64,000 nt of DNA from Anaerolineaceae bacterium (GTDB lineage: Bacteria; Chloroflexota; Anaerolineae; Anaerolineales; Anaerolineaceae), in the NCBI GenBank assembly GCA_029265815.1, contig JAJUGU010000005.1, forward strand, positions 1 through 64,000, read 5' to 3'. The first letter of the stretch is position 1. Every line of letters starts with the position of its first letter. This document shows positions 1-64,000 of this stretch, in pieces. The position numbers were made by a program, and so were the translations under genes. The notes under the pieces were generated by a model that was not told the origin of the DNA, made no database searches, and saw nothing but the letters and a program-made list of their open reading frames with translations.

Positions 1-21
1 ATGCAGAGGTTTCTTTGCGCT

Positions 22-513
22 TCAAGACAGTTTTCTGAAATCTTCGCTGTCCCAGAAGGTATCTGACCCCTGAATTTTGTCCTTGGCGATTTGGATGGCC
101 ATTTCTTCGCCGTTGCCTTTGTTCATCGGAAGCAGATATCGAACGCACATGTAAAGGCAGGCGCCGGTCATGGTCAGCAAAATGATCCCCCCCAGTAATT
201 TCAGGATGTTTTCCTGGTATTGATCCAGATTTTTTATAAAAAAAGCACTCATCGGAGTAAGGATGACAGCGAAAGGAAAGGTCTGCCAGAATTTTTTCCG
301 CGTCCATTTTTTCATGCAGTCTTTGCACAAAAAATAGGTTTGCTCGGTGATGTTGGTGTAGAACTGTTTGATGGTTTTTCCATTGTCTTGTCTGATATAT
401 TGATATTTGGTGAGCCCGGTGATCTCGCCGTTTTCGACCACTTTTTTTCCATGATGAAACGTGAAGAAGGCTCCTTCAGATGATTTTCCGCAGTTTTCAC
501 AGATAGAATTCAT
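22..513 (-). CDS. Two-TM membrane protein with zinc-ribbon-like cysteines
   Basis: Function not recognised. The 163-residue protein has two CxxC pairs (C5/C8 and C63/C66) that could form one zinc ribbon at the N-terminal cytoplasmic side. Two hydrophobic segments follow at about residues 79-93 and 106-128, then a short polar C-terminus. The start is supported by an AGGAGG-type ribosome binding site just upstream (complement of about 519-526). It stands alone, with no same-strand neighbour in the window. Coding is credible because of the cysteine pairs, membrane pattern and good RBS; the role is unknown. Confidence 0.7.
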   Translation of the reverse strand: MNSICENCGKSSEGAFFTFHHGKKVVENGEITGLTKYQYIRQDNGKTIKQFYTNITEQTYFLCKDCMKKWTRKKFWQTFPFAVILTPMSAFFIKNLDQYQENILKLLGGIILLTMTGACLYMCVRYLLPMNKGNGEEMAIQIAKDKIQGSDTFWDSEDFRKLS

Positions 514-912
514 TTTCCTTCCCTCCTATCCTTGATGAATGAAACGAACAACCATCATTATACAAAAAATGATCAAAAAGAGAGATGGTCAATGGCCACC
601 CGTTTTTACACCCCCTCGCGGCCGGTCTGGGGATCTGCAGGAACGATGCACCCGCCCCGCAGCCGTGGTCGCCCTCCCTGCGCCTCGTCCTCCGCTCCAC
701 TTGCCCCCCGATCCCCGCCGGAAAAATCTATCCTTCTGCACAGCCGTAAAAGGGCAATTCGATGTACAATGATTCTATAAAGGCATTGACAGCGGGTTTC
801 TGAGATCTTCGTTCATCCCCCGGTCATTATTCGTTAGTTGTGCATCCATAACAGCGAAGAGTTGGCTGCGCCCCTTAAATGTTCTGCTTTAGGCTCGTTA
901 AATGAGGTAAAA
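514..912. other. Intergenic region with GC-rich non-coding stretch
   Basis: No gene I can support. The minus-strand side (about 555-565) holds a TATAAT-like box that could serve the gene ending at 22. From about 597 to 775 the sequence is unusually C/G-rich and low in complexity compared with both sides. Its open frames look like composition artefacts (Pro/Arg/Ala/Ser-rich). It could be a decayed gene or foreign fragment. Confidence 0.4.
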
Positions 913-1239
913 ATGAAAAAAATTGTAACCAGAGTGCTGGGGGTAGGCAACCGCAACGCCGATGGCAGGTCGAGGCAAAAGATCCTGGCCAAATACGCGC
1001 GCAAGGGTGACCCTGTCTTGCTCAAGCATGTGAAGTTAGACGCAGGCGACCAGAATAAGATCGAAGTGCGGCTCATCGACGGCGAAAAGAGTCACCGGGT
1101 GGGGTTTCTACCCGGAAGGATCGGGGGGCTGCTGGTAAAACACCTCGATGCTGCACACGAAGTCAAGGCCGTTATATCCAGCCTGCCGCAGGAAGAGAAC
1201 AACCCCAACACCGGCATTCACCTGCGCATCACCTATTAG
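913..1239 (+). CDS. Small stand-alone HIRAN-like domain protein
   Basis: A 108-residue protein that is essentially one domain. The pattern GVGNRNADGRSRQ, then a KGDPVLLKHV strand, then VRLIDGEKSHRVGFLP and a LVKHLDAAHEVKAVI end follows the layout of HIRAN domains (V-G..-R..DG-SRQ...GD...L..-G-.GYLP...A..L..G....A.V). HIRAN domains are known as DNA 3'-end binding modules, e.g. in HLTF/Rad5 helicases, and also occur alone in bacteria. Start ATG 913 is chosen over an upstream in-frame start because GAGGT lies five bases before it. No partner gene is adjacent. Family assignment is by pattern only. Confidence 0.6.
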   Translation: MKKIVTRVLGVGNRNADGRSRQKILAKYARKGDPVLLKHVKLDAGDQNKIEVRLIDGEKSHRVGFLPGRIGGLLVKHLDAAHEVKAVISSLPQEENNPNTGIHLRITY

Positions 1240-1303
1240 GGCATTCCATCTGCTGGTCTCCCTTCCGGCGTCACAATCTCGGGTGAGATGGCCAAAAGCG
1301 TGA

Positions 1304-2224
1304 TCAGTACTGCTTCGCCTGGTCCACTTCCACGCGGTTGCGGCCGGAGCGCTTCATGCGGTACATCAACTCGTCCGCGCGCTTGAGCAGCGATTCGCCG
1401 TTGTCGCCCTTGTGAGCCAGCGTCCCGCCGATCGTGACGGTTACTGTGGCGCTTCCTCCCTCCAGATCAAGGCGCGACAGCTCCACCAGCATCCTGATCT
1501 TTTCGGCGATCGCCTGCAGCTCATCCGTAGAGTTGACGTCCTGCACCACGGCGATGAACTCATCGCCGCCCCACCTGCCGACCACGTCGGTTTTGCGCAG
1601 GTTATTCTGGATTGTCTCGCTGACCATTTTCAGCGCCCGGTCGCCCGCCTCATGCCCGAAGGTGTCGTTCACTTCCTTGAACTTGTCCACGTCAATGAAC
1701 AGGACGCCAAGCGAGTAGGGGTTTTCTTCATCCGCTAAAAGTAACCCGCGCAGCAGGCGGTCGATATACGCACGGTTGCGCAGGCCGGTCAGCGCATCGG
1801 TGTCAGATCGATGCCTCAATTCAGCCAGCTCCAGTTGATCGGCCCGCGCGGGCGAAGCCTTGCTGAAGGTCTCGACCCCGCCGATGATCTCGCCCTGCGC
1901 GTTGCGGATGGGCGCCGTCCGCACGTAAACCGGCACGCGCTGCCCTCCGGCGTGATGCAGGAAAACCTCGTTCTCGCAGATTTCGCCGCTCGCCATGCAG
2001 GCGGTCAGCGGGCAGCCTTCCATGCAGAGCATCTTACCTTCGGCGTTCACGTGGTTGAGCAGATTGTCCATGCACGATTTGCCAATGACCTCACTGGCTT
2101 TGTAACCGGTGATCCTTTCAGCGCCCTTATTCCAGTAGGTGATGCGGCGGTCGCGGTCAACAAAGTAAACGCCGTCAGCGATGTTATCCAGCAGCGATTG
2201 GTAAAAATGTTCCTGGTCAGACAT
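1304..2224 (-). CDS. PAS-GGDEF diguanylate cyclase
   Basis: Predicted cytoplasmic c-di-GMP synthase (2 GTP to c-di-GMP). Residues about 5-122 form a PAS sensor domain; residues about 140-300 form a GGDEF domain with an intact GGDEF active site at 219-223. An RKTD inhibitory I-site (210-213) sits the canonical five residues upstream, so product inhibition is expected. The PAS domain carries a Cys-rich insertion (C67, C71, C76, in the context CMEGCPLTAC) that could bind a metal or sense redox. Start ATG 2224 is preceded by GGAGG, unlike the longer in-frame start at 2269. No transmembrane segment is seen. It is monocistronic. Confidence 0.93.
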   Translation of the reverse strand: MSDQEHFYQSLLDNIADGVYFVDRDRRITYWNKGAERITGYKASEVIGKSCMDNLLNHVNAEGKMLCMEGCPLTACMASGEICENEVFLHHAGGQRVPVYVRTAPIRNAQGEIIGGVETFSKASPARADQLELAELRHRSDTDALTGLRNRAYIDRLLRGLLLADEENPYSLGVLFIDVDKFKEVNDTFGHEAGDRALKMVSETIQNNLRKTDVVGRWGGDEFIAVVQDVNSTDELQAIAEKIRMLVELSRLDLEGGSATVTVTIGGTLAHKGDNGESLLKRADELMYRMKRSGRNRVEVDQAKQY

Positions 2225-2439
2225 AAGTCCTCCAAAGGAGATTCGGGTTATCGGGTATAGATTAATCATACTGTATTTTATGTAGAGGTTGCCCGGGATG
2301 TGTGTCTACTCGCTCTGAACACGAGCCCTGATATTTAGGTTGGATGATCTTGTTGATTTTGGATGATGCATTTCCCCTCCCCTGGATGGCGCGGGCTGTG
2401 TTATAAGTTGAGCAACTTAAACACCACAAGGAATTGTCA

Positions 2440-2838
2440 ATGGATCAACCTGAAATTATCTTAAATCTCTGGTATGTGTGTGATCAGCAGGGAGTCATCT
2501 ACTCGCTGCGCGCGCGGGCTTATCTCGGCACGGGCAGCGACGCTGAGAAACGCGCCTTCTTGCGCCAGTATGCCGAGACCGACTACCTGATCGCCCGTTC
2601 ATACTCCGTGCCCGAGACTTTTCACATGGACGGGAAGGCGGTGACGCACCTTTCTGCGTTAGAACACCACGGAGCGTCGATTGCGCTGTTCGCAGAAGCG
2701 CTCGAAGCGCTGCAGGGCGAACTGCCCCCCGGGACCCCCTTTGAAATTCCAGACCAGCCGCTCGCCTGCCTCACCCCTCTGCTGCGCGAAAACGATGGGA
2801 CCCTGCGCCCGGTCCTTGAAGAGGCAAAGTACATCTAA
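2440..2838 (+). CDS. Conserved-looking hypothetical protein
   Basis: A 132-residue soluble protein that I do not recognise. It starts MDQPEIILNLWYVCD, is rich in charged and aromatic residues and has no signal peptide or membrane segment. ATG 2440 is preferred over TTG 2434 because an AAGGAA sequence lies about eight bases upstream. A GC-rich hairpin without a T-run (about 2863-2878) follows the gene. It is followed, after a separate promoter, by the ZIP transporter, so there is no clear operon partner. Confidence 0.6.
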   Translation: MDQPEIILNLWYVCDQQGVIYSLRARAYLGTGSDAEKRAFLRQYAETDYLIARSYSVPETFHMDGKAVTHLSALEHHGASIALFAEALEALQGELPPGTPFEIPDQPLACLTPLLRENDGTLRPVLEEAKYI

Positions 2839-2916
2839 CACGCTGTCGGGCAGGTCAACCGGGTGTCCGCCCGGCGCAAGCCTGCTGCCGACCGCCAGAA
2901 ACCTGAACCATCCGGG

Positions 2917-2946
2917 TTGAATGAACGAGAGTTATTTGGATATAAT
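2917..2946 (+). promoter_or_regulatory. Sigma70-type promoter of the ZIP transporter
   Basis: TTGAAT (2917-2922), an 18-base spacer and a perfect TATAAT (2941-2946) lie 29 bases before the start codon, with a GGAGTTA ribosome binding site in between. Confidence 0.6.
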
Positions 2947-2975
2947 TACTCCATATCGTAATTGGAGTTAGCCTG

Positions 2976-3788
2976 ATGACCGCTTTCCTCTCTTCATTTC
3001 CGCCGATATTGCAGGCGCTGTTCGCTACCCTCTTCACCTGGCTGGTGACAGCGCTTGGCGCGGCTTTTGTGTTTGTCAGAAAGACCCTCTCGCGCCGACT
3101 GATGGTATCCATGCTTGGTTTTGCCGCCGGGGTGATGATCGCCGCCAGTTTCTTCTCATTGCTGCTACCTGCCATTGATATGGCCGAAGCCAACGGCACA
3201 CCTGGCTGGCTGCCAGCGGTGGTCGGGTTCCTCGCCGGAGGCTTATTCCTCTATGGTGTCGACAAGCTCCTGCCGCACCTGCACCCTGGGCTGGCTTCCA
3301 GCGAATCTGAAGGCATCAAGACTCACTGGCAGCGTTCTATCTTGCTCGTGCTGGCGATCACCATGCATAACTTTCCCGAGGGGTTGGCGGTGGGCGTGGC
3401 TTTCGGTGCTGTGGCGGCGGGCATCCCTTCAGCCAGCCTGACCTCGGCCGTTGCGCTGGCCGTGGGCATCGGGCTGCAGAACTTTCCTGAGGGGATGGCA
3501 GTCTCCATGCCGCTGCGCGGGGAGGGCCTGTCGCGTCGCAAGGCATTCATGCTCGGGCAGGCATCTGGCATCGTCGAGCCCATCGCCGGGGTGCTGGGCG
3601 CGCTGGCTGTGATCAGCATGAAAGCCATCCTGCCTTATGCGCTGGGTTTTGCTGCGGGCGCCATGATTTACGTGGTGGTCGAGGAGCTCATCCCCGAATC
3701 GCAGCGCGGCGAGAGCACCGACATCGCCACCCTGGGCGCTCTGGCTGGTTTTGCAGTGATGACCTTTCTGGATGTGGCGCTGGGTTAG
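2976..3788 (+). CDS. ZIP family divalent metal transporter (GufA/ZupT-like)
   Basis: Inner-membrane carrier predicted to import Zn2+ or other divalent cations. The 270 residues hold about eight membrane segments. The two diagnostic metal-site motifs are present: HNFPEG (131-136) and QNFPEG (168-173), in the fourth and fifth helices. A His-containing loop (LLPHLHPGL, about 98-106) lies between helices 3 and 4, as in the GufA-like subfamily. Length fits prokaryotic ZIPs. It has its own promoter upstream and is followed by a separately promoted acyl carrier protein. Substrate cannot be told from sequence. Confidence 0.93.
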
Positions 3789-3797
3789 ACCCCGCTT

Positions 3798-3806
3798 TGG
3801 TATAAT
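3798..3806 (+). promoter_or_regulatory. Extended -10 promoter of the ACP-FAAL operon
   Basis: TGGTATAAT is a perfect extended -10 element (TGN-TATAAT) 27 bases before the ACP start codon. No good -35 is visible, as expected for extended -10 promoters. Confidence 0.6.
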
Positions 3807-3833
3807 TCCATAAATTTGATATCTGGAGATTTT

Positions 3834-4082
3834 ATGAACACTGACATGATCCAACAACTGGGCGCATATATCGCCACAAATGTGCTGAAGCAGCCCAATC
3901 GCGTGCTTTCACCCGATCAACCGCTCATCACCAGCGGCATGGTCGATTCCTTCAGCCTGGTCGATCTGGCGCTGTTTGTTGAAGACACCTACCATGTACA
4001 TCTGGATGATTCGGAACTGAATTCAGATACCTTTGACACGCTCGCGCAGCTCGCGGCGTTGATCGAAGCCCGCGCTGCCTGA
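3834..4082 (+). CDS. Acyl carrier protein
   Basis: An 82-residue acidic helical protein of the phosphopantetheine-carrier family. The attachment serine is S39 in the motif GMVDSFSLVDL (canonical DSL, here DSF). ATG 3834 has a GGAG ribosome binding site a few bases upstream. The next gene, a fatty-acyl-AMP ligase, begins two bases after this stop codon, so the ligase very likely loads this carrier. Sequence and context differ from the housekeeping AcpP of fatty-acid synthesis; a dedicated secondary-lipid or acylation role is inferred. Confidence 0.9.
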   Translation: MNTDMIQQLGAYIATNVLKQPNRVLSPDQPLITSGMVDSFSLVDLALFVEDTYHVHLDDSELNSDTFDTLAQLAALIEARAA

Positions 4083-4084
4083 TC

Positions 4085-5764
4085 ATGCCCACATTCACCG
4101 AAACCTTACAACGATCGTATATCGAGTGCCCTGAAAAAGTGGCGCTCACCGTTTTGCTGCATGGTCGTGAAGATCAGCCGATCACCTACCGTGAACTGAT
4201 ACGCGGCGCGGCTGCCTGGGAACGCACGCTCAAACGCGAGGGCGTCCAGCCGGGCGAGGTGGTGATCCTCATCCTGCAGCACAGCCTGGATCTGATCTAT
4301 GCCTACTGGGGCACGATCCTGCACGGAGCCATTCCCTCGATCATGCCTTTCCTCACTGAAAAATTGCTGCCTGAGCGCTATCGTAGCGACCTGGCCTCGC
4401 TGGTTTCAATCACCAGACCCGAAGCCGTGATTACCTACCGCGAATTTGCCCCCGAGGTGCATACCGCGCTTGGCAGCGGATCTTCTGTGCGCCGGGTGAT
4501 CGTCTCTGATGAAGTCGAGCCTGTTGGTGAGGTGGATTTTGCGGCGTTTGGCGGGCTGCAGCGCAAGCCTGAGGATATCGTGCTGCTGCAGCATAGCAGC
4601 GGAACGACCGGTCTGCAAAAAGGCGTCGCTCTCTCGCACCAGGCAGTTTTCAACCAGCTGCAAAATTACTCCAACACCCTCCATCTGGCGCCAGATGATG
4701 TAATCGTCTCATGGCTGCCTCTGTATCACGATATGGGGCTGATCGCCGGTTTTCTGATGCCTATATTGCTGCGGGTGCCGCTGGTGATTCTTTCGCCTTT
4801 CGAATGGGTGAGGGCACCGGTGCGACTTCTGCAGGCGGTGACCAAATACCGCGGCACGCTTTCATGGCTGCCGAACTTTGCGTATAACTTCTGTGCGAAA
4901 AAGATCCGCGACCACGATCTGGTGGGGGTCAATCTCTCGTCGTGGCGTGCGGTTTCAAACTGTTCCGAACCGATGCGCTATGAGAGCCACGTTCTCTTTC
5001 TTCAGCGCTTTGCCCCGTATGGGCTCAAAGCATCGGCGTTGTGCACATGCTATGCCATGGCAGAGAACGTCTTTGCGGTTACCCAGGGGGGAATCGATGC
5101 CCCGGTGGAGCTGGATGACATTGACCGCGAAGCCATGCAGGTTGAGAGGGTGGCAAGACCTGCCCAGCCGGGCCGTCCTGCCCTGACCATGGTGTCAGCC
5201 GGGCCTCCACTGCCAAACGTGCAGGTAAAGGTAATGGATGAGCACGGCAACCCCTTGCCAGACCGTGTCATAGGCGAACTGGCGCTGCATTCCGATTGCA
5301 TGCTCACCGGCTATTACCACCGCGATGACGCCACGCGGAAAGCCATCAAGGACGGCTGGTACTATACCGGAGATTACGGTTATAAAGTAGGAGAGCAGGT
5401 GTACGTTGCCGGACGCAAGAAAGACATGATCATCGTCGGAGGCAAGAACGTTTACCCGATGGATCTTGAAGAACTGGCGATGGAGGTCAAGGGGGTACAT
5501 CCTGGCCGGGTTGTTGCGTTTGGTATATTTAATGAAGATGCAGGAACGGAGGATGTAGTTATTGTGGCTGAGGTTGAAACACAGGATCAAGCCGAATTGA
5601 ACCGGATTTCAGATGAGATTCGGGCGGTGGTCACCCGGGGCTCGGCCATTGCACTGCGTCATGTACACCTGGTTGGTCCGAAATGGCTGATCAAGACCAG
5701 CAGCGGAAAAACCGCGCGTGGTGCCAATAAGGAAAAGTACATGAAAGAGGTGGGTCTCGCCTAA
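4085..5764 (+). CDS. Fatty-acyl-AMP ligase (AMP-dependent synthetase family)
   Basis: Adenylate-forming enzyme predicted to activate a fatty acid with ATP and pass it to the adjacent ACP. The P-loop-like A3 motif SSGTTGLQKG is at 171-180. The WLPLYHDMGL motif at 210-219 is typical of the FAAL branch. The C-terminal subdomain carries YTGDYGY and a final K in SSGKTARG near residue 550. The length of 559 residues matches FAALs. Whether the FAAL-specific insertion is complete, which distinguishes it from acyl-CoA ligases, needs alignment. It forms a two-gene operon with the ACP (2-bp gap) and is followed by a strong inverted repeat. No polyketide or peptide synthetase lies nearby. Confidence 0.88.
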   Translation: MPTFTETLQRSYIECPEKVALTVLLHGREDQPITYRELIRGAAAWERTLKREGVQPGEVVILILQHSLDLIYAYWGTILHGAIPSIMPFLTEKLLPERYRSDLASLVSITRPEAVITYREFAPEVHTALGSGSSVRRVIVSDEVEPVGEVDFAAFGGLQRKPEDIVLLQHSSGTTGLQKGVALSHQAVFNQLQNYSNTLHLAPDDVIVSWLPLYHDMGLIAGFLMPILLRVPLVILSPFEWVRAPVRLLQAVTKYRGTLSWLPNFAYNFCAKKIRDHDLVGVNLSSWRAVSNCSEPMRYESHVLFLQRFAPYGLKASALCTCYAMAENVFAVTQGGIDAPVELDDIDREAMQVERVARPAQPGRPALTMVSAGPPLPNVQVKVMDEHGNPLPDRVIGELALHSDCMLTGYYHRDDATRKAIKDGWYYTGDYGYKVGEQVYVAGRKKDMIIVGGKNVYPMDLEELAMEVKGVHPGRVVAFGIFNEDAGTEDVVIVAEVETQDQAELNRISDEIRAVVTRGSAIALRHVHLVGPKWLIKTSSGKTARGANKEKYMKEVGLA

Positions 5765-5786
5765 TACTTACATATTAAATTATCAT

Positions 5787-5828
5787 TTGAGATTTGGATA
5801 ATACAGACAGTGTATATCCAAATCTCAA
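5787..5828 (+). terminator. Hairpin downstream of the FAAL gene
   Basis: A perfect 14-bp inverted repeat (5787-5800 with 5815-5828) separated by 14 bases and followed by TATTTTCTT. Most likely the ACP-FAAL operon terminator; an operator role for the following gene cannot be excluded. Confidence 0.6.
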
Positions 5829-5835
5829 TATTTTC

Positions 5836-5853
5836 TTCATAATTTCTTCACAA
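5836..5853 (+). promoter_or_regulatory. Direct-repeat operator, PhoB/OmpR-like (copy 1)
   Basis: TTCATAA (5836-5842) and TTCACAA (5847-5853) are direct repeats spaced 11 bases apart, one helical turn. A -10-like TATTGT lies eight bases later. The same 18-bp block, differing at one position, precedes the gene at 43074. This geometry fits a PhoB/PhoP-class response-regulator box. Confidence 0.5.
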
Positions 5854-5895
5854 ATTGCTGATATTGTATAGATGCAATTTAACAAGGAGTTGATT

Positions 5896-6663
5896 ATGAA
5901 GAAAGGGTTTATTGGTTTAATTGTGGCCGCCGCTCTCGCAGTGGGAGCTGGCAGCGCGTATCTGGTGGTTAAATCACTGCCCGAGACCACGTACCTCGGA
6001 CCTAACATGGATGACTTCCAGCAGCCTGCCATCCCCGATAATGAGGATGAATGGCCCTTTGGCTGGCCGGGCAGGGGTATCAACCCATACGAAAACCAGC
6101 CCGGGAATCGCGGCCGCTGGGGAATGGGCCCGGGTATGAATGGCGGCAGATATTTTGGTGTGCCGGATGTTGAGGGCGAGCGCATCACACTGGATACCGC
6201 ATTGAAAGCGGCGCAAGATTACACCGCAGAGCAGGGAAAGAATTTGCGCGTAGCCGAAATCATGGAGTTTTCAGAGAACTTTTACGCCGTGGTGGTTGAA
6301 ACAGATTCGGGAAAGGGTGCCTTTGAATTATTAATCCATCCTGTGAGCGGAAGGGTGACACTTGAAATTGGCCCAAACCTGATATGGAACACCAAATACG
6401 GGCACATGTCAGTTGACGAGCCTTCTGTGGCCAACTCATTGTCGATAGAACAGGCTGCAAAGCGAGCGCAAAATGCACTTAACAAGCGCTTATCGAACGC
6501 TGAGATTTCAGCAGATGGGATCGATTTCTACAGTTATTACACCTTTGAATATGAAATCGATGGACAAATTGCCGGTATGTTATCGGTGAATGGCGAAAAC
6601 GGCAGGGTATGGTTCCATAACTGGCTCGGAGATTTTATTGGTGAAATGGAGATCAAAGAATGA
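5896..6663 (+). CDS. Exported PepSY-domain protein
   Basis: A 255-residue protein with an N-terminal signal or anchor (MKKGFIGLIVAAALAVGAG), a Pro/Gly/Trp-rich linker (about 35-90) and two PepSY-like repeats. The first begins at ITLDTALKAAQDYT and the second at LSIEQAAKRAQNALN; each is a helix followed by a strand pair ending in a -SG/NGRV- turn. PepSY domains are known as inhibitory or sensor modules at the cell surface. ATG 5896 has AAGGAGT seven bases before it. The next gene overlaps by four bases (ATGA), so the two are co-translated. A shared operator with the gene at 43074 suggests stress- or metal-responsive control. Confidence 0.8.
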   Translation: MKKGFIGLIVAAALAVGAGSAYLVVKSLPETTYLGPNMDDFQQPAIPDNEDEWPFGWPGRGINPYENQPGNRGRWGMGPGMNGGRYFGVPDVEGERITLDTALKAAQDYTAEQGKNLRVAEIMEFSENFYAVVVETDSGKGAFELLIHPVSGRVTLEIGPNLIWNTKYGHMSVDEPSVANSLSIEQAAKRAQNALNKRLSNAEISADGIDFYSYYTFEYEIDGQIAGMLSVNGENGRVWFHNWLGDFIGEMEIKE

Positions 6664-7064
6664 ACAAGACACTGAAATGGGTTTTGATTGGGTTAGGTAT
6701 TGCGCTGGCGGCATTCATGATCGCCCTCCCGATCTTTTTTATGATCATGAACAGACAGGGTGCGGCGATGATGGAATCAGGACTTTTTGGGCGCACCGGA
6801 AGAATGATTATTCCGATTCCGTTCTTCAGCTTTTTCAGCTTCTTTAGAGTAATATTCCCCGTGGGATTACTGGCACTGGTTGTAACCGGGATCGTTCTCC
6901 TTGTGCGCGGCGGCCGCTCCAGCAGCGCAGCACAAACGGTTGTGCCTCCATTGCCAGCAGCAGGACAGGTGCAACCAGAGCCCACACAACTTACCTGCCG
7001 AAAATGTGGAAAACCACTCAATCCAGAAGGTCAATACTGTCCATTCTGCGGAGAGAAACAATAA
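6660..7064 (+). CDS. Membrane protein with C-terminal zinc ribbon
   Basis: A 134-residue protein with two membrane segments (about 7-30 and 55-80), a Pro/Ala linker and a C-terminal zinc ribbon of the pattern CRKCGKPLNPEGQYCPFCG. Such ribbons are common at the end of small bacterial membrane proteins. The function is unknown. It overlaps the PepSY gene by ATGA and is followed by a terminator, making a two-gene envelope operon. Confidence 0.75.
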   Translation: MNKTLKWVLIGLGIALAAFMIALPIFFMIMNRQGAAMMESGLFGRTGRMIIPIPFFSFFSFFRVIFPVGLLALVVTGIVLLVRGGRSSSAAQTVVPPLPAAGQVQPEPTQLTCRKCGKPLNPEGQYCPFCGEKQ

Positions 7065-7122
7065 AGTCAATCAGGGCTTGAGAATTGAAAGCCAGGTTTT
7101 CCAGAAAAATTAGACCAACCTT

Positions 7123-7158
7123 TCGCCAGGAACCCGATGTTTTTCGGAATCCTGGCGA
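7123..7158 (+). terminator. Terminator of the PepSY operon
   Basis: Perfect 9-bp stem (TCGCCAGGA with TCCTGGCGA) with a secondary CCG/CGG pairing in the loop, followed by GTGATTTTT. Confidence 0.65.
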
Positions 7159-7165
7159 GTGATTT

Positions 7166-7193
7166 TTGCAGAAATTTTCATGTAACGTATAAT
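7166..7193 (+). promoter_or_regulatory. Promoter of the M29 aminopeptidase gene
   Basis: TTGCAG, a 16-base spacer and a perfect TATAAT (7188-7193), 35 bases before the start codon. Confidence 0.5.
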
Positions 7194-7228
7194 TGATTCA
7201 TATTCATTTTACTTTTGGAGCGACCATC

Positions 7229-8335
7229 ATGGATGTGCGAAATGAAAAATTGGCGAATCTGATCATCAAGTATTCTTTGCGCGTCAAGCCTGGCAATACT
7301 GTTCTGATCCGGGGAGGAAAAATCGCGGAACCATTGTTGAAAGCCCTCTATCAAGAAGTGTTGGATTCGGGCGGGCATCCCTTCCTGTGGACGGAATACG
7401 ACTGGTCAGAGGAGATGCTGCTGCGGCTGGGCAATGAGGATCAGATCACCTATATTCAAAAACCGACGGAAATTTTCTATGGTGAATTTGACCGCTTAAT
7501 ACGCGTAAGGGCGGAAGAAAATACCAAGGCGCTCAATGGTGTGGACGGCGAAAAATTCGCCCGTTATACACAGGCACGTGGGCCGTTAATGAATACCTAT
7601 ATGGCCAGATCTGCATCAGGTGCTTTGAATTGGGCGGTTACCATGTACCCCACCAATGCCTACGCACAGGATGCCGACATGTCTCTTGATGATTATGCCA
7701 ACTTTCTCTATGGCGCATGCATGCCTGATCTCAATGACCCTATTGGCTACTGGCAGCGTGTATCTGAACGCCAGGGACGCATTATCAAATGGCTGGAAGG
7801 CAAGAAAAACGTTCATCTGCTAGGTAAGGGCACCGATCTGCGGTTAAGCATTGATGGGCGCAGGTTCATCAATTGCGATTGCCGGGTGAATATTCCTGAT
7901 GGTGAGATCTTCACCGAACCAGTCGAAGATAGCATCGAAGGACACGTGTCTTTCTCATACCCAACGATCTACCACTCGCGTGAGGTGACCGGCGTGCAGC
8001 TCGAGTTCAAGAAGGGCCGCGTGGTGAAAGCCTCAGCTGACAAGAACGAGGAATTTCTCTTGAAGACCATCGATACTGACGAGGGCGCGCGTGGAGTAGG
8101 TGAATTTGCCATTGGTACCAATGAAGGCATCCGGCAGTTCACGCGCCAGATCCTTTTCGATGAAAAGATCGGCGGATCTTTCCATATGGCACTGGGCAAG
8201 GGGTATCCTGAATCAGGCAGCAAAGCCCAATCCTCGATCCACTGGGATATGATCTGCGATCTGCGCGATGGCGGACAGATCTGGGTGGACAATCAATTGC
8301 TATATGAAAACGGAAAATTTGTGATTGAAGGCTAA
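7229..8335 (+). CDS. M29 family (thermophilic-type) aminopeptidase
   Basis: A metal-dependent exopeptidase predicted to remove N-terminal residues from peptides in the cytoplasm. The 368 residues match the family length throughout. Recognisable are the central metal-site block NIPDGEIFTEPVEDSIEG, the GVGEFAIGTNEG block and the C-terminal GGSFHMALGKGYPESG plus SSIHWDMICDLR, whose Glu, His and Asp are the expected metal and catalytic ligands. ATG 7229 has GGAG eight bases before it, which favours it over an upstream in-frame start. It is monocistronic with its own promoter. Confidence 0.95.
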   Translation: MDVRNEKLANLIIKYSLRVKPGNTVLIRGGKIAEPLLKALYQEVLDSGGHPFLWTEYDWSEEMLLRLGNEDQITYIQKPTEIFYGEFDRLIRVRAEENTKALNGVDGEKFARYTQARGPLMNTYMARSASGALNWAVTMYPTNAYAQDADMSLDDYANFLYGACMPDLNDPIGYWQRVSERQGRIIKWLEGKKNVHLLGKGTDLRLSIDGRRFINCDCRVNIPDGEIFTEPVEDSIEGHVSFSYPTIYHSREVTGVQLEFKKGRVVKASADKNEEFLLKTIDTDEGARGVGEFAIGTNEGIRQFTRQILFDEKIGGSFHMALGKGYPESGSKAQSSIHWDMICDLRDGGQIWVDNQLLYENGKFVIEG

Positions 8336-8402
8336 CCTGATTGATTAAAATAAGCATGTAAGGTTTTTTCAGAAATCATACGAATGAATGGTTAAGAAGA
8401 TT

Positions 8403-8422
8403 GGGCGTCCGGAAGGACGCCC
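8403..8422. terminator. GC-rich hairpin between convergent genes
   Basis: Perfect 8-bp stem GGGCGTCC/GGACGCCC with loop GGAA. It has moderately T-rich tails on both sides, so it can serve the aminopeptidase gene and the convergent surface-protein gene. Its GC-rich core recurs in the hairpin at 12451. Confidence 0.6.
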
Positions 8423-8447
8423 TGATTGTTTACAAAATTCTCTGGAA

Positions 8448-9275
8448 TCACAGGTTGTACTTTCGGCGGACTCCGCTCATGACAAGCCCAAAACCGAGCA
8501 GTGCAAAACCGGTATAGTTGAGGTTCTTGATGCCAGCGGTATTGGCAATACCGGTGACCGGGATCAGCAGCGCAGTTGATTCAACAACAGAATCGCCTTC
8601 GCCCGTAACAGGGATCGGGAGGGTTGGTACCGGTGTTGGGTCATCGCCGCCCGTGGGGTCAGTGGGGGTGATTGTGGGATCAGGGGTTTCGTCAATGACC
8701 GGGGTTTCTGTAATGACCGGCGTGCTGGTGGGTGCTGGTGTGTTGGTGGGGGTTAAAGTCGCCTCTGGGGTGTTGGTTGGTGTTTGCGTGGGTGTGCTGG
8801 TGGGCGGGATGGCAATACTGGTAGGTGTGGCTGTGTTTGTGGCCGGGATTGAGCAGCCATTCGCAACTAGCGTTTGATTCCCGTACGCTGCAATAAAATC
8901 ACCGTTTCTGGCGTAAAAATCCGGCCAGGCATCCTCAGGGAAACCAACTTCACCACCGGCAATCGTGTGCTGGCCGTGACCATTCACCCACCAATCCTCG
9001 TTGGAGGTAACTGAGTTGATGCTCACGTTTATCTCAGAATAGCCAACGCCGCCATTGTTACGGTGACAAACGACCACTTTTTGTGGGATACAAAACGGAG
9101 CCGTGGTATCACCCTCGTCCGGAATGGTGAGCATATATCCAGTTGGGCAGACAGAAGGGGCTGCCTGTGCAGGTGTAGGCCAGGTAGAGAGTACCAGACT
9201 GGCTAAAAGCAACGCGGTCGCGACTATGTATAAACCCTGATTAATTAGTCTTGTAATTATGCGAATCGATGACAT
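8448..9275 (-). CDS. Exported Thr/Pro-rich surface protein with IPVTG sorting-like tail (family member 1)
   Basis: 275 residues. The N-terminal signal (LINQGLYIVATALLLASLVL..., probable cut after AQA) is the most divergent of the four family members. Residues about 60-120 hold a CHRNNGG...NVSIN...NGHGQHTI block resembling the CH...NGHxxH module of some surface proteins. A long Thr/Pro linker follows (TPTNTPEATLTPTNTPAP). The C-terminus is IPVTG at residue 238, a 13-residue spacer, a short membrane segment GFALLGFGLVMSG and RRK. This resembles a sortase-type signal with Ile for Leu. ATG 9275 has GGAGG upstream. No sortase gene lies in the window. The function is unknown; surface display is inferred. 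Confidence 0.85.
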   Translation of the reverse strand: MSSIRIITRLINQGLYIVATALLLASLVLSTWPTPAQAAPSVCPTGYMLTIPDEGDTTAPFCIPQKVVVCHRNNGGVGYSEINVSINSVTSNEDWWVNGHGQHTIAGGEVGFPEDAWPDFYARNGDFIAAYGNQTLVANGCSIPATNTATPTSIAIPPTSTPTQTPTNTPEATLTPTNTPAPTSTPVITETPVIDETPDPTITPTDPTGGDDPTPVPTLPIPVTGEGDSVVESTALLIPVTGIANTAGIKNLNYTGFALLGFGLVMSGVRRKYNL

Positions 9276-9420
9276 TCTTCCTCCATTTTCAACACTAGAT
9301 CGAACACCATTAATGAGCCGAATAAACAAATACTTTTGTTCTAACAATATAACACAATTTAGACCAAATTTATCATAAATTATTAAGTTTTTACCCCTTT
9401 TTTACGTCAGAGTGGTGGAA

Positions 9421-9452
9421 AAAAAGAAGACCCTGATCAGGATCTTCTTTTT
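9421..9452 (-). terminator. Terminator of surface-protein gene 2
   Basis: Near-perfect palindrome: AAAAAGAAGA and TCTTCTTTTT arms enclosing CCTGATCAGG, with one mismatched pair. Downstream of the gene ending at 9472 and ending in a T-run on the minus strand. Confidence 0.7.
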
Positions 9453-9471
9453 GAATATTTACAAACGTTGT

Positions 9472-10233
9472 TTACTTTTCCAGTTTTCTGCGGATTCCGC
9501 TCATGATCAATCCGAGGCCGATTAGACCGAATCCACTGTAACTGAGATTATTCATACCTGTTGTGATTTTCATACCGGTTACCGGTATCAGCATTTCAGC
9601 GGCACTGACCGCGCTGATGGGTTCATCCAGTGGATCGCCGTCACCCGAGCCTTCATCATTGTCTTTGTCATCGTCAGGCGGATAGAGGCAGCTCTGGTCA
9701 TCCACCGTTGCCAGAGGATCGTAATTAGTTGCTGCGGGATCCATACAGCCAGCGATAGGCTGCGGTTCCACGCAGGCTGGATCGAACTCTGAAATGGCTT
9801 CATTCCACTGGCACTTGGCGATGCAACCGCCATTAACCGTCGCGGCGGGGTCGTAGTTAAAAGCGTTCACATCCATACAACCATATCCTGGGATCGCTTC
9901 AACTTTGAACGCTGCATGGGCTAGATCACCTTCTGGTACACCAACTGTGACCGAGGTTGTAGGAGGGATATTATCGGTAAAAGTTGGGGGAGTAAGTCCA
10001 TCTCCCACACAGTATTTGGTGATCTGCATACCATCAGCTGCAGTATAAGTGTAAGTTGGCGGGGTTACTTCACAAATAAACACCCAAGCTCCGCTGTTAG
10101 GGCAATAATTTGAGGGGTCGTCCGCGCGTACTGTGGATGTAGATGCAGTCAATGCAAAGCCGGAGATTAGCAAGGCGGCTCCAATGATATATAAAACCCG
10201 ATTAATGAATAATAGCATTCTGGAATATTTCAT
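9472..10233 (-). CDS. Exported surface protein with IPVTG sorting-like tail (family member 2)
   Basis: 253 residues. The signal sequence contains the shared LLFINRVLYI motif, with probable cleavage after VRA. The mature part has an N-terminal Cys-containing module (about 35-120). Two copies of the GCMDxxAxNYDPxATV...C repeat follow; this motif is known from surface proteins, especially in Bacteroidota. Then comes a short acidic Asp/Gly/Glu linker, IPVTG at residue 216, a 13-residue spacer, membrane segment GFGLIGLGLIMSG and RRK. ATG 10233 has GGAGG five bases upstream. The transcript has a long leader with an extended hairpin at 10340-10396. Function unknown. Confidence 0.87.
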   Translation of the reverse strand: MKYSRMLLFINRVLYIIGAALLISGFALTASTSTVRADDPSNYCPNSGAWVFICEVTPPTYTYTAADGMQITKYCVGDGLTPPTFTDNIPPTTSVTVGVPEGDLAHAAFKVEAIPGYGCMDVNAFNYDPAATVNGGCIAKCQWNEAISEFDPACVEPQPIAGCMDPAATNYDPLATVDDQSCLYPPDDDKDNDEGSGDGDPLDEPISAVSAAEMLIPVTGMKITTGMNNLSYSGFGLIGLGLIMSGIRRKLEK

Positions 10234-10339
10234 TTTTTCCTCCTTTCTTTTCAAAACCGGTGCAAACCACAATTTGCATCATCAGCCTGATCGTATAAAC
10301 CTATCCGATATTTCCTCCTTTGATCATAGTGACATTTTT

Positions 10340-10396
10340 ATCAACGAATTACGGCAGGTCTACCTTCGGTAGATTCCCGTGTGGACATTTGTTGAT
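10340..10396 (-). ncRNA. Extended hairpin in the leader of surface-protein gene 2
   Basis: On the minus strand three helices stack coaxially. ATCAACAAAT pairs with ATTCGTTGAT (9 of 10 bases), then ACGG with CCGT, then TCTACC with GGTAGA closing a GAA loop; asymmetric internal loops separate them. It lies about 105-165 bases upstream of ATG 10233. An AAGGAGGAA sequence (10311-10320) follows it. It differs in sequence from the two leader elements of genes 3 and 4. It may be a leader structure or, less likely, a hairpin inside decayed coding DNA. Confidence 0.4.
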
Positions 10397-10658
10397 TGCC
10401 GACTCTGAAAAGTCCTTTGACTTAACAGATGCGCATCGGCAACTCTTTGCGATTCTTAATCCAACGACTGTGATTTTCAGTATCAGTGCAGGGGAAATGC
10501 TACAGGAACTTTGTGGACAACAATACCGCCGATCACTTCGGTATATTGATCATAGCAATATCGAGTAAATTAGTATATTAAATGCAGATAAAAAAACAAA
10601 AACGCGTCTAAACTGAAATTATTGTTGATCATCCATGAACAAGGTTAAAGAAAAATAC
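10397..10658. other. Intergenic region, no supported gene
   Basis: About 260 bases upstream of the leader hairpin. One plus-strand frame (10320-10568) stays open and looks moderately protein-like, but it has no ATG and no ribosome binding site, so I do not call it. The promoter of surface-protein gene 2 should lie here; no clear -35/-10 pair stands out. Confidence 0.3.
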
Positions 10659-10680
10659 GGGGCGCCCAAAAGAGCGCCCC
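10659..10680 (-). terminator. Terminator of surface-protein gene 3
   Basis: GGGGCGC/GCGCCCC 7-bp stem with an eight-base loop, followed on the minus strand by GTATTTTTCTTT. Confidence 0.75.
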
Positions 10681-10709
10681 GACATCGTGACCAGCTATAA
10701 AACTCTGGT

Positions 10710-12059
10710 TTAGAGATTATATTTGCGGCGAATTCCGCTCATCACCAGGCCGAGCCCGAGCAGTGCAAATCCAGTATAGGTAAATTCGTTCATGCCCGGG
10801 GTGACCTCTATACCTGTAACGGGAATCAAGACGGGAGCGGCAGCTACACTGGCAACGACTGGAGGTTCTAGTGTAGGATCAGGTCCTCCACTTGGATATT
10901 CACAACTGCCGTCATCGAGAGTGGCGCCGGGGTCATAATTTGTAGCATCTGGATCGGTGCAACCCATGATAGGATCCTCGGGGACAACACAAGCTGGATC
11001 CGTAATAGCTATGGAGAGATTGTATGGGCATTTGGCGATACATGACCCGTCATCCACTGTGGCAGCCGGATCGTAATTGAAGGCAGCGGGATCGGTGCAG
11101 CCAGGAACAGGCGCCACGCAGGCTGGATCACTGGCAGGAATCTCGGTGTTGTAAACACACGGCGTATCGCAAATGCCATCAACGAACAGGGTCAATCCTT
11201 CAGGTACCGTTGCCTGAATGCCTTCAATATTCACGCAAACATCTGCCGGAGGAATACAGCCAGTGTCGCTGGCGGGGATCTGTGAGTTATAGATACATGG
11301 AGTATCACAAATCCCACCGGAGAACAGGGTCAATCCTTCGGGTACAGTTGCCTGAATCCCTTCAATGTTCACGCACACATCAGTAGGAGCGACACAGGCC
11401 GGATCACTGGCAGGAATTGCGGCGTTGTAGGCGCATGGAATGTCACAGATCTCGCCCGGGAAGAGTGTTAATCCTGCAGGGACAGTTTCCTGTGTGCCCG
11501 CGATGTTAGTACAAACGTCCACTGGTGCCACGCAGGCCGGATCACTGGCAGGGATCTGGGAATCGTAGATACACGGAACGTCACAGATGCCACCCGGGAA
11601 GAGAGTTAACCCTTCTGGTACGGTTTCCTGTGTACCAGCGATGTTAGTACATACATCCACTGGTGCCACGCAGGCTGGATCATTGGCAGCGATTGCCGGA
11701 TTGTAGGCACAAGGAGCGACGCAAGAACCATCGTCAGCGTTTGCAGCAGGATCATAATTAAACGCGGTGGGATCCGTGCAGCCCCAAACCGGAGGAACAT
11801 CATTACCTGCTTCGCAATAATCGATATCCGCTTGGGTGACTACTAGATAATCTCCATGACCGGAATGTCCGTTCGGCCAGCTGCTGTCATCCGAACATAC
11901 GATAAAGTTGGTAGACGGCGGCACGTGACAGACACAGGTGTTTGAAACTGCTTTTGTGGGTTGCGGTGCCATGGTGAGTACAAGGCCTGCCACCAGCATG
12001 GCAGCAGAACAAATATAAAGTGCCCGATTGATGAATAATAACAAACGATTTCTTGACAT
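10710..12059 (-). CDS. Exported repeat protein with IPVTG sorting-like tail (family member 3)
   Basis: 449 residues, the largest of the four. The signal contains LLLFINRALYI. The mature N-terminus has CVCHVPP...NGHSGHGDY, similar to the CH...NGHGQH block of member 1. Then come one GCTDPTAFNYDP repeat, four tandem 46-residue Cys-containing repeats (CxYNxxIPASDPACVAP, then DVCxNIxGxQxTVP, then GLTLFxGGICD), and two more NYDP repeats. The tail is IPVTG 38 residues from the end, spacer, membrane segment and RRK. Even-numbered cysteines suggest disulphides outside the cell. ATG 12059 is preferred to 12062 because it lies five bases from GGAGG. Its leader carries a structured RNA element. Confidence 0.88.
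   Translation of the reverse strand: MSRNRLLLFINRALYICSAAMLVAGLVLTMAPQPTKAVSNTCVCHVPPSTNFIVCSDDSSWPNGHSGHGDYLVVTQADIDYCEAGNDVPPVWGCTDPTAFNYDPAANADDGSCVAPCAYNPAIAANDPACVAPVDVCTNIAGTQETVPEGLTLFPGGICDVPCIYDSQIPASDPACVAPVDVCTNIAGTQETVPAGLTLFPGEICDIPCAYNAAIPASDPACVAPTDVCVNIEGIQATVPEGLTLFSGGICDTPCIYNSQIPASDTGCIPPADVCVNIEGIQATVPEGLTLFVDGICDTPCVYNTEIPASDPACVAPVPGCTDPAAFNYDPAATVDDGSCIAKCPYNLSIAITDPACVVPEDPIMGCTDPDATNYDPGATLDDGSCEYPSGGPDPTLEPPVVASVAAAPVLIPVTGIEVTPGMNEFTYTGFALLGLGLVMSGIRRKYNL
11160..11711 (-). repeat. Four tandem 138-bp (46-residue) coding repeats
   Basis: Direct repeats inside surface-protein gene 3. Repeats 1 and 2 share the version TNIAGTQETVP; repeats 3 and 4 share VNIEGIQATVP. This suggests duplication as pairs. 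A partial fifth copy follows. Confidence 0.9.
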
Positions 12060-12148
12060 CATAACCTCCTTAACAATTGCAGAGAGAGAAACAAACTGAT
12101 ATTTACAGGGTATGGGGTTTCTTTTATCGAACCACCTCCTAGAGTATG

Positions 12149-12256
12149 ATTAAAAACCAGCCCATACTTTCAGGCCGGTTTCGCAATTTGCTCCCCGCGG
12201 AGACTGCCTTTGATGGCAATGCGACCATTTGATCTCCGTGGATCAACGCATCCTGT
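12149..12256 (-). ncRNA. Structured leader RNA with terminator, copy B (riboswitch/attenuator candidate)
   Basis: Minus-strand element 90-200 bases upstream of surface-protein gene 3. It is strongly conserved with the element at 13388-13501: ACAGGAWGCRTTGATCC, then ATGGTCGCA, then AGTCTCCGCGGGGAGC, then AATTGCGAAACCGGCC. The variable positions lie in a loop and in stem bases. The 3' end forms an 11-bp terminator stem in which three pairs are G-U wobbles in this copy; they pair only in minus-strand RNA, which fixes the sense strand. GGU-GCA can pair with UGC-AAACC, which excludes the terminator stem (AAACCGGCC). I do not recognise it as a known riboswitch class. Confidence 0.65.
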
Positions 12257-12450
12257 TCCGATTGCAATTTTCTCGGTCCAGAGGCTTCAATATTCAGTTA
12301 CGAAGAATGGGAAATGATGAATGTGGATTGAGACCGACAGTAGTGTTACCTGCCTTGACTTATGCACATATTAGCAAATAATGAAATGACTTTCAATTAA
12401 TTCTAGATTAAAAAGCCGTATTACACCATTCAGGAATCATGCTTGTAAAT

Positions 12451-12482
12451 AAGAATGGGCATCCACCTGGACGCCCATTCTT
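12451..12482 (-). terminator. Terminator of surface-protein gene 4
   Basis: AAGAATGGGC/GCCCATTCTT arms with an inner TCCA/TGGA pairing and one A/C mismatch, followed on the minus strand by TTATTTAC. Confidence 0.7.
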
Positions 12483-12507
12483 TCACATGCAAAAGGTTCA
12501 AAATGGA

Positions 12508-13299
12508 TTAGAGATCAAATTTGCGGCGAATGCCACTCATGACCAAACCCAAACCGAGTAATCCAAAACCACCAAAAGTGAGATCGTTCATGCCGGTGTT
12601 GAGATCCATACCGGTTACGGGGATCAGCACCGCAACTGATTCAACGCTGGCAACAGCCGGAGGATTATATTCGGGTACAGGTGTTGATGTGGGATCTGGA
12701 CCGCCGATTGGATCTTCAGTTGGCTCCTGAGTAGGATCTTCAGTTGGTTCCTGAGTAGGATCTTCGGTTGGCTCCTGAGTAGGATCTTCAGTTGGCTCCT
12801 GAGTAGGATCTTCGGTTGGCTCCTGAGTGGGATCTTCAGTTGGCTCCTGAGTAGGTTCCTGGGTTGATGAAGCTTCTACACGATAATTATCGTTCTTGCC
12901 GTCCACATCAATTGTGTATTCGCCCCAGTCATCCGCTTTTACCTGATAAGCCATGATGCAAAAAGAACCAGTTCCGTCACTTAAAATGGAACCTGATGCG
13001 ACTGTAATTTTTGGATCGCCGGATGATCCGCCAGGATTCCCTTTAATGGACCAGGGTAAGGCCACATTTACCGAGAATCCTCGTCCATTAATATATACCC
13101 ATTCCCCAATTGCGTAGTGGTTTACATCCTGCTGATCATCTGGATTACAGCCATTTTTTGTAGTCCAGACAGAACCGCTTCCTACAGCAGAAGTTTCTTG
13201 CGGGGTTACTGTCAATATGAGTCCTGCCACAAGCATAGCCACAGCGCCGATATAGAGAACGCGATTAATGAATAATAATAGTTTACGATTGCTGAACAT
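12508..13299 (-). CDS. Exported surface protein with Thr/Glu/Pro repeats and IPVTG sorting-like tail (family member 4)
   Basis: 263 residues. The signal is LLLFINRVLYIGAVAMLVAGL, probably cut after TSA. Residues about 42-143 look like one beta-sandwich-type extracellular module (GEWVYINGRGF, ending in a GEYTIDVDGKNDNYRV strand pair). Residues 146-197 are an eight-residue repeat, TQEPTEDP, acting as an acidic stalk. IPVTG begins at 226, then spacer, membrane segment and RRKFDL. ATG 13299 has GAGGAGG just upstream. The leader contains the second copy of the conserved RNA element. Cell-surface anchoring is inferred from the tail. Confidence 0.88.
   Translation of the reverse strand: MFSNRKLLLFINRVLYIGAVAMLVAGLILTVTPQETSAVGSGSVWTTKNGCNPDDQQDVNHYAIGEWVYINGRGFSVNVALPWSIKGNPGGSSGDPKITVASGSILSDGTGSFCIMAYQVKADDWGEYTIDVDGKNDNYRVEASSTQEPTQEPTEDPTQEPTEDPTQEPTEDPTQEPTEDPTQEPTEDPTQEPTEDPIGGPDPTSTPVPEYNPPAVASVESVAVLIPVTGMDLNTGMNDLTFGGFGLLGLGLVMSGIRRKFDL
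12709..12864 (-). repeat. 24-bp tandem coding repeats (TQEPTEDP)
   Basis: About six and a half near-identical 24-bp units inside surface-protein gene 4, coding a Thr-Gln-Glu-Pro-Thr-Glu-Asp-Pro stalk. Such repeats are prone to length variation by slippage. Confidence 0.92.
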
Positions 13300-13387
13300 A
13301 GTTTCCTCCTCTTAATTATCGAAAACGATTGAATCGTCTAATGGTAAATAAATATTCTTTGATTAACTTCCTCCTTCGTTACTTCTA

Positions 13388-13501
13388 AATAAACAAAAAC
13401 CGGCCTGTTCTTTCAGGCCGGTTTCGCAATTCGCTCCCCGCGGAGACTACCCTTTCGGGAGCTGCGACCATGCTATCCCTCCGCGGATCAATGCTTCCTG
13501 T
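13388..13501 (-). ncRNA. Structured leader RNA with terminator, copy A (riboswitch/attenuator candidate)
   Basis: Minus-strand element upstream of surface-protein gene 4 and homologous to copy B. It ends in a perfect 11-bp terminator (AAACCGGCCTG/CAGGCCGGTTT, loop AAAGAA, then TTGTTT). Upstream, GGTCGCA can pair with TGCGAAACC, and CTCC with GGAG around a GCGG loop. This gives a three-way-junction-like fold that competes with the terminator for AAACC. Only about 90 bases separate the terminator from the start codon, so read-through should decide expression. The region 13502-13716 further upstream shows no gene. Confidence 0.65.
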
Positions 13502-13716
13502 AACGCACTTCCTCATGCCGTTATCATTACTGAAGTAGTGATATTATTTCGGCAATTTTGGTGCTTCTATTGGATTGTTGGAACAATAATAGCATAGATT
13601 ATTTGTAAACTTAGAATTTCTAACCAAAATTTACTTAATTTTTACGCATTTTTTTATGACTTCAGATTTCCCCATAACAACATATTCATTAACAAAACAA
13701 TTACTCTGATATTTTG

Positions 13717-14379
13717 TTATTGGTACAAATTTAATAGAGCATCAATGCTGAGTTTTGTAAGATCATGTACGATTAAGTCTGCTGCAGAGAGTTTTTCAGC
13801 AGAATTGGTCGTGAGAACTGCAATGCATTTCATTCCACCGCGTTTGGCGGCTTCTACCCCGGCAATGGCATCTTCGATTACCAGACACGCCTGAGGGGGA
13901 ACATCAAGCATTTCTGCTGCCAGCAGGAATACCGCAGGATCGGGTTTGCCGCGGATGGCAGCACCGGCTGCCTCTGCCTGAAAATAATCCCGAATCTTAA
14001 GCTCACCGAGCATCGCGTCAATGTTTGCCTGAGGTGCCGATGAAGCCACCGCCTGCTTGATACCGTGGTCTTTGAAACATTCCAGCCAGTCGGCTACACC
14101 CGGCAGAAGTTGTGCGCTGCCGCGAATACTTTCACGGAAATATTCCTCTTTACGGTCGCTGATGGCCTGAAATTCGTCTTCAGGCAGTTTACGGTTGAGA
14201 ATGGTATAAAGGATCAAACGATTGTTCATACCAAAGGTTCGGGCGAACTCGTCTTCCGTCAGTTGATGTCCTAACTCATTGAAGATGCGTTGCCAGGCAT
14301 GATAATGACCGTCATAACTGTCAACAATTACACCGTCCATGTCCCAGAGGACTGCGTGAAAAGGCAGAGAAATTGGCAT
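13717..14379 (-). CDS. HAD-superfamily hydrolase, beta-phosphoglucomutase/phosphatase type
   Basis: 220 residues with all HAD signatures: motif I DMDGVIVDS (nucleophile Asp, about 14), motif II VASSAPQ (about 115), motif III lysine in GKPDPAVF and motif IV VIEDAIAGVEAA. The helical cap follows motif I, as in the beta-PGM/GPP subfamily. It acts on small phosphorylated metabolites; the substrate is unknown. It lies directly downstream of the inositol operon but behind that operon's terminator, and no clear ribosome binding site precedes its ATG. It might still contribute a sugar-phosphate step by read-through. Confidence 0.88.
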   Translation of the reverse strand: MPISLPFHAVLWDMDGVIVDSYDGHYHAWQRIFNELGHQLTEDEFARTFGMNNRLILYTILNRKLPEDEFQAISDRKEEYFRESIRGSAQLLPGVADWLECFKDHGIKQAVASSAPQANIDAMLGELKIRDYFQAEAAGAAIRGKPDPAVFLLAAEMLDVPPQACLVIEDAIAGVEAAKRGGMKCIAVLTTNSAEKLSAADLIVHDLTKLSIDALLNLYQ

Positions 14380-14462
14380 GGAGGAAATTAAACCACAAAT
14401 CCAGGAATTTGCTCAAAATGCCAAAAAATAATTTCAACAATTAAGATTACCTGCAAAAATAC

Positions 14463-14493
14463 GGAACCGGAATATCCACAATATTCCGGTTCC
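14463..14493 (-). terminator. Terminator of the inositol operon
   Basis: Perfect 13-bp stem (GGAACCGGAATAT/ATATTCCGGTTCC), five-base loop, followed on the minus strand by GTATTTTTG. It marks the end of the operon after iolG. Confidence 0.85.
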
Positions 14494-14517
14494 AACAGGA
14501 GGGGAAAACTAACCTTC

Positions 14518-15543
14518 TTAAGGTTCGATTTCTGTTAGCCTTACTGGCCGATTTTCATCGAGTGATTTTTTGGCTGCCATGGCAATCACCACCGGTTTGC
14601 GGCCATCTAACGCGGTTACTGGCGTGGGGGAATCTTTGATCACAACATCGACGAAATCCTGCATTTCTGCGATGAACGAATCCATATACCGCTCGAGGAA
14701 GAAGTAGAGCGGTTTTTCTGAAACAACTCCGTCGGCGCTGCTATAGACGCTGGTATTAGGAAGGTTGTTGGATACTGAAACCATACCGCCAGAGCCGAAC
14801 ACTTCAACGCGCTGGTCGTATCCATACACCGCCTTGCGGCTATTGTCGATAGTGCCAATAGCACCATTGGCAAATTTAAGGGTGATCAGAGCGGTATCGA
14901 TGTCGCCGGCTTCTCCGATCGCAGGATCAACCAGGACTCCGCCGGCAGCGTAAACCTCAACCACCTCGCTGCCCGAAAGGTAGCGTGCCATGTCAAAATC
15001 GTGAATGGTCATGTCAAGGAACATTCCGCCGGAAAGTTTGACATAGCTGGGGGGCGGTGGGGCGGGGTCTCGGCTGGTGATACGCAGGATATGTAAATCG
15101 CCGATCTTCCCTTCCTGCACCAGTTGACGAACCTTCTTAAAATTGGGGTCGAACCGGCGATTGAATCCTATCTGGCATTTGACTCCAGCCTTCTCCACAG
15201 CTTCGATTGCCTTGTCAATGGTGGCCAGATTTTGCGAGATAGGTTTTTCACAAAAGATATGTTTGCCGGCTTTTGCTGCTTCGACCATCAGGCTGGCGTG
15301 AGTGTCGGTCGAGGAGCAGATAGCAACTGCATCAATACTATCATCGTTCATGATTTGCTGAAAATCGGAATAGACATTGGAGACATGCAGTTTTTCAGCC
15401 AATTCGCGGGCTGCCTGCAGGTTGACATCGGCGATGGCAGCGACTTCAGCGCCGGCGATGCGGGTAGCGAGGTTCGTAGCGTGAATCTTACCAATGCGGC
15501 CGGCACCGATGACGCCGACCCTGATGTTTTTTTGAGCGCACAT
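14518..15543 (-). CDS. iolG: Inositol 2-dehydrogenase (Gfo/Idh/MocA family)
   Basis: NAD-dependent oxidoreductase predicted to convert myo-inositol to scyllo-inosose, the first step of inositol catabolism. The Rossmann motif GVIGAGRIGKIHA is at about 9-21; the family EKP motif is in KHIFCEKPISQN (about 100). The catalytic block GGMFLDMTIHDFDMARYL contains the Asp/His pair typical of inositol dehydrogenases. The 341 residues match IolG. ATG 15543 has GAGGAG upstream. It is last in the operon, before a strong terminator. A paralogue two genes upstream means one of the pair may act on a stereoisomer. Confidence 0.9.
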   Translation of the reverse strand: MCAQKNIRVGVIGAGRIGKIHATNLATRIAGAEVAAIADVNLQAARELAEKLHVSNVYSDFQQIMNDDSIDAVAICSSTDTHASLMVEAAKAGKHIFCEKPISQNLATIDKAIEAVEKAGVKCQIGFNRRFDPNFKKVRQLVQEGKIGDLHILRITSRDPAPPPPSYVKLSGGMFLDMTIHDFDMARYLSGSEVVEVYAAGGVLVDPAIGEAGDIDTALITLKFANGAIGTIDNSRKAVYGYDQRVEVFGSGGMVSVSNNLPNTSVYSSADGVVSEKPLYFFLERYMDSFIAEMQDFVDVVIKDSPTPVTALDGRKPVVIAMAAKKSLDENRPVRLTEIEP

Positions 15544-15564
15544 GATTTATTCTCCTCGAGAGTA

Positions 15565-16467
15565 TTATTTAAAACCAATCGACCTGAGATATTCGCGGTT
15601 TCGAAGTGCCGAGTCAAACGGGCGCCCCATACCGGGGAGTACATCCTGTTCAACGACAATCCAGCCATCGTAACCCTGGTTTTCCAGCTCGGCTTTGATC
15701 GATGGGAAATCCACTGCACCTTTGCCAAGTTCACAGAAAACGCCCTGGCCCACCGATTTGAAGTAATCCCAGCCCTCGCGGCGCGATTGTTCAGCAATGA
15801 CAGGATCGCAATCCTTAAAGTGAATATGCCAGGCGCGTTTGGCGTGTTTTTGCAAAAATTTGAGGGGGTTGCCTCCTGCAAACTGGTAATGACCCGTATC
15901 GAGGCAGAGGCCTACCAGGTTTGGATCAGTGAGAGAAAGCAGGGTCTCGATTTCGTCAGGTGTTTCTGCGTAACCCGCACAGTGGTGGTGAACTACCAGG
16001 CGCAGACCGGTTTCGCTCTTGACTGCTTCGGCGATCCGTTCCACACCAGAAGCGAAGATTTTCCATTCGTCAGCGGTCAAACCCATTTCAGGGGTAACCC
16101 GTCCGGCATTGAGCGTGCGTTCAGGCACGCTTCCATTATTATCTGCAAGCACGATGAAGGGCAGGTTTCCTTCCACAGCGGCAAGCAGACGCGCCACTTT
16201 CAGGGCACTTTCTACTCCAGAAGGATAGTTTTTAGCATCTTTCAACGCGACTGGAACAAAGGCGCCTAGAAGGGTCAGAGATCGTTTGCGTAATTCTGAC
16301 TTCAATTTGACTGGATCGGTGGGCATGAATCCCCAGTCTCCGAGCTCTGTTCCACTGTAACCCGTTTGCTGCATCTCATCCAGAACGGTGCTGTAGGTTG
16401 CCGCTTTTCCCTGAAGATCGAACTCGAGTGCCCCCCAGGAGCAGGGAGCGTTGGCGATTTTAATCAT
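15565..16467 (-). CDS. iolE: Inosose dehydratase / sugar isomerase-epimerase of the iol operon
   Basis: TIM-barrel protein of the AP-endonuclease-2-like fold, 300 residues. The N-terminus (NAPCSWGALEFD, then GYSGTELGDWGFMPTDP) is the form seen in iol-operon IolE-type enzymes. C-terminal metal ligands appear as GLCLDTGHYQFAGG, HIHFKD and a terminal VEQD. The expected reaction is dehydration of scyllo-inosose to the dione cut by IolD. An IolI-type inosose isomerase is the alternative. ATG 16467 has GGAG upstream. It lies between the two iolG-like genes. Confidence 0.82.
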   Translation of the reverse strand: MIKIANAPCSWGALEFDLQGKAATYSTVLDEMQQTGYSGTELGDWGFMPTDPVKLKSELRKRSLTLLGAFVPVALKDAKNYPSGVESALKVARLLAAVEGNLPFIVLADNNGSVPERTLNAGRVTPEMGLTADEWKIFASGVERIAEAVKSETGLRLVVHHHCAGYAETPDEIETLLSLTDPNLVGLCLDTGHYQFAGGNPLKFLQKHAKRAWHIHFKDCDPVIAEQSRREGWDYFKSVGQGVFCELGKGAVDFPSIKAELENQGYDGWIVVEQDVLPGMGRPFDSALRNREYLRSIGFK

Positions 16468-16523
16468 AGGTATCTCCGAAAATCCAGAATCAATTGCCTG
16501 AACGATACTTCAAAGCGAGATCT

Positions 16524-17543
16524 CTAGCGATCGATCTCGCTGATCAGAACCGGGCGTTGTTCATCCAGTGAAAGAGTGGCAGCAATCCCAACGGCTGTGG
16601 CCGCACGGGCATCTTCGCCAGTGGGTGTCGGTTCGGTGCCCTCAACGATATGTCGTACAAAAGCGCGAATTTCCTCCGCATAGGCGATGCCAAACCGTTC
16701 CATAAAATAGGGCACGGTATCGTGAGTTACGCCAGCACGGGTGAGCACCAGGGTAGCCGTCTGCTGTAGATAGCCGATCCAGAGGCTACCCTCAGTGCCG
16801 AGGACCTCGGTACGGATGTCATAGCCATAGACAGCATTACGGCTCATATCAATGTTGCCGATGGCGTCATTGGCAAAACGCAGATTGATGACCGTGTTGT
16901 CGATATCGCCCACATCCTTTAACTCTGGAAAAGCCAGGCACGCGCCTTCACTGTAAACACGGGTGACTTCACTTTCCATCAACCAGCGGGCGAGGTCAAA
17001 ATCATGCACTCCCATATCGACGATCAAACCGCCACTGTTTTCACGTTTTGCGAATTCCAGGCTGGTACGTTTGGGGTCACGGCTGGTGGCTTTAAACATC
17101 ACCGGCTTCCCGATTACACCTTCAAGAATCTTCTGTTTTGCCGCCACGTAAGGCGGATCGAAACGGCGCATGAAGCCCATTTGAAGTTTTACACCGGCGC
17201 GTTTGACCGCGGCAATGGCCTGATCACAGGCTTCGAGGCTCTGCGATAAGGGTTTTTCACTGAAAATGTTTTTACCCGCGGCGGCTGCAGACATGATCAC
17301 TTCGGCGTGTGTGCCGGTAGGTGAAGTGACGACCACGGCTTCTACTTCTTTTGAGTCTAACAATGCACGGTAATCTTTGTACCTGTGCGGGATGTTATAT
17401 CGGCCGGCAACCTCGTTCAGTGTAGCTTCGTCGGGGTCTGCAACAGCCACCAGATCAACTTCTGAAATAGTATAGGCCAGTGTACTGGCGTACACTTTTC
17501 CCATTCTGCCTGCGCCTATTAAACCGATCCTGATGCTCATCAT
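16524..17543 (-). CDS. Second Gfo/Idh/MocA-family dehydrogenase (IolG paralogue)
   Basis: 339 residues with Rossmann motif GLIGAGRMGKVYA, NIFSEKPLSQS and the substrate-side block GGLIVDMGVHDFDLARWL. It is clearly homologous to the other iolG, but many substrate-pocket positions differ. Likely an inositol dehydrogenase with another preference (scyllo- or D-chiro-inositol, or interconverting inososes). GGAG precedes the tandem ATGATG start, so 17543 or 17540 is used. It is inside the operon, downstream of iolD. Confidence 0.88.
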   Translation of the reverse strand: MMSIRIGLIGAGRMGKVYASTLAYTISEVDLVAVADPDEATLNEVAGRYNIPHRYKDYRALLDSKEVEAVVVTSPTGTHAEVIMSAAAAGKNIFSEKPLSQSLEACDQAIAAVKRAGVKLQMGFMRRFDPPYVAAKQKILEGVIGKPVMFKATSRDPKRTSLEFAKRENSGGLIVDMGVHDFDLARWLMESEVTRVYSEGACLAFPELKDVGDIDNTVINLRFANDAIGNIDMSRNAVYGYDIRTEVLGTEGSLWIGYLQQTATLVLTRAGVTHDTVPYFMERFGIAYAEEIRAFVRHIVEGTEPTPTGEDARAATAVGIAATLSLDEQRPVLISEIDR

Positions 17544-17570
17544 TCAACTCCCTGGTAGTGAAATGGCTAA

Positions 17571-19433
17571 TTAAAGGTGGTACTTTTCATTCTTGCGCTT
17601 AATTTCGTATTCTTTGCGCGCTTTACGCACAGAAGGCATTTCAGAGGTTTCAGCAACGGCCACATCCCACCAGGAATCGTAACCAGGCACTTTAACCTCA
17701 CGGTCGGCTTCAACAACGATAACCGATGTGTGATCGAGCTTGCGGACGCGCTGCAGGGCGTCCTTGAAATCTCCGAGCGAATGCGGGGTGAAAACCTCTG
17801 CACCCAGACTGGCGGCATTGGCAGCGAAATCCACCACCATGCGGCTGCCATCGAGTTGGCCAGATTCTTTGCTGCGGCGGTTGAAGTATGTGCCGAACCC
17901 AGAACTGCCGATCGATGCACTTAGCGAACCAATTGAGCTAAACCCGTGGTTGTCGACAACGATAATATTGACCTTGATTCCTTCTTGTGTGGCGGTAAGA
18001 ATCTCGGTTGGGTTCATCAGGTAGGTACCATCTCCAACCCACACAAACACTTCGCGGCTTGGATCGGCCAATTTCACACCCAGAGAGGCAGGAATTTCAT
18101 AACCCATACAGGAATATCCATATTCCATGTGGTACGAGCCAGGTGTTTTGGTCCGCCATAATTTATGCAGGTCTCCTGGCTGGCTGCCCGCAGCCGAGAG
18201 GATGACATCGCGCGGGCCAGCCTGCTCCCAGATAGCACCGATCAACTCGCTCTGACCGGGCAGGGGAGAATGGTTGAGATGATAAAGGCGATCAGTTTCT
18301 GCTTCCCATTCTTCTTTGAGGGCTTTGATTTCAGTGGAATACTCAGCGGATACCCTGAAATCTTTGAGAACTTTAGCGAGTTCTTCCAATGTGACCCTGG
18401 CATCGGCAGTAAGCGGAAGTGCGCTGTGTTTAAACGAATCCATCTCAAATACATTTATATTAATAAAACGCACCTGATCATTCTGGAACGCGGTTTTGGA
18501 AGAAGTTGTGAAATCTGAATAGCGGGTACCAATTCCAATTACCAGGTCAGCGTTGCGGGCGATTCGGTTGGCTGCCAGGTTTCCTGTGGCTCCGATCGCA
18601 CCCAGGCATGCAGGGTGATCGTAAGCCAGTGAACCTTTTCCAGCCTGAGTTTCACCCACAGGGATACCTGTCAGGCGGGTGAATTTTTCAAGGGCTGCGG
18701 TTGCACCGCTGTAGTGCACCCCACCACCAGCTACAATGAGCGGCCGCTTGGATGTACGGATGATCTCAATGGCTTCCTTGAGCAGCTGGCGGTCAGCCAG
18801 CGGACGGGCAATATGCCATACGCGTTTGTGAAAGAGTTCTTCGGGGTAGTCCCAGGCTTCAGTCTGAACATCCTGAGGCATGGAGAGCGTGACTGCACCG
18901 GTATCTGCCGGTGAGGTCAACACGCGCATGGCTTCTAATAACGAGGTGATCAACTGGTCAGGACGGTTGATGCGGTCCCAGTAACGCGAAACGGGTTTAA
19001 AACAGTCATTGACGCTGATATCCTGAGTCGCGGCTGATTCAAGCTGTTGCAAGACGGGGGCTACATTGCGCCGGGCGAAGATGTCTCCGGGAAGTAAGAG
19101 GACTGGCAGCCGGTTAATCGTGGCTAACGCAGCACCGGTGATCATATTTGTTGCACCAGGGCCGATGGATGAGGTGCAGGCAAAGGTCTGCAAGCGGTTC
19201 CGTGCTTTGGCAAAGCCGCTGGCAAAATGCACCGCGGCCTGTTCGTTGCGTACCATGATGTATGGAAAATCCAGGTTTTGCTGCAGCGCCTGCCCGATAC
19301 CGGCCACGTTACCGTGCCCGAAAATACCCAGAATACCGGCGAAGAACTGGAACTCTTCACCGTCACGTTCAACGTATTGATTTTTTAGAAATTTCACCAG
19401 GGCTTGAGCGGTGGTTAGACGAATGGTTTTCAT
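17571..19433 (-). CDS. iolD: 3D-(3,5/4)-trihydroxycyclohexane-1,2-dione hydrolase
   Basis: Thiamine-diphosphate-dependent ring-opening hydrolase producing 5-deoxy-glucuronate. 620 residues, normal for IolD. Visible are the ThDP glutamate region (GIFGHGNVAGIGQAL, about 32-46) and the central FAD/NAD-fold-like domain. The C-terminal ThDP/Mg motif runs GDGTYLMNPTEI...IIVVDNHGFSSIG. The sequence is collinear with acetolactate-synthase-type enzymes but carries the IolD-specific start. It is separated by 21 bases from the preceding gene in the operon. Confidence 0.95.
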   Translation of the reverse strand: MKTIRLTTAQALVKFLKNQYVERDGEEFQFFAGILGIFGHGNVAGIGQALQQNLDFPYIMVRNEQAAVHFASGFAKARNRLQTFACTSSIGPGATNMITGAALATINRLPVLLLPGDIFARRNVAPVLQQLESAATQDISVNDCFKPVSRYWDRINRPDQLITSLLEAMRVLTSPADTGAVTLSMPQDVQTEAWDYPEELFHKRVWHIARPLADRQLLKEAIEIIRTSKRPLIVAGGGVHYSGATAALEKFTRLTGIPVGETQAGKGSLAYDHPACLGAIGATGNLAANRIARNADLVIGIGTRYSDFTTSSKTAFQNDQVRFININVFEMDSFKHSALPLTADARVTLEELAKVLKDFRVSAEYSTEIKALKEEWEAETDRLYHLNHSPLPGQSELIGAIWEQAGPRDVILSAAGSQPGDLHKLWRTKTPGSYHMEYGYSCMGYEIPASLGVKLADPSREVFVWVGDGTYLMNPTEILTATQEGIKVNIIVVDNHGFSSIGSLSASIGSSGFGTYFNRRSKESGQLDGSRMVVDFAANAASLGAEVFTPHSLGDFKDALQRVRKLDHTSVIVVEADREVKVPGYDSWWDVAVAETSEMPSVRKARKEYEIKRKNEKYHL

Positions 19434-19454
19434 GGGTTATCCGATGATATAGGA

Positions 19455-20543
19455 TCAGGCAGGTTTGATATCAGGATTGGGGATCATGAAATCCCGAATC
19501 ACACCCTGAAGATCATGATACGAAGCGATGAATCCGCGCAGGGTGCGAACAGTGGCTCCATACCCGTCAAATTCATCAATGGTCATGCCGTTTGGTTCGT
19601 ATGCGCGGCGAAAATCGGGGATCTTGGTCAACATCTCATTGATGATTGCCGGGTCCACAGGATTATCCATGCGTTCTTTTACTTCGATATCGCTGGCATT
19701 GATTTTTACCTGCCATTCGTAAGGGATGGTGAGGACGATATCGCCACCGATCAATTCAGACCAGTGTCCCAGATGCCGGTAAGCGGCGCCCAGCAGACGG
19801 GTGCGGTAGCCTTTCTCTTTAAAAATGCCGTAGGCACGCTTGAGGCAGGCAATCCCCGCCCAATCCATCACGGCAGGATCAACATCATATCCCTCGCGTT
19901 TCGATACAGCCTTCATCCAGTCATCGGTGCGCCCGATCATGATCGTACACACTGGTGACATTTCTTCAATAGATTTTCCCTCAGCCGTGCGGCGGTTTAA
20001 CCCGCGTTCCACCGCTTCAGCCACAGCGAGTGCCTGTGGGACAGTGAAGTTAACGGTTGCGTTGATCGAAACACCCTGGTAGGTGGCTTCTTCAATGGCA
20101 GCAATGCCGGCTTTGGTTACGGGAGCCTTCACCTGAATGTTTGGAGCCAGCGTGTTGAAATGGATTGCGTGTTCAGCGATGGCTTTGGGGTTGCGATAGA
20201 ACTGGGGATTGGTCTGGATGGAGAGGCGGCCTTTCTTGCCTTTGTATTGATCGTAAGCGGGTTTGAGCAGACCTGCACCGCGCACCGCCATCTCTTCGAT
20301 CAACTCCCAGGTGATCTCCACCTCTGACCAGGTTGGATTCTCATCAATGATCTGGTAAATTCTATCTTTCCAGAGGTGCATCTCTTTTTTAAGGACGTTG
20401 TGGACGATGGTCGGGTTAGTGGTTGCTCCCACTGCGCCGTTCTCGATGGCGTAAGTCAATTCTTCGATCGAACAGGAATCATTCCAGTAATCGGTGGCTG
20501 TGGTGGAAACGGTCTGGTGCAGTTTGCTTTTATATTCGGGCAT
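19455..20543 (-). CDS. Transaldolase-family protein in the inositol operon
   Basis: 362 residues with the transaldolase signature GATTNPTIV (about 39-47) and a probable Schiff-base lysine, K139 in NIQVKAPVTKAG. It is longer than the small TalA/FSA-type enzymes and resembles transaldolases of iol clusters. The operon lacks the usual kinase IolC and class II aldolase IolJ. This protein is therefore the only candidate in the operon for the carbon-carbon cleavage step, perhaps on 2-deoxy-5-keto-gluconate or its phosphate. That role is inference; an ordinary pentose-phosphate transaldolase is the alternative. GGAGT precedes ATG 20543; it starts 10 bases after iolB. Confidence 0.85.
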   Translation of the reverse strand: MPEYKSKLHQTVSTTATDYWNDSCSIEELTYAIENGAVGATTNPTIVHNVLKKEMHLWKDRIYQIIDENPTWSEVEITWELIEEMAVRGAGLLKPAYDQYKGKKGRLSIQTNPQFYRNPKAIAEHAIHFNTLAPNIQVKAPVTKAGIAAIEEATYQGVSINATVNFTVPQALAVAEAVERGLNRRTAEGKSIEEMSPVCTIMIGRTDDWMKAVSKREGYDVDPAVMDWAGIACLKRAYGIFKEKGYRTRLLGAAYRHLGHWSELIGGDIVLTIPYEWQVKINASDIEVKERMDNPVDPAIINEMLTKIPDFRRAYEPNGMTIDEFDGYGATVRTLRGFIASYHDLQGVIRDFMIPNPDIKPA

Positions 20544-20553
20544 CTCAAACTCC

Positions 20554-21435
20554 TTATTTTTTCTCGTTCATATCCAGGGTAACAATTGGAAGGCGTGAGT
20601 CTTTTGTTTTCCAGGTGTCTTTAATCCATGAATATGCCGGGTCATCGGTGGCAGCCAGCGACTGATCGGAACCGGCCAAAATATTAAGATAGTAGGCAGT
20701 GTACCCGTGCGCTGCGACTACCGGGTGGTAACCCTCAGGCGAAAGAACCAATTGGTCATTTTGTACCACCATCAGCTCGTCGATATGCCTGTCGTCAGTA
20801 TAGATGCGCTGATAAGCGTACCCTTCAGGACGGTCAATTTTGTAGAAGTAAATTTCTTCGAGGTCAGCTTCGAGCAGGTTCCCGGTAGAATCAACGCGGC
20901 GGGTATCGTGTTTGTGCGGGGGGTAAGAGCTCCAATTTCCAGAAGGGGTGTAGACTTCAACAACCACCAGGCGTTCACAAGGGAAGCCAGGCGGAATCAT
21001 TTGATTGATTTGACGAGAAGCATTCTCACCACCACGTAACTCAATATTGACTTCCTCTGGCCGTACAAGGCGGGCCGGGAAATCACGGCTGGCGGCTGCC
21101 CACCCGCAGGCAAAATCTAATCCTTCACATAGAGGTTTAACAGTGAAGGAAGTATTGCGTGAAAGATACAAGGTGGTGGGCATGCCGTGAAAAACATCCT
21201 TGCGGCTGCCGATGTTTTTCCATTCCCCGGCTGAAGAAGTGACATCAGCAGTACCACTGAAGATGACCAATGCCAGTTCGTTGCCGCCGGTGTTGAAATG
21301 CCATTCCTCGTTGACTTTGAGCCTGACCGCCTGAAAGCTGAGGTGTTTCCACCCCGCGCTTTCAGGTGTAACCGTGAGGTATTCGGGGCGTGAATGGTCA
21401 GGTGTTACCAGCAATTTTGATTTCTTCGAAATCAT
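20554..21435 (-). CDS. iolB: 5-deoxy-glucuronate isomerase
   Basis: Bicupin-fold isomerase converting 5-deoxy-glucuronate to 2-deoxy-5-keto-gluconate, the step after IolD. The 293 residues fit IolB. Recognisable features are PSGNWSSYPPHKHDT, where the His residues bind metal, the EEIYFYKIDRPEGYAYQRIYT strand block (interrupted reading shown here in part) and the C-terminal EGYHPVVAAHGYTAYYLN. AGGAG precedes ATG 21435; it begins eight bases after the regulator stop codon, so it is the first enzyme gene of the operon. Confidence 0.93.
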   Translation of the reverse strand: MISKKSKLLVTPDHSRPEYLTVTPESAGWKHLSFQAVRLKVNEEWHFNTGGNELALVIFSGTADVTSSAGEWKNIGSRKDVFHGMPTTLYLSRNTSFTVKPLCEGLDFACGWAAASRDFPARLVRPEEVNIELRGGENASRQINQMIPPGFPCERLVVVEVYTPSGNWSSYPPHKHDTRRVDSTGNLLEADLEEIYFYKIDRPEGYAYQRIYTDDRHIDELMVVQNDQLVLSPEGYHPVVAAHGYTAYYLNILAGSDQSLAATDDPAYSWIKDTWKTKDSRLPIVTLDMNEKK

Positions 21436-21443
21436 GATTACTC

Positions 21444-22469
21444 CTAAGGGTGGTGTGCGGCAGTGGATTCGCGGATCAGAAGTTGACCGCGAATCAGGCG
21501 TGTTGGATGTTTATTATTTCCGTCTGGGCCCTGTCCTCGATTGATGAGATCCAGAAGCATACGCGCAGCTTCGCTTCCGATCAAACGCTTGGGCTGGTCA
21601 AAAGTGGTCAGGGCGGGGGTGGTATAAGCCGAATAGGAAATGTTATCGAAACCAGCAAGAGACACCTGACCCGGAACGTCAATGCCTTCCTGCTGCATGA
21701 CTTTAAGAGCGCCGATGGCCATCAAATCATTAAAGCAGAAGATAGCACTTGGCAGACGCGGCAGGGAAAGGAGGGTTTTCATGCCCTCAATCCCATGATC
21801 GATGGTACTGCCGGTTGTGCCAATCATTAACTCAGGATCGATCGAAATGCCGGCGTCTTCCATCGTTTTTTGAAATCCGCGGATACGATCACGATTAATG
21901 CGCCCGGCATGATCATTGCCGATATAGGCAATACGAGTGTGGCCGAGTTGTATCAGGTGGTGGGTAATCTCCTGTGCACCAAAAACATCATCATGGGCAA
22001 TGGAGTGGTCATAATTTCGTGGAGATTGGTTATTGATGACCACAATGGGAATTCCGTATTTGGTGAGGGAATTCGAGTGTTCACGGCTGAAGTATAAGGA
22101 ACCAATAATGACGCCGTCTACGCGGTGCTCGCCAAAAGCCTGGACGATGGATTTTTCTTGAGAGCAGTCGTGATTGGATGAAGCCACAAAGATGCTGTAA
22201 CCGGTATCCTTCAGCGCGTCTTCAATGCCCTGGACCACTTCTCCAAAATACGGATTATCGATGCGGCTGACAATGACTCCAAGAACGCGGGAGCGGTTGG
22301 TTTTTAAACCGCGGGCTGCTGCGCTTGGAAGATATCCCATCTCTTCTGCCAGGCTGCGAATGTAGGCGGCTGTTTTTTCGGGGATAAGGGAATTACCGTT
22401 CAAAGAACGGGAAACTGTGGTGTGAGAAACCCCTGCTGCCTTTGCGATATCTTTGATCGTAACTGGCAC
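21444..22469 (-). CDS. LacI-family regulator of the inositol operon
   Basis: 341-residue DNA-binding repressor. The N-terminal HTH is TIKDIAKAAGVSHTTVSRSL; the rest is a periplasmic-binding-like effector domain (GVIVSRIDNPYFGEVVQGIE, VDGVIIGS, PSAIFCFNDLMAIGALK, SLAGFDNISYS). I choose the GTG start at 22469 because GAGGTG lies four bases before it and LacI proteins begin close to the HTH. The longer frame to 22586 would run through the promoter. It is the first gene of the operon, so it represses itself together with the iol genes. The inducer is presumably an inositol breakdown intermediate. Confidence 0.93.
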   Translation of the reverse strand: MPVTIKDIAKAAGVSHTTVSRSLNGNSLIPEKTAAYIRSLAEEMGYLPSAAARGLKTNRSRVLGVIVSRIDNPYFGEVVQGIEDALKDTGYSIFVASSNHDCSQEKSIVQAFGEHRVDGVIIGSLYFSREHSNSLTKYGIPIVVINNQSPRNYDHSIAHDDVFGAQEITHHLIQLGHTRIAYIGNDHAGRINRDRIRGFQKTMEDAGISIDPELMIGTTGSTIDHGIEGMKTLLSLPRLPSAIFCFNDLMAIGALKVMQQEGIDVPGQVSLAGFDNISYSAYTTPALTTFDQPKRLIGSEAARMLLDLINRGQGPDGNNKHPTRLIRGQLLIRESTAAHHP

Positions 22470-22481
22470 AACGCACCTCTT

Positions 22482-22497
22482 ATGCACACGTGTGCAT
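22482..22497 (-). promoter_or_regulatory. LacI-type palindromic operator
   Basis: ATGCACACGTGTGCAT is a perfect 16-bp palindrome with the central CG typical of LacI-family operators. It covers the expected transcription start, between the -10 box and the ribosome binding site of the regulator gene. Autorepression of the whole operon is the natural reading. I find no second copy in the window. Confidence 0.85.
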
Positions 22498-22499
22498 TT

Positions 22500-22528
22500 A
22501 TCATAGCAAATTGAGATAAAAAAGTCAA
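22500..22528 (-). promoter_or_regulatory. Promoter of the inositol operon
   Basis: On the minus strand TTGACT, exactly 17 bases, then TATGAT: near-consensus sigma70 elements immediately upstream of the operator. Confidence 0.8.
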
Positions 22529-22591
22529 GTTGATATCTAAAAAGTGGAGAATGTCGAAGGGAAGGAAAAAGGGGCAGGAAAAGCAAGAAGA

Positions 22592-22607
22592 AAACCTGAT
22601 CGGGTTT
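22592..22607 (-). terminator. Probable terminator of the MTHFR-like gene
   Basis: AAACC...GGTTT short stem followed on the minus strand by a T/C-rich tail (TCTTCTTGC). The stem is only 5-6 bp, so it is weak. Confidence 0.4.
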
Positions 22608-22646
22608 CCTTCAATAACTTCGTAAAATGTGCCTGATAGATGGACT

Positions 22647-24074
22647 CTACCGCAAGCCGCTTTCTTTGATCAGGCGGGGGACGATCGATTCCCAGGTAAC
22701 CGACATGAAATGGATACCACGTACATATGGAAGCTTCTTAATCTTCTCGATCATTTCGAGGGTCATTTGAACAGATTCTTCTCGGGGGTCAGAGGAGGCC
22801 TCCATGCGCTGGATGTAGCTATCGGGCACGCGCACACCGGGGATCGCGTTCATGAAATGGGCTGCGTTCACACTGCGTATAGGTGATATACCAACCAGCA
22901 GTCCGACGCGCTGCAGGACTTCGCGTCGTTCCAGCGCCTCTAGGTATGCTTCGAAACGCTCCAGGTCAAAAACAAGGTTTGTCTGCAAGAATTGTGCGCC
23001 AGCGTTGACCTTCTTTTCCTCGCGGATGGCCTGGATGAGGGGCGTGGAGGAATTCGGCGAACCTGCAGCTCCCAAGAAAACTCGCGGCACGCACTTAATC
23101 TCACGGCAGTCAAGAAATCGGCCTTCGTCGCGCATCTGACGCAGGATCCACAATGATTGAATGGCATCCAGGTCCCAGATATCCATACGGCCGTTTGGCG
23201 GAGGACCAAGCCGTGGATGATCACCGGTCAGGCAGAGGATATTACGAATGCCAAGCGCAGCCGCCCCGAGCACTTCACCCTGCAGGCCCATGCGCGTACG
23301 GTCGCGGGCGGCGATCTGCAGCACCGGTTCGATACCGTGCTGCAAGGCGATCAGGGAGCAGGCGAGGGAAGACATGCGCGGGGTGGCGGAGGGATTATCG
23401 GTAAAGTTCACAGCTTCCACAATGCCTTTGAACGGCATGATCTTCTTGATCAGATCGTCAGGATTGGCAGTCAAAGGAGGTGACACTTCAGCCGTAATCA
23501 CTAATCCTTCGCCGGTCAATGCTTCTTCAAGGTGCGAGCCGGGATCGTGGGGTGGAGCCGGGTGGGGCAGTGCGTCGCCGTTCCACCAATCTGGCTGGCG
23601 GATCTCGAGGAAGAAAGAATCCCACTTGTGACGGCGCTCTTCGGGCAGAGCGCTTAACCCGCGCAGCACAGCCTTCGCACCACCATGTTTCTTCAGGTGT
23701 CCCATCAGGTCCAAAAAGGCTGAAGTACCGGTTTTATCCCAATCCAGCGGAGGCAGCACTTCCATCAGCCGGTCCAGTCTGCCCATTTTTTCTGCGCGCT
23801 CGTATATCTTGTACCAGATGCACGGCCGGGTAGGATCCACGTAGCAATGCTCGGGCGTGGAACCACCGCAGGGCCCGTTGCGCAGACCTTTGGGGCATTC
23901 CATAGGGCAGATGAAAGCCGTCTCCTGCAGCAGGCAGTTTCCGCACATACGGCAGCCGAAAAGTGCTCCCTTTATTGTGCGTTCCAGCCAGGTGAAGATC
24001 TTTTCGGGCAGCGGACGGTTCTTGAATGGTCGGTAGGCAGCCTGCCAGCGGCGGGCGGGAGTGAATCCGGGCAT
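22647..24074 (-). CDS. Methylenetetrahydrofolate reductase with N-terminal Cys-rich (MetV-like) domain
   Basis: 475 residues. The N-terminal third is an MTHFR-C-like zinc/Fe-S domain with eight cysteines (C41, C44, C47, C56, C60, C69, C77, C85), including CRMCGNC and NGPCGGS. The C-terminal part is a MetF-type TIM barrel (VITAEVSPPL, VNFTDNP, QIAARDRTRMGLQGEV, NILCLTGDHPRLG) that binds flavin and folate. In acetogen-type anaerobes these are separate MetV and MetF subunits; here they are fused. The role is reduction of methylene-THF to methyl-THF for methionine or C1 metabolism. ATG 24074 has GGAGG five bases upstream; an in-frame TTG at 24116 lies in the promoter. Confidence 0.92.
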   Translation of the reverse strand: MPGFTPARRWQAAYRPFKNRPLPEKIFTWLERTIKGALFGCRMCGNCLLQETAFICPMECPKGLRNGPCGGSTPEHCYVDPTRPCIWYKIYERAEKMGRLDRLMEVLPPLDWDKTGTSAFLDLMGHLKKHGGAKAVLRGLSALPEERRHKWDSFFLEIRQPDWWNGDALPHPAPPHDPGSHLEEALTGEGLVITAEVSPPLTANPDDLIKKIMPFKGIVEAVNFTDNPSATPRMSSLACSLIALQHGIEPVLQIAARDRTRMGLQGEVLGAAALGIRNILCLTGDHPRLGPPPNGRMDIWDLDAIQSLWILRQMRDEGRFLDCREIKCVPRVFLGAAGSPNSSTPLIQAIREEKKVNAGAQFLQTNLVFDLERFEAYLEALERREVLQRVGLLVGISPIRSVNAAHFMNAIPGVRVPDSYIQRMEASSDPREESVQMTLEMIEKIKKLPYVRGIHFMSVTWESIVPRLIKESGLR

Positions 24075-24197
24075 TTCATCCTCCGGGAAGTAGATGGGGC
24101 AATTATACCCTTTCAAATCAGCAATCGATGTATAATATTCTTCATTATCAAAGTGGAAATTTAGAAATAAACTTGAATATTTGGGGGGATTTCACTG
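24075..24197. promoter_or_regulatory. Divergent promoter region
   Basis: Contains a minus-strand TATAAT (complement of 24101-24106) for the reductase gene and a plus-strand TATAAT (24131-24136) for the glycosyltransferase gene. No convincing -35 box for either. Confidence 0.45.
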
Positions 24198-25475
24198 ATG
24201 AGAATTCCATTTACGCATCTCGATCAAAAAGCCTGGATTCGTTTAGCGATAGCCGCAGTCATTGGATTTTATACTGCCTATATAGGGGTCGCTGTAGGTA
24301 AACACTACACGCTTATTAGTCATGGTGCTGACATGCTAGCCTTTTGGAGTGCAGGAAAAATCGCTGACACTCTAGGATATGACCATGTTTACACTTTAGA
24401 GGCATTGAAAACAACACAAAACTCCGTGCTTGTCTCACTCGGTTTTTCTTCCGAGAAGGCAAACACGATCCCTGCACCGCTGCCTCCCTTTTTTCTGATA
24501 CCATTTCAATTTTTTTCCAGGTTGTCACCTGAATTGACCTACTGGGTTTATTCACTCGTCTCGCTTGGTGGATTGGCGTTTTACCTGTGGTTTTTTATAA
24601 CACAGATGAAATCTCAGACACCAGCAAAAATTTCAAGCGGATTGGTAATCCTTCTAATGCTGGTTTCCTATCCGGTGTTTCAGAATCTATTCTCTGGTCA
24701 GGTAGAGATAGTCCAATTAATATGCTGTGGCGAATTTATCCGAAATGCCGACAAGAAAAAACCTTTTGTAGCCGGTCTATGGCTGGGAGGGATGTTAATC
24801 AAACCCCAGGTGTTGATTCTAATAATCCCGGGATTATTGCTGCTTAAAAACTGGAAAGTCCTTTTTGGGTTCGCAGTCTCGTCATTAATGATTCTGGGAA
24901 TATCTCTGGCACTGACCGGGATGGATGGCATGATTTCCATGATAAACCTCTGGCTGAAGTATGTACCGGGAATTGCGACCAACTCTCCAGAAACGATGAT
25001 GAACTGGCGCATGATCGGAATTCGCCTGAGTGAATGGACCAATTCAACCGTAGGTTGGACCATCGCCATCATCGGGATGCTGGCCACAGTTCTTTGTGTG
25101 TTGTTATATATTAAATCTCAACCGGCATTCGGATCAAAGCAATGGTTCTTGACCATCTTTGCATTATTTGCAGCCACCTGTGCCGTCACCTGGCACTCTC
25201 ACGTTCACATGGCAATGGTTTTAATCCCCTTTGTTGTTTACGCAAGAATGACAGGTTATCTACAGGATCGTTTGTTCTACAGTTGGGTTTTCATACCACC
25301 GCTGATGATGTTCATTACGATCGTTATTGACGTAATCCTGCAAATAGCATCAATTCCCCCTATTTATAAAATGAACGCGTTCGTCAGTGGTTTGTGTGAG
25401 TTCATCTTCTGCTTGATTTTCGTTGCGATGGCGCGCCACCAGTTAAAATCAGCTGAGAAGGTAAGTTCTCAATAG
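24198..25475 (+). CDS. GT87-type polytopic membrane glycosyltransferase
   Basis: 425 residues with about ten to twelve membrane segments. The first extracytoplasmic loop contains HGADMLAFWSAGKIAD, the acidic DxxxFW..G pattern of the GT87 (DUF2029) polyprenyl-phosphate-mannose-dependent family. The substrate is therefore probably a polyprenyl-phosphate sugar, transferred outside the membrane. A GGGGG run lies in front of the ATG. The next gene (142 bases on) is also envelope-related, and both precede the polysaccharide cluster on the other strand. Confidence 0.8.
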   Translation: MRIPFTHLDQKAWIRLAIAAVIGFYTAYIGVAVGKHYTLISHGADMLAFWSAGKIADTLGYDHVYTLEALKTTQNSVLVSLGFSSEKANTIPAPLPPFFLIPFQFFSRLSPELTYWVYSLVSLGGLAFYLWFFITQMKSQTPAKISSGLVILLMLVSYPVFQNLFSGQVEIVQLICCGEFIRNADKKKPFVAGLWLGGMLIKPQVLILIIPGLLLLKNWKVLFGFAVSSLMILGISLALTGMDGMISMINLWLKYVPGIATNSPETMMNWRMIGIRLSEWTNSTVGWTIAIIGMLATVLCVLLYIKSQPAFGSKQWFLTIFALFAATCAVTWHSHVHMAMVLIPFVVYARMTGYLQDRLFYSWVFIPPLMMFITIVIDVILQIASIPPIYKMNAFVSGLCEFIFCLIFVAMARHQLKSAEKVSSQ

Positions 25476-25602
25476 TGGGGATTTCTGCGCCATACTTAAT
25501 CATTTGATTATTATGATTCAGCATCATATGCCGGTTTAACGTTCTTAAGTATCAAAGGTAACATTTAAGGAAGAAATTTTCGCAAATACACACATACTCT
25601 AG

Positions 25603-25608
25603 TAGAAT
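25603..25608 (+). promoter_or_regulatory. -10 box close to the sulfatase-fold gene start
   Basis: TAGAAT lies nine bases before ATG 25618 and no Shine-Dalgarno sequence is visible. Transcription would start at or a few bases before the ATG, giving a leaderless or near-leaderless mRNA. Confidence 0.35.
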
Positions 25609-25617
25609 GCCTGTGTA

Positions 25618-27252
25618 ATGAAAAACACCTTTGATGGAATGAAGCGCCATAGGATGAAGTGGATAAAAAAAGTTCCGTTATTTCCGGTATTGTTTGCTAT
25701 TAATACTGTGCTGGTTCTCTATTTAGCAAATTACTATAGTACTAATTACAAAGATGTTTTGAGCGTCTTATTGAAAGTTTTATTATCTACAATATTAATT
25801 TGGCTGCTATTGCAATTATTTATCAAAGACTTGCAAAAATCGGCAATTATCCTTTTTATCATATTGGCAGTTTTCTGCTCTTTTCAGAATATTGTGGATC
25901 TTTTCCGGAATGTTTCTACACTTTTCATCGATCAACTTGCTGCATCTAGATTTTGGGCGAGTAATTCCGGTCAATGGACCGTTGGTATTGTTCTTTTCGT
26001 TGCTCTGGTTGGAGTAATCTTTCTCGTTACCCGATTGAAGACGATCAGGCCCAATCTAGTTTTTTACTTAAACCTTGTAACTATCATTCTATTGGTGTTT
26101 TCTTTCATCCAGGGATTAAATATTATCAGAATGGTAAAGACAGCCGTAAATCAAAACATGTCCACCTTTTCCCAGTACTGGCAGAGAGAACTTGATGCTG
26201 ATGGTTTAATGATCAAAGAGGTACCCGATCAATCACCAGATATTTATTACATCATTCTGGATGGTTTTGCGCGAAGTGATATTCTTCAAAATTTGTATGG
26301 GTACGATAATTCACCATTCATCCAGGCACTTGAGGATCGAGGGTTCTATGTTGCCAGTCAAAGTTATTCGAATTATTCACAAACGAGATTATCACTGGCC
26401 AGTTCAATGAACCTTAGATATCTGGATGAACTGGTGGAGTACTCTGGGGAGGATAAATCGAATCCATTACCCGCTCAACTGATCATACAAAACAGCCTGG
26501 TGGAACAAAGATTCATGAATATGGGTTATGAGTTGATTAGTTACAAATCTGATATCAGTTTCGCAAACTTTTCGGACTGGGATTCATATTATGCATCTGA
26601 ACAAAAATTAAATGGATTCGCCCTAACATATATTAATTCAACTCTCTTTTCAATCATTCTAAATCCGCAAGTCTATGAATGGCACCGGCAGGGGATCAAT
26701 TTCGTTCTAGACTCTTTGCCAGATATCGCTGATCGTCATGGAAAGCAGTTTATCTTCGCCCACATCCTCTGTCCACATCCACCATTTGTGTTTTATGAAG
26801 ATGGAACTTCAACTAAGGCCGATCGATTATTTATTACCTTCGATGCAGATGGGTTTAAAAAATTTGGAACAATCGAAGAATATCGAACTGGTTATGTAGA
26901 ACAAGTTAAGTACATGCAAAGCCGCATCCTCGAAATATTTGACGAGGTAAGCACAAGATCTAATGGTCCTTTCATCTTTATCATCCAGGCAGATCACGGA
27001 CCGGGTATGAATGTGGATCAGACAAGTATTGAGAATTCAGATGTTAAGGAAAGATTGGCAATCTTAAACGCCATCTATTTTTCAGATCAAAAGTACGATG
27101 CTCTTTACCCTTCGATTTCTCCGGTCAATACATTTCGGGTGATTTTTTCTCAATATTTTGGACTTGATGAACCGTTGCTGCCAGATGTTCATTATTTCTC
27201 GTTATATCAGACACCTTTTGATTTTATTCAGGTTGATCAATTGCTTCGATGA
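25618..27252 (+). CDS. Membrane-anchored sulfatase-fold hydrolase/transferase
   Basis: 544 residues. Four or five membrane segments occupy the first about 180 residues, followed by an alkaline-phosphatase-superfamily domain outside the membrane. It starts PDIYYIILDGFARSD (metal Asp), has QTRLSLASSMN (candidate Thr or Ser nucleophile, no Cys for formylglycine), HILCPHPPFVF, and ends with IIQADHGPGM (metal Asp/His). The layout is like lipoteichoic-acid synthase or phosphoethanolamine/phosphoglycerol transferases, so transfer of a phospho-group onto an envelope glycan is likelier than sulfate hydrolysis. The exact donor is unknown. Confidence 0.82.
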   Translation: MKNTFDGMKRHRMKWIKKVPLFPVLFAINTVLVLYLANYYSTNYKDVLSVLLKVLLSTILIWLLLQLFIKDLQKSAIILFIILAVFCSFQNIVDLFRNVSTLFIDQLAASRFWASNSGQWTVGIVLFVALVGVIFLVTRLKTIRPNLVFYLNLVTIILLVFSFIQGLNIIRMVKTAVNQNMSTFSQYWQRELDADGLMIKEVPDQSPDIYYIILDGFARSDILQNLYGYDNSPFIQALEDRGFYVASQSYSNYSQTRLSLASSMNLRYLDELVEYSGEDKSNPLPAQLIIQNSLVEQRFMNMGYELISYKSDISFANFSDWDSYYASEQKLNGFALTYINSTLFSIILNPQVYEWHRQGINFVLDSLPDIADRHGKQFIFAHILCPHPPFVFYEDGTSTKADRLFITFDADGFKKFGTIEEYRTGYVEQVKYMQSRILEIFDEVSTRSNGPFIFIIQADHGPGMNVDQTSIENSDVKERLAILNAIYFSDQKYDALYPSISPVNTFRVIFSQYFGLDEPLLPDVHYFSLYQTPFDFIQVDQLLR

Positions 27253-27341
27253 TTCAGGTGGTCTATTTCAATTATTACCCGTCTTGAATCTCTGATCAGC
27301 AAGTAGTAGATCATTCTCAACCAGCAACTTCTAACGGTAGA

Positions 27342-28925
27342 TTATTTTCGTTTAAAAATCGAAATTTCTGGCGTGTCGTATACCGTTTCATATTCAGGAG
27401 ATTGCAATAAAAGTTGAGCCAATGCGCTCTCATAAGAAGTCTGATAATTTCCATCTCTCGAATCCATCTTATGAATATAAACGTAAGAAAAATCGTGATC
27501 GTTGTCATTAGCCCAGTTAGTAATGCAGCTGATTGCCTGATCAGCGCAGCGCTGCAATTCAAGAGATGAGGTAAGTACCGCTTCAAAAGGCTTATCGTTT
27601 AGCCATTCATGCCCCTGTGCAGTACTGATGCTAATTCTTCCGGTTAATGTTGGAAACCATTCCGATATCGGATCCGTTAATGGCGAATTACCTGATATCA
27701 CTAAAAACCTGCTATTAGAAGGTGTATTTGTCGCTATCCAATTGAATGCTTTCTTATCTGAAGCGGTGAGAGTAAGCGAATTAAGCAGCACCAATACGAT
27801 TGCCATTCCTGAGAACATCCATTGACCAGCGAGTAGAGCAAACATAATTCTTGCTGGGGTGGTATCCAGGGGTGTTGATTGGTGAGGTTGATTGCGAGGG
27901 TTGACTACCAATCTGTTCACCAGGTTCAGAATCTGGAGCAGAGCAAAGCCCGCAAAGATCGCCATCAGAGGGGTAACATACAAAGGAGCACTACGCGGTT
28001 CTGAAATGAAAATGACCAGGAACCAGACCGGGAATAAAAATTCTCTTTTCGCAACAATCAAGAAAAAACCAATAAGTGCAAGCGTGCCAATTGTCTCTAA
28101 ACCAAACTCATTGGTGAAATCAAATTTTATTAAATTTATTGCTTCTGCATATCCATGCCAGCCGGTTTGCGCGGCAGCGGAAAACGGAGTAAACCCATGG
28201 TTGAGCAAAACGCTTACCCACCAGGGAGATGTGAGAGCTACCGTAATAATTGCTACCGCAGCAGATTTCCAGAATCCTGCCTTTGTACGTCCCCAGAAGA
28301 GGAAAAAGACTAGCGCGCTTGCCGCGGTGTGCAGGGCGGTCTCTGGGTGGGTGAGGATCGTCAAGGAAGCTAATAATGCGGTGGTAAAAATGTATCTTGT
28401 TTTGTTTTGCCTGTAGAGTCGAATGATACTGGTCAACGTCAGCAATGCAAACAAAAATGCAGGCGCTCGCGTAATGCCTCCCCCCATAATGAGCCAATCA
28501 TAAGTTGGTGGTAAAACCGCGAAAATGAATGTTGCTAATGCAATATGAAAATCATCCTCAATCAGTTCTCTAGCCAATAAAAAGAAAGCCGGTATAGTCA
28601 ATATCGTGAAGAGCGCTGGCATGATTCGGAAGATATCAAGCAATTCCCAGCCGGTAAATTGCGCCAACAAACCGGTTAAGTAGAATGCCAGCGGTGGATA
28701 AGCAAAGGGGATGTTCAGGGCATTATACGAGGTAAAGGCAGGGATGTTCCAGTTGTTTGTAGCCAGATCACGCGTCATGGTGTAGAACAAACCGCCATCG
28801 TTGATCGGAAAGGCTGACCTAAGCACAGCAGAAAGTCGTATGTATCCACCAATTAGAATAGCGAGGAGGAGGAATAAGATAGAAGAACTGTTTTTCACTT
28901 TTTGAGACAATTTCGTCATCATCAA
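27342..28925 (-). CDS. Polytopic membrane glycosyltransferase (GT39/ArnT-like fold)
   Basis: 527 residues with about ten membrane segments. The first loop has FPINDGGLFYTMTRDLA, with an acidic residue at the position of the GT-C catalytic Asp. A large soluble C-terminal domain follows (about 400-527). GT-C enzymes transfer sugars from polyprenyl-phosphate donors outside the membrane. Tandem ATGATGATG starts follow AGGG, so the exact Met is uncertain. The first about 60 residues are duplicated as a broken copy at 36166-36423, on the other side of the polysaccharide cluster. Confidence 0.8.
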   Translation of the reverse strand: MMMTKLSQKVKNSSSILFLLLAILIGGYIRLSAVLRSAFPINDGGLFYTMTRDLATNNWNIPAFTSYNALNIPFAYPPLAFYLTGLLAQFTGWELLDIFRIMPALFTILTIPAFFLLARELIEDDFHIALATFIFAVLPPTYDWLIMGGGITRAPAFLFALLTLTSIIRLYRQNKTRYIFTTALLASLTILTHPETALHTAASALVFFLFWGRTKAGFWKSAAVAIITVALTSPWWVSVLLNHGFTPFSAAAQTGWHGYAEAINLIKFDFTNEFGLETIGTLALIGFFLIVAKREFLFPVWFLVIFISEPRSAPLYVTPLMAIFAGFALLQILNLVNRLVVNPRNQPHQSTPLDTTPARIMFALLAGQWMFSGMAIVLVLLNSLTLTASDKKAFNWIATNTPSNSRFLVISGNSPLTDPISEWFPTLTGRISISTAQGHEWLNDKPFEAVLTSSLELQRCADQAISCITNWANDNDHDFSYVYIHKMDSRDGNYQTSYESALAQLLLQSPEYETVYDTPEISIFKRK

Positions 28926-29051
28926 ACCCTATAAGTGATTAATAGGATCTTTCCCTGAGTCAAACCACAAAAGGAACAATTTAATTATACTGTTAGGGGA
29001 AGATTTGAACTGTTCCCCGGGTCTTATTTGTAAATATATCTAAGTGGTGAT

Positions 29052-30380
29052 CTAATCTTGCGTCTGGATTGGGATATTTGAGGTCTGTGAGTTATTTACT
29101 AAAGAAACCAGGATCGACAACGCAATGATCCAGATCAAGGTTTCTGTTTCAAGGATCAAACTCAAGGAAATATTTGCAACGATTCCGAAAACCATAACCA
29201 GGATAGGGAAAGCGGCAATTATTGTCCTTTTTTGTAGAAAGAACTTTATTGCCCTGATGAATCCCAATATGATCAACAAAAGGAGCAAGGATAATCCCAC
29301 AATACCCAGGTGAATCAGAATATCGAAGAATCCATTATCGCCTATCATCACTGGTGCTCCCCATTTTAGGATTTGTGCAAGTTCCTCTCTAAAACCTGCC
29401 AGGTGCCAGATGGCTCCATAACCGTAACCAAGCCATATACGTTGTTTAACCACGTGCTGGAATACATATTCCCACATAGGAACGCGGCCGGTCAGTGAAG
29501 AATTTCTCCCCAACAGCCCAAGGAAGAAATCCAGATTTGTAAATAGAATCGTACCTGCTGCAATGATTACAGCCAGCAGTAAGAAATAATGCAATTTCTT
29601 CAATCTTTTTTCTAATTTGATCCAGGTATACAGGACAAGGACCAGGGCAACCAGAACCATCGACGAGATGATACCAGTTGCTGATTTACTTTTAATGAGG
29701 AGGAAAGTGGAGAGGGTGATCATCACCAGGTTGAAGTAGAAGAACCCTCGATGCGGTTTCCTCGACGCTAGCAAATTGACCAGGAACAGGGCAATACTCA
29801 GTGCCATGAAGCAGCCCAGGTAATTTCGATGCCAGAAAATTCCATTCCAGGCACCTTTATAAAATGGATCATGCATGATGCTAATTTGCGGCAGGAAAAT
29901 AACAAAACACAAACTTGCCAGAGAAATCAATCCAAGAAACCAGGTTAGGCTCCTGACCAATTTATCCAATCCCCAAAAACGGCCAATATAAATTGCAATA
30001 ATGGAGCTGCTAAGGAGAACGAGAATTTTATATAAGGTGATATTGCTTTGAATTGACCAGAAAAATGATAAACCCGAAAAAATGATAAAGATGAATACCA
30101 GCCAGTGAGATTTACAGGAAACAATAAATTTTTTCCAACTGTGATCCCAAACCAGCTCAAGGATAAAAAGGATCACCACCACAGCCAATAGAAGCATCTC
30201 AACCGAAACATTAAACCACTGGCAGGGGCCAGTGATTGTCAACCAATCTGAAGGGCAAAGCACTCCACGAAGACTGAGAACCGATATTGAGCGAAATAAT
30301 CCGAAGAATAAGAATAATTGAACCAAAATTTCTTTTCGTATTGACCGAATTTTTTCTTGATCCAAATTATCGAGTGTCAT
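29052..30380 (-). CDS. O-antigen ligase/polymerase-like (Wzy/WaaL) membrane protein
   Basis: 442 residues, about twelve membrane segments. The large external loop contains FWHRNYLG and, near the end, a Wzy_C-type block with GRNSSLTGRVPMWEYV and GYGYGAIW. These are typical of O-antigen ligases and polymerases, which join undecaprenyl-diphosphate-linked repeat units. I use ATG 30380, whose A overlaps the TAA stop of the upstream gene (TAATG), giving translational coupling. The upstream extension to 30446 would lie inside that gene. Confidence 0.85.
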   Translation of the reverse strand: MTLDNLDQEKIRSIRKEILVQLFLFFGLFRSISVLSLRGVLCPSDWLTITGPCQWFNVSVEMLLLAVVVILFILELVWDHSWKKFIVSCKSHWLVFIFIIFSGLSFFWSIQSNITLYKILVLLSSSIIAIYIGRFWGLDKLVRSLTWFLGLISLASLCFVIFLPQISIMHDPFYKGAWNGIFWHRNYLGCFMALSIALFLVNLLASRKPHRGFFYFNLVMITLSTFLLIKSKSATGIISSMVLVALVLVLYTWIKLEKRLKKLHYFLLLAVIIAAGTILFTNLDFFLGLLGRNSSLTGRVPMWEYVFQHVVKQRIWLGYGYGAIWHLAGFREELAQILKWGAPVMIGDNGFFDILIHLGIVGLSLLLLLIILGFIRAIKFFLQKRTIIAAFPILVMVFGIVANISLSLILETETLIWIIALSILVSLVNNSQTSNIPIQTQD

Positions 30381-31801
30381 TAGAAAGATCCTTTTCCAAC
30401 AATCACCACCCAAATCGTCCGGATGACAATCCGGATGTCCAACCATATGGAGTAGTTGTCGATATAGTAAAGATCATCTTCGGTGTGAAGATGCATGATC
30501 CGGTCGCTTCTTCCGTGTATTTGCCACCATCCGGTGATACCTGGTGGAACAGTTAGACGGCGGCGCTGCCAGCGCTCGTAATTCTCAACCAGATATGGTA
30601 ATTCGGGCCGCGGACCTACAATACTCATATTTCCAATGATCACATTTATTAATTGCGGAAGTTCATCCAGGCTTAACATTCTGAGTATCCTGCCTACAGG
30701 TGTTACGCGTGGATCATTACGAGATTTATGGATCATGTGTCCGTCCTCATCAATAAACTCCACCTGCTCACGCATTTTTTCTGCGTCCCGCACCATGGTC
30801 CGGAATTTGATTATTTTAAAGATGCGATTATTTTCACCCACCCTGTCTTGCAAGAATAAGACAGGCCAGCCGTCAAAGATCAGAATGATCATCGCCACTA
30901 ATAACATTATCGGAGAGACCAGGATAAGCGCAAAAGAGCTGATAATAAGATCAAAAGCGCGCTTAATAATCCGAGAGTACTCATCCAGAGCAGGGGCTCG
31001 TAAATCGAGCAAGGGCAATCCTGCCAGGTTTTCCACGTGGGTGGTCGCAAATGAAAGATCGTAATAATCTAGCGCGACCCAGACGCCCAACGAAAGATCT
31101 TCAAGATTTGTGGAAATAGAAGCAATCCAATCAGAGGCATGGCGAGGGAAAGCGATAACAACATCAGAAATCTGATCCTCGCTAACTTTTGATCGTATCA
31201 GCGCTACAGTTTTCGGGCAGACTCCAGCTGTTTCATCCTGAAAATCTGTTTGATTTTTCAAATCCAAAACATAAACGCGGGTATGTTCTACATATGAATT
31301 CTTGCGAATCGTCTTTTCTACTTTTTGCAGATCCGTCCCGATTCCAACGACCAGGATATTTCGTGAGATATTCAGTGTTTCTTTACGTAAACGAAAAACG
31401 ATTCTGGCAATTATTCGCCAGAGAATGCATAAAAGGAAAGAAACAACCACGATCATGATAAATAATGCACGGGAAAAATCACGATAGGTTAGATAGAGTA
31501 TCCCAGCCTGAGCGATTGCCGCCACAAGTGAGCCGATGGTCAGGGTAGAAAGCTCGTCCACCAGCTTAAAATTTTTTTTGCCGTCATAGATCGAGGAGGC
31601 TGCCAGCACGAACACCCATACCAATGGAAAGAATAGATAGACTGCGGGTGAGTACTGCACCTCGGCCGGTAAATAAGCGATAAAAGACCAGGAGTTCATG
31701 CTAATTCGAGCATAAGACATGCTAATCAACGAAATTAGCACCATTAAGGCATCAACGACCATAGAAAACAGGGTGAAATTGATAGAAAAACGCCTTAGCA
31801 T
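30380..31801 (-). CDS. Undecaprenyl-phosphate sugar phosphotransferase (PHPT/WbaP-type)
   Basis: 473 residues. Five N-terminal membrane segments and a CoA-binding-like Rossmann domain (ILVVGIGTDLQKVE) precede the C-terminal phosphoglycosyl-transferase domain. The latter starts IIKRAFDLIISSFALILVSP and contains FKIIKFRTM, SLDELPQLINVI (catalytic Asp-Glu), IVGPRPELP and PGITGWWQIHGR. It starts repeat-unit synthesis by moving a sugar-1-phosphate onto the lipid carrier. Its start overlaps the preceding WecG gene by seven bases and its stop overlaps the polymerase start, so the three form one operon. Confidence 0.95.
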   Translation of the reverse strand: MLRRFSINFTLFSMVVDALMVLISLISMSYARISMNSWSFIAYLPAEVQYSPAVYLFFPLVWVFVLAASSIYDGKKNFKLVDELSTLTIGSLVAAIAQAGILYLTYRDFSRALFIMIVVVSFLLCILWRIIARIVFRLRKETLNISRNILVVGIGTDLQKVEKTIRKNSYVEHTRVYVLDLKNQTDFQDETAGVCPKTVALIRSKVSEDQISDVVIAFPRHASDWIASISTNLEDLSLGVWVALDYYDLSFATTHVENLAGLPLLDLRAPALDEYSRIIKRAFDLIISSFALILVSPIMLLVAMIILIFDGWPVLFLQDRVGENNRIFKIIKFRTMVRDAEKMREQVEFIDEDGHMIHKSRNDPRVTPVGRILRMLSLDELPQLINVIIGNMSIVGPRPELPYLVENYERWQRRRLTVPPGITGWWQIHGRSDRIMHLHTEDDLYYIDNYSIWLDIRIVIRTIWVVIVGKGSF

Positions 31802-32574
31802 GAGTGGCCTTTAGAAAATTTTCTAGTTATTTTTTCTTTGAACACCAAAAAAAAGAAGTAAGGCAGTTCGATCAGATATCTGTGCCATAAGCGTTTCGGT
31901 TCAATAATCAAACGCCCTAACCATTCAAGCCCATGATCCGTCATCCATTTAGGAGCGCGTTTTGTTTCTCCTGAGATGTAATCGAACATTGCACCGACTA
32001 AAATTGCCACGTTAAAATTTAGATTATCCCAATTTTCTTCAATCCAGAATTCTTGGATAGGCATACCAAAACCAACTATCAGAATTTCGGGGGCATTTTT
32101 ATTAATCTCTGTAATCACCTTTAAATTTTCGTTGCTTTGTATTTCTTTATTAAAATAGCCATCATGGGTGCCGCATATTTTTAGATCAGGAAAGTGCTTC
32201 CGTAAAATAATAGCGCTTTTCTCAGCAATTCCCAACTTTCCCCCAATAAAATACATACTATAACCTTCATTTTCACAGAGGGCCGATAACTTTTCAATCC
32301 AATCTGGTGGTGAATTTCTTGGGGGTGAAGGTTGATCCAAAATACTTGCAGCCAGTTTTACTCCAAACCCATCGCAAATTACGTAGGTCGATGAATTTAA
32401 GAAGTCACAGAAACGTTTATCCTTGTGGGCTAAAATCAGTGCATGAATATTTGCATAAGCAATAACCACCTTCTCTTTATACTTTATGCGTTGAGTGATA
32501 TCAAGAAATATCTCAGGTAATGTGGATATCGAGATGTTTACTCCAAGGACCAACGCTGTGTTTGACAAAGGCAA
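31795..32574 (-). CDS. WecG/TagA/CpsF family glycosyltransferase
   Basis: 259 residues, cytoplasmic, GT26 family. The motifs are VVIAYANIHALILAHKD, ICDGFGVKLA (donor-binding), YSMYFIGGKLGIAEK, PEILIVGFGMPIQEFW and GAMFDYISGETKRAPKWM. It probably adds the second sugar onto the lipid-linked primer made by the neighbouring phosphotransferase. The start is TTG: 32574, or 32568 six bases after AGAGGG; the latter has better spacing. It overlaps the next gene by seven bases. Confidence 0.92.
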   Translation of the reverse strand: MPLSNTALVLGVNISISTLPEIFLDITQRIKYKEKVVIAYANIHALILAHKDKRFCDFLNSSTYVICDGFGVKLAASILDQPSPPRNSPPDWIEKLSALCENEGYSMYFIGGKLGIAEKSAIILRKHFPDLKICGTHDGYFNKEIQSNENLKVITEINKNAPEILIVGFGMPIQEFWIEENWDNLNFNVAILVGAMFDYISGETKRAPKWMTDHGLEWLGRLIIEPKRLWHRYLIELPYFFFLVFKEKITRKFSKGHSC

Positions 32575-32604
32575 CCCTCTTTGTGTTTATAAACTAGAAA
32601 TACG

Positions 32605-33744
32605 TTAATTTTCGGCAAGTGTGCTTTTGATAGCAATTATTGCGTCCTCGATATTCTCTCCAAAATGCGTTTTTGCTTTTTCCATCACCATCTTTGCAAA
32701 TTTTGTGTATTCAGGTTGATTAAAACTTAAGAAATCAAACACCATTACTTTAGTGTTTTTTATCAAATCACCATTAATTCCTACTGTACTCCAGCCTGAA
32801 AGGACCAATTTTGCCCTGCAAATTCTTGAAAGAATCTCAATAGGGTACCCCCAAACTTCACTTGGAAACATATTCCAATTACTCAATGGCATAAGAAATT
32901 TATCGAGGGCTTCTAATTGGCCAACTGTATCTCGTGGGTGCGGTTTTATTAGAAAAAATACTTTTGGGTTATAAGCTCCAATACTATCAATGAGCGAGAA
33001 AATATCTTTGTAAAAACTCTGTTCATTTACTAACGCAATTCTTGGCAAGGAGATGATTATGATTTTCTTTTCTACTAGGTTATCGCATATACTAAGAAGA
33101 TTTGAATTCACTACCAAAGTTGGTAATATATCAAGAATGTTGATTAACTTATCTGTATAATCAATTTTAGATATTCGTACATTATAAAAATTATTGTAAG
33201 TCATCAAAGTTGGCTTTCTTGGGCAAATTGTTATATTTGCTTTGACATTGCTTTGTTTACCACCAATGAGCTTGAAAATTAACCTATCTAGTTTTGTTTG
33301 TTTTACCTTGGGATCTATATAAATTCCATACCCATCATCATAAATGAATACCTTTTTCTTGCGTGCAGCTAAAATAATTGCTCTTTCTGGAGAGCCTTCT
33401 ATTTTGGGTAAAAAGATATTCTGATCGTTATTCAATGCCACATATAGAAAGAAGGTAATGTGATTGAATAAGGTCGCAATTTTGTTCGTTTTAAAGTTAT
33501 TAATATCTGATTTTTTTAATTCAAGCGGAATGTGTTTCTCTGTTAATTTGAGGGCTTTTATAAAATCTTTAGTAACTTTTATCAATTCAGGTTGCCAAAG
33601 CATATCATAAGTGATCACTTTTACGTTTTTGTTAGTTGGCAAATGTTTTAATACACATGCATAACCAACAAGTAGCTGGTATGGTCCGTTACAAAATATT
33701 AATGCATCTTCGTTTGGTAAGTTAGAATGACTTTTCATTTTCAT
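32605..33744 (-). CDS. Polysialyltransferase/GT52-like protein
   Basis: 379 residues with no membrane segment. The N-terminal LIFCNGPYQLLVGYA, the central KVFIYDDGYGIY and the C-terminal FFLIKPHPRDTVGQ plus LSGWSTVGINGDL follow the pattern of bacterial sialyltransferase-like glycosyltransferases. The D/E-D-G and KPHPR blocks are the catalytic and CMP-binding regions in that group. No sialic acid synthesis gene is nearby, so the donor is uncertain. It is AT-rich relative to the flanks. The start is uncertain (33762 or 33744), both overlapping the end of the preceding gene. Confidence 0.65.
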   Translation of the reverse strand: MKMKSHSNLPNEDALIFCNGPYQLLVGYACVLKHLPTNKNVKVITYDMLWQPELIKVTKDFIKALKLTEKHIPLELKKSDINNFKTNKIATLFNHITFFLYVALNNDQNIFLPKIEGSPERAIILAARKKKVFIYDDGYGIYIDPKVKQTKLDRLIFKLIGGKQSNVKANITICPRKPTLMTYNNFYNVRISKIDYTDKLINILDILPTLVVNSNLLSICDNLVEKKIIIISLPRIALVNEQSFYKDIFSLIDSIGAYNPKVFFLIKPHPRDTVGQLEALDKFLMPLSNWNMFPSEVWGYPIEILSRICRAKLVLSGWSTVGINGDLIKNTKVMVFDFLSFNQPEYTKFAKMVMEKAKTHFGENIEDAIIAIKSTLAEN

Positions 33745-34714
33745 TGTTTTGCAACCGAGCAAGCACTTCGGATTTCAATCGATTAATAAATGAGCCCCTA
33801 AGCTTCACATCATTCTCAAATATATATTTTTTAGCTTTCGCAGATAAGACGAAATCCGGCGAGAGGGTGTTTTCATGAATCATTTTTATTGCGTCAATGA
33901 TTCCTTTTATTGATTTGATACATAACCCGTTGTAAAGGCCTTTTACAATATACCCAATTGACATAATGATTATCGAAAAGAATGATCGATAATACTTCCA
34001 ATTTAGATAAATTGCATTTCTAACCAAGTAGTAATATCTATCGCCTTGCCAAAATACACGTTGCTCAGAGGATGTTTTATGTAGAACTGAAATTTTAGGA
34101 TAGTAAATGATATCAAAGCCAGAATTTATAAATTGATATGAAAGATCTAGCTCTTCCCAGTAAAAAAAGAGTGATTCATCATAATAATTGGTCTTTTCAA
34201 GAGCTGATCGTCTTAACGCATGGCCCGCGCCACAAAAACGCGTAGCAATAAATTCTAGTTCTTGCTGTGCTAATCTATTTTTAGGGTAAACCCAGCTTGA
34301 TTGATCAATATTTCCAGAATAAAAATTGAGTATTTTAAACCCTACCGCAGCAAGTGCTTCATTATTCTCAAATAATTCGACGGCCTGCTTTATTGCATTA
34401 TCTGATTCAAAGATTGCGTCATTGTCAATACTAACAATTACATCTGATTGACCAAGACGCATTCCAAGATTTCTCCCTGCTGCAACTCCTATATTTTTTC
34501 CCAATTCTATGAGTTTTATCCCAACAGTCGATTTAATATAATTGCGTAATTTCTTTAATTGATCTTCATCACTACCTTGATCAATTAAAAATATTTGTGG
34601 AACAATCTCAACCTGGTTTTGAATGTTCTGCAAAGTGGCAATAGTAGAATCAGATCGATTCCACGAAAGAATAACTACATCCACACTAGTTTCTAAATTT
34701 TTTGCAACATTCAT
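33722..34714 (-). CDS. Family 2 glycosyltransferase
   Basis: 330 residues. GT-A fold: VDVVILSWNRSDSTIATL at the start, LIELGKNIGVAAGRN, a DxD-like IVSIDNDAIF for the metal and nucleotide sugar, and FFYWEELDLSYQ, the ED(D/L) acid-base region of rhamnosyltransferase-like GT2 enzymes. One hydrophobic segment (about 245-265) suggests membrane association. ATG overlaps the flippase stop codon (ATGA), so the genes are co-translated. Confidence 0.93.
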   Translation of the reverse strand: MNVAKNLETSVDVVILSWNRSDSTIATLQNIQNQVEIVPQIFLIDQGSDEDQLKKLRNYIKSTVGIKLIELGKNIGVAAGRNLGMRLGQSDVIVSIDNDAIFESDNAIKQAVELFENNEALAAVGFKILNFYSGNIDQSSWVYPKNRLAQQELEFIATRFCGAGHALRRSALEKTNYYDESLFFYWEELDLSYQFINSGFDIIYYPKISVLHKTSSEQRVFWQGDRYYYLVRNAIYLNWKYYRSFFSIIIMSIGYIVKGLYNGLCIKSIKGIIDAIKMIHENTLSPDFVLSAKAKKYIFENDVKLRGSFINRLKSEVLARLQNNENEKSF

Positions 34715-36156
34715 TCTTCGGTACTTTCAACTACTAATAAATTATTCTTTATAAAATCAATAAATTCTTTAAACTTTGATATTGAAGGAACAACCAATAA
34801 TAAAATTCCTACTATGCTAAAAATATAAGAAGATTTATAAAAACCGCCTACAATGATTATTATTATTGCATAAATCAGATTCGCAGGTAAAAATTTGCTA
34901 ATTGAGGTAACAAGAGATTCTTTTTTCTGCAGTAATTGAGTTCCCAATTTTATTTGCATGATTGTGTAAAAAACAGATCCAATTAATGCGATAACTGTAA
35001 TCCAAAAATAATTGACCTTTTGATAGGCAACTAAAACACTTCCAATAGTTACAAAAACAACAGTGAAGATGCCAATTTTGGCAACCTCATTTTGCTTTTT
35101 TCTTGATACTGCAAGTGCATTGTAGCCATATGATGACAATAAAATTGCTTGGGAAATAAGCAACACATTAATGATCGGCATTGATGAGACGTATTTCGGT
35201 AAAAAAATGAACACTAGTGGTAATAAGGCAATGATCAAAAAGATTGATAAAAAACAAGATAAATTATAAAAGGTATTAACCAGATTAATACGATTCTGAA
35301 CGGCATTGATATCATTACTTGTACTAAATTTTGCTAAAACTTCTGGGTAAACAGCCCATGCCACAGATTGAAGACCTAATAAAGTAGCATTTGAAATTGA
35401 ATTGGCAAGTGTGAAATATCCAAGTATTTCCACAGAATAATTTGCACTCACAACGGTTCTTACTGAGATTGAAATTAAATAAAAACTAAGATTATAGATG
35501 AGCAAAGGAATACCTAGCTTCAACATAGCAACTACAATTTTCTTATCCATCCGAAATTGTAGTTTTACTGGAGACATGATTAACAAGAAAATTGAACCAA
35601 TCACATCTACAACCAACATTGTATACAATTGAAAATTGATCAGTTGATTATCTCTAAATATCAATGCAGAACTAGCTAGTATGATTGCTGAAACGCTTTC
35701 TACAATTGCGATTGGCAATAACTTTTTATAAACTCGAAGAATGTTGATCAAGACTTGTTGTAAATTTGCAAAAACTGTAATAAGCGAGACAACGACTAAA
35801 TAATTCAAGAAATCATACTTTGGAAATAAGTTGATGCCTGTTACTTTTATAGTTATGGCTACAATAGTAATTAATGCGCTGAACAAAACTGTACTGATTA
35901 TTGCATTGGATGCAAAGGAACCATCCAAAGTATTTCTTTTCTCATCGCCTATAGATAACTTTACAGTAACCGCGTAGTTAATGCCCAGAGAAGTATAAGA
36001 CAAATATTGTAAAGTTAATGATATAAAACCCCAAATCCCAAAATAGTATGGGCCTAAAAATTTCGCTAAAATCAACCCTCTAAAAAACAACAAAGCATAG
36101 CTTATGTACTTATTTAGTAAATATAGTACTAATGGATTTTTTTTACTTAGTTTCAT
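34711..36156 (-). CDS. Wzx-type polysaccharide flippase
   Basis: 481 residues with about 12-14 membrane segments of the MOP/PST flippase family. The N-terminus NKYISYALLFFRGLILAKFLGPYYFGIWGF is the classical Wzx start (a membrane helix, then G-P-x-x-xG). It moves lipid-linked repeat units across the membrane for the Wzy-like polymerase of this cluster. Codon use and base composition are clearly AT-rich, as in the next two genes, a common sign of transfer. No good ribosome binding site is visible before ATG 36156. Confidence 0.9.
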   Translation of the reverse strand: MKLSKKNPLVLYLLNKYISYALLFFRGLILAKFLGPYYFGIWGFISLTLQYLSYTSLGINYAVTVKLSIGDEKRNTLDGSFASNAIISTVLFSALITIVAITIKVTGINLFPKYDFLNYLVVVSLITVFANLQQVLINILRVYKKLLPIAIVESVSAIILASSALIFRDNQLINFQLYTMLVVDVIGSIFLLIMSPVKLQFRMDKKIVVAMLKLGIPLLIYNLSFYLISISVRTVVSANYSVEILGYFTLANSISNATLLGLQSVAWAVYPEVLAKFSTSNDINAVQNRINLVNTFYNLSCFLSIFLIIALLPLVFIFLPKYVSSMPIINVLLISQAILLSSYGYNALAVSRKKQNEVAKIGIFTVVFVTIGSVLVAYQKVNYFWITVIALIGSVFYTIMQIKLGTQLLQKKESLVTSISKFLPANLIYAIIIIIVGGFYKSSYIFSIVGILLLVVPSISKFKEFIDFIKNNLLVVESTEE

Positions 36157-36165
36157 GTGATGTAT

Positions 36166-36423
36166 TTACTTTTTAAGTAATTTGAAAAGGCGTTGATTTT
36201 TATCTGCATAAGAGGTGAAGGCTGGTATTTTCCAGTTATTCGCAGCGAGATCGCGGGTCATGGAGTAAAACAGTCCGCCATCGTTGATCGGATATGCCGA
36301 CTTGAGTACAGCAGCCAGCCGGATATATCCGCCAATCAACATTGCCAGAAGAAGAAAGATTATTGAGGGCTTGATTCTTAATTTTGAAAATGAGTTGATC
36401 ATCTTGGTACTGAATCCATTCAA
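36166..36423 (-). pseudogene. Truncated N-terminal copy of the GT39-like glycosyltransferase
   Basis: 85 codons whose residues about 18-67 match the start of the 527-residue protein at 27342-28925: IIFLLLAMLIGGYIRLAAV versus ILFLLLAILIGGYIRLSAV, then YPINDGGLFYSMTRDLAANNWKIPAFTSY. After AFTSY the match stops and the frame ends 14 codons later in unrelated sequence. The copies differ at many third positions, so the duplication is not recent. It is a remnant left at the edge of the polysaccharide cluster. Translation is possible but a functional product is not expected. Confidence 0.85.
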
Positions 36424-36528
36424 ATTGTCGACTTATTTTGGGTCTATAAAACGGGCGCATTACAATATACATTAGACTGCTTAATACCTTTTTTAATTTA
36501 CCGGGCACTTGCGTTTACACCTAACTAG

Positions 36529-38460
36529 TCACTCTATGACCATAATATCCTCTAAAGTTAAGTTTTCAACGTTAAACCCCCGATTTGCCAGATGATCCAA
36601 CATCAATTCAAAGACAACTTCAGAAGACGGCAGGGTTTCTTCTGTGCATGGAGAAGCATAGCCCTCAATCTCCTCCGTAAACCATTGTTTATTGATTAAA
36701 TCTAATCGAAAGTATTTGTTGCAATATATGACTGATATATTCCCAAATTGATAGAATGGCGGTTCTTTAATATAGGCAAATGAGGTTCCGTTCTCTCCTA
36801 AACCGGTCAGCGTATCAAAACTAAATATATACCTTTGGTCAATGGGTTTTAACAAGGAGCTACCTTCCATCCAGGCTGGAATTTCCATCCCAAGATAGTC
36901 AAGAATTGTTGGGGCAATATCAATGGTTTGTGAATTAGCACTGATATGCGCAGAATATTCATCATATGGAAAATGAATGATCAACGGAATTCTCTTGCTG
37001 TTAGTCCATTGCATGGAATGATCGCTCATAATAATCAAAATGCTGTTATTATAAAAACCTCTTTTCTTGAGTTCATCTATTAAATAACCGATGCCGCTGT
37101 CAAAGTCTTTGATTGCGTCATCGTAAAAATCAGCATCCCATTCAACCTGGCTGTCTTCTTCTCGATCTGCAGAAAAAATCCGTGATTCGCTTTCAAAAAG
37201 TGGGCCGTGAGTTCCCATCCAATGCATGTGAATGAATACAGGTTGGTTTGAGTCTGAAATCAGATTGATGGCATTCTCGATCTTTGTCAGATCATGGTAA
37301 GTATATGACTTTCCCTGAACCAAACTTCTATAATCTGGCATATCTCGAATGTAAAGAATATGATAAAGGCGGTCGATTAACCGAGAAGAAATTTCATAAA
37401 GAAAACGCGCATTGTCTGTCTGGTTGTAATGATTGAGAAAAAAGAAAAGGCTGCCCTTCATGAAAGAACGGCCATTGGCTGAATCAAATCCATCTAGCAG
37501 GTTGAGATCATATGCATCGGCATAATATGGGAAGGTATACTGTACTGTTTTATACCCCATTAAATGTAAAATACCAGGAAGATGCAGGTATGAATCTTCC
37601 CCTTTAAGAATGTCTGGTGGATTTAATACATTACTACTGGTAGAGTACCTGCCATTGTACAATGAGATGATTGAACCGGTTGTTTTTGCAGAATTTGTAA
37701 AGGCGTTATCACCAACTAGTGAGGTTTCGACAATATCGGCGATATTTGGGGTGGTATTTCTCTCATACCCATAAGCTGACATGTGAGTGGCATTTAATCC
37801 CTCAACGGTAATCAGAATAATATTTGGCTTTTTCTGGTTCACCATCGCGTTTTGCTGTGAAATGGCAAGAGATGATGCGGGGTTTGGTTTGTAGGTTATG
37901 GCAAGTATGCCAATTGTTATCATGAACAAAGCTGGTATGAAATACTTGTGAGGGATTCTATATCCGATCAGATGATATAACTCAAGGATATGAGGGGCGA
38001 ACTGGAAATAGAAATACAAAAATAAGCACAGAAGAAGGATTATGTAGAAGAATCGAAGTGCCCCGGAAGTTGTAATTCCAAAATGAAAAAAAATGTAAGT
38101 AATGTTGTCAATCTGTAAGAGAAAGAAAAAAGCGCAAATAAGTGATGGAATAACCATTGCGATATTCCACACAAATTTTTTTAAAGAATTATCTGCGATT
38201 AACCTGTAAAGGCAAAAAAGTAAAAAAAGTACCGCAGTAGTAATGCATATGAAAATTGAATTTGCAAAGAAAAGCGAATTCGTTTTTTGAATTACATTCA
38301 AATAACTAAAAGAAGATGGCCTTGATAGGATGAAAAGACCTTCAAAGAAAATATAAAAACTGATACTCAGAATAGTATAAAAAAATACCCCTCCCCATGA
38401 TGGTTGGCTTTCTCTGAATCGGGAAGTTTTCTTGATAATCAATGACTTAACAATATTCAT
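36529..38460 (-). CDS. LTA-synthase-like membrane sulfatase-fold transferase
   Basis: 643 residues. About five membrane segments (residues 1-190) precede an extracellular alkaline-phosphatase-superfamily domain. It begins PNIILITVEGLNATHMSAYGY; the nucleophile region is NSAKTTGSIISLYNGRYS, with Thr rather than Cys, as in lipoteichoic-acid synthase and phosphoethanolamine transferases. Later motifs are HMHWMGTHGP and SILIIMSDHSMQW (metal Asp/His). The likely job is to decorate the envelope glycan made by the adjacent cluster with a phospho-substituent. AGAAGG precedes ATG 38460. Confidence 0.87.
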   Translation of the reverse strand: MNIVKSLIIKKTSRFRESQPSWGGVFFYTILSISFYIFFEGLFILSRPSSFSYLNVIQKTNSLFFANSIFICITTAVLFLLFCLYRLIADNSLKKFVWNIAMVIPSLICAFFFLLQIDNITYIFFHFGITTSGALRFFYIILLLCLFLYFYFQFAPHILELYHLIGYRIPHKYFIPALFMITIGILAITYKPNPASSLAISQQNAMVNQKKPNIILITVEGLNATHMSAYGYERNTTPNIADIVETSLVGDNAFTNSAKTTGSIISLYNGRYSTSSNVLNPPDILKGEDSYLHLPGILHLMGYKTVQYTFPYYADAYDLNLLDGFDSANGRSFMKGSLFFFLNHYNQTDNARFLYEISSRLIDRLYHILYIRDMPDYRSLVQGKSYTYHDLTKIENAINLISDSNQPVFIHMHWMGTHGPLFESESRIFSADREEDSQVEWDADFYDDAIKDFDSGIGYLIDELKKRGFYNNSILIIMSDHSMQWTNSKRIPLIIHFPYDEYSAHISANSQTIDIAPTILDYLGMEIPAWMEGSSLLKPIDQRYIFSFDTLTGLGENGTSFAYIKEPPFYQFGNISVIYCNKYFRLDLINKQWFTEEIEGYASPCTEETLPSSEVVFELMLDHLANRGFNVENLTLEDIMVIE

Positions 38461-38557
38461 TAACCCTTCTCCAATTGGTAAGAAGTTGGAGCTATTTGAT
38501 AAGTTTAACTGAAAAATGTGATTGTGTTGATTTTTCCCCCACTAATCATCAAAAAAA

Positions 38558-38782
38558 TTAGTGTTTCTTGCTCTTTTCCACGGCTTTCAACAGTGCATTG
38601 GCTAAAGCCTGCGCCTGAGCACAGGTAAGAAACATGTTGCTTTCATCATGTCTGAAGATCTTTTCATCTTCGGGGCAGGATTCGGTGATTTTGAGGCAGA
38701 TGTTATCTTCGAGGTCGGCATCTTCACATGAATAAAAAATTTCAACCTGCAGGCTTTCATCCAGAAGAAGGATCGGTTTCAT
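38558..38782 (-). CDS. Small hypothetical protein
   Basis: 74 residues, soluble and acidic, ending in a helix (LTCAQAQALANALLKAVEKSKKH). ATG 38782 has GGAGG seven bases upstream, which makes it a real gene despite its size; the longer frame to 38842 has no RBS. Three cysteines are scattered (in YSCED, ITESCPED and LTCAQ) without an obvious metal motif. No function recognised. It diverges from the next small gene. Confidence 0.65.
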   Translation of the reverse strand: MKPILLLDESLQVEIFYSCEDADLEDNICLKITESCPEDEKIFRHDESNMFLTCAQAQALANALLKAVEKSKKH

Positions 38783-38874
38783 GGTGAACCTCCTCGATAG
38801 ATTGTCTGTAATTAGTATATAAATTTTCGATTGGGGGTTCAATCCCCACGGATTCTACTTTTTAAAAAAGAGAC

Positions 38875-38880
38875 TATAAT
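38875..38880 (+). promoter_or_regulatory. -10 box upstream of the small membrane protein gene
   Basis: Perfect TATAAT 28 bases before ATG 38909; no clear -35. The preceding TGGGG...CCCCA inverted repeat (38832-38847) could be a binding site or the terminator stem of nothing visible. Confidence 0.4.
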
Positions 38881-38908
38881 TGCCTGCATACTACCTGTTG
38901 GAGGAAAC

Positions 38909-39106
38909 ATGCACGTTATTCTTTTTAAACTTAACTATCTCGATCCCGGTTCAGGCAGTTTGCTGGTGCAGCTGGTCGCAGCCGGATTGTTAGGCAGCAT
39001 TGGTATTTTGACAAAGATCTTCTGGGGAAGGATCAAAGCCTTCTTCAAGGGTGAAAAATATGTTCCACCCCAGCCAGCCGAAGAAGAGGATAAGTCCGAA
39101 GAATGA
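38909..39106 (+). CDS. Small DPGSGS membrane protein
   Basis: 65 residues: NYLDPGSGSLLVQLVAAG followed by one membrane helix (to about 38), then a Lys-rich and finally acidic tail (PAEEEDKSEE). Small proteins of this (Y)LDPGSGS type recur next to envelope-polysaccharide genes in many bacteria; their role is unknown. ATG 38909 has GGAGG five bases upstream. The stop overlaps the next start (ATGA), so it is co-translated with the methyltransferase and may anchor or regulate it. Confidence 0.8.
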   Translation: MHVILFKLNYLDPGSGSLLVQLVAAGLLGSIGILTKIFWGRIKAFFKGEKYVPPQPAEEEDKSEE

Positions 39107-40488
39107 AATCGGGGTCTGAACGCATCGGTGCTTCATTCCGGGATCCAAGCGGCTTTATCTTCAAGCGCGATGGCGTACTCTACCGCCAGGTGAATCAATC
39201 TTACAGCGATGCCTACGAAAAGTTGATTTCCAGCGGTGTCTACGCAGCACTCACCAAGGCTGGAGCGTTAATACCGCATACAGAATCCGCTGAAAAACCT
39301 GCCGATCCCCTGCTTGCCTACAAGGTTATCCAGCCGGAGCCCGTTCCCTTTATTTCCTACCCTTACGAGTGGAGTTTTACACAGCTTAAGGATGCTGCCC
39401 TGTTAACTCTGGGGGTTACGCGTACTGCGCTGGAAAAGGGCATGATCCTCAAGGATGCCAGTGCGTATAATATCCAGTTCATCAACGGCAAACCGGTTCT
39501 CATTGACACTCTGTCCTTCGATATCTATCAGGAAGGGGCTCCGTGGGATGCCTACCGTCAGTTCTGCCAGCATTTTCTGGCTCCGCTGGCGTTAGCCTCA
39601 CTGGTGGATATCAGGCTGACACAGTTATTGCGCGTGTACATCGACGGTATTCCACTCGATCTGGCCAGCAGCCTGCTGCCCGGCAAGACAAAGATGGGAC
39701 TTTCAGGTCTGGCATTGCATATTCACATGCACGCGCGGGCACAACAGCAATACGCTGATAAGGCTGTCTCACAGGCAGCCGCAGTAAAGATCAGTAAAGC
39801 CGCGTTGCTCAACCTGCTCAACTCACTCGAAAAGACCATTCAACCCCTAAAGTGGGAACCAAAGGATACTGAATGGGGGAATTACTACAATGCCACCAAT
39901 TATTCCGATGATGCGCTTAAATCCAAGGGTATGCTGGTTGGAAAATTTGTGGAACGCGTGAACCCGAAAACCGCCTGGGATCTGGGCGCCAACAATGGGT
40001 TGTTCAGCCGCGAACTCTCAAAACGTGGTGTGGTCACCACCGCAAGTGATATCGATCCGGCTGCAGTGGAACAGAATTATCTGGCCATCAAGTCGACCGG
40101 TGAACGCTGTTTGTTGCCGCTGGTGATTGATCTGACCAATCCCAGCCCGGCAATGGGATGGGCGCACAGCGAGCGGAATTCCCTGCTCGAGCGTGGCCCG
40201 GTTGATCTGGTGATGGCGCTGGCGTTGATACACCATCTGGCCATTTCTAACAACGTTCCGCTGGAAACAGTGGCGGAATTTCTGGCTTCCGCCGCGAAAT
40301 ATGCAATTGTGGAATTCGTTCCCAAGAGCGATTCGCAGGTCAAACGCCTGCTTGCCACGCGCAAAGATATTTTTGATAAGTATACCGAAGCTGGTTTTGA
40401 AACGGCATTTTCGGAGGAGTTTGAGATTCTTGAGAAAGAACCCATTCCCGGCAGCCAGCGAACGTTGTACCTGTTGCGTAAACGCTAA
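39103..40488 (+). CDS. SAM-dependent methyltransferase with kinase-like N-terminal half (NoeA-like)
   Basis: 461 residues in two parts. Around residue 116 lies ILKDASAYNIQF...PVLIDTLSFD, which resembles the catalytic D...N and metal-binding D of kinase folds. From about residue 290 there is a class I methyltransferase: TAWDLGANNGLFSREL (motif I), TASDIDPAAV (acidic motif post I) and DLVMALALIHHL. NoeA-type nodulation and polysaccharide-modifying proteins share this order. A methyl (and possibly phosphoryl) modification of a glycan is inferred. It is overlapped by the small membrane protein and followed by a perfect terminator. Confidence 0.78.
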   Translation: MKSGSERIGASFRDPSGFIFKRDGVLYRQVNQSYSDAYEKLISSGVYAALTKAGALIPHTESAEKPADPLLAYKVIQPEPVPFISYPYEWSFTQLKDAALLTLGVTRTALEKGMILKDASAYNIQFINGKPVLIDTLSFDIYQEGAPWDAYRQFCQHFLAPLALASLVDIRLTQLLRVYIDGIPLDLASSLLPGKTKMGLSGLALHIHMHARAQQQYADKAVSQAAAVKISKAALLNLLNSLEKTIQPLKWEPKDTEWGNYYNATNYSDDALKSKGMLVGKFVERVNPKTAWDLGANNGLFSRELSKRGVVTTASDIDPAAVEQNYLAIKSTGERCLLPLVIDLTNPSPAMGWAHSERNSLLERGPVDLVMALALIHHLAISNNVPLETVAEFLASAAKYAIVEFVPKSDSQVKRLLATRKDIFDKYTEAGFETAFSEEFEILEKEPIPGSQRTLYLLRKR

Positions 40489-40507
40489 TCTCAATGCGAT
40501 TTACTTT

Positions 40508-40538
40508 GATCCCTGGCAGATGTCAGGGATCTTTTTTT
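40508..40538 (+). terminator. Terminator of the methyltransferase operon
   Basis: GATCCCTG/CAGGGATC perfect 8-bp stem followed by a run of seven T. Confidence 0.92.
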
Positions 40539-40554
40539 GTCTCAATGTCGGTTG

Positions 40555-40563
40555 TGTTACAAT
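40555..40563 (+). promoter_or_regulatory. Extended -10 promoter of the serine dehydratase gene
   Basis: TGTTACAAT (TGN plus TACAAT) ends six bases before ATG 40570. The transcription start should fall on or next to the A of the ATG and there is no ribosome binding site, so the mRNA is predicted to be leaderless. Confidence 0.55.
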
Positions 40564-40569
40564 GCTCAC

Positions 40570-41799
40570 ATGTATTCCATCCGTTCACTCTACCGCATTG
40601 GCCGCGGACCTTCCGCCAGCCATACCATCGGGCCTGCCCGCGCAGCGGTCATCTTTCGCGAGCATTACCCGCAGGCTCACGCGTACCGCGTTCAATTGCA
40701 GGGATCGCTGGCCGCCACAGGACGCGGCCATATGACTGATCTGGCAATTGAACAGGCGCTAGCCCCTGCAGTCGTCAGTTTTGACTGGCAGCCGGATCTC
40801 TTACAGGAATTTCATCCCAACGGCATTCTCTTTCAAGCATTAGACGAATCCGGGCAGGAAGTCGGAAAGTGGCAGGTGTACAGTGTAGGCGGCGGAGAAC
40901 TGGCTGAAAAGAACCCGTCGGGCTGGCTGCCGCGCATGAAATCCATTTATCCCCTGACGACTATGACCGATATCCTGAAGCATTGCATTCAAAATGGGCT
41001 GTCGCTCTGGGAATTTGTTGAAGAATGTGAAGGGAAGGAAATCTGGGATTTTCTGGCGGAAGTCTGGCAAGCCATGCGGGCGGCTATTGACCGCGGGCTT
41101 CAAACAGAAGGCATCCTCCCTGGTGGGTTGGGTCTGGCGCGGAAAGCCTGGGTGTTTTACCGCAAGGTGGCGATCAGCGGAGAGAACTTTTTAAATGAGG
41201 GTATGCTTCCTGCTTACGCTCTGGCAACCGCAGAAGAGAATGCCAGCGGCGGTGTGGTGGTTACCGCACCCACCTGCGGCTCATGCGGCATTCTGCCAGC
41301 TGTGTTGCGCTACTTGCAGGAAAAAATCCAGTGTACTGAACAATCGATCTTGCATGCGTTGGCAACGGCAGGTCTGATCGGCACAATTGTAAAACATAAC
41401 GCTTCAATCTCTGGCGCGGAGGTGGGCTGCCAGGGAGAGGTGGGGGTGGCCTGCGCCATGGCAGCAGGGGCTGCGGCTCAATTGCTGGGCGGCACTCCAC
41501 GACAGGTGGAATACGCAGCAGAAATGGGTCTGGAACATCACCTTGGTCTTACCTGTGATCCGGTGAATGGGCTGGTTCAAATCCCGTGTATCGAACGCAA
41601 CGTTTTTGCGTCATCCCGCGCCTTGAGCTGCACACGTTACGCCTGTTCCACTGATGGCTGCCACCGCATCTCGTTTGATGAGGTGGTAAAGGTGATGAAA
41701 CAAACCGGTCATGACCTTCCAAGCCTCTACCGTGAAACAGCTGGCGGAGGCCTGGCGGTAACCTATCGCTTTCCCCCGCAGCGCAAACCGAGAAAGTAA
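40570..41799 (+). CDS. L-serine ammonia-lyase, iron-sulfur-dependent
   Basis: Fe-S serine dehydratase turning L-serine into pyruvate and ammonia. A single 409-residue chain contains both regions. The N-terminal part has the GPSASHTIGPARAA motif; the C-terminal catalytic part has TAPTCGSCGILPAVLRYL, SGAEVGCQGEVGVACAM and LTCDPVNGLVQIPCIERN, whose cysteines include the cluster ligands. It is slightly shorter than SdaA of enteric bacteria because of the intervening region. ATG 40570 is chosen since it begins MYSIRSLYRIGRGPS; upstream codons overlap the promoter. The single-gene unit sits between two terminators. Confidence 0.95.
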   Translation: MYSIRSLYRIGRGPSASHTIGPARAAVIFREHYPQAHAYRVQLQGSLAATGRGHMTDLAIEQALAPAVVSFDWQPDLLQEFHPNGILFQALDESGQEVGKWQVYSVGGGELAEKNPSGWLPRMKSIYPLTTMTDILKHCIQNGLSLWEFVEECEGKEIWDFLAEVWQAMRAAIDRGLQTEGILPGGLGLARKAWVFYRKVAISGENFLNEGMLPAYALATAEENASGGVVVTAPTCGSCGILPAVLRYLQEKIQCTEQSILHALATAGLIGTIVKHNASISGAEVGCQGEVGVACAMAAGAAAQLLGGTPRQVEYAAEMGLEHHLGLTCDPVNGLVQIPCIERNVFASSRALSCTRYACSTDGCHRISFDEVVKVMKQTGHDLPSLYRETAGGGLAVTYRFPPQRKPRK

Positions 41800-41803
41800 A
41801 ATC

Positions 41804-41832
41804 AAACGCTCCTGAAGATTCCAGGAGCGTTT
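41804..41832. terminator. Bidirectional terminator between convergent genes
   Basis: Perfect 11-bp stem AAACGCTCCTG/CAGGAGCGTTT with a seven-base loop; A-run on one side and T-run on the other serve both genes. Confidence 0.9.
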
Positions 41833-41845
41833 TCATCTACTATTC

Positions 41846-42922
41846 TTACAGGTCAAGTTTAAAGGCTGGCCTGATCTCACCCACCTGGATATGCCTCCAG
41901 TTGTACTGTGGACGCGGCAGGTATGGAGCAAGTTCTTTTAACTGATTTTCATCCAGCGCACCGAGTTCACGCAACACCTCGACCATGGCCGTTGATCGCG
42001 CACGTCCGCCGCCTTCATGGGCGATGCGCGATGTCTTGCCGTCGCGTTCCGAAAGGTCGCCGTCAGCAATCTTTAAGGTGATCCCATAAGCGGGTTTTCC
42101 ATTGGTGGGCAAGACAGCCGCTGCCTGGTATCCCTCGGCTCCGCCTTTGGTGAGAATACGGCCGTGGCCGGCGGTCATCAGACTGGTATCGAAAGTATCA
42201 GGTCCTGATACCATATCGGGGTGGGAGGTCATCGCATGGAAGATGCGCGCCAGAGCGCTGCGGCGCGGCTCTGGTAAGAGTGATGGATCAGCCAGGCGGG
42301 CGAAGGCAAACGCGGCAGCGCGCAGGGGTATGGCAAATACCGGTGCGGAGCACCCGTCCACACCCAGCAGGATCTGCTCAACAGGGACGCCGGTCATTTC
42401 ACTGAACGTGCGGATGACGCGCTGCTGAAGTGGGTGTTGGGGATTGATGTAATCTTCTTTGTCAAAGCCCTGCAGGATTGCCTGGGCGAGCATCCCGGTA
42501 TGCTTGCCAGAACAATTATGGCGCAGCGGAGTGATGGTTTCGTGATGTTCAAACATTCGTTCGGCGGTCTTTGCATCTGAAGGCGGGTGAACCCCACACA
42601 GCAGGTCGTCTGTGTTGACTCCTAATTTTCGCTGGATTCCTTCAATCACGCGCACGTGTTCATCGGTGCCTGAATGTGAGGCACACATGACCGCCAGTTC
42701 ACGGTCGGTCAAACCGAAACGTTCCATTCCCCCCAGCTCAACCAGCGGAAGGATCTGGAAGGGTTTGGATGATGAACGTAAATAGATCACGGCATCTGGA
42801 TCGCCGACAGAGGCCAGTAATTTGCCTGTCGGATCGCAAATAGCGATCGAACCATAGTGAATGGATTCAACAATTGGTCCGCGTGTCGTTTCAACGAGGG
42901 GGACATGATTGGGATAAGACAT
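41846..42922 (-). CDS. Asparaginase (rhizobial/thermolabile type)
   Basis: 358-residue member of the asparaginase II family that is unrelated to the AnsA/AnsB fold and resembles penicillin-binding/serine hydrolase folds. Conserved blocks are YLRSSSKPFQILPLVE (SxxK), CASHSGTDEHV, HNCSGKHTGMLA and GVDGCSAPVFAIPL. The reaction is L-asparagine to L-aspartate and ammonia. ATG 42922 is chosen because an AAAAGGAC sequence precedes it; the longer frame to 42991 enters the divergent promoter. With the convergent serine dehydratase it suggests amino-acid fermentation. Confidence 0.9.
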   Translation of the reverse strand: MSYPNHVPLVETTRGPIVESIHYGSIAICDPTGKLLASVGDPDAVIYLRSSSKPFQILPLVELGGMERFGLTDRELAVMCASHSGTDEHVRVIEGIQRKLGVNTDDLLCGVHPPSDAKTAERMFEHHETITPLRHNCSGKHTGMLAQAILQGFDKEDYINPQHPLQQRVIRTFSEMTGVPVEQILLGVDGCSAPVFAIPLRAAAFAFARLADPSLLPEPRRSALARIFHAMTSHPDMVSGPDTFDTSLMTAGHGRILTKGGAEGYQAAAVLPTNGKPAYGITLKIADGDLSERDGKTSRIAHEGGGRARSTAMVEVLRELGALDENQLKELAPYLPRPQYNWRHIQVGEIRPAFKLDL

Positions 42923-42986
42923 ACAGGAAGTCCTTTTGGTTGAAGTATACAAACGGCTTGATTGTACACCTTTCGCAAGATTCTGA

Positions 42987-43036
42987 TTCACAATTGTTCA
43001 CAAAATCCTTATAGAAAATTCATAACTTCTTCACAA
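42987..43036 (+). promoter_or_regulatory. Direct-repeat operator array, PhoB/OmpR-like (copy 2)
   Basis: Four direct repeats: TTCACAA at 42987 and 42997, TTCATAA at 43019 and TTCACAA at 43030. Spacings are 10, 22 and 11 bases, all close to whole helical turns. The last pair forms the same 18-bp block as at 5836-5853, and a -10-like TATCTT again follows eight bases later. This fits cooperative response-regulator dimers just upstream of the promoter. Confidence 0.6.
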
Positions 43037-43073
43037 GTGAAAGGTATCTTAAGGGTAGATTTTGGAGGTAAGA

Positions 43074-44486
43074 ATGGAAAAAGTTAATAGTCTTTCAAGT
43101 AGAACAAGAAACAACTGGATTTTGGATGCCGGATTATTCGCAAGCGGAGTGATAGCCATCCTGTCTGGCATTTATTTTTTGTTCATTCCCAGTGGTGGAT
43201 ACCAGGGCGGCAGGAATCCCTGGTACGGTGTGACTGTGTTATTTGAGCGTGAGACCTGGGAATGGCTGCATACCTGGATCGGGCTGGCAATGGTTGTGAT
43301 TGCGCTCGCTCACCTTCTCATTCATTGGAAGTGGGTAGTGGGAATGTTGAAACGTCTGACAAGTCGTCAAGGATCCGGGCTTAACACAAACGGCAGATAC
43401 AACCTGGCGTTAAATGTCTCCATCGCGCTCTGCTTTTTCATATGCGCTGTATCGGGAATTTACTTTCTCATCTTTGGCAGCAGTGAAGGAGGGCGCAATC
43501 TTGATCCAATGATCCTTTTCAGCCGTGGTGTATGGGATGTCGTCCACACCTGGTCGAGCATTCTGTTTATCGCGGCTGCCCTGCTGCATTTCTCCATCCA
43601 TTGGGGGTGGGTGACGAAAGTGACCCGAAAGATTTTTGGCGTAAAGGTACAAAATTCAAACAATACGATTGAAGTGGTAAAAAAGGAGAATAAGATGTTT
43701 AAAAAAGCATTTGGAATTGGATTACTTGTAATCGTCGTTGGTCTTCTGGCTTTTGGCGGCATCACACGCACCTTTGCAGCCAGTGAAACTTTTGCTGGTG
43801 ATGAAGGTTACGGCAATAGATTTGGCGGACGGGATGGTACTGCTGGTTACGGAACTTCAGCTGACCACAGCAGCGGAACCTACGCTCTCGATTCACTGCC
43901 GGTTGGAACGCTGGATCAAGCCGAAAAGGATGCGTTATTGTATATGTATGAGGAGGAAAAACTGGCGCGCGATATTTATGCCCTGTTTGCTGACCTGTGG
44001 GATAAACCGATGTTCGCCAATATCTCCAGCGCAGAACAGACGCACATGGATTCAGTAGCAGCGCTTTTGAAACGCTACGATTTACCAGTTCCGGGTATGG
44101 ATATCAGCGGGACGTACAGCAATTCTGACCTGCAGGGTTTATATGACGAGCTGAGCGCAAAAGGCAGTGCTTCGCTGGCAGACGCGCTCCTTGTTGGTGG
44201 CGCGATCGAAGAGCTTGACATCCTCGACCTCAGAGAGCGGCTTGAGCTGACGAATCAAACCGATATTCAAACGGTTTTTCAAAACCTGTTGAGCGGATCG
44301 TACAACCATCTCAACGCGTTTTCTTCAGTATTTCTGGTGGAAACAGGCGCGATCTATACCCCGCAATATATGAGCCAAACTGATTTCAATGCCGTTATCA
44401 CAGAAGGGATTCAGACCAGCGGCGGATACGGAAGTGGAACAAACAGCGGAAATTGTTATGGGGGTGGCGGAAGAGGAAGACGCTAG
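43074..44486 (+). CDS. DUF4405 cytochrome-like membrane domain fused to DUF2202 ferritin-like domain
   Basis: 470 residues. The first 200 form four membrane helices as an internal duplication. Each half has a GIYFL helix and an HTW...H(L/F).IHW(K/G)WV helix; the conserved His residues are likely haem ligands, as in cytochrome b-type DUF4405 proteins. At residue 208 a new Met starts a perfect signal-peptide-like segment (MFKKAFGIGLLVIVVGLLAFG). After a Gly-rich linker comes a DUF2202 domain (LDQAEKDALLYMYEEEKLARD, AEQTHMDSV, Glu/His metal residues). It may move electrons to, or protect against, metal or oxygen stress. GGAGG precedes ATG 43074. Confidence 0.85.
   Translation: MEKVNSLSSRTRNNWILDAGLFASGVIAILSGIYFLFIPSGGYQGGRNPWYGVTVLFERETWEWLHTWIGLAMVVIALAHLLIHWKWVVGMLKRLTSRQGSGLNTNGRYNLALNVSIALCFFICAVSGIYFLIFGSSEGGRNLDPMILFSRGVWDVVHTWSSILFIAAALLHFSIHWGWVTKVTRKIFGVKVQNSNNTIEVVKKENKMFKKAFGIGLLVIVVGLLAFGGITRTFAASETFAGDEGYGNRFGGRDGTAGYGTSADHSSGTYALDSLPVGTLDQAEKDALLYMYEEEKLARDIYALFADLWDKPMFANISSAEQTHMDSVAALLKRYDLPVPGMDISGTYSNSDLQGLYDELSAKGSASLADALLVGGAIEELDILDLRERLELTNQTDIQTVFQNLLSGSYNHLNAFSSVFLVETGAIYTPQYMSQTDFNAVITEGIQTSGGYGSGTNSGNCYGGGGRGRR
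43683..43697 (+). promoter_or_regulatory. Internal in-frame ribosome binding site and start
   Basis: AAGGAG (43683-43688), six bases, then ATG 43695 in frame with the fused gene. Translation from here would give a separate secreted or anchored DUF2202 protein of 263 residues with its own signal peptide. Confidence 0.6.
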
Positions 44487-44506
44487 TTTTTACTGAGATG
44501 ATAAAG

Positions 44507-44530
44507 GTGGAGCTGAGTCATAAGCTCCAC
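44507..44530. terminator. Bidirectional terminator between convergent genes
   Basis: GTGGAGCT/AGCTCCAC perfect 8-bp stem with AAAG before and TTTTAT after. Confidence 0.8.
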
Positions 44531-44532
44531 TT

Positions 44533-45933
44533 TTATTTATTAACCCGAACGCCTTTTAAACTTTTCCATTCGAATCCGCGGTCAAGAAAGTCTTTTTGCC
44601 AGGCGGCATCCATTAATTCGCGTTCCTGTTTTGCATACTCATCGAGGAAGGGCGCAAGTCCTGAGACCAGTGTATCTGCGCCCGTATGGGTCGGCCTCGG
44701 GTGGTATTCGTTGTATACTTCGCGGAATACATAGGGATGGTCGATCAACTGGCAGGGCAGCAGCAGGTTTTTATCAAATGGCTGACGAGCACGGATTCCT
44801 CTGAAGAAAGGCGAATTAAGAGCCTCGCGTAGGCTTTTTTCTTTTACATTATCAACAGCGAAATGGGTAAAAATGCACGGTTCCACGTCTCCATTGGCGT
44901 TAACGTGCACGTAATCCTTTCCGGCAGCGATACAGCCACCAACATAAGGTGCATCATTCCAGAAGTCAATCACAAAAAGGGGATACTTTTCGCGAATGCG
45001 CCGGGCTCCATTGATGCGCAGGTACTCGCGCTGTTGTGCGGTGGGCATCAATGCCGGGTCTGGGGCGCGTCCAACGGGTATATAAAGGAAATGCCAACCA
45101 AAGAAGCAGCCTTTTTCAACCAGCATCGAAACAAAGGCATCGCTGCAAATTTCCGTAATATTCTGACGGGTGACCATCGAGGAAAAACCGTATAACAAAC
45201 CAGCAGAACGCAGGTCGTCGAACGCCTTCATCGTGCGGGCAAATACACCCTGGCCGCGGCGGGCATCCGTAACCTCTTGCATGCCTTCAAGGCTGACGGT
45301 AATGGCTACATTTCCCAGCCTTTTCAATCGATTAATAGATGCATCGGTGATCAAGGTTCCGTTGGTAAACACGTTAAAGTAGAGATCATGGTACCGTGCA
45401 CACATGTCCCACAGATCTTCACGAAGGAAAGGTTCACCGCCCAGCACGGTTATGAAATAAATGCCCAGGTCGCGGGCTTCAGAAAGCACACGGTTAAACA
45501 CTTCGGGCGGTAGATCATCCTTGCGAGTGTACTCTGAAGCGTAGCAGCCAGTACATTTCAGGTTGCAGCGCATCGTGGGACTGATTAACAGCGTGTATGG
45601 CGGAAAGAAGCCCTCAGTTTTATAGAATTTTTCACGCGCCTTAGTTGAACTTCCGTAAGAATTATTGAAAACCAGATTGTTAACCAGGCAGGTGCTGGCT
45701 TGAAGATTCAAATCATGTAATGAGCGGTGCACCAGACGGGCAAGGGGTTTCCCATCCAACCAGGCTCGCTTAACTGAAGAGATTTGTTTCTGAGCGATTA
45801 ATTTGTCACGCGTGATGAACAAGGATGTGTCAAATAATCTGACCACAGCTTGATCAGAAGAATGTTTCAAGATTGAAAGAGCGAGACGCACAATCAGGCT
45901 GCGTGTGAATTGTGTCAAATGATTTAAATTCAT
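44533..45933 (-). CDS. Radical SAM protein with SPASM-like C-terminal region
   Basis: 466 residues. The [4Fe-4S] SAM motif CNLKCTGC is at C123/C127/C130, preceded by YTLLISPTMR. FITVLGGEPFLRED is the GGEP motif and VSLEGMQEVTDARRG follows. C-terminal cysteines (GGCIAAGKDYVHVNANGDVEPCIFTH) resemble a SPASM/twitch auxiliary cluster domain. An unusual 110-residue N-terminal helical extension precedes the barrel. Such enzymes modify peptides or cofactors; no obvious small peptide substrate gene lies next to it. GGGG precedes ATG 45933. Confidence 0.88.
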   Translation of the reverse strand: MNLNHLTQFTRSLIVRLALSILKHSSDQAVVRLFDTSLFITRDKLIAQKQISSVKRAWLDGKPLARLVHRSLHDLNLQASTCLVNNLVFNNSYGSSTKAREKFYKTEGFFPPYTLLISPTMRCNLKCTGCYASEYTRKDDLPPEVFNRVLSEARDLGIYFITVLGGEPFLREDLWDMCARYHDLYFNVFTNGTLITDASINRLKRLGNVAITVSLEGMQEVTDARRGQGVFARTMKAFDDLRSAGLLYGFSSMVTRQNITEICSDAFVSMLVEKGCFFGWHFLYIPVGRAPDPALMPTAQQREYLRINGARRIREKYPLFVIDFWNDAPYVGGCIAAGKDYVHVNANGDVEPCIFTHFAVDNVKEKSLREALNSPFFRGIRARQPFDKNLLLPCQLIDHPYVFREVYNEYHPRPTHTGADTLVSGLAPFLDEYAKQERELMDAAWQKDFLDRGFEWKSLKGVRVNK

Positions 45934-45960
45934 TTTCCCCTCACTGGAATTTTCTAGTGC

Positions 45961-46158
45961 TCAAGTCCAGGATGATGGTGATGGTGGTTGAGACTTGCGC
46001 CTCTCATCACCCGTTTCTTCCTGCTGGTCTGCGCAATCGCACTCTTCGCCGCGAAGGCATTTCTCGCAGCAGTAATGTTGATGGTTAAAAATTACTGGTG
46101 CCCACAAAATCTCAACCCCGCATCCATCACACCAGAGGGTATTCTCTATGCGTACCAT
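45961..46158 (-). CDS. Small zinc-ribbon protein
   Basis: 65 residues with CDGCG (about 10-14), YCCEKC and ECDC clusters that can bind zinc, then a Ser/Pro tail. ATG 46158 is chosen because AAGGAGG lies just upstream; the longer frame to 46245 has none. It precedes the radical SAM gene on the same strand with a 27-base gap, so the two may be co-transcribed. Function unknown. Confidence 0.65.
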   Translation of the reverse strand: MVRIENTLWCDGCGVEILWAPVIFNHQHYCCEKCLRGEECDCADQQEETGDERRKSQPPSPSSWT

Positions 46159-46598
46159 ACCCCTCCTTTCATTCGGATATTGGGCGGAAGATAACTTCTC
46201 CACTAAACGATACTTTAACTTTGTGCCACAATGTTTATTTGGCACGGTGACGATTCGTAATCGTTAGGAATGGAATGCCTCAGCGATGTAGATTAGCTCT
46301 GGATTAATTCCAGTATAGATAGTGGCAAATGGGAAGTCAATAGGGAATGATCAGATTCTGGTTGAAGATGTGGGGGAAAGGGTATTTCAAAAGAAACGCG
46401 AATTAGCTTCCCGCCAGTCGAGAATTTTGAATCAAGACATTCAAAATTCAACCTTTTTGGTCTTTTCTCTCCACCCGGAATAGGCCTCAAGTCATGTAGA
46501 AATTTATCTCTCCTGGCACATACATGATTCACACATTGGTATTATCCTCAACCCATCCCTCTCAAGGATGGGATTTGTATCTATAAGGAGAACAAAGA
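46159..46598. other. Intergenic region with leader hairpin before degV-like gene
   Basis: No gene supported in the first about 340 bases. Near the right end a TATTAT box (about 46540) is followed by a perfect CCCATCC/GGATGGG hairpin (46552-46572) in the presumed leader of the DegV gene, then ATAAGGAGAACAAAGA with a good ribosome binding site. Confidence 0.45.
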
Positions 46599-47468
46599 AT
46601 GCAGATTGTGACCGATAGTGGAACGGACGTAAACTTCACCGCCGAGCAGTTGAGGGATTACAATGTTCACATCTTACCTTTAACGGTAACCCTGGATGGA
46701 AAATCCTACAAAGAAGGCGTAGATATTAAAACAGAAGATTTTTATCAGTTAATGGAGCAATCAGAGAACCTGCCACTTACATCGCAGCCCTCGGTTGGTG
46801 AATTTGCACAACTTTACCGGGAACTGGCAAAGTCAGATTCTGATATTCTTTCCATCCACATTTCTTCTGGTCTGAGCGGCACCTCTGCCTCAGCTCGCGC
46901 TGCGGCGGAAATGACGCCTGAAGCAAACGTGACGGTGGTAGATAGTCTTTCGCTCTCGGTGCCGTCTGGCTGGCAGGTGGAGGCAGCAGCCCGCGCAGCC
47001 AAAGCAGGCTGGGGAAAAGCTAACATCTTGGAACTGATTCAGCGTATAGCCGATTCCACCGATGTGATTTACACTTTAAAAGAATTAAAATATCTCATCC
47101 ACGGCGGTCGCATCAGCCACTTGAAAGGTCTGCTGGCCTCGATGCTTAACATTAAGCCTATGATTGGAGTGGAAAAGCAAAAAGGAACCTATATCAGTTA
47201 TGGGCAGGCGCGGTCGTTTTCCAATGCCCTTAAAGGGTTGGGTGAATACGTGAATCGTAAGGTTCATCCAGGTTCTGCGCTGCGGATTCAGGTGGTGCAT
47301 GCTTCCAACCCTGATGGAGCCCAGGCACTGATAAATGATCTCTCGCAGCGGTTTGAATGCCGCTGGGTGCCAGTGCGGCAGCTCTCATTGGTTTTGGGTG
47401 CACATGTTGGACGCAGCATGGTGGGCGTAGCTTTTGCACCGGCAGAAATCTTCGATGCCATTCCGTAG
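46599..47468 (+). CDS. DegV family fatty-acid-binding protein
   Basis: 289 residues, normal for DegV. It begins MQIVTDSGTD (strand plus the fatty-acid carboxylate site), then DIKTEDFYQLM, PLTSQPSVGEFAQLYREL, SIHISSGLSGTSASARAA, YTLKELKYLIHGGRI and SMLNIKPMIGVEKQKG. DegV/FakB proteins bind a fatty acid for phosphorylation by a FakA kinase; no fakA is nearby. AAGGAG lies nine bases before ATG 46599. Monocistronic. Confidence 0.95.
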   Translation: MQIVTDSGTDVNFTAEQLRDYNVHILPLTVTLDGKSYKEGVDIKTEDFYQLMEQSENLPLTSQPSVGEFAQLYRELAKSDSDILSIHISSGLSGTSASARAAAEMTPEANVTVVDSLSLSVPSGWQVEAAARAAKAGWGKANILELIQRIADSTDVIYTLKELKYLIHGGRISHLKGLLASMLNIKPMIGVEKQKGTYISYGQARSFSNALKGLGEYVNRKVHPGSALRIQVVHASNPDGAQALINDLSQRFECRWVPVRQLSLVLGAHVGRSMVGVAFAPAEIFDAIP

Positions 47469-47555
47469 GGTAATCTAATTCAAAACCGCATAAGTTTAAA
47501 CAGAATTACTACTAGGTTAATATTCAATCATCTCCCGAAAGAGAGGAGATTCTCA

Positions 47556-47588
47556 TTTTCCGCTGAATGATTTTTTATAAGCGGAAAA
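47556..47588. terminator. Inverted repeat downstream of the DegV gene
   Basis: TTTTCCGC/GCGGAAAA with a 17-base T-rich loop, about 90 bases after the stop codon. A second weak ATCTCC/GGAGAT pair lies just before it (about 47529-47550). Termination is the likeliest role. Confidence 0.4.
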
Positions 47589-47631
47589 ATGATTACATAT
47601 ACTACCCCTTAATGGAATTTTGTTTTGATGA

Positions 47632-47660
47632 TTGAAAAAAAGTTTTTCTACGTATATAAT
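47632..47660 (+). promoter_or_regulatory. Promoter of the lysozyme-fold protein gene
   Basis: TTGAAA, exactly 17 bases, TATAAT (47655-47660). It gives a leader of about 95 bases in which I see no known regulatory RNA. Confidence 0.7.
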
Positions 47661-47760
47661 AAATAATCAATGTAAGTTTGTTGGCGGTTCAGGTGTGGCA
47701 ATTGGTGCCGGCATTACAGACAAATCCTTGTAAATCCTGAATCCGGAATTATTTTAATTT

Positions 47761-48744
47761 ATGTCGATTCATAGAGATAGAGTTCCGGTTGTGATTCTGG
47801 CGGCAATCGTCGCCGTGCTTGTGTTTTTATCGGCGGTTGGATTCAACCTGCCAAACATGAGATTGACCGCTTCTGCTCAATCTCTTTCCACCTGTCTAAA
47901 CCGTACCAATATTGATTTAAATGAAATGCACTGGATCTATGTGCCAGAATCCGCTGCGCAATTGCACACAGAAGAAAATTATTATTTCCTCGCCGGTCAA
48001 CTGATCAGCAATGATGTCGTTGATGCTTCAGCCTGTCCATCTGGTGGATTAACTCTCAATGGATATGCCAATGCCTGCGGTATGGAGACGGCAAAAGAAA
48101 AGGTTGTGGTTCTGCAAAATGCAGTGGATGAAGCCATTCTCAAGGCGTATAACGATGTAGGTGTTCCTCCAGTGCTGCTCAAGCAAATGATCCGCACGGA
48201 AAGCCAATTCTGGCCTTCCTACTATTCAAATACGCATTACGGTTATGGTCATATTACCAATATTGGAATGCGCAACGCCCTGGAATGGAACGTCGACCTT
48301 GCCAACAAGGTTTGCCCGGGAACTGTTGGTGTTGCCTGTTCTTCCAGCTCAACGATTGCCAATGAAATTCTTACCAGTCTGGTGGCCACCTGTGCATCGT
48401 GCGAATATGGCATCGACCTCAATAATGCCACTCGCAGCGTAGACATCCTTGCAGAAGTTGTTTTGGGTTACTGTTATCAGACTGCACAGCTCGTGTTTAA
48501 CGCCACGGGCTGGCATTCAAGTATGGTTGTAGATTACGCAACCATCTGGAAACTTACTTTGATGGATTACAATGCTGGGTCAGAGTGTGTATTCCACGCC
48601 GTTGCATCCGCCTTCAAGGCCACCAACGGCCCTGTGAAATGGTCGGATATTACCGCCCATACCACCGGAGAACAATGCATCCGCGGGCTCACGTATGCCA
48701 ACCAGATAACAGCGAAATATTACAATTTCCCTCCAGGGGAATAA
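47761..48744 (+). CDS. Exported lytic-transglycosylase-like protein
   Basis: 327 residues with an N-terminal signal (VVILAAIVAVLVFLSAVGF, residues about 10-28, cut near SAQ). From about 125 on it looks like a lysozyme/SLT fold: VPPVLLKQMIRTESQFWP, with catalytic Glu probably E147, then YGYGHITNIGMRNAL, the usual Gly-rich turn after the Glu, and a late YNAG motif. Cys pairs (SACP, NACG, CASC) suggest disulphides. It would cut peptidoglycan outside the membrane. It lies just before the HD-GYP and Tad pilus genes, so a role in letting the pilus through the wall is possible. No clear RBS. Confidence 0.72.
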   Translation: MSIHRDRVPVVILAAIVAVLVFLSAVGFNLPNMRLTASAQSLSTCLNRTNIDLNEMHWIYVPESAAQLHTEENYYFLAGQLISNDVVDASACPSGGLTLNGYANACGMETAKEKVVVLQNAVDEAILKAYNDVGVPPVLLKQMIRTESQFWPSYYSNTHYGYGHITNIGMRNALEWNVDLANKVCPGTVGVACSSSSTIANEILTSLVATCASCEYGIDLNNATRSVDILAEVVLGYCYQTAQLVFNATGWHSSMVVDYATIWKLTLMDYNAGSECVFHAVASAFKATNGPVKWSDITAHTTGEQCIRGLTYANQITAKYYNFPPGE

Positions 48745-48766
48745 AGTTCGCCAGTGTGAAAAATAT

Positions 48767-48796
48767 CCTCTGCAGGTTAATCTGCAGAGGTGTTTT
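48767..48796 (+). terminator. Terminator of the lysozyme-fold gene
   Basis: Perfect 9-bp stem CCTCTGCAG/CTGCAGAGG with a six-base loop and TGTTTTTTAT. It overlaps the last codons of the convergent HD-GYP gene. Confidence 0.9.
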
Positions 48797-49397
48797 TTAT
48801 GCGCAGCAGGTCTGGAAACGCAGTCACAAAAGCTTGAACGATCTGTGGATTGAACAGGCTCCCAGAGGAACGCTGAATGAGATCGAAAGCACTGTCAATA
48901 TCCAGAGGTTTTTTGTAAGACCGCATTGTCGTAAGCGCGTCAAAGACATCAGCAATCGCACAGACCTGTCCGGGCAGGGGGATGGAATCGCCAGAAAGTC
49001 CGTGAGGATACCCAGAACCATCCCAGCGTTCATGATGTGTGGCTGCAATCGAAGCTCCCATTCGCAGGACCGGTGAGGTGGTATCACGCAGCATTTCTTC
49101 ACCATCAAGGGTATGTCGCTCCATCAACTTCCATTCCTGTTCCTCGTATTGACCTTGACGGGTGAGCAATTCTTCAGGTGTGGCAGATTTTCCTATGTCA
49201 TGCAGCAGGCAAGAGAGGGAAATCAGTTCAGCCTCAGATCGGGGAACCTCGAGGGCAAGGCAGAGGGTGAAGCTGTAATCTCGGATCCGTTTCAGATGGG
49301 CACGGTTATCCCATTCACGGAGTTCTGCGGCATAGGCGGCAAGAAAGATAGATTCAGCGCTTTCCTGCAAAGAAATTTTCCGTTGAGATTTGAACAT
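48777..49397 (-). CDS. HD-GYP domain phosphodiesterase
   Basis: 206 residues, a stand-alone HD-GYP domain predicted to break down c-di-GMP. HDIGK with metal His66/Asp67 is present. The extended GYP signature HHERWDGSGYP is at 121-131, followed by GLSGDSIPLPGQVCAIADVFDALTTMRSYK (given here in short form). No sensor domain; a helical N-terminus of about 30 residues. GGGG precedes ATG 49397. It is divergent from the Tad pilus operon with about 260 bases between start codons, suggesting joint control of pili and c-di-GMP. Confidence 0.93.
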   Translation of the reverse strand: MFKSQRKISLQESAESIFLAAYAAELREWDNRAHLKRIRDYSFTLCLALEVPRSEAELISLSCLLHDIGKSATPEELLTRQGQYEEQEWKLMERHTLDGEEMLRDTTSPVLRMGASIAATHHERWDGSGYPHGLSGDSIPLPGQVCAIADVFDALTTMRSYKKPLDIDSAFDLIQRSSGSLFNPQIVQAFVTAFPDLLRIKNTSAD

Positions 49398-49441
49398 GAT
49401 AAACCCCTCAAGTGATTGAGCAACAATAAATTATTTACTTG

Positions 49442-49470
49442 TTTTTAACATCATTTAGGTGTTATGTCAA
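49442..49470 (-). promoter_or_regulatory. Putative promoter of the HD-GYP gene
   Basis: Minus strand TTGACA (perfect -35), 17 bases, then TAAAAA as a weak -10. Confidence 0.4.
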
Positions 49471-49658
49471 GTAAAAAGATGTATAATTTTTTAAATAAGT
49501 AGTTTTGAGCTAAGCTGATGAGAGAATGGATTAGTTCCCCATTGGTGTTGAGGCTCTTTTGAATCGTCACTGCTGCGGTTTTTTTACATTATTTGATATT
49601 ACCGGTTCATGGATTTTCCTCGATCATCCAGGGGGGGTACATTACAGGATTATCTATC

Positions 49659-50099
49659 ATGTATCATAAGACTCTCAACCAATTCCGGCGATGGCATCAT
49701 ACCAAAGCCCAGGCTTTGGTAGAAATGGCATTGATATTACCCCTCCTGCTATTGTTGATCCTGGGAGCGGTGGATTTTGGGCGTTTATTCATGACCAAGT
49801 TCATTCTTACGAATGCGGCGCGGGAAGGCGCCAATTACATCGCTTATTATTTCGATCAAGACAATATTGCTGCAAGCCAGGAAGCAGCCAAACCCGTCAT
49901 TCAGGCCGAAGGAAACAGTTCTGGCATTACCATCGATCCAAGCAAGATCTCCTTTACCGGTTGCTGTACTGCAGGGCAGCCAGTTTCAGTTACAGTGTCG
50001 CATGATGTAGATCTGATTTTTGACGGGTTTCTGAGCACGATGGGGCTGATTGATTTGCCTGTCACCTTATCCAGCACGGTAACTATGGTGGTGCAGTGA
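49659..50099 (+). CDS. TadE-like minor pilin (first copy)
   Basis: 146 residues. A short basic N-terminus is followed by the TadE signature AQALVEMALILPLLLLLILGAVDFGRL (Glu at position +5 of the processed pilin, hydrophobic helix), then an extracellular domain with a CC pair (TGCCTAG). ATG 49659 is preferred because it sits just upstream of the basic leader; AGGA lies nine bases before. First gene of the Tad operon. No Flp major pilin gene is visible upstream. Confidence 0.85.
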   Translation: MYHKTLNQFRRWHHTKAQALVEMALILPLLLLLILGAVDFGRLFMTKFILTNAAREGANYIAYYFDQDNIAASQEAAKPVIQAEGNSSGITIDPSKISFTGCCTAGQPVSVTVSHDVDLIFDGFLSTMGLIDLPVTLSSTVTMVVQ

Positions 50100-50605
50100 T
50101 GAGCAGCAGACGCTCAAGCGGTCAATCGTTGGTTGAATTTGCGTTGATCTTTCCAATGCTTCTTGTGCTGCTGCTTGGGTTCCTTGATCTGGGCAGAGCC
50201 ATTTTCTATTATTCTTCTTTGACCAACGCTGTACGCGAAGGAACACGCAAAGCGATCGTTAATCACACCTACCTAGAGGAGGCAGAGGACGGCACCGATT
50301 TGTTTAAACTCCCTTGCTCAGCTGAAGAACCGGCTGACCCTCTAAATGACTCGCTGCGCTGTATCGTTTATCGCAGAAGTATTGGTCTGCAACAGGAATT
50401 TGATCCGATATCTGATATCGTTTTTGTGATCACAACTAATGCAGAAGACAATACGCTTTATGAAACCGTGCAGATAACTGCCAGTTATTGCTTTAATCCC
50501 GTTACACCCGGGGTCCAATTGTTATTCGCATCGACGTGCAATGGTAAAACAGGTGTTCTTTTGACTGCGCAATCCAGGATGTATGTTGCGCCAGTGGCAC
50601 AGTAA
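50099..50605 (+). CDS. TadE-like minor pilin (second copy)
   Basis: 168 residues, paralogous to the preceding protein: SGQSLVEFALIFPMLLVLLLGFLDLGRAIFYYSS is the same signal (shown as overlapping motif; Glu after the hydrophobic start). Its ATG overlaps the preceding stop (TGATG), giving translational coupling. The mature domain has three cysteines. Two different TadE-like pilins in tandem may form a heterodimeric tip. Confidence 0.85.
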   Translation: MSSRRSSGQSLVEFALIFPMLLVLLLGFLDLGRAIFYYSSLTNAVREGTRKAIVNHTYLEEAEDGTDLFKLPCSAEEPADPLNDSLRCIVYRRSIGLQQEFDPISDIVFVITTNAEDNTLYETVQITASYCFNPVTPGVQLLFASTCNGKTGVLLTAQSRMYVAPVAQ

Positions 50606-50621
50606 GAATGCGAGGTGGATG

Positions 50622-51866
50622 ATGAATAAGATCTATGGAGAAGATCGAGAAACAGGCCAGATTATCCCGATTGTGGTCGTAGGGCTGCTGGTAATCCTCA
50701 TGCTCAGCGCTGTGATCGTGGATGGCGGGAGCATCATCGCGAACCGTCGAGCTGCCCAGGCAGCAGCCGATGCCGGTGCTCTGGCAGGAGCACAGAAACT
50801 TTGTGTGGGCGATACAGCAGCAGATCAGACAGCTGCGCGAAATGCAGCCCTCCAATATGTCACAGCCAATGGGGCAGTCTTAGCATCTGAACCCACATTT
50901 TCAACGGTTACTCTCAATGGGCATGATGTTCCTGGAATTACTGTGAGAACCAGCGTGACGAACGGGTCGTTCTTTGCTGGAATCATGGGACAATCCGATT
51001 TGACTGGAGGTGCCACAGCCACAGCCGGCTGTTACCATCCATCCGTGACGGTGCACTTGATTCCGCTGGCGTTCTTTTATAACTCTCCCCCGGTAAACGC
51101 GGGTGAGGCAAATTGCTCCACCGAGGGATCTTGCGATCTTGTTAACTATGACTTCACCAGTCTGATGACCCAATTAATCAGCACACCGTTAGATAACCAG
51201 CCTCTGGATGACTCCTATATCATTATGAATGAGGTCAAAATCTGTGAAAAGGATGTGGTGGGTAATATCGTGTGTGCAGATATGGCTCAAAATGCATCTG
51301 GCGGTAATCGAGCATGGATTGACCTCAGCGAAGTGGCGGATATGAGCAATATTCGTAAGATTTTCGCGGAGGGTATTGAAAGACCTCTATTTTTACCTTC
51401 CTGGCTCAATGGAGAACCTGGCGTTGTAGCCAGTGTTTTTGATAATAAAGCGTATGATGCATTACCACCGATCGACGGGTATGAAGGCTATGATTACCGT
51501 CTGGTGCTCGTTCCGGTTTTTGACAATTATTGTGATTCGGGTGATCCTGAAAATGACTGTCCAACCGAGTGGAGTGAAGGAGACAGTGTGGAATATATCG
51601 TGAATCTGAACCAGCAATCCTATCGCCTGGTAGGATTGGCACCATTTGTCATCACCTGTGTCACGAAAAATGGCAAGGGTGATTTTGGTGAAATGTTTAC
51701 ATCTGGTAAGAATAAAGGGCAATGCCCTGTCTATACAGCTTTAAATCCAGATACAAAAATGGATGCTATCGAAGGTTATTTTGTGACGGGCACACCTCTG
51801 GACCAATTTGCTCAGGGTACGGGAGGAGTCAGCGCAGGTTTAGATATTATTTCATTAATAAATTGA
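50622..51866 (+). CDS. TadG-like pilus assembly protein
   Basis: 414 residues. The N-terminus RETGQIIPIVVVGLLVILMLSAVIVDGG followed by IANRRAAQAAADAGALAGA is the TadG/Flp-related type IV pilin-like signature (helix plus an Ala-rich amphipathic region). The large extracellular part has several Cys (CSTEGSC, CEKD, CDSGDPENDC). No von Willebrand domain is obvious. ATG 50622 follows GAGGTGG. It is a probable surface or tip component of the pilus. Confidence 0.8.
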   Translation: MNKIYGEDRETGQIIPIVVVGLLVILMLSAVIVDGGSIIANRRAAQAAADAGALAGAQKLCVGDTAADQTAARNAALQYVTANGAVLASEPTFSTVTLNGHDVPGITVRTSVTNGSFFAGIMGQSDLTGGATATAGCYHPSVTVHLIPLAFFYNSPPVNAGEANCSTEGSCDLVNYDFTSLMTQLISTPLDNQPLDDSYIIMNEVKICEKDVVGNIVCADMAQNASGGNRAWIDLSEVADMSNIRKIFAEGIERPLFLPSWLNGEPGVVASVFDNKAYDALPPIDGYEGYDYRLVLVPVFDNYCDSGDPENDCPTEWSEGDSVEYIVNLNQQSYRLVGLAPFVITCVTKNGKGDFGEMFTSGKNKGQCPVYTALNPDTKMDAIEGYFVTGTPLDQFAQGTGGVSAGLDIISLIN

Positions 51867-51933
51867 GCAATAATCTGGATAAAAACCGGGTCGCGTTTGA
51901 TGATTCATTACCTTAGTTGTGGGGAGGAATCCA

Positions 51934-52749
51934 TTGTCTACTAAATCAAAAGCCATTCTCATTGTCATTGCAGGGCTCGCCCTGGTTGTTATTGGCGTGC
52001 TGGCGAGCATTTTACTTATTCAACGCCTTCAGGCAAATCGCGCGCCTTCAGCCGAGGAAGGAGAAACGGTCAAAACCAACGTCGTTGTGGTGACGCGTGA
52101 CCTGTTCCTCGGGGACCGGATTGAGAGCGGTGATGTGAAGATCACCAGCGTACCCGTGGAAGTCGCCCCGCGCGATTCAATCGCCACAGTGGAAGAGGCG
52201 ATCGGAAAGATCATCAAGACCGACCTGGTGCAGGGAGAAATGGTCCTCAGTCACAACCTGGCGGATCCGACCAACAACAACAAAGATCTCAGCTTCATTT
52301 TGAGCGATGACCATGTCTTACTGGCATTCCCGGCGTCGGATCTGATGAGCCGGAATAACATGGTTCAGCGCGGCGACATTGTAGATATTTTTGCCACTTT
52401 CCAGCAGAAAGTGAAGACCATTTCTGAAGCTGAAACCACAGCCACTGGCGAGGAAAAAGAACCAGAAATGCGAACCTTCACTGTGGACACCTTCCAAAAG
52501 GTGAGCATTACCGCCCTGGTCGTTTCGGTGATTCAATCTGACGATGAAAATACACCAGATCAAACCAAAATTGAATCATACCTGCTGGCGCTTGATCCAC
52601 AGGATGCACTGGTTTTGAAACATTTGAAAGATACAGGAGCAGAATTTGATCTTGTATTGCGTGCTCCTACATCAACTGTTCAATTTGATCTTACACCCGT
52701 TACCGAGGAATACATTATTGAATTCTACGGGCTTGAGATCTTACCTTAA
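51934..52749 (+). CDS. cpaB: CpaB/RcpC pilus assembly protein
   Basis: 271 residues: a membrane helix (about 8-32), then a SAF domain (NVVVVTRDLFLGDRIESGDVKITSVPVE) and the RcpC region (RGDIVDIFATF, SYLLALDPQDALVLKHLKDTG). In Tad systems it lies on the outer side of the membrane and guides the pilus through the wall. I choose the TTG start at 51934, seven bases after GGGAGG. Confidence 0.9.
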   Translation: MSTKSKAILIVIAGLALVVIGVLASILLIQRLQANRAPSAEEGETVKTNVVVVTRDLFLGDRIESGDVKITSVPVEVAPRDSIATVEEAIGKIIKTDLVQGEMVLSHNLADPTNNNKDLSFILSDDHVLLAFPASDLMSRNNMVQRGDIVDIFATFQQKVKTISEAETTATGEEKEPEMRTFTVDTFQKVSITALVVSVIQSDDENTPDQTKIESYLLALDPQDALVLKHLKDTGAEFDLVLRAPTSTVQFDLTPVTEEYIIEFYGLEILP

Positions 52750-52769
52750 CCACTGTGAAAGGCGTTGCC

Positions 52770-54014
52770 ATGGCAGCCACTTCTGATACACATTCCGTTC
52801 TTCTCATCTCCAAGAATCCCGATATCGTTGAGTCCACGCGTTCAACGCTGGCAAAACTTGAGGATTTCGATCTGATCGGAAAGGAGGTGACCAGCGAAAG
52901 CATTTTCCCAGTTATTGCTGAGACTCAACCAGATATCATTTTGCTAGATTTCGCTTTCCAACATCGAATTTTCGATCTCGTGGACAAGATCGCGACCGAT
53001 TTCCCGATGTGTGCGGTGATCGTGATCTTGCCTGAAAATGAGATGGTCAATTCTGACCGGGTTGTCCTTTCAGGGGCGCGTGCCTTTATTGTTTATCCAT
53101 ACAAATCAGACCATCTAGAGACAACAGTGAAACGCGTGATGGAATTGATGGTACGCAACCAGGTTTTACCGGCAGTTGCCACTCTTAAAAACGAAAGCAT
53201 CCAACCCAGGAACACATTTACTGTATTCAGTCCCAAAGGTGGAGCTGGCACAACAACAGTAGCCACGAATCTGGCATTATGTTTGCACAGGGAACTGCGT
53301 GAGGACGTGTTACTGATCGACGGAAAACACCTCTTTGGGCATGTGGCGTTGTGTTTGAACCTGCGAACCGGAAATTCACTCACCGACCTGATCTCTCATG
53401 CCGGGATGCTTGACCAGCGATTGATCAAACAGGTGGTTGTGCGGCATGTTTCGGGCATTCATGTCCTTCCAAGCCCGAACTCGATCACTGAAGCACAGGG
53501 AATACGCCCGGAAGATCTTTACAAGGTGATGCAAGCCTTACAGCAAGTTTTTCCGATCATTATCATTGATGGCGGAAATAATTTGAACGAAAATACCGTA
53601 ACCTATATGGACTCATCAGATAAGATTCTCCTGGTGCTGAACCCCGATCTCGCGTCGTTGAGGGATGTGCGGCAGTTCATGGATGTGAGTAAAACGCTCT
53701 CGTATCCGCCAGACAAAACACTGCTGATTTTGAACCTGACAGGAAGAAAAGCTGATGTCAAACGCGAGGAGATCGAAAGTATCCTAAAAATGAAGCTGTT
53801 TGGAAGGATTCCTGCCGATGAAAACCTGGCGTTGAGTTGTCTGAATGAAGGGGTACCGGTTTTTATAAAAAATCCGCACCACCCAATTTCACGGGCGATT
53901 CTTGAGATCGCAAAGGGATTGGAAAAAATCATTCTGGCTTCAAAAGCGAAATTTCAGACGACTGTGAAGAGCGAAAGCTCCGAAATCTTGAAGAAGTCAT
54001 CAAAATTGGGGTAG
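52770..54014 (+). CDS. TadZ/CpaE-like ATPase
   Basis: 414 residues. The N-terminal about 125 form a receiver-like domain (VLLISKNPDIVESTRSTL...PDIILLDFAF); a phospho-acceptor Asp may be present in ILLDF, though atypical family members usually are degenerate. Then comes a MinD/ParA ATPase with deviant Walker A SPKGGAGTTTVATNLA and GKHLFGHVALCLNL. It targets the Tad machine to a cell pole or focus. Start ATG 52770 is used (AAGG upstream); GTG 52755 is possible. Confidence 0.88.
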   Translation: MAATSDTHSVLLISKNPDIVESTRSTLAKLEDFDLIGKEVTSESIFPVIAETQPDIILLDFAFQHRIFDLVDKIATDFPMCAVIVILPENEMVNSDRVVLSGARAFIVYPYKSDHLETTVKRVMELMVRNQVLPAVATLKNESIQPRNTFTVFSPKGGAGTTTVATNLALCLHRELREDVLLIDGKHLFGHVALCLNLRTGNSLTDLISHAGMLDQRLIKQVVVRHVSGIHVLPSPNSITEAQGIRPEDLYKVMQALQQVFPIIIIDGGNNLNENTVTYMDSSDKILLVLNPDLASLRDVRQFMDVSKTLSYPPDKTLLILNLTGRKADVKREEIESILKMKLFGRIPADENLALSCLNEGVPVFIKNPHHPISRAILEIAKGLEKIILASKAKFQTTVKSESSEILKKSSKLG

Positions 54015-54034
54015 GACGTTAAGCGAGGATATCC

Positions 54035-55027
54035 TTGAACCAAGAACTGGTTACCATCATTCTACTTGCGGTATTCCTGGTTTGCGCGATCGGTGTGGTC
54101 TCCATAGGGATATGGCTGTACCGGCGCGGACCGGCCTCAAAGATCCAGGGGCGCATCACAAGATTTGTTGAATCCACTCAAACTGATAGCGAAGTGCCTG
54201 TGACCATTCATGAACGAATGCTGGTATCCAACGAGGATTTTGGTAAATTCAGGTCATGGATTAATGAAGCGCTGAAGGGATTGTCATCTGAAAAACTACA
54301 GATGAAAATTTCCAGTGCTTATTGGTCTATTTCAGATACCGAATTCATCTTGATCCGGATTACAATAACCATACTGGGATTCGTTTTAGGATGGGTAATT
54401 CCGCAGAATATTCTGGGGGGTATTTTCCTGGCGGCGATCGCCTTCTGGGTTCCACCGCTGATGCTCGAAAGGGCAATTACCAGGCGCCAAACGCTATTCC
54501 ATGATCAACTTCTGGACGTGCTCATTTTGATCAAAGGTGCTGTGCAGGCCGGCTACAGCCTGATGCAGGCATTAGATATGACCGCAAAGGAGATCAAACC
54601 ACCTTCATCAGAGGAATTTGGGAGAGTATTGCGAGAAGTTCGATTCGGTATTCCACTGGAGCAAGCGCTGCTCAGCCTGGCTGAACGTATGGAGAGTGAT
54701 GATCTGCATATCGTGGTTACAGCCATCATCATTAATACTCAGGTAGGCGGCAACCTCTCAACAGTATTGGAAGCAACCATCTCCACCATCCGTGACCGCA
54801 TGCACCTGTTTGGTGAGGTGAGATCTCTGACCTCTTATGCGCGCTATGTGGGAAATTTCTTAACTCTGATGCCTTTTCTCACGGGTCTTGCGATATTCTT
54901 TCTTTCGCCGGGATATTTCGATACGGTTAAGACATCTTTGTTTACACAAATTGTGATCGTGGTCGCTATCATCGGGGTGATCCTGGGCAATATTTGGATT
55001 AGAAACGTCGTGAAGATCAAGGTTTAG
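54035..55027 (+). CDS. tadB: TadB, pilus assembly inner membrane protein
   Basis: 330 residues of the T2SS-F family: one N-terminal helix, two helices around residues 105-150 and one at about 275-325. The GspF-type cytoplasmic helical domain has QLLDVLILIKGAVQAGYSLMQAL and RFGIPLEQALLSLAERM. TTG start follows GAGGATATCC. With TadC it makes the membrane platform for pilus extension. Confidence 0.93.
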   Translation: MNQELVTIILLAVFLVCAIGVVSIGIWLYRRGPASKIQGRITRFVESTQTDSEVPVTIHERMLVSNEDFGKFRSWINEALKGLSSEKLQMKISSAYWSISDTEFILIRITITILGFVLGWVIPQNILGGIFLAAIAFWVPPLMLERAITRRQTLFHDQLLDVLILIKGAVQAGYSLMQALDMTAKEIKPPSSEEFGRVLREVRFGIPLEQALLSLAERMESDDLHIVVTAIIINTQVGGNLSTVLEATISTIRDRMHLFGEVRSLTSYARYVGNFLTLMPFLTGLAIFFLSPGYFDTVKTSLFTQIVIVVAIIGVILGNIWIRNVVKIKV

Positions 55028-55042
55028 GATGGGTGTGTATCG

Positions 55043-56014
55043 ATGAATCTTGACATGATTGATGCGAATCTCCTGTTTGTGATTGTGGGTATGCTTCTGG
55101 CCCTTCTGGGAATCGTTGTTATTGTCCTGGGTGTTGTCAGGTGGGTAAAATCTGGTAGCCGAATCTCTACGCGATTGGAGCAGTTTGTGATTGCTGATCA
55201 AACAACTTCTGAACCGCCACCCCTCATCCGGCGCATTATTCCGCGTGAGATTAACGGGTCTTTTTATAAAAGAACAGTGGCGAGCTGGTTTTCAAGCCTG
55301 TTTAAGTTTCTGGGAAGGTTTGCCCCACGGCGCATGGCGAGTCAGATCGAACATAAACTTACGATCGCCGGGCATCCGATGAACATGCATGCTGGTGATT
55401 TCTATGCTCTCAGGTTGATTTTTTTAATTGCCGGATTGGTCGGGGCTTTTCTGATCAACCGTGATCTTACGCATCTGGAAGCCACATCAGCATTAATTGG
55501 CATTTTAATCATCGCTGTTGCTTACCTTTTACCTAACTCCTGGCTGAACAGCAAGGTACGCGCCAAGCAGGATGAAATCCGGCGTGGCCTGCCGGATGCG
55601 CTGGATATGCTCTCAGTCTGTGCCAGCGCGGGTCTGGGCTTTGATCAATCTTTGCAGAAGATTGCTTCTTACTGGGAATCAGATCTTGGATTGGAATTTC
55701 GACGGGTGATCCATGAGATGGAAATGGGTGTTGCACGTCCCATCGCACTGAAAAACATGGCCGAACGTCTGGATGTTGATGATCTATCGCGGTTTATCAC
55801 CATCATCGTGCAGGCAGAAACCATGGGCATGAGTTATGCCGATGTGCTGCATAGCCAGGCAGCACAAATGCGTATTCTCCGGCAATATCGAGCGCGTGAA
55901 ATCGCAAACAGATTACCTGCGAAAATGATCGTTCCGTTGGCTTTATTGATTTTCCCGGCCTTGATCGCAGTAATTCTTGGGCCGGTTATTCCAACCATTA
56001 TCACTTTATTCTGA
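55043..56014 (+). CDS. tadC: TadC, pilus assembly inner membrane protein
   Basis: 323 residues, second T2SS-F family protein: GLPDALDMLSVCASAGLGFDQSLQKIA and MGVARPIALKNMAERLDVDDLSRFITIIVQAE (shortened motifs). Four membrane segments. It begins 15 bases after tadB and presumably pairs with TadB. Confidence 0.93.
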   Translation: MNLDMIDANLLFVIVGMLLALLGIVVIVLGVVRWVKSGSRISTRLEQFVIADQTTSEPPPLIRRIIPREINGSFYKRTVASWFSSLFKFLGRFAPRRMASQIEHKLTIAGHPMNMHAGDFYALRLIFLIAGLVGAFLINRDLTHLEATSALIGILIIAVAYLLPNSWLNSKVRAKQDEIRRGLPDALDMLSVCASAGLGFDQSLQKIASYWESDLGLEFRRVIHEMEMGVARPIALKNMAERLDVDDLSRFITIIVQAETMGMSYADVLHSQAAQMRILRQYRAREIANRLPAKMIVPLALLIFPALIAVILGPVIPTIITLF

Positions 56015-56048
56015 TGCGGTGCATCAATCTTATACGTAACGAGAGAAA

Positions 56049-57857
56049 ATGACGAAACCAAAGGACACATCGAAACCGGGCTCTAATGAACCACCAATTC
56101 CGGTTGAAATGCAACCGGCAGCCCCTGGACCGAAAATTACGTTTGCTGATGTGACACTTGACCCCGATTACGCTATCCTGGTCGAGGCGTATCAACACGG
56201 CGAATTTACTAAGTGCCAGCATATACTGAATGATTTATTGAAACGTTATCATGATAATCACCGGCTGCTGGAGTTTCAAAAAGATCTTGAAATGCAGCTT
56301 TCTCTCAAGAATATTTCTCAAACCTATTCTTTGAAGGAAAAGCAGAAGAAAAAGACACGAACCTTAAGAATGAGCGCCCTGACCGTCGGAGCAATCATAT
56401 TTGTCATTCTGGTCTTTATCGGTTCGTTCTGGCTGCTCAGCAGAACAATCATCCAGCAAAAGCATGAAGCAGATTTGGCGCAGCTAACCTCAATGGAAGC
56501 GCAGGTAGTTGAGTTGCTGCATTCCGGTCAGCCGCAGGTTGCGGCTGAAATCATCGAAAAAATGCGGCAGATTGACGAAGGATATGAAAATCTCGATCGA
56601 CTTACCGAACAAACCAACTCGTTATTGATGCTTGAAGCGAAATATAACAACGCATTGAGTTTGATCGATGCCAGGGAATACTCAGGGGCTTTAGTGTTAT
56701 TGAAAGAAATCGATGCCGCTCAGCCCGGGTTATGGGATGTCACCCGCCAGATCGAAAACGCAGAGATAATGATCCAGGTATTGGCGTTTCTGCAGGCAGG
56801 CAACGATGCCTACCAGGCTGGCAAGTGGAGTGAGGTGATCACAGCGTATGAAAGCGCGCTTGAACTTGACCCCGAGTTGGATGACCCTTTGATGAAAGAA
56901 CAGCTTCTCAACGGTTATCTACGCAAGATCATCGAAATGCTGGAAAATGATTCGACCGCAGTTGAAGATATTGAAAATGCTGAACAATATTACCGCAAAG
57001 CGTTGTCAATGATTCCTCAAAGCAAGGCTTTCGCGAGTGAGCGTGAAAACCTGCAGAAGGTCAGCAGCAGTCTGCTGCAGCTCAAGTTTACTCAGACTGC
57101 CAAGTCGTTATTGAATGAACGGGAGCAGACATTTTCTTCAATATCCAAAGCGGTTTCGTACCTCAGTAAAGCAGTTAATCTGGATCCAAAGAATTCTCAA
57201 TTGCAGCAGGATCTGCGCAATGCCGAACTCTACCAGGTTGCATTCCGATATTACACTGACATGAACTGGGGACTGGTTATTGAAAAATTAAAACAACTGT
57301 TAGCTTCTGATTCTGATTATGCCAACGGTAATGCCCGAGTGTTGCTATATGAGGCTTATTATGCCCTGGGTCGCCAATATTATGCGGTGGGTGTTTACGA
57401 GGATGCACGCAGCAACCTGGAAGAAGCGGAGATTCTGGCGTATGAAAATGGGTTTAACAAGCTCAAGCTCTTCCAGGTGCAGATGCTTCTCGGAGACACC
57501 ATCGCCAGAATGGGAGACTCTGCTAACGCGATTTCTTACTACCAATACGCCTTGAACAGCATCAACGCAAATTCTAGAGCCTCTGGTGATGCGGACCTGT
57601 CAGCTCAATTAATAGAAGCGGAGGAATTGGCTGCATCAGGGTTTACCAGAGAAGCTGCAGCGAGTTATTACCAGATTCACCAGATAATTTCCAGAATTTA
57701 CACGATTAAAGAAGTCGAAGCAGTGGACGGAACCTGCCTGGCGTTCTTTGCCGATCAAAATGCCTCTACATCTGAGGCAATCATTAATGCCAATGGCCTT
57801 CCTCAAAGCACAGTAATTACCTTTGGACGAAAGATTAAAGTTCCTACTCTCGACTGA
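56049..57857 (+). CDS. TPR-repeat membrane protein within the Tad operon
   Basis: 602 residues. N-terminal about 100 residues are cytoplasmic and helical (Pro-rich start, then a TPR-like LVEAYQHGEFTKCQHILNDL), a single membrane helix at about 110-132, then a long helical region with TPR-type repeats (AFLQAGNDAYQAGKWSEVITAYESALELDPE; residues about 150-550) outside. It ends in a small beta region. It sits between tadC and tadA with short gaps, taking the place where TadD-like lipoprotein genes often occur. TadD is a TPR protein, so it may be a lineage-specific substitute. No lipobox. Confidence 0.8.
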   Translation: MTKPKDTSKPGSNEPPIPVEMQPAAPGPKITFADVTLDPDYAILVEAYQHGEFTKCQHILNDLLKRYHDNHRLLEFQKDLEMQLSLKNISQTYSLKEKQKKKTRTLRMSALTVGAIIFVILVFIGSFWLLSRTIIQQKHEADLAQLTSMEAQVVELLHSGQPQVAAEIIEKMRQIDEGYENLDRLTEQTNSLLMLEAKYNNALSLIDAREYSGALVLLKEIDAAQPGLWDVTRQIENAEIMIQVLAFLQAGNDAYQAGKWSEVITAYESALELDPELDDPLMKEQLLNGYLRKIIEMLENDSTAVEDIENAEQYYRKALSMIPQSKAFASERENLQKVSSSLLQLKFTQTAKSLLNEREQTFSSISKAVSYLSKAVNLDPKNSQLQQDLRNAELYQVAFRYYTDMNWGLVIEKLKQLLASDSDYANGNARVLLYEAYYALGRQYYAVGVYEDARSNLEEAEILAYENGFNKLKLFQVQMLLGDTIARMGDSANAISYYQYALNSINANSRASGDADLSAQLIEAEELAASGFTREAAASYYQIHQIISRIYTIKEVEAVDGTCLAFFADQNASTSEAIINANGLPQSTVITFGRKIKVPTLD

Positions 57858-57899
57858 TGTTTTGATCCATTTTTGGTTTTGGAACAAAAGGAGTGAGAA

Positions 57900-59234
57900 A
57901 TGTTCACAAACCGGCCCGCACTCAGAAGTGAGCTGCAACCAAAGACGAAGGGTAAACCCGCTAAACTTAGCGAATTGGAAAAAGATTTCATTTTAATTCG
58001 TGATTCTGTTCAGAAAGCTTTGTTGAGCAATAGCAATAATGGTTCAGCATCAGATCCGGTAAAACTACGGGGCATGATTGAAGAATGTTTCAACAATGTA
58101 TTGGATGAAGAAAAATTGCTCTACAACCATGATACCCGTGAACAGCTTCTGGACTGGGTTGTTGCTGATATCGTTGGTTACGGTCCAATTGAGCCCCTGC
58201 TTAAAGACCCCGATATCACAGAGATCATGGTCAACGGGCCAGATGAGATTTTTGTCGAGCGGTATGGCTTAATTGAACCGACCGATGTGAAATTCGAAAG
58301 TGAAGCCCACTTGCGCCGGGTGATCGATCGCATCGTTTCTCCGATTGGAAGGCGAGTGGATGAGACTTCACCTATGGTTGATGCCCGTCTACCCAACGGT
58401 TATCGCGTGAATGCCACCATTCCGCCACTCTCCTTGGATGGACCGATCTTAACGATTCGTAAATTTTCTGCGCGGCCTTTCACCGGGCAGGATCTAATTG
58501 CCAACAGCACGATGACCGTGCAGCTGGCGAACTTTCTCAAAGCCTGTGTGGAAGCGCGTGTCAACATGGTTGTTTCAGGAGGTACAGGTTCAGGTAAGAC
58601 GACCTTTCTCAACATGTTATCCGCGTTCATTCCAGAACGCGAGCGCATTATCACAATCGAAGATACTGCAGAACTTCAACTTCGTCAGGTGCATGTCGTC
58701 CGTCTGGAAAAACGTCCGCCGAATATTGAAGGGAAGGGGGAGATCACGATCCGCCAGCTGGTGATCAATGCCCTGCGTATGCGTCCGGACCGGATTGTGG
58801 TGGGCGAGTGCCGCGGTGGAGAAGCGCTGGATATGCTGCAGGCGATGAACACCGGTCATGACGGATCCATGACCACCGTCCACTCCAACGGTCCGCGCGA
58901 TGCTCTGCGCCGTGTGGAGACAATGGTTATGATGGCCGGCATGGATCTACCTCTGAAAGCCATCCGCGAGCAGGTGGCATCAGCCATTGAGTTGATCATC
59001 CATATGGAACGCCTGAAAGATGGTTCGCGCAAGGTGGTGCAGGTATCAGAGGTGCAGGGTATGGAAAGTGATACGATTGTGATGCAGGATCTGTTTGTTT
59101 TTCATCAGACAGGGATAAGGAACGGTGTGGTGCAGGGCAGCCTCAAGCCTACCGGTTTAAGGCCGCGATTCCTGTCTAAATTGGTGGCCAACAGCATTGA
59201 GCTGCCAGAAAACGTGTTTGATTTGCAGCCATAG
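57900..59234 (+). CDS. tadA: TadA/CpaF secretion ATPase
   Basis: 444 residues, hexameric ATPase powering Tad pilus assembly. The N-terminal domain has [22 protein letters not shown]; Walker [11 protein letters not shown] is at 226-235; the Asp box is [13 protein letters not shown]; Walker B is [18 protein letters not shown]; and the His box is [12 protein letters not shown]. All catalytic motifs are intact. AAAGGAG precedes ATG. It is the last gene of the operon, before a bidirectional terminator. The order, with the ATPase at the end, differs from tadZ-tadA-tadB in proteobacteria. Confidence 0.96.
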
Positions 59235-59255
59235 GCGAATTTTCAGGTTCAGAAA

Positions 59256-59290
59256 AAAATACAGGCCATTATTCACAAGGCCTGTATTTT
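59256..59290. terminator. Bidirectional terminator at the end of the Tad operon
   Basis: Perfect 12-bp stem AAAATACAGGCC/GGCCTGTATTTT with an 11-base loop. Confidence 0.92.
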
Positions 59291-59310
59291 GTTGTGTCAT
59301 GAGCAAAAGA

Positions 59311-60504
59311 TCACTCGTATTTAAAACGACATACACCGATCACAAAAAACACCAGGGAAAATCCGAACAAGACCGCGGATTCGAGCCAGATGCCAGAAAC
59401 ACCCTGGCCGCGGGTGACAATATCCAACATACCCTGCATTGCCCAGGTGGTCGGAAAGATTTTAACAATGTTCCGTATCACCTCAGGGAATAGTTCAATT
59501 GGGTACCAGCACCCTCCCATCATGGCCATAACCATGCCTACCATAATGCTGAGACCGTTAGCCTGACCTTCGGTCTTGACGAAGGTGCCTAACATCGTTC
59601 CCAGTGCGCCAGCCGCCAGCGCCGAGGATGTGATCATTAATGCCACCGCCAGGGGTGATTCACCCCAATTGATCTTCATCACAAAAATGCCAAAAAGGAT
59701 CAGGATCGCCATTTGAACCAGCGCGGTGAGCACCTGTCCAATGACGGTACCGACAATGATCGTGGCTTTGGATGTGGGAGTAACGAGAATGCGCCGCAAG
59801 GTGCCTGCCTGGCGCTCCATAGCGAACATCGCAGAAAGGCCGATCAATGGGATGAATACCCAGGTGATCATTTGCCCTACTGAGCTGTTGGCGCGCGGAT
59901 CGTAAGGAACAGGATCGGGCGTCACGCCTTTGATCTCTACCACCCGCCGGGGTGCGCTATTCATTAAATCCTGGGCAGTGGCGAGAGCCTGGTCGAAAAA
60001 GACCTGGCGTGATGATTCTGATGAAAAAGGTTTGATTTTTGCGGCCTGATTCACGCTTGTGTTCGCAATATCAACACTGCTGCTAACGCGGTTAACGGCT
60101 GCCTGAATACCCTGCCTGGCAATGAGGGCGTTGGTGTTACTGGGCTGCTGCCAGAGTTCGATCTCTGCGCTGCCGGCTTGCAAGGTTTGCATGGAGAAAT
60201 CCTCAGGAAGCACCAGCACGGCGGATACTTTGCGAGACTCGAACGCAGATTGTGCGTTATTCAGAGAAGTAACCTCGGGTTTGACAGATGTTGATCGCTC
60301 CAGTTCGTTGATTAAAGAAACGGAAAGAGAAGACTGAGCCTGATCAACCACATAAAGCAGAACGCGTGAATCAGCAGCTTCACCGGTTCCCCCGCTGAGG
60401 ATGAAGGTGAATATTATCGGAAGAATTAAGAAAAAGAGCCATTCCAACGGGCTTGTGAAGCGGATGAGTGTATCTTTGAGCATAATTGCCATAATTCTTT
60501 TCAT
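59311..60504 (-). CDS. ABC-2 type transporter permease (second)
   Basis: 397 residues: helix 1 (EWLFFLILPIIFTFILSGG), an extracellular domain of about 190 residues, then five helices with IPLIGLSAMFAMERQAGTLRRILVTPTSKA, the ABC-2 coupling region typical of YhgE/DrrB-like exporters (motif split for length). It is the last gene of a three-gene operon (ATPase-permease-permease) with 10- and 4-base gaps. The two permeases probably form a heterodimer with the ATPase. Substrate unknown; drugs or lipids are usual. Confidence 0.9.
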   Translation of the reverse strand: MKRIMAIMLKDTLIRFTSPLEWLFFLILPIIFTFILSGGTGEAADSRVLLYVVDQAQSSLSVSLINELERSTSVKPEVTSLNNAQSAFESRKVSAVLVLPEDFSMQTLQAGSAEIELWQQPSNTNALIARQGIQAAVNRVSSSVDIANTSVNQAAKIKPFSSESSRQVFFDQALATAQDLMNSAPRRVVEIKGVTPDPVPYDPRANSSVGQMITWVFIPLIGLSAMFAMERQAGTLRRILVTPTSKATIIVGTVIGQVLTALVQMAILILFGIFVMKINWGESPLAVALMITSSALAAGALGTMLGTFVKTEGQANGLSIMVGMVMAMMGGCWYPIELFPEVIRNIVKIFPTTWAMQGMLDIVTRGQGVSGIWLESAVLFGFSLVFFVIGVCRFKYE

Positions 60505-60514
60505 AATTGGCTGC

Positions 60515-61774
60515 TCACTTTCTACTCAAACCGTGCCTGGTGATCCATAGCGCAGAGATAGCGAAGAGTACGATTCCCATTCCAGTTAATACGGCCACGG
60601 GTGTGAGGATGTTTTTCAATGTGCCACCAAGAGCGAGGGTTGAGAATCCATCCAAGCCCCAGGCATTAGGGGTGATGCGGCTGAAAAACTGGACCCATTT
60701 TGGAAGATTGGAAAGGTCAAAAAAACCACCGCCGAGCAGGCCGAAAATGAGCATAACTGCCGAACCCACTGTAGCTACCTGTCCCGGAGATTTCAATACT
60801 GCAGCCAGCAACACCCCCCAGCCTGTAGCACCGATGGCAGCAGCCAGTACCAGAACGATCATTCCTAGCAGATCACCCCAGTAGAGCCTGAAAAGAAGGG
60901 AAGTGCCACCAATTAAAATGAGTAGCTGCGCCACGGCGGTGAGGAAGATACCGAAAACTTTTCCGCCTAAAATGAGGGTTGAGGAAGTGGGCGAGACCAA
61001 CATCCGCGGCAGTGTGCTCTGACGATTTTCCACAATAAGTGAGCGCCCGCCGTATGCAACGGTAAACATGAGGAACATCAACGCCATGCCGGGTGCCATG
61101 TATGAAAGGATGTCAAACTCCACCGCCTCTCCACTGTCAGTGATATTGTTGGTGGTGATCGAAGAACGCGCTATGGAGACATCCGACATTTCCTGACCTA
61201 CAGCTGCGCCGACCGCTGCAGCTTGGGATGGATTGATAAGTCCGTTTTCCAAAAGCTGACTGACGGTCACTTCACCGCTGATACGGGCGATCTCCACCTG
61301 ATTGATAAATTGATCGAGGATCGTTTTTAGAATTCCTGTACTTGTAGGACGGACGGGATTTGAATAAAACTCGATCTCAATCTGATCAGAAATGCGTCCG
61401 GTGACTGGATCAGGAATGATCGATGTAGAGAAACCTTCGGGTATGAAGATGACTGCTGCACTCTTGTCTTCATCCACCAGGATTTTTGCGGCATCCAGGT
61501 CTGAAAGCACAACTGGTTCAACCAGGTCAGCGAGGTCAGCGGAAGTGAACATTTCCACCAGCGCATTGCCCAGTTGCCCGTTATCCTGGTTTACGATGGT
61601 TACCGGAATTTCACTGATTCCAGAACTAGTTCTGCCTGAAAAACGACCGGTGACGGCACCCATACCAATCGTGAGAATAAAAGGTGCAGCCAGCATGAGA
61701 ATGAGTGCTGAACGGTCGCGAAAGATCAAACGCAGGTCTTTAAGCGCAATCAGAAGAAGTTTTCGCATAGCCAT
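60515..61774 (-). CDS. ABC-2 type transporter permease (first)
   Basis: 419 residues with the same layout: helix 1 (LILMLAAPFILTIGMGA), extracellular domain, then five helices and YGGRSLIVENRQSTLPRML as the coupling region. Start ATG 61774 follows GAGGG. It begins four bases after the ATPase stop codon. It is homologous to the next permease. Confidence 0.9.
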   Translation of the reverse strand: MAMRKLLLIALKDLRLIFRDRSALILMLAAPFILTIGMGAVTGRFSGRTSSGISEIPVTIVNQDNGQLGNALVEMFTSADLADLVEPVVLSDLDAAKILVDEDKSAAVIFIPEGFSTSIIPDPVTGRISDQIEIEFYSNPVRPTSTGILKTILDQFINQVEIARISGEVTVSQLLENGLINPSQAAAVGAAVGQEMSDVSIARSSITTNNITDSGEAVEFDILSYMAPGMALMFLMFTVAYGGRSLIVENRQSTLPRMLVSPTSSTLILGGKVFGIFLTAVAQLLILIGGTSLLFRLYWGDLLGMIVLVLAAAIGATGWGVLLAAVLKSPGQVATVGSAVMLIFGLLGGGFFDLSNLPKWVQFFSRITPNAWGLDGFSTLALGGTLKNILTPVAVLTGMGIVLFAISALWITRHGLSRK

Positions 61775-61778
61775 AACG

Positions 61779-62723
61779 TCAATCCCTCAATGCCCGCCCT
61801 GTCAGATGCAGAAAAACGGCTTCAAGATTCGGCTCACGGATATCGATGGTTTGAACCTTAATCCCCAGTTGATCGGCGCGCGTCACAACAGGTGCTATCA
61901 ATTCTTCAGCAGATGAGGTGACCAGGGCAATTTCGTGATCTGTGGGTTCAGCCTTCATTACACCCTTTAGTTTCGAAAGTTCATCAGCCAGGTGTTGGGG
62001 GTCTTCGTTTTCACCGATGTGCAGAATCAAAGTATCCGTTTCGCCAACTTGACGGGTCAATTCAGTCTGGGTTCCAAGCGCAATCAGCTCCCCGTGATCG
62101 ATGATGCCTACTCGGTCTGAGAGTTCCTGGGCTTCTTCCATGTAGTGGGTGGTATAGAGAACGCTCATTCCATGATGGTTGAGTTCTTTGACCGAATCTA
62201 GAATCGCGCGTCTTGATTGCGGGTCGATGCCTACCGTGGGTTCATCCATGAATAATAGACGCGGTTGATGCAACAATCCCACCCCGATGTTGACTCGGCG
62301 TTTCATCCCGCCAGAATATGTTTTAATGCGCTGTCTGGCTTTATCTCTAAGTCCGATCAATTCAAGAACTTCATCCACACGCTGATTGAGGGATTTTCCA
62401 GACAAACCATACATTTGTCCCCAAAAGCGCAGGTTTTCCAGTGCTGTCAGGTCTTCGTAAAGGGCAATTTCCTGCGGCACAACACCGATCGAGCGTTTGA
62501 CCTGCATTGGTTCGCGGGTTACCGAATGTCCACAAACCAGAGCATCCCCGCTGGTTGGGATAAAGAGAGTGGAAAGCATTGAAATCGTAGTCGTTTTACC
62601 CGCACCGTTTGGTCCTAGAAGGCTGAAAATTTCACCTTCTTTGATATCAAAGCTGATCTCTTTAACAGCTGTTAAATCTCCGAATTTCTTAACTAAATTT
62701 TGAACCTCAAGAATGGGGGGCAT
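61779..62723 (-). CDS. ABC transporter ATP-binding protein (DrrA-like)
   Basis: 314 residues: Walker A LLGPNGAGKTTT (about 37-48), Q-loop VVPQE, signature SGGMKRRVN, Walker B LLFMDEPTVGID, H-loop TTHYMEEA. A C-terminal extension of about 90 residues (from EDPQHLADEL) ends in REPNLEAVFLHLTGRALRD, as in the DrrA/CcmA subgroup of drug and polysaccharide exporters. AGGAGG precedes ATG 62723. First gene of the exporter operon. Confidence 0.95.
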   Translation of the reverse strand: MPPILEVQNLVKKFGDLTAVKEISFDIKEGEIFSLLGPNGAGKTTTISMLSTLFIPTSGDALVCGHSVTREPMQVKRSIGVVPQEIALYEDLTALENLRFWGQMYGLSGKSLNQRVDEVLELIGLRDKARQRIKTYSGGMKRRVNIGVGLLHQPRLLFMDEPTVGIDPQSRRAILDSVKELNHHGMSVLYTTHYMEEAQELSDRVGIIDHGELIALGTQTELTRQVGETDTLILHIGENEDPQHLADELSKLKGVMKAEPTDHEIALVTSSAEELIAPVVTRADQLGIKVQTIDIREPNLEAVFLHLTGRALRD

Positions 62724-62818
62724 TTATCCTCCTAAAATAGGAACTTATATTCATTATACGAAAAAGAGATTTAAATAGTACATATTTGAAATTGCGCGAG
62801 TACACACCAGATATAAGG

Positions 62819-62846
62819 ATGACACATTCTGCAAATTGGATATAAT
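62819..62846 (+). promoter_or_regulatory. Promoter of the LOG-family gene
   Basis: ATGACA (5/6 to -35), 16 bases, perfect TATAAT (62841-62846), 58 bases before the start codon. Confidence 0.55.
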
Positions 62847-62904
62847 CATTGAATGCTGGAATCAGAATAACATACACAGCTATTCAAATGATGGAAGTGA
62901 AGCA

Positions 62905-63501
62905 ATGACAAATCGATACCGATCTTTATGCGTATTTTGCGGTTCTGCTGATGGATTATCGGATAAATATTACAATGCTGCCCTCGAGATGGGCAGATTG
63001 ATCGCGGAAAATGGGATCACGTTGGTGTATGGGGCAGGCCGGACAGGGCTGATGGGAAAACTTGCTGAAGGAGCGTTAGAAGCAGGGGGCGAGGTGATCG
63101 GCATAGTACCACTCGGTCTTGAAAGCCCGCAGCTGATCTACACCACGGGTTTGACGAAACTTGAGATCGTTAATGATATTCAGACGCGCAAAGCGCGCAT
63201 GATCGAACTTGCAGAGGCGTTCATTACCCTGCCGGGTGGTTACGGTACGATGGATGAAATGTTCGAGGTACTGACCTGGTCTCAGATCGGCCGGCATCGA
63301 AAACCGTGTGGATTTCTCAACGTAGACGGATATTTCGATCCACTGCTGGAATGGATCAGAAGGGCGTATGCCGATCATTTTATTTATGAGGAACACTTGA
63401 ATTTATTTGTCGAGGATGCAACGCCAAGAGGACTGATGGCCAAGCTCGTTGACTTCCAGTTTCCACCGAACATTGAACGATGGCTGGTGAGAGATGAGTA
63501 A
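62905..63501 (+). CDS. LOG family nucleoside-monophosphate phosphoribohydrolase
   Basis: 198 residues: SLCVFCGSADG (start of the Rossmann-like fold), VYGAGRTGLMGKLAEGALEAGGEVIGI and the LOG signature PGGYGTMDE at 110-118. LOG proteins cleave cytokinin-type or other nucleoside 5'-monophosphates. ATG 62905 is chosen: GGAAGTGA lies upstream and the N-terminus MTNRYRSLCVFCGS is standard. The longer frame to 62836 would include the promoter. Single-gene unit. Confidence 0.93.
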   Translation: MTNRYRSLCVFCGSADGLSDKYYNAALEMGRLIAENGITLVYGAGRTGLMGKLAEGALEAGGEVIGIVPLGLESPQLIYTTGLTKLEIVNDIQTRKARMIELAEAFITLPGGYGTMDEMFEVLTWSQIGRHRKPCGFLNVDGYFDPLLEWIRRAYADHFIYEEHLNLFVEDATPRGLMAKLVDFQFPPNIERWLVRDE

Positions 63502-63559
63502 TGTATCAAAACCGCGCAAGATATTTCCAATGAGGTGGCTTGGATAGAACAATAAAAAA

Positions 63560-63581
63560 GGGTGGGATTGGATTCCCACCC
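63560..63581 (-). terminator. Terminator of the MFS transporter gene
   Basis: GGGTGGG/CCCACCC 7-bp stem, eight-base loop, followed on the minus strand by TTTTTTATT. Confidence 0.9.
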
Positions 63582-63607
63582 TCTAACGTAATAGTTCAAT
63601 TAACAGA

Positions 63608-64000
63608 TTACTGCTGGGCTGCAGCTTCGACTTTAGCTCGTTCTTCCAACTGTTTATGTAAGGATTCAATATCGCGCGGAATGAAAGAAATAGCTAAAAG
63701 CAGGAAAACCACACATAATGACCAGGCTCCCGTGCAAATGGTCTTAATTGAGAATCCGACCGATGTCGCATCAGCCAGAATGCCTGCCAGGATGGGAGCG
63801 GTCCACGCGCCGCCATTCTCAATGAGGCTTTCGATAGATTGAGCTGAGGAGCGTACCTCAGGCAGGGTAACATCGTACATAGTTGATATGATGTTCGGAG
63901 AAGCAAAAGGCATAAAGAAGGCCGTGAGACATAATAAGACGCCGAATAACACAGTCTGGTCATTGGGCGTATTCATGGCCAGGAAGAGTCCGATCATGCC
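63608..64000 (-). CDS. MFS transporter, C-terminal part (cut by the window edge)
   Basis: About 130 residues reach the window edge without a start. Four hydrophobic segments with SAQSIESLIENGGAWTAPILAGILAD, a typical substrate-lumen helix pair of major facilitator proteins (motif given in part), and an acidic/basic cytoplasmic tail (LHKQLEERAKVEAAAQQ). The substrate cannot be inferred from this piece. Confidence 0.8.
   Translation of the reverse strand, partial: GMIGLFLAMNTPNDQTVLFGVLLCLTAFFMPFASPNIISTMYDVTLPEVRSSAQSIESLIENGGAWTAPILAGILADATSVGFSIKTICTGAWSLCVVFLLLAISFIPRDIESLHKQLEERAKVEAAAQQ

Follow-up and report, generated by a model that had tools for sequence, protein, structure and literature searches.

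A putative DUF4405 membrane cytochrome gene and a DUF2202 ferritin-like gene joined in one open reading frame in an Anaerolineaceae bacterium

The window analysed here is the 64,000-nucleotide stretch of Anaerolineaceae DNA at positions 1 to 64,000 of contig JAJUGU010000005.1 (assembly GCA_029265815.1). On its forward strand, ORF 43074-44486 forms a single uninterrupted frame of 470 residues, running from ATG 43074 to the TAG at 44484-44486. The frame encodes, in order, two DUF4405 units (residues 1-187), an AT-rich linker, an AAGGAG-N6-ATG, an anchor helix, and a DUF2202 domain (Table 1). Pfam matched both families well above their cut-offs: DUF4405 (PF14358) in two stretches with E 4.3e-16 and 59.6 bits against 26.7, and DUF2202 (PF09968) with E 4.9e-48 and 163.4 bits against 22. 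An NCBIfam scan of the fused protein gave no match. The open frame and the two Pfam matches bear out an earlier note, made from the letters of this DNA, that one ORF joins a duplicated DUF4405 to DUF2202. Its description of each DUF4405 copy as a four-helix unit was right about the duplication and wrong about the helices, since each unit has two and the bundle is made by both units together. The in-frame AAGGAG-N6-ATG that it placed at the junction is present at 43683-43697. The linker stands out in base composition, with 31% G+C (43631-43694) compared with 48.5% for the whole gene, 49% for the cytochrome part, and 49.5% for the DUF2202 part. The fused gene occurs in one copy in the source genome (2,583,771 bases in 26 contigs, 99.43% complete). 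A promoter scan of 42900-44650 found none, where 2.5 were expected by chance, and a terminator scan reported the downstream stem-loop solely on the minus strand, its one site comparing with 1.8 expected from shuffles.

Table 1. Coordinates of the features discussed in the text, in window positions unless a locus is named.
Feature	Position	Strand	Basis or remark
Primary Shine-Dalgarno-like GGAGGT	43064..43069	+	Read directly; serves ATG 43074
DUF4405 unit 1, residues 16-85 (best Pfam stretch)	43119..43328	+	Pfam, conserved columns; two helices; His66, His80, His84 conserved
DUF4405 unit 2, about residues 106-184 (approximate limits)	43389..43625	+	Second Pfam stretch, helices, conserved columns; two helices; His158, His172, His176 conserved
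Linker, putative former gene boundary	43626..43694	+	Base composition
A AAA AAG heptamer, zero frame, dnaX-type slippery sequence	43679..43685	+	
Internal Shine-Dalgarno AAGGAG, six bases ahead of ATG 43695	43683..43688	+	
Putative ancestral TAA in the -1 frame (GGA GAA TAA), one base ahead of the ATG	43691..43693	+	
Partner's internal ATG and membrane-anchor helix, residues 208-236	43695..43781	+	Alignments
DUF2202 ferritin-like domain, residues 284-443	43923..44402	+	Pfam, MJ0754 sequence match, fold match
Palindromic stem-loop followed by TTTTATTTAT, possible terminator	44507..44530	+	
OB-type partners	L025:1045-1632, L031:792-1388, and 23 further loci		Alignment A4

To compare this arrangement with that of relatives, DUF4405 loci were drawn from a nearest-relative search, 147 genomes of the family, and 400 genomes of the order. 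These sources gave 49 loci with a long match, eight of which were the same gene fetched twice and were dropped; the 41 distinct loci that remain are the best-scoring ones and not a random sample. A partner gene was called separate when its start lay in the span from 5 bases upstream to 100 bases downstream of the first base of the first gene's stop codon. The earlier note proposed to check whether orthologues are separate genes with a stop between them: a separate partner lies directly downstream at 35 of the 41 loci (33 by script, which did not count the metagenome-assembled genome UBA6107, plus L021 and L062 by reading). The partner is absent at four loci (L017, L024, L061, and L053), although only 361 bases of contig remain past the DUF4405 gene at L053, and an OB-type gene lies about 2.3 kb further on at L024. 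Only two loci, those of the window and UBA6107, are open through the junction. Because separate partners prevail at 35 of 41 loci, the fused state in the window appears derived, and we infer from this comparison that the window gene is a derived fusion of an ancestral stop-start gene pair.

The fused state is rare in wider samples as well. A DUF4405 profile search matched 61 of the 400 order genomes at E<=1e-25. Among the matches listed for 400 phylum genomes (E<=1e-20) and the 400 order genomes (E<=1e-25), only the window and UBA6107 ran on into a partner. A long frame (374) in genome G319 was considered as a third case; it proved to hold a stand-alone 239-residue DUF4405 protein in a different frame. 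Within the genus, 6 of 16 genomes carry a DUF4405 gene of the window's type: fused in the window, open at the junction in UBA6107 (G125), followed by a separate partner in UBA2260 (G124), G126, and G138, and partnerless in G130. UBA6107 and UBA2260, both Anaerolineaceae MAGs, are the nearest named relatives of the window, and all three share the same divergent neighbour gene, which we take to be asparaginase-like. In a tree of 24 DUF2202 regions, the window, UBA6107, and UBA2260 formed one group (99/97), within which UBA6107 and UBA2260 were sisters (100/97).

Comparison of the junctions indicates how the frames were joined. In UBA2260 (L004) the first gene ends ATT CAA GGA GAA TAA, and the ATG follows two bases later. 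The window keeps GGA GAA TAA at 43685-43693, with its cytochrome frame running one base off through AAA AAG GAG AAT AAG ATG. Since the terminal TAA of UBA2260 is still there, one frame away, the alignment argues for a frame shift upstream of it rather than loss of the stop, and on this reading a shift of frame within the short, A-rich boundary joined the genes. Thus the earlier suggestion of two genes fused by losing a stop codon stands as to the fusion and fails as to the stop, which persists in the -1 frame. The junction of UBA6107 (AAG GAG AAT AAA ATG) is likewise in open frame. A CG repeat lying between the DUF4405 units of UBA6107 differs by two bases from that of UBA2260, which breaks the UBA6107 cytochrome frame (L003:2140-2165), so that the sole other open junction belongs to a gene interrupted between its DUF4405 units, and a second intact full-length fusion was not found among the loci compared. 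The DUF2202 tree and the junction states together imply that the open junction arose twice, or else arose once and was lost once. The unfused state of UBA2260, the sister of UBA6107, suggests that the fusion is labile and perhaps almost neutral.

An error in the A6 run at the junction could produce the same picture, in which case the real organism would have two ordinary genes, the first ending in a TAA immediately ahead of the second gene's ATG. A change of one base in that run could indeed put the ancestral TAA in frame, and the two-gene state is that of most relatives examined. To test for such an error, we matched proteins from complete ORFs on stretches of three congener genomes to 738,941 bases made up of the window and stretches of its genome. 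At 40% identity or more there were 64 matches from G125, 84 from G126, and 26 from G124, covering 55,621 aligned residues, and none of these 174 congener-protein matches was frame-broken in the sampled DNA of the window's genome. In the reverse comparison, a split match was seen once among 69 in G125 (the DUF4405 gene) and twice among 36 in G124 (the DUF4405 gene pair and another match), whereas none of the 80 in G126 was split. The absence of broken frames in 174 matches makes an indel error at the junction unlikely, and UBA6107, which was deposited separately, is open there too. The case that the earlier note named as its refutation, a stop or frameshift hidden by misassembly, is thus disfavoured; sequencing error appears an unlikely cause of the fusion, and to the account of two ordinary genes masked in the A run we give very little credence.

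The internal ATG at 43695 corresponds to the position at which the separate partner genes of relatives start. Motifs of the form AAGGAG-N5-8-ATG are enriched in the window (9 observed, 2.29 expected), and none of 100 shuffles reached 9. The proposal that the internal start is capable of giving a free DUF2202 protein is consistent with the Shine-Dalgarno and ATG, which are intact and in frame. As the partner's ribosome site and start codon have both been kept, a free anchored DUF2202 is probably still made from the internal start in addition to the fusion. A study of AerR (PMC6199135) describes bacterial isoforms arising from an internal start and seen by Western blot. In both cases a longer ORF contains a second start that has a ribosome site of its own. 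The putative second start in the window would differ from that of AerR in being inherited from a once-separate gene.

A third product might come from slippage at the A AAA AAG heptamer, which in PMC11162774 is the dnaX slippery sequence, with frameshifting aided by a Shine-Dalgarno about 10 bases upstream and a stimulatory hairpin about 6 bases downstream. The heptamer in the window lies in the zero frame with a -1 stop at 43691, as in dnaX-type arrangements. The spacing differs: AAGGAG overlaps the heptamer, and the hairpin begins 7 bases after it with only -4.6 kcal/mol. The RNA fold of 43650-43740 had a z of -2.34 with 3 of 200 shuffles folding equally well, a value from one sequence only. 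The heptamer is missing from UBA6107 and appeared in 76 of 803 open linker shuffles. Across 621.6 kb of ORFs in the window's genome there were 50 zero-frame heptamers, 11 of them with a -1 stop no more than 4 codons on. With a heptamer within chance, its absence from UBA6107, and a weak hairpin, programmed frameshifting was rejected as an explanation, and -1 slippage is retained merely as part of a bold reading taken up below.

Partners at 37 loci fall into two types, a roughly 100-residue OB-like domain at 25 and DUF2202 at 11, with one locus (L021) having neither. The OB-type partner combines an anchor of the N-R-T type with a domain whose last residues are G-R-P-L-W or a near variant. Five of these proteins were scanned (four with Pfam and three with NCBIfam, two being shared), and none scored above a curated cut-off. 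AlphaFold predicted a beta barrel (pLDDT 89-98 as block means); fold matches were weak, with E 7.1e-3 at best (IF-1) and CusF and SilF lower. Cysteine is absent from 20 of the 25 proteins, and given this and the weak fold matches we claim no metal role for the OB-like partner. The pattern [ST]-G-A-[TS], which we assume to be a flavinylation-type motif, was absent from all 25. A partner profile matched in 22 of the 147 family genomes, two of which (G124 and G063) matched in the anchor part only. Among the remaining 20 matches, 18 lie directly beside DUF4405, the one in G033 is about 2.3 kb away, and the one in G145 is alone and damaged.

Hydropathy and the structure model both predicted two helices per DUF4405 unit, and thus four in total; in the hydropathy profile the anchor follows. 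Lys/Arg and Asp/Glu counts were 3 and 2 before TM1, 5 and 0 between TM2 and TM3, 9 and 2 after TM4, and 2 and 2 in both outside loops. The inside segments are thus net positive and the outside loops neutral, in agreement with four helices having both ends inside and DUF2202 outside. The full-length product would cross the membrane five times, by the four cytochrome helices and the anchor helix of the old partner. As the anchor would still place DUF2202 outside, the predicted topology is unchanged by the fusion.

This bears on the possibility that the fusion is real yet functionally neutral, with fusion plus free DUF2202 amounting to the two genes and read-through tolerated. The lability seen in three congeners (fused, open at the junction, and unfused), the retained internal start, and an AT-rich linker of no visible conservation all agree with neutrality. 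Against it there is only a weak argument, the open junction common to UBA6107 and the window despite a DUF2202 identity of just 58.6% between them. Against a working fusion, G126, G138, and other loci manage with two genes, and four loci, including that of G130 in the genus, are partnerless. Neutrality is a real possibility, if one that we think less probable than a working fusion.

Residues 231-233, at the outer end of the anchor, form an Arg-Thr motif that reads T-R-T in the window and most often N-R-T in relatives. In the OB-type partners, Leu18, Gly21, Arg25, and Thr26 of the anchor are invariant in 25 of 25. We surveyed 45 DUF2202 proteins, after dropping duplicate L064 and the second domain of L070. 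An R-T anchor was present in 11 of the 11 proteins directly beside DUF4405 and in 1 of the 34 others, counts that come from related, sometimes nearly identical rows and are not to be taken as a probability. Non-adjacent here means that a DUF4405 match is not the first neighbour in the fetched flank; L060 has one next but one, and L059, counted as non-adjacent, has a weak match nearby. The sole non-adjacent protein with an R-T anchor, L019, has no DUF4405 match within 10 kb. A lipobox-like pattern occurs in 12 of the 34. In G153, G231, and G418, DUF4405 lies in the same cluster as DUF2202 without adjoining it, and these DUF2202 proteins, of which only that of G418 entered the count of 34, have no R-T anchor. 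Thus some DUF2202 proteins linked to DUF4405 can do without docking through the anchor.

The segment had been described in the earlier note as a textbook signal peptide, and it is indeed signal-like. If cleaved, it would release DUF2202 after export and leave the fusion as merely a precursor. Regions resembling n, h, and c and the alanine-containing end T-F-A-A fit such cleavage, and the DUF2202 proteins of G153 and G231 start with plain signal-like segments lacking the R-T motif. Conservation of such Arg and Thr residues is not expected in ordinary signal peptides. Their invariance in the OB-type partners, and their distribution between DUF4405-adjacent and other DUF2202 proteins, some of the latter lipobox-like, make release by cleavage unlikely and suggest a specific membrane or docking anchor instead of a plain signal peptide.

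Other architectures of the two families were also observed. On contig 2 of the same genome, L002:1018-2013 (minus strand) encodes a four-helix part resembling DUF4405 that continues in frame into an R-R-x-F-L signal or anchor segment and an outside end rich in Cys; it differs from the window gene in a DUF4405 match below cut-off (E 0.38), in this signal, and in its outside part. Further weak DUF4405 matches in the family fall in open frames of about 300-350 residues. L070:762-2219 encodes a 486-residue protein that starts in a lipobox-like way and contains two DUF2202 domains in tandem, and L065-L068, L072-L074, and L076 are DUF2202 proteins of about 380 residues with an extra C-terminal region.

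An alignment of 38 DUF4405 rows disclosed invariant H66, H80, H84, H158, and H172, with H176 in at least 90%. In PMC11334425, one DUF4405 protein and FezC were each found to contain haem b after purification, and these cytochromes share with the window protein the Pfam domain and conserved histidines in membrane helices. The DUF4405 proteins modelled in that study have six helices and lie near apbE/flavinylation genes, whereas the window protein has four helices in two repeats and a fused ferritin-like domain. With its six histidines, three per repeat, a single chain would hold the haem ligands of a whole FezC-like dimer.

The AlphaFold model of the fused protein had a mean pLDDT of 78.5, with DUF2202 blocks at 87-98. 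Its best fold match was MJ0754 (3q4r, TMt 0.94, E 5.5e-11), a structure titled as being with Zn2+. MJ0754 of Methanocaldococcus jannaschii (3q4n, 3q4o, 3q4q, and 3q4r) is a DUF2202 protein whose structures match the ferritin-like domain at 43-44% identity and TMt 0.92-0.94, and the PDB sequence match of the window domain to it had E 5e-40. The solved chains (193-196 residues) consist of the domain alone, whereas that of the window follows a cytochrome and an anchor helix. A search of our literature library for DUF2202 or MJ0754 found no paper naming either. Among the alignment rows that have a letter at the position, candidate ligands E293-E295, E321, H324, E379, and D382 are conserved in all 25, and H412 in all 26. 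The canonical di-iron site of ferritins and rubrerythrins has two E-x-x-H motifs. The window domain has the first (E321-H324), but Ser409 replaces the Glu three positions before H412. Without that Glu, the metal site of DUF2202 may be unusual, and a standard di-iron centre is not certain.

Gene neighbourhoods point to electron transfer. In G153 (L131), genes for DUF2202, cytochrome b, Rieske, cytochrome c, DUF4405, and an OB-type protein lie in a row on one strand, and G231 (L132) has the same gene order as judged by sequence. In G418 (L130), DUF4405, OB-type, and DUF2202 genes are consecutive beside a divergent cytochrome b gene; proteins were scanned for G153 and G418 only. The company of cytochrome b, Rieske, and cytochrome c favours electron transfer between the quinol pool and an outside metal domain. 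A haem b cytochrome would move electrons between the quinone pool and the DUF2202 metal site, both the substrate and the direction being presumptive, and DUF2202 would spend them on the reduction of peroxide or oxygen, or on iron cycling. Another role for DUF2202 could be iron storage or ferroxidation, with DUF4405 supplying or removing electrons in the way proposed for FezC in ferrosomes. Its appeal lies in the relationship of DUF4405 to ferrosome FezC, as given in PMC11334425, and in bacterioferritins among the fold matches. Those matches are weak (E 0.06 and above), and all three significant ones are to MJ0754 and not to cage ferritins, which leaves an iron-storage role rather improbable in our judgement. 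As a whole, we moderately favour a frame-shift fusion that serves electron transfer between the quinone pool and DUF2202 while free DUF2202 is also made, an account in which the topology, electron flow, substrate, and dual products are predicted.

A bolder reading combines two ideas. The first is an undescribed, order-wide electron-transfer dock, in which an anchor of the form G-x-x-N-R-T-x-A would plug either DUF2202 or the OB-like domain into a four-helix DUF4405 cytochrome with six histidines, the window gene being a natural covalent version. The second is that one message in the window would give three products: the zero-frame fusion, a free cytochrome through a -1 slip to the old TAA, and a free partner from the ATG one base on. 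We rate the dock by itself as likelier than the two together; the joint reading, a modular DUF4405 dock with exchangeable outside modules and three products, is a long shot.

Fusion of two genes is a strong hint of joint function, and here it links DUF2202 to a haem-binding class of membrane cytochromes. This linkage gives both DUF4405 and DUF2202 a function that can be tested. The comparison also reveals that the partner anchor is conserved in relatives and that many of their partners carry an unnamed domain. Finally, a stop-start junction that a single base can open may be a route from an operon to a fusion protein.
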